From IMG/VR virus record IMGVR_UViG_3300046000_002089, positions 1 through 22,121 of that record: a stretch of DNA of 22,121 bases; one strand, written 5' to 3'. Positions 1 through 22,121 of the stretch are shown here, in pieces. The stretch comes from a virus. The stretch's first letter is position 1. Each line of letters begins with the position of its first letter. The notes under the pieces are model-generated. The model saw only the letters and a list, made by a program, of their open reading frames with translations, ran no database searches and had not been told where the DNA came from. The position numbers and the translations under genes are program-made.

Positions 1-1514
1 GCTCTCTCAGCAAAGTGCCTAGCACCCATCGGAATGATCTTACCGTTTGCTGTGATATCTTCCTTCGTAATTGTCTGGAAGATCGAGACAGAAAGTTCAT
101 CATCCATAACACGGATAACGTCAGAGGCATCCATGTTTCTTCTGCTGGCCTCAAGCATTGCATTCAGGATAGGCTCTACGAAGATACGCTCAAAGTGCTG
201 AGTCTTATTCTGGAAGATCCGCGAGGCTGCATTCTGGAGAGAACTAATCTCGAATGCTGTCTTTTCACCCGGAGTTCTGATACCCATAGCTTCTCTTGGC
301 GCACCAGCAAGTTGCTCCATCTTGTTTTCAATGACAGCAATCTGGTTATCAGCATTCAATGCAGTTGGATCAGGAGCAAGGTAACCGACATCCCCTTCAT
401 CTCCGAGATAGATTCTTGTTCCCGGCTGAAAGTCGAAGTCTTCAACGTCACCCTTAATCTTTAGGACAGGGAAAGCAATCTGGTCGAAGACATCAGCACG
501 GAGGTTCTCAAGGTGGTCCATTCTGTACTGTAGACCGACAAGGTTGTCTAGCGGTCCCATAGCATACAAGTTATCAGGACGCTCTCTCCAGCCAACGTGG
601 AAGATAGGAGACCTACCCAGCCAAGAAGGATTAGGCTTATCAGAGAGAACGTAGGATCTATCGACAACCTTAATGATTCTATTCTTAAGGAGAGTATCCG
701 TAAGCTTATCGTAGATATCCCCGTAGAATGTCAAGATCTCAACATAGTCGGAGTTGTAATACTCTCGGATAGAACCAAAACCATCTACAACAAAGCCATC
801 GTTCTTATGGAGATCCGAATCGGAGTAACCCTGAATGGCATTCCTTGTGCCAATCATTCTATCGAAGATCTTCTTCATATAGTCTTTATTGGGGTCTTCC
901 TCAATCATCTTTCTGGCTTCACCCATAGAAAGAAGAGAGCGAATGATCTTTGGTGTAGCCTTGAAATCAGAGGCAACAGGGTTAAAGACTAGATCATACG
1001 GCGAGATTCTGATTACTCTCGGACCAATGTACCCCGGAATAATCTCATTGTTCTCAAGCTCTGTATAGTTAGCTTCCCAGTCTACCGTAGCAAAACAATT
1101 ACCGTAGTCGATGTAATCAAGGACCAGCTTGGACATAACTACTTCAAAGTCAGACTGCTGTACCTTATTCTCCATATAGGCTTGGATAGTCTCACGCTTG
1201 ATCTTAGCGTTACTCGTCTTATCCGAAGCCATCCACTTCATCCACTTATTCTGTGGGAACAAAGTAGCCATATAGTTAGCGTGGAGGTTATCTCTAATCT
1301 GTGTCAGCTTAGGAACTGTCGTACTATTCTTCCAAGGGAGAGAACTATTGCTAGTCGATCTTGTATCCGTAGCGAAGAGATAGTTCCTGAGTTCCTTCCA
1401 CTCCTCAAGCTTGCCACTACGCTGCTGATTCCAGAGACGCCACTTATCAGAGATCTCCGTAGCAATACTATCGGGGCTGATAATCAGCTTCATGTCTAGA
1501 GTTGTACCAACCAT
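1..1514 (-). CDS. Portal (head-tail connector) protein, C-terminus beyond window edge
   Basis: Reading the minus strand from the ATG at 1514 gives an uninterrupted frame of 504 codons to the window edge, so the gene is partial at its 3' end. The start overlaps the terminase stop (TAATG). The protein begins MVGTTLDMKLIISPDSIATE and contains features typical of podovirus portals: an early W-rich helical part (KWRLWNQQRSGKLEEWKELR), a conserved NLHANYMATLFPQNKWMKW stretch, and, near residue 400, APREAMGIRTPGEKTAFEIS, a motif common to portals of this class. The portal forms the dodecameric ring through which DNA is packaged and to which the tail binds. Its position directly after the large terminase subunit fits. 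Family assignment rests on motif memory and gene order, not on a search. Confidence 0.9.
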   Translation of the reverse strand, partial: MVGTTLDMKLIISPDSIATEISDKWRLWNQQRSGKLEEWKELRNYLFATDTRSTSNSSLPWKNSTTVPKLTQIRDNLHANYMATLFPQNKWMKWMASDKTSNAKIKRETIQAYMENKVQQSDFEVVMSKLVLDYIDYGNCFATVDWEANYTELENNEIIPGYIGPRVIRISPYDLVFNPVASDFKATPKIIRSLLSMGEARKMIEEDPNKDYMKKIFDRMIGTRNAIQGYSDSDLHKNDGFVVDGFGSIREYYNSDYVEILTFYGDIYDKLTDTLLKNRIIKVVDRSYVLSDKPNPSWLGRSPIFHVGWRERPDNLYAMGPLDNLVGLQYRMDHLENLRADVFDQIAFPVLKIKGDVEDFDFQPGTRIYLGDEGDVGYLAPDPTALNADNQIAVIENKMEQLAGAPREAMGIRTPGEKTAFEISSLQNAASRIFQNKTQHFERIFVEPILNAMLEASRRNMDASDVIRVMDDELSVSIFQTITKEDITANGKIIPMGARHFAER

Positions 1515-3055
1515 TAGTGAGAAACCCCGCCAAATCTTTCAGAATAAATTATGTTATTATTCGATGATCTCTTGTGCATATTAGAAGACGGCCTAACAGC
1601 AATCTCAATACAGGAAGCAAGAGCATCTTTAATGTCATCGTGAGGTGGATTGTTACTAATCAACTCCTCTTCCAGAAGCTGACAGTTACCACCCTTATAA
1701 TGGTATATACTCAGGTTATCGTACCTTGGTTCAAGGACAGCAGCCATTCGCTCTTCCTTGGAACCAGAGTGCCTCGTAGGTTTATGCTCTTCGATCTTAA
1801 GCATAAGCCCATGAGGACGAATATAACTATCCTTTAACTCTTGAACAATCGCAGCCTGAGCCGCTGTTACTTCCGCCCGAAGCTTCTTAAAGTCCCATCG
1901 ATTAAGGAGTTCAAGAATATGACTAAAGTATTCAGAAATCTTATCTGTCCTGAATCGGTCGATATCCAGAACATAAACATTATTTTCAAAGTCTACGCCA
2001 ATAACAACAATCGCGGTATAGTCTGCCCTTCGTCTTAGGCTATACGCAAAGTCTACTGCCGCAAAAACATTTAACTTACGATCCCTATAATACCATGAAC
2101 CATGTGTGTTTGTCAAGTGTTCTTTTTGGAAGTACTGGAATTTATCATAGTCAATCGGTCGGTTATCAGGATCATTAGGGTCGTTATAATATTGGGATCT
2201 GAACTGGGTCTTATCTAAGTACTGCGCCCTTTTCTTGGCTAGGATCTGGATATCAAAACCAAACGCCTTGCCATCGTGCCTTATCTGACGGGGCCAGAGG
2301 AACTCACCAGTACCATCGCCAGCATTCTCGACAGCCCTTTCGAAGGTTTCATAGATAGGTTCTGCCCCTATGATTTCTGCGGAACTATTGTAGATGTCCT
2401 CCTCCATACTGAGGAGTTCTGAGTATAGATCCTTGGGGTGGTACCGGGTACCCACCACCCATTCTCTAGCATTAGCGCCCTCAATAGAAGACAAAAGAGA
2501 ATACTGTGACTTAACTTTGTCTCTACCTTCTTGGGTATACGCATTTTCGTAGACTACAACGTCATCAAGGACAGCAATATCGCAGTGCAAACCAGTAAGC
2601 GAAGTCGTTAGACCTCCTGTAAAGATGCTGGGATCACGGACTGACTCAGCTTTTCTCTTAGGATGGTCAAGACTGATCTCAGTCATAGTCCACTTCTCTC
2701 TTTTACCCTCGTCATAGTGGACATAATCAGGCCAGTATCGCCTGTGAATGTCCGAAGTAAAGATAGACTTAATAAAAGATAGCTGCTTCTGGGCTAGATT
2801 AGATGTAGCAGAGATATACAGCACTCTCAGTGTAGGATCTCGGGTTAATTCCCAAGCCACACGGTAGGCTACTAGGGCAGACTTACCATGATCTCTAGGA
2901 AGAAGAGTAAGCTGGTGTGTCTTAGCATCCTCACGGTTCCACCAACGGCAGAGTTCTTCATGAACGGAGCCAAGCACACGCTGGGGAGCAACAAGTCTAA
3001 TAAAAGTAATTAGATCCTGTTCAGCAGCCTCTCTGATGTCATCAAGGTTAGCCAT
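1514..3055 (-). CDS. terL: Terminase large subunit (packaging ATPase/nuclease)
   Basis: This 513-residue protein is the DNA-packaging motor. The ATPase domain shows a T7 gp19-type Walker A, LPRDHGKS at residues 52-59, a Walker B AVLDDV at about 161-166, and the coupling motif VGTRYHP at about 201-207. The C-terminal RNase H-like nuclease carries an acidic residue at the end of a beta strand (FAAVDFAYS, D335), the AEVTAAQ segment near 395 and a final acidic cluster HDDIKDALA at about 472-480. Length is close to that of T7-like large terminases (about 580) and other podoviral ones. It sits between the small subunit (1-nt gap) and the portal (1-nt overlap), the usual packaging block. The protein acts at the portal vertex and cuts DNA at the end of headful or unit-length packaging. 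Confidence 0.95.
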   Translation of the reverse strand: MANLDDIREAAEQDLITFIRLVAPQRVLGSVHEELCRWWNREDAKTHQLTLLPRDHGKSALVAYRVAWELTRDPTLRVLYISATSNLAQKQLSFIKSIFTSDIHRRYWPDYVHYDEGKREKWTMTEISLDHPKRKAESVRDPSIFTGGLTTSLTGLHCDIAVLDDVVVYENAYTQEGRDKVKSQYSLLSSIEGANAREWVVGTRYHPKDLYSELLSMEEDIYNSSAEIIGAEPIYETFERAVENAGDGTGEFLWPRQIRHDGKAFGFDIQILAKKRAQYLDKTQFRSQYYNDPNDPDNRPIDYDKFQYFQKEHLTNTHGSWYYRDRKLNVFAAVDFAYSLRRRADYTAIVVIGVDFENNVYVLDIDRFRTDKISEYFSHILELLNRWDFKKLRAEVTAAQAAIVQELKDSYIRPHGLMLKIEEHKPTRHSGSKEERMAAVLEPRYDNLSIYHYKGGNCQLLEEELISNNPPHDDIKDALASCIEIAVRPSSNMHKRSSNNNIIYSERFGGVSH

Positions 3056-3056
3056 G

Positions 3057-3554
3057 CTACTGTAGCTTCAAGCCAATTCTTTCAGCGTCATCCTTGAAAG
3101 TCTTACTCGTCTCGACTTCCTTACGGAGTTCAGCGTTGATTTCTTCCTTACTGGGTCTACCACGCTTACCTCCTTTATCTAGGTACTCGTTATCAGCGAG
3201 GTACTTCATAGCTTGGAAGGAAAGCTTCTCATCCTCAGTAGCAGCCTTAATAATAGAGCGCATAGCCCTAGCCTTCAGCTTAAGGTTAAGCTCCTTCCGC
3301 CACTGGTCTACGTGCTTTCTGATAATGGGAGACTCTAGGACTCTCTCCCAGTGCTTAAACGAACCGAGGGTAGTCATAGCAAAGTCGTATTCGGTTACAT
3401 CCTCCATATGGATATAAACCTTCTTCATGCTTTTATACAGAGTACCATCAGCACGATGATCGTCTTCTTTCAATGTCCAAGATGTCCCGAAGATTGGTCT
3501 TTCATCTGGGAGTGTAGTCTCGTAGAACAGTCCTTTGGTCTGGAATGCAGCCAT
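3057..3554 (-). CDS. terS: Terminase small subunit (DNA maturase A-like)
   Basis: I chose the ATG at 3554 (protein starts MAAFQTKGLFYETT, 165 residues) rather than a GTG-type upstream extension because the upstream gene ends at 3556 and an AAAGAGA Shine-Dalgarno lies just upstream. The C-terminal part, with FQAMKYLADNEYL followed by GKRGRPSKEEI, is characteristic of small terminase subunits found next to large subunits in podophages; the RGRPSKEE stretch is basic. The small subunit recognises phage DNA and loads the large subunit. Position directly upstream of terL supports the call. The N-terminal half has no motif I can name. Confidence 0.8.
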   Translation of the reverse strand: MAAFQTKGLFYETTLPDERPIFGTSWTLKEDDHRADGTLYKSMKKVYIHMEDVTEYDFAMTTLGSFKHWERVLESPIIRKHVDQWRKELNLKLKARAMRSIIKAATEDEKLSFQAMKYLADNEYLDKGGKRGRPSKEEINAELRKEVETSKTFKDDAERIGLKLQ

Positions 3555-3555
3555 A

Positions 3556-3795
3556 CTATTTACATCTCTTTCTGAAATGATCCCACTCACCACCCTGACG
3601 AACACACTTTTGGTAAGCCTTCTCTTCTTCAGGGGTCATTCGTTTACTTATGTACTTCATAGCAAATGGGATAAAAGCAATTAATATTCTAGTTCCAAAT
3701 TCAATCCAAAAGGCAGGACGCTGTGCAGCAAGATAACCCCCGGCAAACATACCGATGAGGACAAGACTTATTGCAACTATCTCCTGCCAAGACAT
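3556..3795 (-). CDS. Small membrane protein of the lysis/packaging block
   Basis: A 79-residue protein with two hydrophobic segments: about residues 5-24 (EIVAISLVLIGMFAGGYLAA) and 31-48 (IEFGTRILIAFIPFAMKY). A charged tail contains a C-x7-W-x6-C arrangement (KCVRQGGEWDHFRKRC). Its start overlaps the stop of the preceding holin-like gene (TAATG) and it ends 1 nt before terS. The tail resembles that of conserved small phage membrane proteins I have seen near terminases, but I know no experimentally defined role. It could be a holin, an antiholin or an inner-membrane partner in lysis. That the protein is a membrane protein is clear from sequence; the function is inferred from position. Confidence 0.7.
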   Translation of the reverse strand: MSWQEIVAISLVLIGMFAGGYLAAQRPAFWIEFGTRILIAFIPFAMKYISKRMTPEEEKAYQKCVRQGGEWDHFRKRCK

Positions 3796-3965
3796 TAAGC
3801 AGTCTTATTAGGGATAGCCCAAACAAGGATGGGAGTCAGAAGACCGACAACTGTAGCGACTGTCTCCTGACTAATCGTACCCAGATTGATACCGAAGAAG
3901 AAGTTCAGCAGGAAGATGCCCGACATAATCAGAGCAACGAGAGCCTTATCCATCGAAGTAAACAT
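3795..3965 (-). CDS. Putative holin (56-residue membrane protein)
   Basis: A short gene starting at ATG 3965 with GGAGA 7-8 nt upstream, ending in TAATG overlap with the next gene. The 56-residue product has two hydrophobic stretches separated by a short polar turn: KALVALIMSGIFLLNFFF (about 7-24) and VATVVGLLTPILVWAIPN (about 36-53). The ending GLLTPILVWAIPN recurs in small phage proteins commonly annotated as putative holins. Holins open the inner membrane so that the endolysin reaches the peptidoglycan. The gene is three genes downstream of the endolysin in the same operon. The membrane topology is visible from sequence; holin activity is inferred. Confidence 0.7.
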   Translation of the reverse strand: MFTSMDKALVALIMSGIFLLNFFFGINLGTISQETVATVVGLLTPILVWAIPNKTA

Positions 3966-3977
3966 ATTGTATTCTCC

Positions 3978-4337
3978 TTATTTTCCACGAGACTTAGATT
4001 TTACTACAGGAGTTCTTTTAATAGGTTTAAGACCTACTCTACTAGCTTTCGTTTTCTTAGCAAGACTTTTTCTAGCTAATCTTGCTGTACCAGATAAACC
4101 TAGTCTTTCAAGCCTTAATGTTTTTGCAGCAGGAGTACGCTTACTGCGAGTAGTCCACTCCTTGCTCTTATCAGGCCCTCTCCACATACTACCATATTCC
4201 GTAGCATCATACCACTTATCAAAAGATTCCCTTTTTTCTTTTGCAGTAGATGTTTTTGAAGCGTAGAGTTCATCCATTCGACGCCTCTTTACGAATGTAT
4301 TCATATGTATATTACGTGGTACAGAACCTTTAGGCAT
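3978..4337 (-). CDS. Strongly basic hypothetical protein in the lysis block
   Basis: A 119-residue protein starting at ATG 4337 behind a clear GGAGAT site. It is extremely rich in Lys and Arg, especially after residue 55: SKRTPAAKTLRLERLGL and, at the end, KPIKRTPVVKSKSRGK. The C-terminal half looks like a disordered, histone-tail-like nucleic-acid-binding segment; the N-terminal half has a short aromatic stretch (FDKWYDATEYGSMWRG). I do not recognise a family. Base use is visibly more AT-rich (AAA and AGA codons) than in the terminase genes. Possible roles include DNA condensation in the capsid or a virion internal protein; both are guesses. The start and frame are well supported by the tight spacing to its neighbours. 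Confidence 0.65.
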   Translation of the reverse strand: MPKGSVPRNIHMNTFVKRRRMDELYASKTSTAKEKRESFDKWYDATEYGSMWRGPDKSKEWTTRSKRTPAAKTLRLERLGLSGTARLARKSLAKKTKASRVGLKPIKRTPVVKSKSRGK

Positions 4338-4346
4338 ACTTATCTC

Positions 4347-4748
4347 CTACGGATACTTGTTTCTTGGTAGCTCGAAGTGAGGACCGTCTTTAAAAGATTT
4401 CCAGTCTCCACCCCAAGTAATAGGAATATTTTCTAGCTTGGCAGCTTCCTTAACAATAACAGCAAGCTTTGCATACAAGGGCCAGTCCCATTTAATCTTA
4501 CCGTTTAGTGTAACAGCAAAGTCTACAGCCTTACTATAACCATCCTTACCGGGAATATGCCTAGAGTTCAGGGTTGTTGTAGCACCCGCCTTAAGCAACT
4601 TCTTCTGTTCTTCTAGAGTCCTAGGACCACAGGTAATAATGAATCCAAAGGACTTGTCCTTGATAAGACGGGCAGTACGACGAACTACCTTAATAAGATC
4701 CGGGTGGACTCTTTTAAGCTTTGCTTCAGACGAAGAGTTAATAACCAT
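4347..4748 (-). CDS. Endolysin, M15-type L-alanyl-D-glutamate (VanY/T5 Lys-like) peptidase
   Basis: I start at ATG 4748 (133 residues, MVINSSSEAKLKRVHPDL) because GGAGAA lies about 10 nt upstream and the upstream gene stops at 4751; a longer in-frame start would overlap that gene. The zinc-peptidase motif SRHIPGKDGYSKAVDFAV supplies H64 and D76 as metal ligands, and DGPHFELP near the C-terminus supplies the third ligand H124 and the likely catalytic D121, matching the D-x-x-H layout of T5 endolysin (137 residues, nearly the same length). GGDW before this motif is also typical. The enzyme cuts the peptide stem of peptidoglycan at the end of infection. There is no signal sequence, so it needs a holin; candidates lie on both sides. 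Confidence 0.92.
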   Translation of the reverse strand: MVINSSSEAKLKRVHPDLIKVVRRTARLIKDKSFGFIITCGPRTLEEQKKLLKAGATTTLNSRHIPGKDGYSKAVDFAVTLNGKIKWDWPLYAKLAVIVKEAAKLENIPITWGGDWKSFKDGPHFELPRNKYP

Positions 4749-4750
4749 TC

Positions 4751-5023
4751 TTACGGTGTTCTCCAGTGTATATGAGAAGAAATCCACTGAAAAGCATACG
4801 GGATAGCCATACCAATAATAACAATGACACCACCGATATACGCAATCTTTTCTTTTATAGCTGTCTGGAACAACTGGAGTTCTTCTACTTCTTCTTTTAA
4901 TTCAGCAATATCTTTAGCACACTGCTCAGACTGAGGCAGACTTTTAATACCATCTTTCATGTATTCTTGATTGGCTTCAATTCTAGCCAACCTCTCCGCT
5001 ACCTCAATCTGCCACTGTTCCAT
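4751..5023 (-). CDS. Coiled-coil membrane protein, XhlA-like lysis accessory
   Basis: A 90-residue protein with an amphipathic, heptad-like N-terminus (VAERLARIEANQEYM and DIAELKEEVEELQLFQ, about residues 8-54), then one hydrophobic segment YIGGVIVIIGMAIPYAFQW at about 62-80 and a short polar tail. This is the architecture of XhlA/hemolysin-type phage lysis proteins and of some holin partners; it could also be an i-spanin-like protein, although the membrane segment is C-terminal rather than N-terminal. It stops 2 nt before the endolysin start, so the two are translationally linked. Function is inferred from architecture and position. Confidence 0.7.
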   Translation of the reverse strand: MEQWQIEVAERLARIEANQEYMKDGIKSLPQSEQCAKDIAELKEEVEELQLFQTAIKEKIAYIGGVIVIIGMAIPYAFQWISSHIHWRTP

Positions 5024-5029
5024 GCTTTA

Positions 5030-5326
5030 TTACCCAATCATCTTAATGTCGGGATTAGTACCAATCGTTGCAAGAAGAATCTGACGGCTAACATCATTTG
5101 TCTTTACCATTTCATTTCTAAAACTTTCGACAGCAGCACCCGTCTGACGCTGTTGCTGGGAGTTTTCAATGAGCAAAACGGGCAACCAAGTAATCGCGCA
5201 GCCCCACTCATCGACTTCTTTCCCGGTGTTCGGGTTCGTGCCGCGCACTTGGGTGAACCAGTTGCACTGGAGCCCCTTGCACTCACCCTTGATCAGCGGA
5301 CAGAACGTGCTAGGTTTAAGCTGCAT
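5030..5326 (-). CDS. Conserved phage hypothetical protein
   Basis: A 98-residue protein starting MQLKPSTFCPLIKGECKG. It has four Cys residues in the first half (C9, C16, C21 and the C of WGCAITWLP), a pattern WFTQVRGTNPNTGKEVDEWG, and a helical, amide-rich second half (ENSQQQRQTGAAVESFRNEM). I have seen close relatives of this small protein in many podophages of Proteobacteria, where it has no assigned function. The Cys pattern could bind a metal. The first half of the gene is clearly more GC-rich than the second, suggesting recombination inside or near the gene. It sits between the collar fibre and the lysis genes. Confidence 0.7.
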   Translation of the reverse strand: MQLKPSTFCPLIKGECKGLQCNWFTQVRGTNPNTGKEVDEWGCAITWLPVLLIENSQQQRQTGAAVESFRNEMVKTNDVSRQILLATIGTNPDIKMIG

Positions 5327-5328
5327 GG

Positions 5329-6348
5329 TCAGTCCTTCGACGCAATGATGAGGTCGATGTACTTAACAGCCATGTCGATGGCTCCAGAGAATGTATGAGC
5401 GTGAGAACCACCACTAAAGGTATGTGTATGACCAAGACCACCACCTTGAGAACCGCTAGCAGTACTGGTGCTAGTGAGTGTTCGAAGAAAGGTAGTACCA
5501 GTGCCACTAGCGGTGGCCGTAGTTCCAGCTGTCGCTCTTGAATAATTATGAGTATGATCTGGAATTTGAGTAATATCAAGAACTGTAGAACCAACCGTTC
5601 CAGTAACCGTTTCAGAGCTTGTTGAACCAGAGAAACTTCTATTAGCAAATGCAACGTCGAAATCAATGGACCCACCAGAACCGACAGAGCCGCTTACAAC
5701 GCGCAGAGCCCTATTATTGATGGTGATATCCTTCGTCCAACCAGTAGGCGCCGAAGTCTGCTGGAACAGCATGCGGGTGCCAGATGGTATAGTAGAACTC
5801 AGACTGTTTGTAACATAGGTTTGAGTAGCAAGTGTCTGCCCTTCTACAGCAATAACACCAGAAGAGACCCTAGAAATTGTTGTATCAGAAGCATGACCAA
5901 GTTCAATCTGCTGTGCTGTATGAGTATTAGTAACACTATTAAGAGGAACAGTTAGTCCTTCTACAGCGATGACACCAGTAGATACACGGCTTAGTGTTGT
6001 ATCCGAAGCATGACCAAGTTCAATAGCACCTGTCGTAACAAGACTACCAGATGAGTCAACGGATACTCTTAAAGTACCACCAGTGCTAATTCCTACTGTA
6101 TCAGCAGCCGGAAAATAGATACCTGTATTCGAATCACCTGTAACTGTAATAGAGGGTGCAGCGGCAGAACCAGCAGCATTAGAAACCTGACCAGTAAAGG
6201 TAGGGGAAGAAGAAACTTCACCTTCAACATAAGTTGCAATCTGGGCACCAGTAACCTTCTTACTGGTCCCACTCTCATTAACTTCAAACTGCTGTGTACC
6301 GGATACCGATGCAGCGGAAGTTAGATCTGAGATTTTTATGTTAGCCAT
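5329..6348 (-). CDS. Tail fibre protein with C-terminal collar-like domain
   Basis: A 339-residue virion protein. The start MANIKISDLTSA... is of a type common in fibre modules of marine and soil podophages. Residues 60-105 hold the fibre motif AAPSITVTGDSNTGIYFPAAD. Two near-identical copies of IELGHASDTTxSRVSxGVIAVEG follow at 109-131 and 148-170. The C-terminal half begins with IPSGTRMLFQQTSAPTGWTKD, the entry to a T4 gp12/tail-collar-like domain, and ends with a His-rich HTHTFSGGSHAHTFSG and AVKYIDLIIASKD, also typical of collar domains. Such domains cap trimeric fibres and can chelate metal through the His rows. It probably contributes to receptor contact. Exact role relative to the spike at 7767-9746 is unknown. 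Confidence 0.85.
   Translation of the reverse strand: MANIKISDLTSAASVSGTQQFEVNESGTSKKVTGAQIATYVEGEVSSSPTFTGQVSNAAGSAAAPSITVTGDSNTGIYFPAADTVGISTGGTLRVSVDSSGSLVTTGAIELGHASDTTLSRVSTGVIAVEGLTVPLNSVTNTHTAQQIELGHASDTTISRVSSGVIAVEGQTLATQTYVTNSLSSTIPSGTRMLFQQTSAPTGWTKDITINNRALRVVSGSVGSGGSIDFDVAFANRSFSGSTSSETVTGTVGSTVLDITQIPDHTHNYSRATAGTTATASGTGTTFLRTLTSTSTASGSQGGGLGHTHTFSGGSHAHTFSGAIDMAVKYIDLIIASKD
5841..6024 (-). repeat. Internal duplication in the collar fibre gene
   Basis: Two 67-nt direct repeats, 5841-5907 and 5958-6024, start 117 nt apart and encode the repeated block IELGHASDTT(L/I)SRVS(T/S)GVIAVEG. The nucleotide copies differ mostly at third positions, so the duplication is not very recent. 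Such repeat blocks build beta-structured fibre shafts. Confidence 0.8.
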
Positions 6349-6351
6349 AAG

Positions 6352-6651
6352 TTAGTAAATCCTCTTCCAAGCATCATTCATATATCTGTAAATACTAATC
6401 GGTGTAACCCAGACACCTTCTTTATTAACAGAGGGAGATCCAATCTTCCAATTAGTTAGATACTTAACGAACAGTTCAGAGTTAAACGGTATCCTATTTC
6501 CATTAACAACAAGAGAACCAACAGCATTATTCTCACTTATGCTTTCTGTAATTCGGATATCACCAGATTCGGTTACTCTGGTATCTCCTGCTTCTGTTAA
6601 CCTTTCAAATGGTACAAGGATAGATTCGAATTTAGCATTAAGAATTGCCAT
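6352..6651 (-). CDS. Hypothetical protein of the tail module
   Basis: A 99-residue protein (MAILNAKFESILVPFERL...). Near residue 18-36 it has a short internal repeat, TEAGDTRVTESGDIRITES. The second half (NGNRIPFNSELFVKYLTNW then YRYMNDAWKRIY) is aromatic. I do not recognise a family with a known function. It lies between the collar fibre (3-nt gap) and a small virion protein in the same operon, and each neighbour is structural, so a tail or fibre accessory role is likely. A purine-rich AGAAAGA site precedes the ATG. Confidence 0.65.
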   Translation of the reverse strand: MAILNAKFESILVPFERLTEAGDTRVTESGDIRITESISENNAVGSLVVNGNRIPFNSELFVKYLTNWKIGSPSVNKEGVWVTPISIYRYMNDAWKRIY

Positions 6652-6663
6652 ATTAAATCTTTC

Positions 6664-7050
6664 TTAAGCCATAGCTAAATCTATATCGTTGATAGCAAAC
6701 TCAAGAGTATCACCATCGTTAATAGTCTTACTTGCTGTTAGCGCACCATGCCACAGAAGATTATCAGAAGAATCAAGGATACCAATATGAGTTATTAAAC
6801 CCCAGTTACCTCCAGAAGCTGTAAATGAAACGGTGTTCGTATTGCTTGTTGTACCACCGGGAGAACTAGCAGCAGCAAATGTTACAGACTGTCGAGAATA
6901 GTTAAAGCCTGAGACTTCAGTACCACCACCTGAATCAGACGGAGGAGCAGTATACAATGCTACATTCCAATCAGTCGGGCGAGTAGCACTCTCCGTTGTC
7001 ATCAACCAGTCAAGGATAAGTTTCTCAGAGTAATCTGATAGTGCAGCCAT
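6664..7050 (-). CDS. Small virion/tail fibre-associated protein
   Basis: A 128-residue protein with the pattern ALSDYSEKLILDWLM, then WNVALYTAPPSDSGGGTEVSG, YSRQSVTFAAAS and, at the C-terminus, WGLITHIGILDSSDNLLWHG followed by ASKTINDGDTLEFAINDIDL. This order of motifs is that of a widespread family of small phage structural proteins (an N-terminal helix anchor and a beta-sandwich), found in head-fibre or tail-fibre clusters. Its precise place in the particle is not known to me. It is flanked by fibre genes in the leftward late operon. The family resemblance is fairly strong; the role is inferred. Confidence 0.75.
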   Translation of the reverse strand: MAALSDYSEKLILDWLMTTESATRPTDWNVALYTAPPSDSGGGTEVSGFNYSRQSVTFAAASSPGGTTSNTNTVSFTASGGNWGLITHIGILDSSDNLLWHGALTASKTINDGDTLEFAINDIDLAMA

Positions 7051-7061
7051 AATGTTTTACC

Positions 7062-7355
7062 CTATGAAGAAACTTTAAACCAGACATCTCCGTCTTCACC
7101 ACCGGAGGGAGAAGCTGTACTAATAGTTACCCGATTAAACAGAGCGAAGATGTCTACACCATTAACGTACAATCCATCAGCATTCATAATCGAGTTACCA
7201 TTCATGTCTAGATCAGCATTCATGGCATTCGGAATAGATCCATCGAGGGAAAGAGTATTCTCAAACCCATTCCTAAGATTATTAAAGTTATCATTAATGG
7301 TATCAGTTGCCTGATAGCCAGTACTAACTGTACTAATGTTAGGCTTCTTAGCCAT
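7062..7355 (-). CDS. Short tail-fibre module protein
   Basis: A 97-residue protein. The first 30 residues (STVSTGYQATDTINDNFNNL) and the block NAMNADLDMNGNSIMNADGL at about 43-62 are characteristic of N-terminal modules of phage tail fibres, where they are usually followed by a long shaft. Here the protein stops soon after with SGGEDGDVWFKVSS, so it is either a stand-alone assembly module or a truncated fibre. Its ATG overlaps the stop of the preceding gene (TAATG), showing translational coupling to the gene at 7355-7765. The role is inferred from the fibre-like motif and context. Confidence 0.7.
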   Translation of the reverse strand: MAKKPNISTVSTGYQATDTINDNFNNLRNGFENTLSLDGSIPNAMNADLDMNGNSIMNADGLYVNGVDIFALFNRVTISTASPSGGEDGDVWFKVSS

Positions 7356-7765
7356 TAAAGAATCTCCGAAGGATTAATAATCTTTAAACCCATGCGACCC
7401 ATCGCGGTAAAGGGCTCCTGAGCAGAACCATCAGACCGAGAAAGGACGCCCTCGATCTCGGCCAGCGTGTAGGGCAGCCCAGCCTGCTGGCAGAAGCCGT
7501 AGACCGCAGCGGCATCACCGGGATAGATGTCGGAAGCCACCCAGTTGCCGTCTTCGTCCAGCGTCCATGTCGTGGAAGGAGCGAGGGCGACGAACTCGGA
7601 CGGGATGTAGCCGCTGCTGATGAAGTGCGTAACGGGTTCGTTGCCGGATGCAGAGAGCGGTGTAGTCCACATATTTACGCCCCCCGGACCAAAGGCAGCA
7701 GCGATGGCGCGGGCTGTATCAGCGTCTGCGGAGGTTACGATGAGTGTAGAAAACGTGTCAGCCAT
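7355..7765 (-). CDS. Spike-associated hypothetical protein
   Basis: A 136-residue protein starting MADTFSTLIVTSADADTARA, with a Trp-rich middle (TTWTLDEDGNWVASDIYPGD) and a helix-turn segment AAVYGFCQQAGLPYTLAEIEGVL near the end. It follows the large spike with a 1-nt gap. Most of the gene (about 7395-7765) is clearly GC-rich, like the adjoining spike C-terminus and unlike the genes on its left; only the last few codons return to the AT-rich style. It may be a fibre chaperone or accessory receptor-binding component acquired together with the spike. I recall similar proteins beside tail genes in alphaproteobacterial prophages, but know no function. Confidence 0.7.
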   Translation of the reverse strand: MADTFSTLIVTSADADTARAIAAAFGPGGVNMWTTPLSASGNEPVTHFISSGYIPSEFVALAPSTTWTLDEDGNWVASDIYPGDAAAVYGFCQQAGLPYTLAEIEGVLSRSDGSAQEPFTAMGRMGLKIINPSEIL

Positions 7766-7766
7766 C

Positions 7767-9746
7767 TCAGTACCCCTTCGTCACGTTGTTGACCCACGCT
7801 TCAGTCGAGGCAATCTGTGCGTCAGTGGACTGAGCGCCGCGAACGATGAGCGAGTAGAGGCGTCCGTTGTAGGGCAAAGCGGTTCCGCCCAAACGACCAA
7901 TAAAGACAACACCCGACGAATAATTTCCGGTTCCTTGATCTGTGGTCGGAGACGCTACAACTGTGCCGTTTATTCGCAGAGCGCAAAGGTCTGAAGCTAT
8001 GTCAGCAATACCCGTTACAACATTAGTAATCGGCGCGGAGTATCCTGACGCTATATTTGCATCAGCGAAACTTGTTCCGCGACTTGCAAACATATAGTTC
8101 GGTGCTGCTGCTCTTGGGGCTCTGAGTTCAAACGACCCATTCACTGAAGTGACGTTCCCAAGACTTACGATATTACCACCCGCCGCATCACTCAGTTTCC
8201 GCACCCCCGCGAACACGCTCATCTTATCCGTGGCGCTGAAGTCGATGGACGCCGTGGCGAGGCTGTCATCCGTGCCGTCAAACTTGAGGTACAGCGGGAA
8301 GCCAGAGGTGTCGTAGTCCGTGGCTGCTGCAACGCGCTGGTAGGCGGGGATGCCTACGCCATCGTTGGTGACGCGGAGGTCTGCGCCCCAGAGGTAGACA
8401 CCGGATGTGCCGTCTCCGGCATATGTTGCGGCGCTGTTTATGAAGTAAGCAAGCTGCCCTGTTGTGCTTTTTGTGATTTGGACAGAACACCGATACCATC
8501 CATTTCCTACAGACGTAATGATGGCGTTTGACAATGTTACAGTTGCACCAGAACCAGACAGAGTAGCAGTGACGTTTGTCAGATCAAACGTTGCCAAGCT
8601 TGTTGCTTCATTCCAATCCGAAATGACTACTTTGTCATAGCCACCAGCTTTAGCGTAGAGACTTGCGGTATAGGCAACCCCGGCTGAGAGTGCCGACAAA
8701 ACATAGGTGGCATGGAATGTTGACGTTGTATTGGGAACCAGAAGATCAGCCGTAATTGTGCCGTCAGGTGCCGCTGTTGCATTCGCAACCGATCCAGACC
8801 CAAAGGCAAGAAGACTGGTCTTCGTCCAAGCCGCATTATCGAACTGCTCACTATACGTCAGCAGGTTCACCCTAGCACTCAGCACGGGGCGGGAGGCGGA
8901 GGTGGACTGCGAGGCGTGGTTGCCTGCTAGGGCTTTGACGCTTATATTGTCAAAGGTTGCCGTGCCCGCGTCATTAACCTGAAGCACAACGTAGGAAGTG
9001 GTCGCAGTAGCAACGAAATAGCCTGAGCTTGTACCTGCCGAAGACAAGATCGTAACGGCATTTGAACTGGCCGTGGCGTTGTCCGATTTGCGAATGGCGT
9101 TGAATGTTGCGCCTGATGTAACAATCTGACCCGTCACTTTGTACGTGACGCCTACAACAGTTGTGAATGCCTGAGTAAGAAAGCGCGTGACAGCACCAGA
9201 TATGGTCACTTGACCGCCTGAAACAGTCGCCGTACCAGCACTTAACGTCCAGCCTGTTGTGTCTGTATCAAACGTACCATTCGTGACCAACTCGCTGCCC
9301 AGCGCCAGCCCCTTGCTCTTGTCGAGGATCAGGCCAACAGGCTGCTCAACCGCCGTGACAGGCGTGGTCCCTGCGCTGTCTTGGAACATCGTGGTGAAGT
9401 CGCTTGGGTCGTACCATACGCCCTGCTCACCAGCAGAGAAGAGATTCAGCGGAGAGAATAGACCCAAGAAGTAATAAGACCCGTCGGGAGCCTGAAGACC
9501 AGATAGAGTAGTCGGGGCTGTTCTACCTCTGATAGCTCCCGAAGGATGGTATAGACCCCCGTAAGTACTAATGCTTACTCCGGTAACATCGACTACGTTC
9601 ATCGAGCCATCAGCGGCGTAAAGACCAACATAGGAGGTACCGGAGACAAGATTAATACGTAAGGCACCAGAAGCAGAATATCTTCCAGTCCCTGTCGTAT
9701 CTGAAAGAGCTACGTTTAAAGCTCCTGTACTTGTATAAAGAGGCAT
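7767..9746 (-). CDS. Large tail spike/fibre with lectin-like receptor-binding domains
   Basis: A 659-residue protein, first gene of the leftward late operon. Residues 1-100 hold about five imperfect repeats of roughly 20 residues centred on PLYTSTGAL, GRYSASGAL, GLYAADGSM, GLYHPSGAI and GLQAPDGSY. Then comes GLFSPLNLFSAGEQGVWYDP, a linker common in prophage fibres. Two carbohydrate-binding-module-like beta-sandwiches follow: one begins ELVTNGTFDTDTTGWTLSAG (about 152-275), the other LLTYSEQFDNAAWTKTS (about 296-460). The C-terminus (about 487-655) is LamG/concanavalin-like: LKFDGTDDSLATAS, then RINGTVV and VFIGRLGG. No hydrolase motif is evident. It most likely binds a surface polysaccharide. 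The DNA for residues about 100-659 is strikingly GC-rich, the first part is not, so the gene is mosaic. Confidence 0.82.
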   Translation of the reverse strand: MPLYTSTGALNVALSDTTGTGRYSASGALRINLVSGTSYVGLYAADGSMNVVDVTGVSISTYGGLYHPSGAIRGRTAPTTLSGLQAPDGSYYFLGLFSPLNLFSAGEQGVWYDPSDFTTMFQDSAGTTPVTAVEQPVGLILDKSKGLALGSELVTNGTFDTDTTGWTLSAGTATVSGGQVTISGAVTRFLTQAFTTVVGVTYKVTGQIVTSGATFNAIRKSDNATASSNAVTILSSAGTSSGYFVATATTSYVVLQVNDAGTATFDNISVKALAGNHASQSTSASRPVLSARVNLLTYSEQFDNAAWTKTSLLAFGSGSVANATAAPDGTITADLLVPNTTSTFHATYVLSALSAGVAYTASLYAKAGGYDKVVISDWNEATSLATFDLTNVTATLSGSGATVTLSNAIITSVGNGWYRCSVQITKSTTGQLAYFINSAATYAGDGTSGVYLWGADLRVTNDGVGIPAYQRVAAATDYDTSGFPLYLKFDGTDDSLATASIDFSATDKMSVFAGVRKLSDAAGGNIVSLGNVTSVNGSFELRAPRAAAPNYMFASRGTSFADANIASGYSAPITNVVTGIADIASDLCALRINGTVVASPTTDQGTGNYSSGVVFIGRLGGTALPYNGRLYSLIVRGAQSTDAQIASTEAWVNNVTKGY

Positions 9747-9870
9747 CGGCTACCCTTAATTGGAGACACAGATAAAGAAGAAAAGACAAAAGAAAAGACT
9801 TAAACCCTACCTTAGGTATATCTTTTAGTTAAAGACCTTTAGGGTAGAACTCATAAAAGATTATCTACTC

Positions 9871-9909
9871 AGGTTACTATCTAATAGTTTAACTAGAGTT
9901 TAGTAACCT
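9871..9909. repeat. Inverted repeat in the leftward leader
   Basis: Perfect 9-bp arms AGGTTACTA (9871-9879) and TAGTAACCT (9901-9909) enclose a second dyad, TAGTT-T-AACTA (9885-9895), giving one interrupted 39-bp symmetric element. It lies in the predicted 5' leader of the late transcript, so it may act as an RNA hairpin or as a protein-binding site. Confidence 0.6.
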
Positions 9910-9927
9910 AAGTTTAATAATCAATAA

Positions 9928-9950
9928 GGATAGATACCTTAACTCTATCC
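9928..9950. repeat. Hairpin just downstream of the leftward start site
   Basis: Perfect 7-bp arms GGATAGA (9928-9934) and TCTATCC (9944-9950) with a 9-nt loop. On the minus strand it is about 16-40 nt after the predicted transcription start. It is followed by TTATT, too weak a T-run to call a terminator; an attenuator or 5' stabiliser is possible. Confidence 0.45.
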
Positions 9951-9972
9951 CCCGGGTTTAACAATATGTATC

Positions 9973-10002
9973 ATTATAACATATCCCCGCCCCCGGAGTC
10001 AA
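9973..10002 (-). promoter_or_regulatory. Leftward sigma70 promoter for the late operon
   Basis: On the minus strand TTGACT (9997-10002) is separated by 18 bp from a perfect TATAAT (9973-9978), which is preceded by TG one base away (TGTTATAAT, extended -10). The spacer is unusually GC-rich (CCGGGGGCGGGG). A 6-bp dyad, ATATGT (9964-9969) and ACATAT (9979-9984), surrounds the -10 box and could be an operator. The predicted start near 9966 gives a leader of about 220 nt before the spike gene at 9746. Confidence 0.75.
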
Positions 10003-10162
10003 TACCCTTTCTCTATTATTACAGAAATTTAATAATATATTTATCTTGACAGGGTATTCTAATAGTAAGTCCGATTGTCTAGAATTTCTTCTAGAAAATT
10101 TCATGGTGTGATTAAGGGGGATAGGAGGTAGTCAAACCCCCGCCCACCCGTTTAACCCTATG

Positions 10163-10243
10163 CTAGGACTTTATTCCCAAGGGGAAGCCCTAGGAATATA
10201 TTCACATGGTAGGACACTAGGAATTTATCCCTACGGATTTCCT
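10163..10243 (+). repeat. Three 27-bp tandem repeats
   Basis: Units 10163-10189, 10190-10216 and 10217-10243 each start CTAGGA(A/C)T followed by TATTC/TATCC-like bases; identity is highest in the first 15-20 bases. In the frame of ATG 10160 (stop TAA 10268-10270) the units read LGLYSQGEA, LGIYSHGRT, LGIYPYGFP, a clear nonapeptide repeat in a potential 36-residue peptide. No Shine-Dalgarno lies near this ATG, so I do not call a gene; the array may be an iteron-like DNA site or the remnant of a repeat-rich fibre gene. Confidence 0.6.
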
Positions 10244-10419
10244 AGGACTACATACCTAGCATGTGACTAATAGCAGTTAGGAATCATTGTGTTGTCAAGA
10301 TAATTGTTTTGAGGAATATCAATGGGTTAGACCGAAAGGGGATAGGAATAAATCTACTCCATACTCCTGGGCAATCTGTCAGAAATGTATAGGAATAAAC
10401 ATATTCCCAGTGTAGGATC
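10164..10419 (+). repeat. Cluster of nine TAGGA-containing motifs (iteron candidates)
   Basis: TAGGAAT occurs at 10191, 10218, 10278, 10343 and 10390; the variants TAGGACT (10164, 10243), TAGGACA (10210) and TAGGATC (10413) fill the gaps. Most are followed by A/T-rich triplets (ATAT, TTAT, AAAT). All are in the same orientation within about 255 bp, more than expected by chance for a 5-7 bp word. They could be binding sites for a replication initiator or regulator. Spacing is irregular after the first three. Confidence 0.5.
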
Positions 10420-10480
10420 GATAGGTCAAATAATACACTACCAATTCAGTAGAGATCTAACCCCTTGATATCACAAGGAA

Positions 10481-10561
10481 AGAGCCATGCATCCTAAGCA
10501 TACGGGTATGCACTGTTAGCACCCTTGACAGGATTCTTGTACCACCTATGGTGATGGCTCT
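10481..10561. repeat. Nested inverted repeats around the rightward promoter
   Basis: Outer arms AGAGCCAT (10481-10488) and ATGGCTCT (10554-10561) are perfectly complementary. Inside are ATCCT (10491-10495) with AGGAT (10530-10534), the near-contiguous palindrome GCATAC-GG-GTATGC (10498-10511), and CACC-TAT-GGTG (10543-10553). Folded, the region gives a three-way-junction-like shape. The promoter -35 and -10 boxes lie within it, so a cruciform or operator arrangement could affect transcription. Confidence 0.5.
10525..10552 (+). promoter_or_regulatory. Rightward sigma70 early promoter
   Basis: A perfect -35 TTGACA (10525-10530) is followed after 16 bp by TATGGT (10547-10552), a four-of-six match to the -10 consensus. 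A start near 10559 would give a leader of about 185 nt before the first early gene at 10744. It is the best plus-strand promoter in the control region. Confidence 0.65.
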
Positions 10562-10590
10562 ACCTGCTGATTCACATTGTAAATGACTTA

Positions 10591-10657
10591 ACAACCCCAA
10601 ACGGGGCGGGCGCGAGCTATGCCTATACCGTAACGGTCTGACACACCTAGGGGTTGT
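10591..10657 (+). promoter_or_regulatory. Structured early leader with alternative pairings
   Basis: ACAACCCC (10591-10598) can pair with GGGGTTGT (10650-10657), closing a domain that contains the short dyad ACCGT-A-ACGGT (10627-10637). The same CCCC can instead pair with GGGG at 10603-10606 (CCCC-AAAC-GGGG). Two mutually exclusive folds in a leader suggest a possible attenuation or stability element. No known riboswitch class was recognised. Confidence 0.45.
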
Positions 10658-10660
10658 CTA

Positions 10661-10712
10661 AGCTAGTCCCTCAGTTTTCCGTTTTCCCATGTGGGAAACT
10701 GGGGGACTAGCT
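10661..10712 (+). promoter_or_regulatory. 20-bp leader hairpin, possible RNase III site
   Basis: The arms 10661-10680 and 10693-10712 (outer ends AGCTAGTCCC and GGGACTAGCT) pair over 20 bp with two G-U pairs and no bulge, with a 12-nt loop 10681-10692. No T-run follows, so it is not a terminator. Its length suits RNase III cleavage, as in T7 early mRNA, or mRNA protection. The loop and right arm also contain a 19-nt element repeated at 11332-11350. Confidence 0.65.
10680..10698. repeat. Palindromic 19-bp element, copy 1
   Basis: CGTTTTCCCATGTGGGAAA, with symmetric arms TTTCCCA and TGGGAAA separated by 2 bp. It is identical over 19 bp to the copy at 11332-11350. The first copy lies 46 bp before the start of the first early gene. 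The symmetry and 2-bp spacing fit a dimeric DNA-binding protein. Confidence 0.6.
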
Positions 10713-10743
10713 CATTAGTCCAATCAACTGGAAAGTAAAAATT

Positions 10744-11247
10744 ATGTCTATCAACTATATCAAAGCAGCTAATGAAATCGCCAAACTCTACGTTGCTCAA
10801 GGTAATGGCCTGATCCAACTCTCAGACAAGCTGTTGCATGCTCTTAGGGAAGCTGAGAGCAACGGCACAGATGTAAACATGGTTTGGGCAAGCATCGCCC
10901 GCACGAATAACTGGAGTGACCGTGACGCTGGCCTTGACGGAAACCCGATGCCAAAGACACTGGCAAACTATCGGTCCCTCTCACGGAAGGCCATTCAGCT
11001 TGCCGTAGGCCATAACTACTCGGACCACGCAGCATGGAAGAAAGCGATTGCCCATGCGAACAAGTTGTCTAAGTCTCAGGAAGCGGAGGAAACGCCACGT
11101 ATCCCCTCAGTTGACCTAAACGAAATGGAAATGCCCTCTTACGTCGAGCACATCATTAAAAAGCGTTTGTCTATGACAGAAAAGAATATCAAAACCTTTG
11201 ATAGTGTTATCATCAAAGCAATCGAAAAGTTTATGGAAGTTGCCTAA
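10744..11247 (+). CDS. First early protein, unknown; possible regulator
   Basis: A 167-residue protein starting MSINYIKAANEIAKLYVAQG with a modest GGAAAG site 8 nt upstream. It looks mostly helical. A central stretch, WASIARTNNWSDRDAGLDGN then PMPKTLANYRSLSRKAIQLA, resembles a DNA-binding helix pair but I cannot assign a family; the C-terminus is basic and helical (HIIKKRLSMTEKNIKTF). It is the only gene between the early promoter and a Rho-independent terminator, so it can be made alone right after entry. The same palindrome precedes its start and follows its terminator, which makes autoregulation and control of the next operon a reasonable hypothesis. A host-takeover role is equally possible. 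Confidence 0.75.
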   Translation: MSINYIKAANEIAKLYVAQGNGLIQLSDKLLHALREAESNGTDVNMVWASIARTNNWSDRDAGLDGNPMPKTLANYRSLSRKAIQLAVGHNYSDHAAWKKAIAHANKLSKSQEAEETPRIPSVDLNEMEMPSYVEHIIKKRLSMTEKNIKTFDSVIIKAIEKFMEVA

Positions 11248-11272
11248 CTCACGTAGTAAGTAGAAACACCAA

Positions 11273-11302
11273 GGGGTCATCCGAGAGGATGGCCTCTTTT
11301 TT
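11273..11302 (+). terminator. Rho-independent terminator after the first early gene
   Basis: Stem GGGGTCATCC (11273-11282) and GGATGGCCTC (11287-11296) pair over 10 bp (two G-U), with GAGA as tetraloop and TTTTTT immediately after. It lies 26 nt past the stop codon. Confidence 0.9.
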
Positions 11303-11319
11303 CGTACCTAATTCTAGAA

Positions 11320-11325
11320 TATAAT
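11320..11325 (+). promoter_or_regulatory. Possible -10 box for the small early genes
   Basis: A perfect TATAAT sits between the terminator and the second palindrome copy. The -35 position at 17 bp holds only a T-run (part of the terminator), so the promoter would be weak or need an activator. The predicted start falls inside the palindrome 11332-11350, where a bound protein would block transcription. Confidence 0.4.
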
Positions 11326-11331
11326 CCTACT

Positions 11332-11350
11332 CGTTTTCCCATGTGGGAAA
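11332..11350. repeat. Palindromic 19-bp element, copy 2
   Basis: Identical to 10680-10698. It lies directly after a TATAAT box and 58 bp before the next gene at 11408. A long T-run starts about 10 bp after it, too far for a standard terminator. Confidence 0.6.
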
Positions 11351-11407
11351 TCAGTTCTTCTTTTTTTTTAATTGTCTAGAAGGTAGCTAAGGTAAAGAGG
11401 TGTCCAA

Positions 11408-11494
11408 ATGGAAATGTTTCTAACGGCTGGTATGTATATCGTGATGGTGGCAATCGTAACGCTGCTTTATCTAGAAGGCAGGAAAGGAATCTAA
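11408..11494 (+). CDS. 28-residue single-span membrane peptide
   Basis: ATG 11408 follows a good AGAGGTG site at 7 nt spacing. The product is MEMFLTAGMYIVMVAIVTLL followed by YLEGRKGI: one hydrophobic segment covering residues 4-22 and a short basic tail, predicting an N-out or N-in single-pass inner-membrane peptide. It ends 1 nt before the next start, in a packed operon. Very small membrane peptides in the early region of phages often target host membrane processes or block other phages, but there is no homologue I can name. The start, SD and operon fit make it credible despite its size. Confidence 0.6.
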   Translation: MEMFLTAGMYIVMVAIVTLLYLEGRKGI

Positions 11495-11495
11495 C

Positions 11496-11840
11496 ATGCA
11501 AACGCTAGAGCTTAGGCTTACTCATGTATACGCTGATACGTGGAGGAATGAGGACGAGTGGAAAGCTATTGGTGAGTTCGAGGTAACGGATACAGAGAGG
11601 TGGGTAAAAAAGGGGGGAGATATCCAAGAACCAATGAAAGTAATTCATTCAATACATGTACAAAGTGAGGCTAGTGTAGAAGAGATAAGCAAAGCGTTAC
11701 AAGAAACCTTTACAATGACGGGATGCACCCACGAATATGATTGCTGTGGTTGTCGTTCTTATCATGCAAAGAAACCTACCCGTGTATCAGATGACTCAAC
11801 TGTATGGACACTAGAAGTTAACTCATGGAGGAACTACTAA
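11496..11840 (+). CDS. Early hypothetical protein with Cys cluster
   Basis: A 114-residue protein preceded by GGAAAGGA. It starts MQTLELRLTHVYADTW; the C-terminal half contains GCTHEYDCCGCRSYHAKKP (about 80-98) with four Cys and two His within 15 residues, a likely metal site. Similar Cys motifs occur in small uncharacterised phage proteins. It is the second gene of a row of seven very small genes with overlapping or near-touching starts and stops. Function unknown. Confidence 0.75.
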   Translation: MQTLELRLTHVYADTWRNEDEWKAIGEFEVTDTERWVKKGGDIQEPMKVIHSIHVQSEASVEEISKALQETFTMTGCTHEYDCCGCRSYHAKKPTRVSDDSTVWTLEVNSWRNY

Positions 11841-11841
11841 T

Positions 11842-12018
11842 ATGGCACGCAACAAGTACGTCTACGTAATCATGGCTCATAACACTCAACATAAGTCTAC
11901 TTACATCTCACGTATCTGTTCTAACAAGAAGAAGGCAGAGAATGAATCTAAGTACATCCAAGATATCATGAAGGGTGAACCTATCGTTTACTGGACTAGC
12001 AGGGAGAGGGTATCGTAA
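11842..12018 (+). CDS. Small early hypothetical protein
   Basis: A 58-residue protein with GGAGGA 9 nt before ATG 11842; its TAA overlaps the next ATG (TAATG). Sequence MARNKYVYVIMAHNTQHKST then YISRICSNKKKAENESKYIQ: a beta strand, a basic helix and a short acidic/aromatic end (GEPIVYWTSRERVS). The pattern resembles small phage proteins in which a strand is followed by residues like ICSNKKKAE; no function is known to me. Codon use matches its neighbours. Confidence 0.7.
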   Translation: MARNKYVYVIMAHNTQHKSTYISRICSNKKKAENESKYIQDIMKGEPIVYWTSRERVS

Positions 12019-12227
12019 TGACTATGATTGTTTATTACAAGTCCAAGAAGGAACTAAAAGAACAGGTAGGTAAGCCTCTTAAATATGTAGAGACTAGCCT
12101 GTTTGGTCCTGAGTATAAGGATGATGGTATGCTTACCGTTGCTAACCGTCCTCATATCACGGGCATGGGCAGAGAGTTCTTCGCCAATGTCTACATGGAA
12201 AATGGTATCATCAAGAAGGTGACTTAA
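12018..12227 (+). CDS. Small early hypothetical protein
   Basis: A 69-residue protein coupled to the previous gene by TAATG. It begins MTMIVYYKSKKELKEQVGKP and ends NVYMENGIIKKVT, with an alternating strand pattern in between. The last codons contain AAGAAGGTGA, which serves as the ribosome-binding site of the next gene, an arrangement repeated in the following gene. No recognised family. Confidence 0.7.
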   Translation: MTMIVYYKSKKELKEQVGKPLKYVETSLFGPEYKDDGMLTVANRPHITGMGREFFANVYMENGIIKKVT

Positions 12228-12228
12228 G

Positions 12229-12420
12229 ATGACGCTGCAAGATTACGCAAGAGAGTATGTCAAGACGGTGATGTCCCAGCCTAATGGGTGGGGTCAGTGT
12301 GTACATCCTACATTCGGTAGGTCTGATGAGATGATGATCAGGATGTATCGATTGTTTGGTGGTGTACCCTCAGAGTATGCAATTGAAGCAGAGTTTAACC
12401 GTATCAAGAAGGTGACATGA
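12229..12420 (+). CDS. Small early hypothetical protein
   Basis: A 63-residue protein starting MTLQDYAREYVKTVMSQPNG. It ends in RIKKVT, the same ending as its upstream neighbour, because AAGAAGGTGAC again doubles as the SD for the next gene (ATGATG start overlapping TGA). The middle, WGQCVHPTFGRSDEMMIRMY, is not known to me. The shared ending may also hint at a small duplication in this row. Confidence 0.7.
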   Translation: MTLQDYAREYVKTVMSQPNGWGQCVHPTFGRSDEMMIRMYRLFGGVPSEYAIEAEFNRIKKVT

Positions 12421-12626
12421 TGCAAGTCGTTAGTATTAAACATCTAAATGATCCTTACACACAGGGGTATGCTGACTGTAAGGAAGGCAAAGAGTTTTAC
12501 CCACACTACTGGGTATCATTCGAGAAGAATGTATCAGAGCTATGCCACGGTGCTGCTATGTCAGTCTATGACAAGGGTCAGTACACACTTGGCTGGGATG
12601 CAGCTATTATGGGAGGTGCGCTATGA
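12417..12626 (+). CDS. Small early hypothetical protein
   Basis: A 69-residue protein; two ATGs (12417 and 12420) are possible, the first overlapping the stop of the preceding gene. The central motif DPYTQGYADCKEGKEFYPHY resembles small phage and plasmid proteins with a GYxDCKxGK pattern, of unknown role. The start of the following gene overlaps its end by 4 nt. An alternate frame over the same stretch (from 12448) is weaker in coding character and is not called. Confidence 0.7.
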   Translation: MMQVVSIKHLNDPYTQGYADCKEGKEFYPHYWVSFEKNVSELCHGAAMSVYDKGQYTLGWDAAIMGGAL

Positions 12627-12934
12627 AAAATGAGGAACGAATGAGCGAGGACTCTTACATCAGGTACAGCAGGGGCAGGGGTGAGGCGACTTCCTACGTG
12701 GGAAGAGATGCTACTGAATTGTTCCGCGTCAACATGATCAAGGTTAGTATCAAGTTGTACATGAAGACGGGCATGATACCTACACGGGGTGTCACCATTA
12801 GTAAGTTACTCAAGATGGCAGAGCAATACACTGGTAGGAAGTATAAGAAATCTGAGGCTGCTTATGCAGTAGAGGATTTACACAACTGGGTTACCTGTAT
12901 GGTATCAGCACTACCAATCGAGGAGGTTGACTAA
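12623..12934 (+). CDS. Early hypothetical protein
   Basis: A 103-residue protein. I take ATG 12623 because GGAGG lies 7 nt upstream; a second ATG at 12641 is possible. Sequence features: a charged N-terminus (SEDSYIRYSRGRGEATSYVG), a helical middle (ELFRVNMIKVSIKLYMKTGM) and a basic stretch GRKYKKSEAAYAVEDLHNW. It could be a small DNA- or RNA-binding protein, but no family is evident. Its last codons carry the GAGGAGG site of the next gene. Confidence 0.7.
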   Translation: MKNEERMSEDSYIRYSRGRGEATSYVGRDATELFRVNMIKVSIKLYMKTGMIPTRGVTISKLLKMAEQYTGRKYKKSEAAYAVEDLHNWVTCMVSALPIEEVD

Positions 12935-12935
12935 G

Positions 12936-13157
12936 ATGTACCACGTATACGGTTATGATCTAAAGAGTGGTGAGGATTGTCTCTTGCATTCGTTTATGTA
13001 CAAGCAAGAGGCTATCCGTTGGGCTAAAGGGTACACTCAGCGTGACATGGGTGGTTGGAATAAAGTCTGTGTTCAATGCGAAAGGGAAGTAGACGTTGAT
13101 GAAACTATGGAAGTTGTCGTCTGGTCTGTCTATGAAGAACCGATTGGGGAGTACTAA
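12936..13157 (+). CDS. Small early hypothetical protein
   Basis: A 73-residue protein from ATG 12936, 9 nt after GGAGG; the in-frame TTG nine bases earlier overlaps the site itself and is less likely. Sequence MYHVYGYDLKSGEDCLLHSF, then KQEAIRWAKGYTQRDMGGW and an acidic end (VDVDETMEVVVWSVYEEPIG). It looks like a compact alpha/beta fold of the kind seen in many small phage proteins. No function known. It ends 2 nt before the GP88-like gene. Confidence 0.7.
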   Translation: MYHVYGYDLKSGEDCLLHSFMYKQEAIRWAKGYTQRDMGGWNKVCVQCEREVDVDETMEVVVWSVYEEPIGEY

Positions 13158-13159
13158 TC

Positions 13160-13816
13160 ATGCCTGTCCTATTAAGTAAAGCTAGTAAGATGCCGGGTAA
13201 ATCGTGGTCTCTCCAAGCAGGGGATACTTGTCCCGGTTCAATCAATCCTGTAACCAAGGAAGTCATTGAGGTATGCGCTGATTGCTATGCCAAGACAGGC
13301 TTCTATCGTATGGATAATGTAAAGGCACCGCGCTTATCTAACCGGAAGGATTGGAAGCGTACTGATTGGGCAGATGATATGGTAGCAGCGTTAGATAATG
13401 AGCGTTGGTTTCGCTGGTTCGATAGCGGTGACATCTATACTGCTGCACTAGCACAGAAGATCCATGAAGTAGCAAGGCGTACACCGTGGTGCAACCACTG
13501 GATTCCTAGTAAGTCCTATAACATCCCTAAGATTAGGTATTGGTTGGATAGGCTGAAGGAACTACCGAATGTATCCGTTCGGTTCTCCTCACCTAGTACG
13601 AATGGTGTGTATAATAGTACACACGGATCAGTAGTAGTACAATCGGTTACAGATACAATCTCTAATAGTAAGATGTGCGATGCTTATACTCGCGGTGGTA
13701 AGTGTGGTCCTTGTCGTGCATGTTGGGATAGTTCTATTAATCTTATAGTGTATCCCTTGCACACGCCTAAGAAGAAGATTAATCTTGTTGTCAATCGTGT
13801 TCAGAAAGTGGCGTGA
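13160..13816 (+). CDS. GP88-like cysteine-rich phage protein
   Basis: A 218-residue protein that matches, from memory, the phage family called Gene product 88 (GP88): SWSLQAGDTCPGS near the N-terminus, VCADCYAKTGFYR (C39, C42), RWFDSGDIYTA near 84-94 and RTPWCNHWIPSKSYN with a following LPNVSVRFS strand. Members share the TCPG...CxxCYA layout and have no confirmed activity. A second Cys cluster, KMCDAYTRGGKCGPCRACWD, lies near 173-192. Together with C24, C39 and C42 this suggests a bound zinc or iron-sulfur cluster; the barrel-like strand pattern recalls radical-SAM-type proteins, which is speculation. It is the largest early gene before the primase. Confidence 0.75.
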   Translation: MPVLLSKASKMPGKSWSLQAGDTCPGSINPVTKEVIEVCADCYAKTGFYRMDNVKAPRLSNRKDWKRTDWADDMVAALDNERWFRWFDSGDIYTAALAQKIHEVARRTPWCNHWIPSKSYNIPKIRYWLDRLKELPNVSVRFSSPSTNGVYNSTHGSVVVQSVTDTISNSKMCDAYTRGGKCGPCRACWDSSINLIVYPLHTPKKKINLVVNRVQKVA

Positions 13817-13818
13817 AT

Positions 13819-14124
13819 ATGGCTAAGGTCAAGCATACTCAGGATACTATCGATATAATCTGCACCCTTCGCAAGGCAGGGTTGTCATGTGAGAAGATCA
13901 GTAAGCATACTGGTCTAACGAAGAACGTAGTCCTTGCCCTCGTCTATAAACACTACCTTAAAATCGACAGGCACGTACGCTACAGCCGCAAGAATGATCA
14001 TGATGGTAGGGATGTACCCTACTCAGACAAACGCCCCTCAGTACCCTTCGTTAAGGGTTTAAACCATACTCGCTATTACGTTGTACACATGGAGAATAAT
14101 GATGCTGTTCATCAACCTGCCTAA
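13819..14124 (+). CDS. Small helix-turn-helix protein
   Basis: About 101 residues from ATG 13819; a GTG at 13813 overlapping the previous stop is an alternative start. The segment TIDIICTLRKAGLSCEKISK followed by HTGLTKNVVLALVYKHYLK (about 10-48) is a recognisable helix-turn-helix of the homeodomain-like/resolvase type, with the GLSxEKISxxTGLTxxxV pattern. The rest is basic and His/Tyr-rich and lacks a second known domain. It is likely a DNA-binding regulator acting on phage or host promoters. It overlaps the next gene by 23 nt. Confidence 0.7.
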   Translation: MAKVKHTQDTIDIICTLRKAGLSCEKISKHTGLTKNVVLALVYKHYLKIDRHVRYSRKNDHDGRDVPYSDKRPSVPFVKGLNHTRYYVVHMENNDAVHQPA

Positions 14125-14287
14125 AGAAGACTGGGATCTACTCATTGAGGCTATCGACTACCGCCTGTACTGCATGGATCAGGAGAACCACTTCTTTCTA
14201 GAAGAACCGGGGTCACCCTATCATGAACTGATAGAAATTAGAGATTATATTTTATCCTTTACAACTCCGAAAGAATCGATAGAATAA
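14102..14287 (+). CDS. Small early hypothetical protein
   Basis: About 61 residues from ATG 14102, 7 nt after GGAG; ATG 14099 is also possible. Sequence MLFINLPKEDWDLLIEAIDY followed by RLYCMDQENHFFLEEPG and a final helix (YHELIEIRDYILSF). It is acidic and helical, without a known motif. Its start lies inside the end of the HTH gene, so the two are probably translated in a coupled fashion. Confidence 0.65.
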   Translation: MLFINLPKEDWDLLIEAIDYRLYCMDQENHFFLEEPGSPYHELIEIRDYILSFTTPKESIE

Positions 14288-14369
14288 GGTTACTTACCTA
14301 CGGGGTGAACTATACACATGATCATACCTAAGGTATAACAGATTGGTTTAACATGAGGAGTACAGTACC

Positions 14370-14567
14370 ATGAAGGTAGCGATATTTATCCTAGCTATTC
14401 TAACCAATGAAGGGGAACTACAACTGCATAGCAAGGAACTACCAGAGTGTCCTGATAAACTGGTTGTAACAGAGACACTCGACAAGAAGAAGGAAGCAGG
14501 TGAGATCATAGAGTGGAATGCTATCTGTCTCCACCCACAGGTTGACGCTAAGGTAGAAGGTGAGTGA
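14370..14567 (+). CDS. Small early hypothetical protein with hydrophobic N-terminus
   Basis: A 65-residue protein, AGGAG about 11 nt upstream. It starts MKVAIFILAILTNEGELQLH: the first 12 residues are hydrophobic but too short for a confident signal peptide. Two Cys (ELPECPD and AICLHP) are far apart. Small proteins with the pattern KxAIxILAILTxxGEL are common in phages of Proteobacteria and uncharacterised. The stop overlaps the next ATG (TGATG). The 82-nt gap upstream contains the palindrome TACCTAAGGTA (14325-14335). Confidence 0.65.
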   Translation: MKVAIFILAILTNEGELQLHSKELPECPDKLVVTETLDKKKEAGEIIEWNAICLHPQVDAKVEGE

Positions 14568-14836
14568 TGTCTGACATTGTGGAGAGGCTGCGGTGGCACA
14601 AAGTCCCACAAATGCACGAAGCTGCCGCCGAGATCGAACGGCTGCGGGACGAGGTGGAGCGGCTGCGGGCGGCGCTGTTGAAGATCAGGCGCGGATCAGT
14701 ATGGAACTGCGACATTGAAGCATTCATCGACGCAGCCCTCGCGCTACCTGCCAGCTTGCGCAATCGTATGGCTGTACTTGTCGAGAACATCGACGTTGAC
14801 CTCGATTCCGCGATTGACGGGGATGTCGCGCTCTAG
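14567..14836 (+). CDS. GC-rich coiled-coil protein of prophage type
   Basis: An 89-residue protein from ATG 14567 (overlapping the previous stop; a GTG just before is not needed). It begins MSDIVERLRWHKVPQMHEAA and continues with EIERLRDEVERLRAALLKIR, a heptad-regular coiled coil at about 22-42. Proteins that start MSDIVERLR and carry ExERLRxEVERLRA are frequent in prophages of Rhizobiales, with no known role. The base composition is abruptly GC-rich compared with both neighbours, which supports recent acquisition from a high-GC genome. The GC-rich tract continues past the stop to about 14900. Confidence 0.75.
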   Translation: MSDIVERLRWHKVPQMHEAAAEIERLRDEVERLRAALLKIRRGSVWNCDIEAFIDAALALPASLRNRMAVLVENIDVDLDSAIDGDVAL

Positions 14837-14919
14837 CCATGCTGACGATTGAAGTCTGGACCATTCTGGCGCATCCCCTCTTTCTCGATCAGTTGGATCC
14901 GCGCGCTGAAGGAGAAGCT

Positions 14920-15078
14920 ATGACTGATGAACAAGCTATCAAAGCAGTAAAGAAACGACGAAGGAAACTATTACTATCTCTATTAGAGGTATCACTCGGG
15001 GATCTCGTTGACCTTGATGGTATCGATAAGACGAAGGAATATCTCAACAGTTTTCAACAACAGTTAAAGGACTACTAA
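14920..15078 (+). CDS. Small early hypothetical protein
   Basis: I choose ATG 14920 because AAGGAGAAG ends 5-7 nt before it; a longer frame from 14839 would start in the GC-rich foreign tract without a ribosome site. The 52-residue product MTDEQAIKAVKKRRRKLLLS followed by LLEVSLGDLVDLDGIDKT and NSFQQQLKDY is helical with a basic patch. No known family. It ends 2 nt before the lipoprotein gene. Confidence 0.65.
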   Translation: MTDEQAIKAVKKRRRKLLLSLLEVSLGDLVDLDGIDKTKEYLNSFQQQLKDY

Positions 15079-15080
15079 AC

Positions 15081-15455
15081 ATGAAGAAGAAGATTATTCT
15101 ACTCAGTGCATCCTTGCTTGTACTCGCTGCATGTACTGGTGCTGATAGGCCCGCATGTTGGAAGGCTACCACTAAGAATGATAGTACTTGTAACTCATCG
15201 AATGGTGGTGGGTTCTCAATGAAGAGCCCCGACATGAAGGGTAATACAGGTAAGCGGGATAAGAATAAGGATGTAACTACTCCTGCTGCACCTGATACTG
15301 GTAACGAGGATACTTCTGCGCCTGATACTAACGAGAATGATAATCCCTCACCGCCTGAAGAAGATACCAATCAAGATACCAATCCTAACCAACTCAACAG
15401 CAATGATGTAGAAGGTTTCGATCCGTTCGGTGGACTGTATGGTCCCGGTACCTAA
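15081..15455 (+). CDS. Phage lipoprotein, possible superinfection-exclusion factor
   Basis: A 124-residue protein with a textbook lipoprotein signal: MKKK, hydrophobic IILLSASLLVLA, and lipobox LAAC with Cys18. The residue after Cys is Thr, not Asp, so sorting to the outer membrane is expected in Gram-negative hosts. The mature part is low in hydrophobicity and rich in Thr, Pro, Asn, Asp and Glu (PDTGNEDTSAPDTNENDNPS), with two more Cys (C26 and C37) near the N-terminus. It lies in the early operon, not in the lysis block, so an o-spanin role is unlikely. Early outer-membrane lipoproteins such as T5 Llp block the receptor for superinfecting phages; that role is inferred here. Confidence 0.8.
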   Translation: MKKKIILLSASLLVLAACTGADRPACWKATTKNDSTCNSSNGGGFSMKSPDMKGNTGKRDKNKDVTTPAAPDTGNEDTSAPDTNENDNPSPPEEDTNQDTNPNQLNSNDVEGFDPFGGLYGPGT

Positions 15456-15471
15456 TAGAGGAGTAAAGAGA

Positions 15472-15642
15472 ATGAAACTCATGGTAGATCCTCCCGATGG
15501 GTGGAGGTATGGATTCCCCAAGGTATGTCCTGAGGAACATAAGCATAGAATCCTTGACTGGATTGTAGAAGTAGGGTATCCCAAATCAGAGGTAGAGAAG
15601 CTTGGTAAGCATTTCTATATCAGGTGTTGGGAGATTATATAG
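15472..15642 (+). CDS. Small conserved phage hypothetical protein
   Basis: A 56-residue protein from ATG 15472, 9-10 nt after GAGGAG; longer upstream starts overlap the lipoprotein and lack a site. It starts MKLMVDPPDGWRYGFPKVCP, a pattern I have met in small phage proteins (K-L-x-x-D-P-P-x-G-W-x-Y-G-F-P), and has a helical end with KLGKHFYIRCWEII. Function unknown. Confidence 0.7.
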   Translation: MKLMVDPPDGWRYGFPKVCPEEHKHRILDWIVEVGYPKSEVEKLGKHFYIRCWEII

Positions 15643-15666
15643 TTTACCCTATCGGGAAAGAACAAC

Positions 15667-15846
15667 ATGAGATGCTACATTTGCAATAAGGATTGTCCCG
15701 ATGGGGAAATTCAGGTAGAGAAAAGAGATGGTGTTTATAAGTTCTCACCATGTAAAGAATGCTCGAATGTTATACAGAGGACAGTCCTATACAAGGAAGT
15801 AGAGAATGAAGAAACACCAACCATGCCCCTGTGGGACATCGAGTGA
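15667..15846 (+). CDS. 59-residue zinc-ribbon protein
   Basis: ATG 15667 preceded by GGGAAAG. The product starts MRCYICNKDCPDGEIQVEKR and has CxxC pairs C3/C6 and C29/C32 (PCKEC), with C10 in addition, spaced as in a zinc ribbon. It overlaps the start of the primase-helicase by 41 nt in another frame. Such tiny zinc-ribbon proteins often sit next to replication genes of phages and may bind nucleic acid or a partner protein. The Cys pattern and conserved ribosome site make it credible although short. Confidence 0.65.
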   Translation: MRCYICNKDCPDGEIQVEKRDGVYKFSPCKECSNVIQRTVLYKEVENEETPTMPLWDIE

Positions 15847-17371
15847 TGGGTTGTATGACTACGGTGACCACCAGTATTGTTTCGCATGTAATAAATACTT
15901 CAAAGGAAGTGAAGAGATGACTGATATGTCTAACACTCCGGTCCAGATGAAGGGTGAACTAGCCCCGATCCTAGACCGTAAGCTTAACCTTAAGACTGTC
16001 GAGTTGTACCGTGTACTCCAGCATGATGGTAAGCATATGTATCCTTACTACAAGGATGGTAAGCTTGTCGCTGTTAAGACTCGGTTGCCTGACAAGGCTG
16101 GCTTCCCTTGGTCTGGTTCTCCGGGTGGTGTAGAACTCTTTGGTCAGAACCTATTCCCTCAGGGTGGTAACACCCTCACGATTGTAGAGGGTGAGCTTGA
16201 TGCACTCTCTGCCTATCAGATGCTGAATGAACCTGTCGTATCGGTGTGCTCTGCTAGTACGGCAGTCTCAGATCTTAAGCGTAACTACGAGTGGGTTAAT
16301 TCTTTTAAGCGTATCGTCTTTGCCTTTGACAATGACAAGGCAGGGCAGGAGGCACAGACTAAGGCAGCATCCTTATTTGATCCTAAAAAAGTAAGGATCA
16401 TGAAGCTTGCACAGTACAAGGATTCTTCTGACTACCTCGTCAACAGTAATGTTAAGGAGTTCTATGAGCAGCACAGAACAGCAGGACCATTCACCCCTGA
16501 TGGCATTGTATCCGGGGCAAGCATCTATGATCTACTCAGAACAAAGCCTGAGTATGACTCTGTTAACTACCCGTGGAATGGTGTCAATGACTATACCTAT
16601 GGACTCAGAACTGGAGAACTTGTTACTGTCATTGCTGGAACAGGCGTTGGAAAGACACAGTTCCTCAGAGAGTTAGTCTATGGCCTACTGAATAACACGA
16701 AGGCTAACGTAGGTGTCCTCTTCCTAGAAGAACCCATCCGTGATACTGGCCTTGGTCTTATGTCAGTCCATGCTAATAAGCGTATCTATCTACCCGATGC
16801 TGAGTACACTAAGGATGAGTTCGATGACGCATATAAAGCGACTGTTGGATCGGGTCGTGTCTTTCTGTATGACAGCTTTGGATCTAATAGTATTGACAGG
16901 ATTCTGGGTACTATTCGTTATCTTGTTCGCGCATTGGATTGCAAATATATTGTACTAGATCACATCAGTATTGTAGTATCGGATCAGTCTAACGGTGATG
17001 AACGCCGCGCTCTTGATGAGATTGCAACGAAGCTTAAGACACTAACGGTTGAACTCTCAGTATGCATTATCATGGCTGCACATCTCAGGAGACAGCCTAA
17101 TGGTCAGTCACATGAAGAGGGTGCTGCTGTTAGTCTTTCTGATATTCGCGGGACTGCCGGAATTGGGCAGCTTAGTAATATCATTCTGGGTCTTGAGCGT
17201 AATACGCAAGCGGATGATCCAGCGGAGAGGCACATCGTAAGGGTGCGTGTAGTTAAGAACAGGTTCAGTGGTATGACTGGACTTGCTACTCACTTGCGTT
17301 ATCATACCGAATCTGGTAGGCTTATCGAAGAACAACCGGATACACCAGTGGAGAATACAGATGACAATTAA
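15806..17371 (+). CDS. Primase-helicase (T7 gp4-like)
   Basis: A 521-residue fused protein. The N-terminal zinc-binding motif uses C7, C9, C25 and C28 (HQPCPCGTSSDG ... YCFACNKYF). A TOPRIM primase core follows: TIVEGELDALSAY (E128, E130) and VFAFDNDKAG (D175, D177). The C-terminal DnaB-type helicase has Walker A AGTGVGKTQF (278-284), a Walker B YIVLDHISIVVSD (about 381-393) and AAHLRRQPNG, DIRGTAGIGQ near the end. It is slightly shorter than T7 gp4A (566). It unwinds DNA and lays primers for the polymerase encoded nearby. The C-terminus overlaps the next gene by 11 nt. Confidence 0.95.
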   Translation: MKKHQPCPCGTSSDGLYDYGDHQYCFACNKYFKGSEEMTDMSNTPVQMKGELAPILDRKLNLKTVELYRVLQHDGKHMYPYYKDGKLVAVKTRLPDKAGFPWSGSPGGVELFGQNLFPQGGNTLTIVEGELDALSAYQMLNEPVVSVCSASTAVSDLKRNYEWVNSFKRIVFAFDNDKAGQEAQTKAASLFDPKKVRIMKLAQYKDSSDYLVNSNVKEFYEQHRTAGPFTPDGIVSGASIYDLLRTKPEYDSVNYPWNGVNDYTYGLRTGELVTVIAGTGVGKTQFLRELVYGLLNNTKANVGVLFLEEPIRDTGLGLMSVHANKRIYLPDAEYTKDEFDDAYKATVGSGRVFLYDSFGSNSIDRILGTIRYLVRALDCKYIVLDHISIVVSDQSNGDERRALDEIATKLKTLTVELSVCIIMAAHLRRQPNGQSHEEGAAVSLSDIRGTAGIGQLSNIILGLERNTQADDPAERHIVRVRVVKNRFSGMTGLATHLRYHTESGRLIEEQPDTPVENTDDN

Positions 17372-17636
17372 GATTAACGTGCATGTAGACGGATGGATCT
17401 CAGAAGAGGGGTTCCATATCTTTGTAGAGGAACAGGAAGAAATCATTACCTTCTTTAGGATGGCTAATGAGTTCATCGAAAGTCAGTGTGTTCCAAGTGT
17501 ACCACCCAGTATACGGCAGGATGGTAGGGAGAACATTGCTAAGCTGGCATACATCCTAGAATCTACAGCAGGATATTTGAGGAGCCAAGGTAGTGCAATT
17601 ACCGACTGGGAAAATTATATGGGACGTAGAGACTGA
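17361..17636 (+). CDS. Small hypothetical protein between primase and polymerase
   Basis: A 91-residue protein from ATG 17361 with GGAG 7 nt upstream; it overlaps the primase end by 11 nt and the polymerase start by 44 nt. Sequence MTIKINVHVDGWISEEGFHI followed by FVEEQEEIITFFRMANEFI; acidic, with one predicted strand-rich and one helical half. No known motif. Its tight placement in the replication block suggests a replication accessory role, but nothing in the sequence proves it. Confidence 0.65.
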   Translation: MTIKINVHVDGWISEEGFHIFVEEQEEIITFFRMANEFIESQCVPSVPPSIRQDGRENIAKLAYILESTAGYLRSQGSAITDWENYMGRRD

Positions 17637-19305
17637 TGCCCTCAACGCTACAGTTATTCACCTCTTGGTTGCGAAGTTTGTTGACAAGGAAGGATACTAT
17701 ATCTTTCGGGAAGCCGACAACTTCAGAGCCTTCTATGAAGACAACCCTGACGCTGAATGGATTGGACACAACAGTATTGCCTTTGACTCGGTTGTCCTGT
17801 CCCGTCTGTGGGGAATCACTATCCCTCTCGGAAAACAATCCGACACTCTTGTCATGTCCAGATTGTGGGAGCCAACTCTTGACGGCCACTCACTACAAAC
17901 ATGGGGTGACCGTTTCCGTGAAGCAAAGATCCCGTTCAAGGAGTTCTCCGTTTATTCAGAAGAGATGAAGGTATACTGTAAACGAGATGTCAAAATTACT
18001 GAGCGAGTTTATAAACATCTTAATCGTATGCTTACTTGTTTCTCTATGGAATCTATCCGCCTTGAGCATGCTACTCAGTACATTATCTCTGAGCAAATAA
18101 GGAATGGGTTTCTTTTAGATAAAGAAGTTGCATCCGATATCTATACTGGTGCGCTGACTGAAGCTAATCGTATTGAAGAAGCAGTCATTAAGTTCTTCCC
18201 TCCGATTGTAACAGAGCGGTACTCAGAGAAGACGGGTAAGCGCCTTAAAGATGATGTCGAGTCTTTCAACCTTGGCTCACCAAATCAAATTGTAAAGCGT
18301 CTTGATGAGCTAGGTTGGAAGCCGACAGTACAAACAAAGACTGGTAAGTCTTGGAAGATATGTCAGGAGAATCTAGATACTATTCCTGATACTCTTCCTG
18401 ATGGTACCAGTATGCCCCAGTGTATTAAAGATCTAAAGAAATGGAAGATCCTTGAAACAAGATGGAAGACTGCAAAGGACTGGCTCGACAGAATGGACGG
18501 AGATGGTAGAGTCCACGGACAAGTTATCATTCCCGGTACCATTACCCACAGAGCCACCCACCAAAACCCAAACATGGCAAACATCCCCTCTATCACCACA
18601 GAACGTGGCTTATCTGGACTATTTGCATACGAATGCAGAGAGGCTTGGACTGTCCCAAGAGGCTCTAAGCTGGTTGGAACAGATGCTGCGGGAATACAAC
18701 TTCGTGTACTCGCCCACTATCTAAACGATCCTGAGTATACGAAGACGTTGTTAGAGGGTGACATCCATACCTTTAACAAGAATGCACTTGGTGAGTACTG
18801 TAAGGACAGACCAACAGCTAAGACTTTCATCTATGCTTGGTTGCTTGGTGCTGGTCAGGCTAAGGTAGGGCAGATACTGAACTGCACTGTGCGTCAGGCT
18901 GGTGATGCTATGGATAACTTCCTCCGTTCTATTCCTGCATTGAAGGAGTTGAAGAGGAAGGCTGCTATGGCTGCACAGCGGGGGTACCTCGTCAGCCTTG
19001 ACGGTAGGCGTATAAAAATTGAGTCGGAGCATAAGGCTCTATCTGTCTATCTTCAGGGTGGTGAGACAGTCATCATGCGTATGGCTAACTTCCTCTGGTA
19101 CAATCAGGCGAAGAAGGATAAGATCAAGTTCAAGCAAACAGTATGGGTACATGACGAATGGCAGACAGAAACAGAGGAGGTAAGGGCAGAAGATCTCGGA
19201 AGACTGCAAGTACAATCCATCCGAGATACCGGAGATTACTTCAACTTGAACTGTCCACTGGACGGAGAATACAAGATAGGTAACAACTGGGCAGAAACAC
19301 ATTGA
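17593..19305 (+). CDS. Family A DNA polymerase with 3'-5' exonuclease
   Basis: A 570-residue T7 gp5-like polymerase. GTG 17593 is chosen because GAGGAG lies 8 nt before it and the conserved exonuclease motif IIWDVETDAL begins at residue 8. Exo motifs: D11/E13, NSIAFD (D65), YCKRDVKIT (D132). Polymerase motifs: A GTDAAGIQLRVLAHY (D364), B RPTAKTFIYAWLLGAG (R406, K410, Y414), C VWVHDEWQTE (H520, D521). In motif A the usual Glu of the steric gate is Gln369 and the Ser is Ala. The protein is shorter than T7 gp5 (704), and I see no clear thioredoxin-binding insertion. It copies phage DNA with the upstream helicase-primase. Tyr414 fits a T7-like rather than E. coli-like O-helix. Confidence 0.95.
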   Translation: MQLPTGKIIWDVETDALNATVIHLLVAKFVDKEGYYIFREADNFRAFYEDNPDAEWIGHNSIAFDSVVLSRLWGITIPLGKQSDTLVMSRLWEPTLDGHSLQTWGDRFREAKIPFKEFSVYSEEMKVYCKRDVKITERVYKHLNRMLTCFSMESIRLEHATQYIISEQIRNGFLLDKEVASDIYTGALTEANRIEEAVIKFFPPIVTERYSEKTGKRLKDDVESFNLGSPNQIVKRLDELGWKPTVQTKTGKSWKICQENLDTIPDTLPDGTSMPQCIKDLKKWKILETRWKTAKDWLDRMDGDGRVHGQVIIPGTITHRATHQNPNMANIPSITTERGLSGLFAYECREAWTVPRGSKLVGTDAAGIQLRVLAHYLNDPEYTKTLLEGDIHTFNKNALGEYCKDRPTAKTFIYAWLLGAGQAKVGQILNCTVRQAGDAMDNFLRSIPALKELKRKAAMAAQRGYLVSLDGRRIKIESEHKALSVYLQGGETVIMRMANFLWYNQAKKDKIKFKQTVWVHDEWQTETEEVRAEDLGRLQVQSIRDTGDYFNLNCPLDGEYKIGNNWAETH

Positions 19306-19329
19306 CAATATACCAAGATATGCTAATAT
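19302..19329 (+). promoter_or_regulatory. Internal promoter at the end of the polymerase gene
   Basis: TTGACA (19302-19307) overlaps the polymerase stop codon TGA (19303-19305) and is followed after 16 bp by TAATAT (19324-19329), itself preceded by TG at the extended -10 position (TGCTAATAT). It would drive the ssDNA-binding protein and the downstream nuclease genes, about 30 nt upstream of the SSB start at 19362. Confidence 0.65.
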
Positions 19330-19361
19330 ATTCATACGAACAACTGAGGAAAGACACAACA

Positions 19362-19940
19362 ATGGCTACTACTTCGAAGACTGTAACTGGTGAGTTCCGT
19401 ACCAAGGTTTACTTCGCTCATGTGCAAGAACCCTCCCAGTTTGGTAACTACGAGATCAACCTCGCTGTTACCCCTGAGATTGAGAAGAAGCTTATCGAAC
19501 TGCGCCTTGATGGTAAGATCAAGGATGGCAAGGAACGTATAAATAATGGTGGTAAGTTCCTCACCCTGCGTAATGCAGCCATCGATCTTGGTGGGTTTGA
19601 ATCTGAGATGGTTGTCATCGATCAGAATGGTAAGCGCACGAAGTCTCTTATCGGTAATGACTCTGAGTGCATTGTCTATTGGCGTTCTTACGATACTCCG
19701 AAGTATGGTAAGGTGATTAAGCTTGGCAAGATGATTGACTGGGACGAAGAGAACAAGAAGAAGAAGTTCGGTACCCTTAAGATCGTTGAGCTTGTTGAGT
19801 ACGCTAGTCCGGTGAACGAGTTCGCTGCTGCTATGGACGCTGCCTCTGAAGAAGATCCTTTCCCTAAGTCTGAACTCCCGCCTCCTGCTGAGGTGAAGAA
19901 GACTAAGGGTAAGACGGTATCGTTTGAGATCGAAGCCTAA
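19362..19940 (+). CDS. ssDNA-binding protein (T7 gp2.5-like)
   Basis: Start at ATG 19362 (192 residues), 10 nt after GAGGAAAG; longer frames would run into the promoter. The product has an OB-like N-terminal strand pattern (TVTGEFRTKVYFAHVQEP, YEINLAVTPEIEKKLIELR), a middle with LIGNDSECIVYWRSYDTP and a C-terminal low-complexity tail containing EEDPFPKSELPPPAEVKK. The acidic, aromatic DPFP segment resembles the tail by which SSBs contact other replication proteins, although here basic residues follow. Location right after the polymerase and behind its own promoter, with later nucleases downstream, matches the T7-type replication set. The assignment is by layout and fold pattern, hence moderate confidence. 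Confidence 0.7.
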   Translation: MATTSKTVTGEFRTKVYFAHVQEPSQFGNYEINLAVTPEIEKKLIELRLDGKIKDGKERINNGGKFLTLRNAAIDLGGFESEMVVIDQNGKRTKSLIGNDSECIVYWRSYDTPKYGKVIKLGKMIDWDEENKKKKFGTLKIVELVEYASPVNEFAAAMDAASEEDPFPKSELPPPAEVKKTKGKTVSFEIEA

Positions 19941-19943
19941 TTG

Positions 19944-20198
19944 ATGTACTACTCTGTTGACGAGATGCCGAAGGAGGGGGATTCTGTGGAGTCTCCCTCC
20001 CACTACAATAGCGGGTCTATCGAATGCATCCAGTATCTAAAAGATAACATGCCATTCGATAACTTTATTGGGTACCTTGAAGGTAACACGAAGAAGTATC
20101 TCCATCGCTGGAGATACAAGAAGAAGCCACTAGAAGATCTCAAGAAGGCACAGTGGTATCTCAACCGATTGATTAAGGAACTAGACAATGGACCTTGA
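19944..20198 (+). CDS. DUF3310-like small phage protein
   Basis: About 84 residues from ATG 19944; the first convincing residues are MYYSVDEMPKEG, though an internal ATG at 19965 is possible, since no strong SD precedes either. The motif SPSHYNSGSIECIQYLKDNM with FIGYLEGNTKKYLHRW and DLKKAQWYLNRLI is that of DUF3310 (phage SaV-like nucleotide-kinase-associated small proteins): PxHYxxGxIExI, GNxxKYxxR and DLKKAxWYL. Members are widespread next to replication genes; function is unknown. It overlaps the next gene by 11 nt. Confidence 0.8.
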   Translation: MYYSVDEMPKEGDSVESPSHYNSGSIECIQYLKDNMPFDNFIGYLEGNTKKYLHRWRYKKKPLEDLKKAQWYLNRLIKELDNGP

Positions 20199-20535
20199 TG
20201 AGTACCAGAACAAAGCTCTTGAAACTCTCCTCATTGATACTGAGGACCATCTTACGTATGGTCTTGCTGCTGAAGTAGGGGAAGTCATGTCCCTTATGCA
20301 GAAGGCAAAACGGCGTGACCCACGGTACTGGTCTGAGTCTGATCATTTCTTTGGAGACTATACCCCTCTCTTCAAGGAGAAGCTCTTTGCTGAACTGGGT
20401 GATGTACTCTGGTATCTTTGTTGTCTTGCTAGTCATCATGGCTTCCCTATGAATACTATTGCCCGACATAACCTAGAGAAGTTGGGCAAGAGGAAAGCAG
20501 AGGGTAAGATCCAAGGCAATGGAGATAATCGGTAA
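20188..20535 (+). CDS. mazG: MazG-like nucleotide pyrophosphohydrolase
   Basis: A 115-residue protein starting MDLDEYQNKALETLLIDTED. It has the two helical metal-binding motifs of MazG enzymes: YGLAAEVGEVMSLMQKAKR (E29, E32) and KEKLFAELGDVLWYLCCLAS (E69, D72). MazG-type enzymes hydrolyse nucleoside triphosphates, and phage members are thought to lower alarmone or modified nucleotide levels during infection. It is a single short domain, the usual length for phage MazG. Its start overlaps the previous gene and it stops 2 nt before the exonuclease. Confidence 0.88.
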   Translation: MDLDEYQNKALETLLIDTEDHLTYGLAAEVGEVMSLMQKAKRRDPRYWSESDHFFGDYTPLFKEKLFAELGDVLWYLCCLASHHGFPMNTIARHNLEKLGKRKAEGKIQGNGDNR

Positions 20536-20537
20536 GC

Positions 20538-21365
20538 ATGGCTTCTATTAACACTCTCGTTGAAGATGTATACCGTCTACTAGAAGAGGGTACTACAGAA
20601 GATCTTACAGAGAAGGCTAACGAGTTTGGTAACAGGCTTGCTTCCCTTATCCTAGATAGACTCAAGCCTAAAGAAGAGAAGCGTACACTAAGGATGTCTA
20701 ACATTGGCAAGCCTGATCGTATGCTCTGGTATGAAATCAATCGTACTATTCCAAAGGAAGAGTTCAATGGACCGACATACCTTAAGTTCCTATACGGTGA
20801 TCTTATCGAAGAGGTTGTCCTATTCCTTTCTGAGGCTGCGGGTCATGCTGTGTCAGATAGGCAGCGACAAGTTACTGTTGATGGTATTGTTGGTCACATT
20901 GATGCTGTACTCGATGGTGTTCTAATCGATGTGAAGAGTACCTCTCCTTATTCCTTTAAGAAGTTTAAGGATGGTAGCCTTCGCAATGATGATCCCTTTG
21001 CGTACATACCTCAGTTGTCTGGCTACCTTCAGGGTACAGGGATTAACGATGGTGCCTACGTTGCTGTCGATAAACAGAATGGTAACATCGCTGTTATGAC
21101 TCTTCAGGATACCGATAGGGTAGACATCAACGCTAGGATTGCTCACGTAAAGGAAGTCATTAGTCAGGATACACCACCTACCCGCTGCTTCCAGCCTGAA
21201 CCAATGGGTAAGTCTGGTAATATGAAACTGCCTACTGGTTGTTCCTATTGTTCCTTTAAGAAAGAATGTTATTCAGATGTACCACTCAGAAAGTTTATCT
21301 ATAGTACTGGCCCAGTATGGCTGACACACGTAGCCGAAGAGCCTAAAGTTTATGAAGAATTGTAA
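20538..21365 (+). CDS. PD-(D/E)XK exonuclease (RecB/Cas4-like)
   Basis: A 275-residue nuclease. N-terminal SNIGKPDRMLWYEINR (about 54-69) is typical of phage RecB-type exonucleases. The nuclease core follows: YGDLIEEVVLFL (E91), GIVGHIDAVLDG (D122), LIDVKST (D131, K133) and QLSGYL (Q159). Near the C-terminus four Cys, C217 and GCSYCSFKKECY (C235, C238, C244), could hold a zinc or iron-sulfur cluster as in Cas4/AddB relatives. In this context it most likely degrades host DNA or trims phage ends, the role of gp6 in T7. It overlaps the next gene by 14 nt. Confidence 0.88.
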   Translation: MASINTLVEDVYRLLEEGTTEDLTEKANEFGNRLASLILDRLKPKEEKRTLRMSNIGKPDRMLWYEINRTIPKEEFNGPTYLKFLYGDLIEEVVLFLSEAAGHAVSDRQRQVTVDGIVGHIDAVLDGVLIDVKSTSPYSFKKFKDGSLRNDDPFAYIPQLSGYLQGTGINDGAYVAVDKQNGNIAVMTLQDTDRVDINARIAHVKEVISQDTPPTRCFQPEPMGKSGNMKLPTGCSYCSFKKECYSDVPLRKFIYSTGPVWLTHVAEEPKVYEEL

Positions 21366-21900
21366 GCGTTGTTCTAAAGATATTACTGGAACACACAGTA
21401 ACAGAAAGTTTTGTTCTGATAAATGTAAATGGTTAAGTCTTTCACCAGAAAGAAAAAGAGCTAAAAGAGATAGATGGTTAAAAAGAAATGGTGCACAGTA
21501 CGTTAAAGAATACAATGCAAAAAACAAAGAAAGACTTCTAGAATTGAATTACAATTGGAAGAAAAAGAATCCAGAAGCTTCTAAGTTAATTGCTAGAAAA
21601 ACTTTGCTAAAAAGATCCTATGGTATTACTCTAGAACAGTACGAAGAAATTCTACAAAAGCAAGACTATAAGTGCGCCGTTTGTAAAAGACATAAAGATG
21701 AGTTTACTAAGAACCTTGCGGTAGACCATGACCATAAGACAGGTGAGATTAGAGGGGCGCTGTGTACACACTGTAACAGGACTATCATTGGTAGAAACAG
21801 GGATGCAGAAATCTTTATGAATGCCTACAAGTATTTACTTGGGCCGTTTACTGGTTGGATAGCTCCAAAACAAAAACCACGTAAGCGTAAAAAGAAATAA
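21352..21900 (+). CDS. Endonuclease VII-family Holliday-junction/HNH nuclease
   Basis: A 182-residue protein, start ATG 21352 inside the exonuclease end. The N-terminus holds a treble-clef-like C4/C7 and C21/C25 (NCKRCSKD ... FCSDKC). The endonuclease VII core is clear: SYGITLEQYEEILQKQDYKC, C108/C111, NLAVDHDHKTGEIRGALC and THCN (D125, H126, H128, C138, C141, N142). A basic tail KQKPRKRKKK ends it. Endonuclease VII resolves branched DNA before packaging. The gene is visibly AT-rich with AAA and AGA codons, unlike the neighbouring AAG-rich genes, so it may be a recent or mobile (homing-type) arrival. A tRNA begins on the base after its stop codon. Confidence 0.92.
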   Translation: MKNCKRCSKDITGTHSNRKFCSDKCKWLSLSPERKRAKRDRWLKRNGAQYVKEYNAKNKERLLELNYNWKKKNPEASKLIARKTLLKRSYGITLEQYEEILQKQDYKCAVCKRHKDEFTKNLAVDHDHKTGEIRGALCTHCNRTIIGRNRDAEIFMNAYKYLLGPFTGWIAPKQKPRKRKKK

Positions 21901-21977
21901 CTACCCTTAGCTCAGTTGGACAGAGCAACAGTTTTCTAAACTGTAAGTCGCTGGTTCGAGTCCAGCAGGGTAGGCCA
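21901..21977 (+). tRNA. tRNA-Arg (anticodon UCU), CCA encoded
   Basis: A complete cloverleaf: acceptor CTACCCT/AGGGTAG (7 bp), D arm GCTC/GAGC, anticodon arm ACAGT/ACTGT with loop TTTCTAA giving anticodon TCT, T arm GCTGG/CCAGC with loop TTCGAGT, discriminator G and CCA (21975-21977). It starts on the base after the endonuclease VII stop. It reads AGA, a codon used freely in the AT-rich genes here and rare in many high-GC alphaproteobacterial hosts. Confidence 0.95.
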
Positions 21978-21978
21978 A

Positions 21979-22053
21979 GCTGGCGTAGTTCAGTGGCAGA
22001 ACGCGACCTTTGTAATGTCGATGCCGGGGGTTCGATTCCTTCCGCCAGCACCA
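21979..22053 (+). tRNA. tRNA-Thr (anticodon UGU), CCA encoded
   Basis: Acceptor GCTGGCG/CGCCAGC, D arm GTTC/GAAC, anticodon loop TTTGTAA with anticodon TGT, T arm with two G-U pairs around TTCGATT, discriminator A and CCA (22051-22053). The anticodon stem CGACC/TGTCG has one mismatch (C-T) next to the loop. It follows tRNA-Arg by a single base, so both mature from one transcript. It reads ACA. Confidence 0.93.
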
Positions 22054-22075
22054 TTCATTCTAACAGGAGAATATC

Positions 22076-22121
22076 ATGACAATCAGAGAAGAGTACGAAG
22101 AACTTAAGGCCCTCGTTAAGG
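22076..22121 (+). CDS. Start of a further CDS, cut by the window edge
   Basis: AGGAGA lies 9 nt before ATG 22076, 22 nt after the tRNA-Thr. Only MTIREEYEELKALVK is visible (15 codons); too little to name a family. Confidence 0.6.
   Translation, partial: MTIREEYEELKALVK

What the first reader, a model, noticed from the sequence alone, without database searches (positions are those of the whole stretch)
15081..15455. Early lipoprotein as a candidate superinfection-exclusion factor
It has a clean lipobox, an outer-membrane sorting signal (Thr after Cys), a Thr/Pro/Asn/Asp-rich tail and an early-operon location away from lysis genes. Similar early phage lipoproteins mask receptors. Its mature part looks novel.
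Basis: partly seen in the sequence, partly recalled or inferred. Interest (0 to 1): 0.5.

Follow-up and report, generated by a model that had tools for sequence, protein, structure and literature searches.

The report
Exported phage lipoprotein, constant C-terminal tail
A small optional gene carried by several unrelated kinds of bacterial viruses makes a protein that is exported into the host's envelope and ends in the same short peptide on a floppy, fast-changing linker, which looks like a bait for a shared envelope target; whether it shuts out rival viruses is untested.

Summary
The lipoprotein gene at 15081-15455 is real: ATG to TAA, 124 aa, lipobox LAAC, Thr at +2, Thr/Pro/Asn/Asp-rich stretch, among the replication genes. 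Relatives occur in at least three phage kinds: this Siovirus-like podovirus, phages with an HTVC027P-like terminase, and T4-like myoviruses. No relative was detected in 50,697 phage records or, by pattern scans, in genomes of 84,980 cellular species. Between groups the tail shows few replacement changes (pN 0.08-0.10) and many silent ones (pS 0.58-0.87). The lipid anchor is not conserved: 13 of 20 full-length members have a lipobox, 7 do not. The gene is accessory: missing from the same slot in two relatives, one an apparently full-length genome without another credible lipoprotein, which argues against a spanin role. I read it as an exported tethered-peptide effector that binds a conserved envelope target. 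Superinfection exclusion is plausible but unproven; receptor-specific masking fits poorly with a tail that is constant across unrelated phages.

The parts
15081..15455 (+). CDS of the exported tail protein (lipoprotein in this phage), 124 aa
   Evidence: homologues
15081..15134 (+). signal peptide (residues 1-17) and lipobox LAAC with Cys18 (15132-15134)
   Evidence: sequence; motif scans
15135..15254 (+). head, residues 19-58: Cys26-x10-Cys37-Asn motif and basic end; C26 and C37 kept in at least 90% of 17 aligned members, lost in L020 and L061
   Evidence: alignments
15255..15389 (+). hypervariable low-complexity linker (residues 59-103); 35-139 residues in 17 members, net acidic in 16 of 17; no confident structure predicted
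15399..15452 (+). conserved C-terminal tail SNDVEGFDPFGGLYGPGT (residues 107-124), directly before the stop codon
14920..15078 (+). partner gene: 52-aa protein without signal peptide, directly upstream (listed ORF could start at 14839); a homologue is directly upstream of the tail gene in the HTVC027P-like group, and unlinked on the L014/L032 contig
15472..15642 (+). downstream small gene (MKLMVDPP...); in L062 it directly follows the partner gene because the tail gene is absent

Best explanation
A phage-encoded, Sec-exported 'tethered peptide'. Shown by sequence: signal peptide with lipobox (here) or an ordinary signal peptide (T4-like relatives); a short head with a Cys pair in most members; a low-complexity, length-variable linker; a near-invariant peptide at the exact C-terminus; presence as an optional gene in unrelated phages. 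Inferred: during infection the protein sits in the periplasm (held at a membrane by lipid in this phage), the linker works as a flexible leash, and the C-terminal peptide docks on a conserved part of the host envelope and changes or blocks its action to the phage's benefit. The likeliest benefit is shutting out competing phages (superinfection exclusion) or otherwise protecting the infected cell's envelope, by jamming a widely conserved envelope machine rather than one receptor.
For: Tail (residues 104-124) under purifying selection between phage groups: pN 0.10/0.10/0.08 with pS 0.58/0.83/0.87 (A-B, A-C/D/E, B-C/D/E), while linker pN is 0.49-0.52. 13 of the 18 tail positions are identical in 17 of 17 aligned members, 12 of those 13 with synonymous codon changes. 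Controls for having searched by tail: two head-only scans found 9 and 8 loci, 17 of 17 on contigs already in the tail set (against 16); partner-gene scans found 3 members that the tail pattern had missed (L061, L068, L069), all ending in GLYGPGT or GLYGPYT at the stop. AlphaFold2 mean pLDDT 50, pTM 0.10, DSSP gave nothing, compatible with a disordered leash. Accessory: tail gene absent between partner and next gene in L062 and L071 and not found elsewhere in those contigs. Unrelated carriers: window and L007 terminases 21% identical; T4-type Gp23 on the same contig as a tail gene, 66% to methylophage Melnitz.
Against: No target, localisation or phenotype is known, and the cellular hosts are unknown, so conservation of a target cannot be checked. 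The lipid anchor is missing in 7 of 20 full-length members, so members may not share one location. The failed fold may reflect a shallow alignment of 17 sequences. Many members were found through the tail, so tail constancy is partly ascertained; the divergent L061 shows that more variable tails exist. The partner gene lacks a neighbouring tail gene in 4 of 7 newly found contigs, so the pair is not obligatory. The tail might instead be a processing or sorting signal.
Confidence: 0.45

Rival explanations
1. Receptor-specific superinfection exclusion lipoprotein like T5 Llp or T1 Cor: the outer-membrane lipoprotein binds the phage's own receptor from the periplasm and stops adsorption.
For: Small lipoprotein with a possible disulphide pair, outside the lysis region, optional. 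Llp is periplasmic and jams FhuA (PMC9586334, abstract and passages).
Against: Cor profile matched only at E 0.1 over residues 1-29. Llp gave a crystal structure of 61 residues (passages); this protein has a long low-complexity linker and no confident fold. The constant tail is shared by a podovirus, HTVC027P-like and T4-like phages, which are unlikely to share one receptor. Lipobox absent in 7 of 20 full-length members.
Confidence: 0.2
2. Lysis accessory (o-spanin-like, or partner of a cell-wall enzyme).
For: In L007, L011, L068 and L069 the next gene downstream encodes an SLT transglycosylase with a signal-like N-terminus (Pfam for L007; the others by similarity). In T4-like L013, L018, L023, L029 and L030 a DPBB (RlpA-like) gene lies about 0.6-1.4 kb upstream (Pfam for L013). 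Pro-rich lipoprotein here; no o-spanin seen in the window's lysis cassette.
Against: G020, an apparently full-length relative, has neither this gene nor another credible lipoprotein by my filter, and L071 keeps the SLT-like gene without the tail gene. The SLT gene was found in 2 of 19 carrier records. Seven members lack a lipobox. Here the gene is about 10 kb from holin and endolysin.
Confidence: 0.12
3. The C-terminal tail is a sorting or secretion signal, and head plus linker are the cargo shown outside the cell, for example through an outer-membrane pore such as the phage-borne CsgG of pelagiphages.
For: Position at the exact C-terminus; Gly/Asn-rich cargo in T4-like members; the nearest cultured relatives of groups B and C belong to lineages in which curli pore genes are reported (PMC9599517, PMC9004378, PMC7029224; passages only).
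Against: No CsgG (PF03783) in 19 of 19 carrier records searched, all possibly fragments. The supposed cargo is the least conserved part. The tail has no hydrophobic segment plus basic end as in PEP-CTERM-type signals (recalled).
Confidence: 0.12
4. Anti-defence protein: the tail inhibits a periplasmic or membrane-bound defence protein of the hosts.
For: Accessory, in unrelated phages, among small genes upstream of the primase-helicase.
Against: No PADLOC match, although that library holds mainly defence, not anti-defence, models. A target under arms-race pressure should drive variation in the tail, which is instead nearly fixed.
Confidence: 0.08

Closest known systems
T5 Llp / T1-phi80 Cor superinfection exclusion lipoproteins
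   Same: Small phage lipoprotein with signal peptide and lipobox, and a Cys pair that could form a disulphide; works like a periplasmic jammer in my reading.
   Different: No homology to the Cor profile beyond the signal peptide; long low-complexity linker; constant C-terminal peptide; lipid anchor optional in the family; spread over unrelated phages.
Lambda Rz1-type outer-membrane spanins
   Same: Proline-rich phage lipoprotein in this phage group (resemblance recalled).
   Different: Not in the lysis cassette here, missing from an apparently full-length relative, no lipobox in T4-like members.
Pelagiphage curli (T8SS) modules reported in both podo- and myoviruses (PMC9599517, passages)
   Same: Accessory envelope-related genes shared between podoviruses and T4-like phages of aquatic bacteria.
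   Different: No CsgG in 19 of 19 carrier records; curlin repeats were not searched for.

Membership tests
Bacterial-type lipoprotein | n-region with Lys/Arg, hydrophobic h-region, lipobox ending in Cys | tested here: met
   MKKKIILLSASLLVLAAC in the window; 13 of 20 full-length family members (10 of 17; L061, L068, L069 read). Pfam LPAM_1 only E 0.99, below cut-off. Lipidation itself not tested.
Cor/Llp superinfection exclusion lipoproteins | sequence match of the mature part to the Cor family (phrog_1119) | tested here: not met
   E 0.1, residues 1-29 (signal peptide) only; six relatives give no Cor match at E 0.1. Llp sequence itself was not compared.
Cor/Llp superinfection exclusion lipoproteins | blocks adsorption or infection by the same or a related phage | not testable with these tools
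   needs expression and plating; host unknown
o-spanin (Rz1-like) | encoded with an i-spanin in the lysis cassette | tested here: not met
   located about 10 kb outside the cassette; gene absent, with no other credible lipoprotein, in an apparently full-length relative
o-spanin (Rz1-like) | needed for the last step of lysis | not testable with these tools
   needs a deletion mutant
tail-peptide family defined here | signal peptide plus C-terminal DxxG[FY]DPxxGLYGPGT or a close variant ending at the stop codon | tested here: met
   21 of 21 distinct sequences end at that Thr (18, one of them cut at its N-terminus; 3). L061 has the variant NDKYDPFTGGLYGPYT and is not hit by the family profile at E 1; it is assigned by position and tail.

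The most novel reading that the evidence does not exclude
The tail is a phage-made ligand for one conserved component of the Gram-negative envelope, carried by unrelated phages on interchangeable anchors (lipid or none) and interchangeable leashes: a new class of exported phage effector in which the working part is a C-terminal peptide of about 17 residues.
Probability: 0.3. Interest if true: 0.7.

Novelty: new variant of a known kind. Interest (0 to 1): 0.42.

Why it matters
If the reading holds, a synthetic peptide of 18 residues should bind the target, so a gene of unknown function becomes directly testable by pull-down. A peptide kept constant across podoviruses and T4-like phages would point to a shared weak point of Gram-negative envelopes, and to gene exchange between unrelated phages with overlapping hosts.

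Tried and rejected
Searched and not found: homologues in phage records (no match at E up to 1, 10 and 10; BLAST masks low-complexity stretches, so a purely linker-like relative would be missed), plasmids, genome contigs by profile patterns (115 candidate stretches, 0 confirmed) and by tail pattern (one hit, L037, where the open frame runs on far beyond the motif, so it is not a C-terminal tail; judged chance). A string of three tails found one phage place at E 3, judged chance. CsgG/T8SS link: 0 of 19 records, unsupported. SLT gene: 2 of 19 records, so not a general partner. PHROG hits phrog_21937, 11835 and 17956 (6e-5 to 3e-4) judged signal-peptide and low-complexity matches because six relatives do not hit them. 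No usable model came out, so no fold search was run. BLASTP of the window and L007 partner proteins found nothing; phmmer linked them weakly (0.001-0.005 from the window's copy, 0.002-0.11 the other way) and a profile hit 7 of 19 records, but 4 of those 7 are in the alignment itself and the other 3 are close group A copies, so these E-values are largely by construction. A short 12-base pattern search was uninformative. Syntenic regions of SIO1, DSL-LC04, HTVC027P and 023Pt_psg01 were read by eye: no tail-like gene seen.

Host assignment failed: only phage relatedness was used (cultured relatives infect Roseobacters, Pelagibacter, Methylophilales). The carriers' GC of 41-53% is above what I recall for SAR11, so SAR11 itself is doubtful.

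Full report
What is there. The ORF at 15081-15455 (+) is a 124-aa protein with a textbook lipoprotein signal (MKKKIILLSASLLVLAAC, Cys18), Thr at +2 and an acidic Thr/Pro/Asn/Asp-rich stretch. It is the only hit of the lipobox filter in the window (1 of 359 start sites; 0 in each of 20 base-shuffled windows). The window is a 22,121-base virus record. Its DNA polymerase is 54% identical to that of Roseobacter phage SIO1 and other Siovirus members (Zobellviridae). The gene lies on the replication strand; the second gene downstream (15667-15846) has a homologue just before the SIO1 primase (39%), and the open frames that I read at this place in SIO1 show no lipoprotein.

A family with a constant tail. 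Scans of IMG/VR with the protein, its alignment and a tail pattern gave 23 contigs carrying the pattern (a looser pattern gave the same 23), with 18 distinct sequences, one cut at its N-terminus. In the 17 full-length ones the last 18 residues read SND[VI]xGFDPxxGLYGPGT (SHD in L020), always followed directly by TAA. Thirteen of the 18 positions are identical in 17 of 17, and 12 of these 13 vary at silent codon positions. Between phage groups the tail has pN 0.08-0.10 with pS 0.58-0.87; the linker has pN 0.49-0.52. Within group A pN/pS is 0.17 for the tail and 0.47 for the linker; within the T4-like and unclassified members 0.20 and 0.52. So selection acts on the peptide rather than on the DNA.

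Is this ascertainment? Partly, since many loci were found by the tail. Three controls: head-only queries found 9 and 8 loci, 17 of 17 on contigs already known to carry the tail. The last residue and the stop position were not part of the tail pattern and are still fixed. Scans with the upstream partner gene found three members that the tail pattern had missed (L061, L068, L069); all three end in GLYGPGT or GLYGPYT at the stop. L061 is divergent (tail NDKYDPFTGGLYGPYT, no Cys pair) and the family profile does not hit it at E 1, so its membership rests on position and tail.

What varies. The linker is 35-139 residues long in 17 members, rich in Thr/Pro/Asp/Asn in groups A and B and in Gly/Asn/Asp in most others; net charge is -8 to -17 in 16 of 17 and +6 in L020. 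AlphaFold2 with 17 sequences gives mean pLDDT 50 and pTM 0.10; DSSP gave nothing. The head keeps a C-x10/11-C-N motif in most members; L020 and L061 lack it. The anchor varies too: groups A and B have a lipobox (13 of 20 full-length sequences), the other seven have an ordinary-looking signal peptide (AHASA) and no lipobox.

Who carries it. Group A: this Siovirus-like podovirus. Group B: L007, L011, L068, L069; the L007 terminase is 54-55% identical to those of HTVC027P and 023Pt_psg01 and 21% to the window's. Group C: T4-like myoviruses; contig G006 has both the tail gene and a T4-type major capsid gene (1 of 14 records searched), 66% to Melnitz; the other contigs of this group are placed by shared neighbour genes. 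L014 (T4-type RNA ligase and kinase-like genes) and L020 are further contexts that I did not classify. GC runs from 41 to 53%. No relative was detected in 50,697 phage records or by pattern scans of genomes of 84,980 cellular species.

Neighbours. A 52-55-aa partner lies directly upstream in groups A and B; identity between groups is 25-29%, phmmer links are weak. A partner homologue lies about 6.4 kb from the tail gene on the L014 contig, and none was found in the T4-like group C records. Of 7 newly found partner contigs, 3 have the tail gene next to the partner and 4 (L062, L065, L066, L071) do not, so the pair is not obligatory. In group B the next gene downstream is an SLT transglycosylase.

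Optional gene. In L062 one base separates the partner's stop from the start of the next gene; the tail gene is missing. Its contig G020 (46,964 bases) overlaps itself at the ends by 3,094 bases at 97.3%, so I take it as an apparently full-length genome of about 43.9 kb. It holds no tail gene. My lipobox filter finds only two short ORFs in it: one of 35 aa inside the primase-helicase gene in another frame, and one of 45 aa that would leave about 8 mature residues; I count neither as a lipoprotein. L071 of group B goes from partner to SLT-like gene without the tail gene, and none was found in its 23.5-kb contig. The gene is therefore dispensable, and an o-spanin role in group A is unlikely.

How it most likely works. 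Shown by sequence: export signal, variable leash, constant C-terminal peptide, gain or loss, spread over unrelated phages. Inferred: the peptide docks on a conserved envelope component and modifies it while the phage replicates. Exclusion of competing phages is the most natural benefit for an optional envelope protein in the replication region, but a receptor-specific mask of the Llp/Cor kind predicts different binding parts in phages with different receptors; here the presumed binding part is the constant one. T5 Llp shows that small periplasmic phage lipoproteins can jam an outer-membrane transporter (PMC9586334, abstract and passages); no homology to Cor was found beyond the signal peptide.

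Novelty. The string GLYGPGT is in 0 of 5.39 million held papers. Searches for Zobellviridae with lipoprotein (two papers, listing only) and for pelagiphage / superinfection exclusion / lipoprotein (123 papers with at least two of the terms, 8 listed, listing only) showed nothing on it. As accessory phage lipoproteins are a known kind, I file this as a new variant: the anchor is optional and the conserved part is a terminal peptide.

Noticed in passing
G020 (L072-L074), record IMGVR_UViG_3300011337_000132: An apparently full-length relative of the window's phage (ends overlap by 3,094 bases at 97.3%) that lacks the tail gene; it could serve to complete the window's gene map.
   Followed up: partly
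L013:4468-4815, L013:10561-11004, L013:7097-7594: T4-like carriers have a DPBB (RlpA-like) protein with a signal-like N-terminus (2e-26), a ferritin/Dps-like protein (3e-18) and a weak heme-oxygenase match (9e-4, below cut-off) near the tail gene.
   Followed up: no
window 13160-13816: A phrog_1392 protein of unknown function; similar-looking proteins sit near the terminase genes in HTVC027P and 023Pt_psg01 (by eye).
   Followed up: no
L065:2690-2836 and L066:3001-3150: The small partner protein also occurs without the tail gene: upstream of a terminase-like gene (L065, by eye) and in a 95-kb phage contig (L066).
   Followed up: partly
window 3556-5023, - strand: Lysis region: holin-like 90-aa protein (phrog_689), M15-type endolysin starting with GTG, two small membrane proteins, but no spanin that I could recognise.
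   Followed up: partly
window 21901-22053: Two adjacent tRNA genes, Arg(TCT) and Thr(TGT), at the right end.
   Followed up: no
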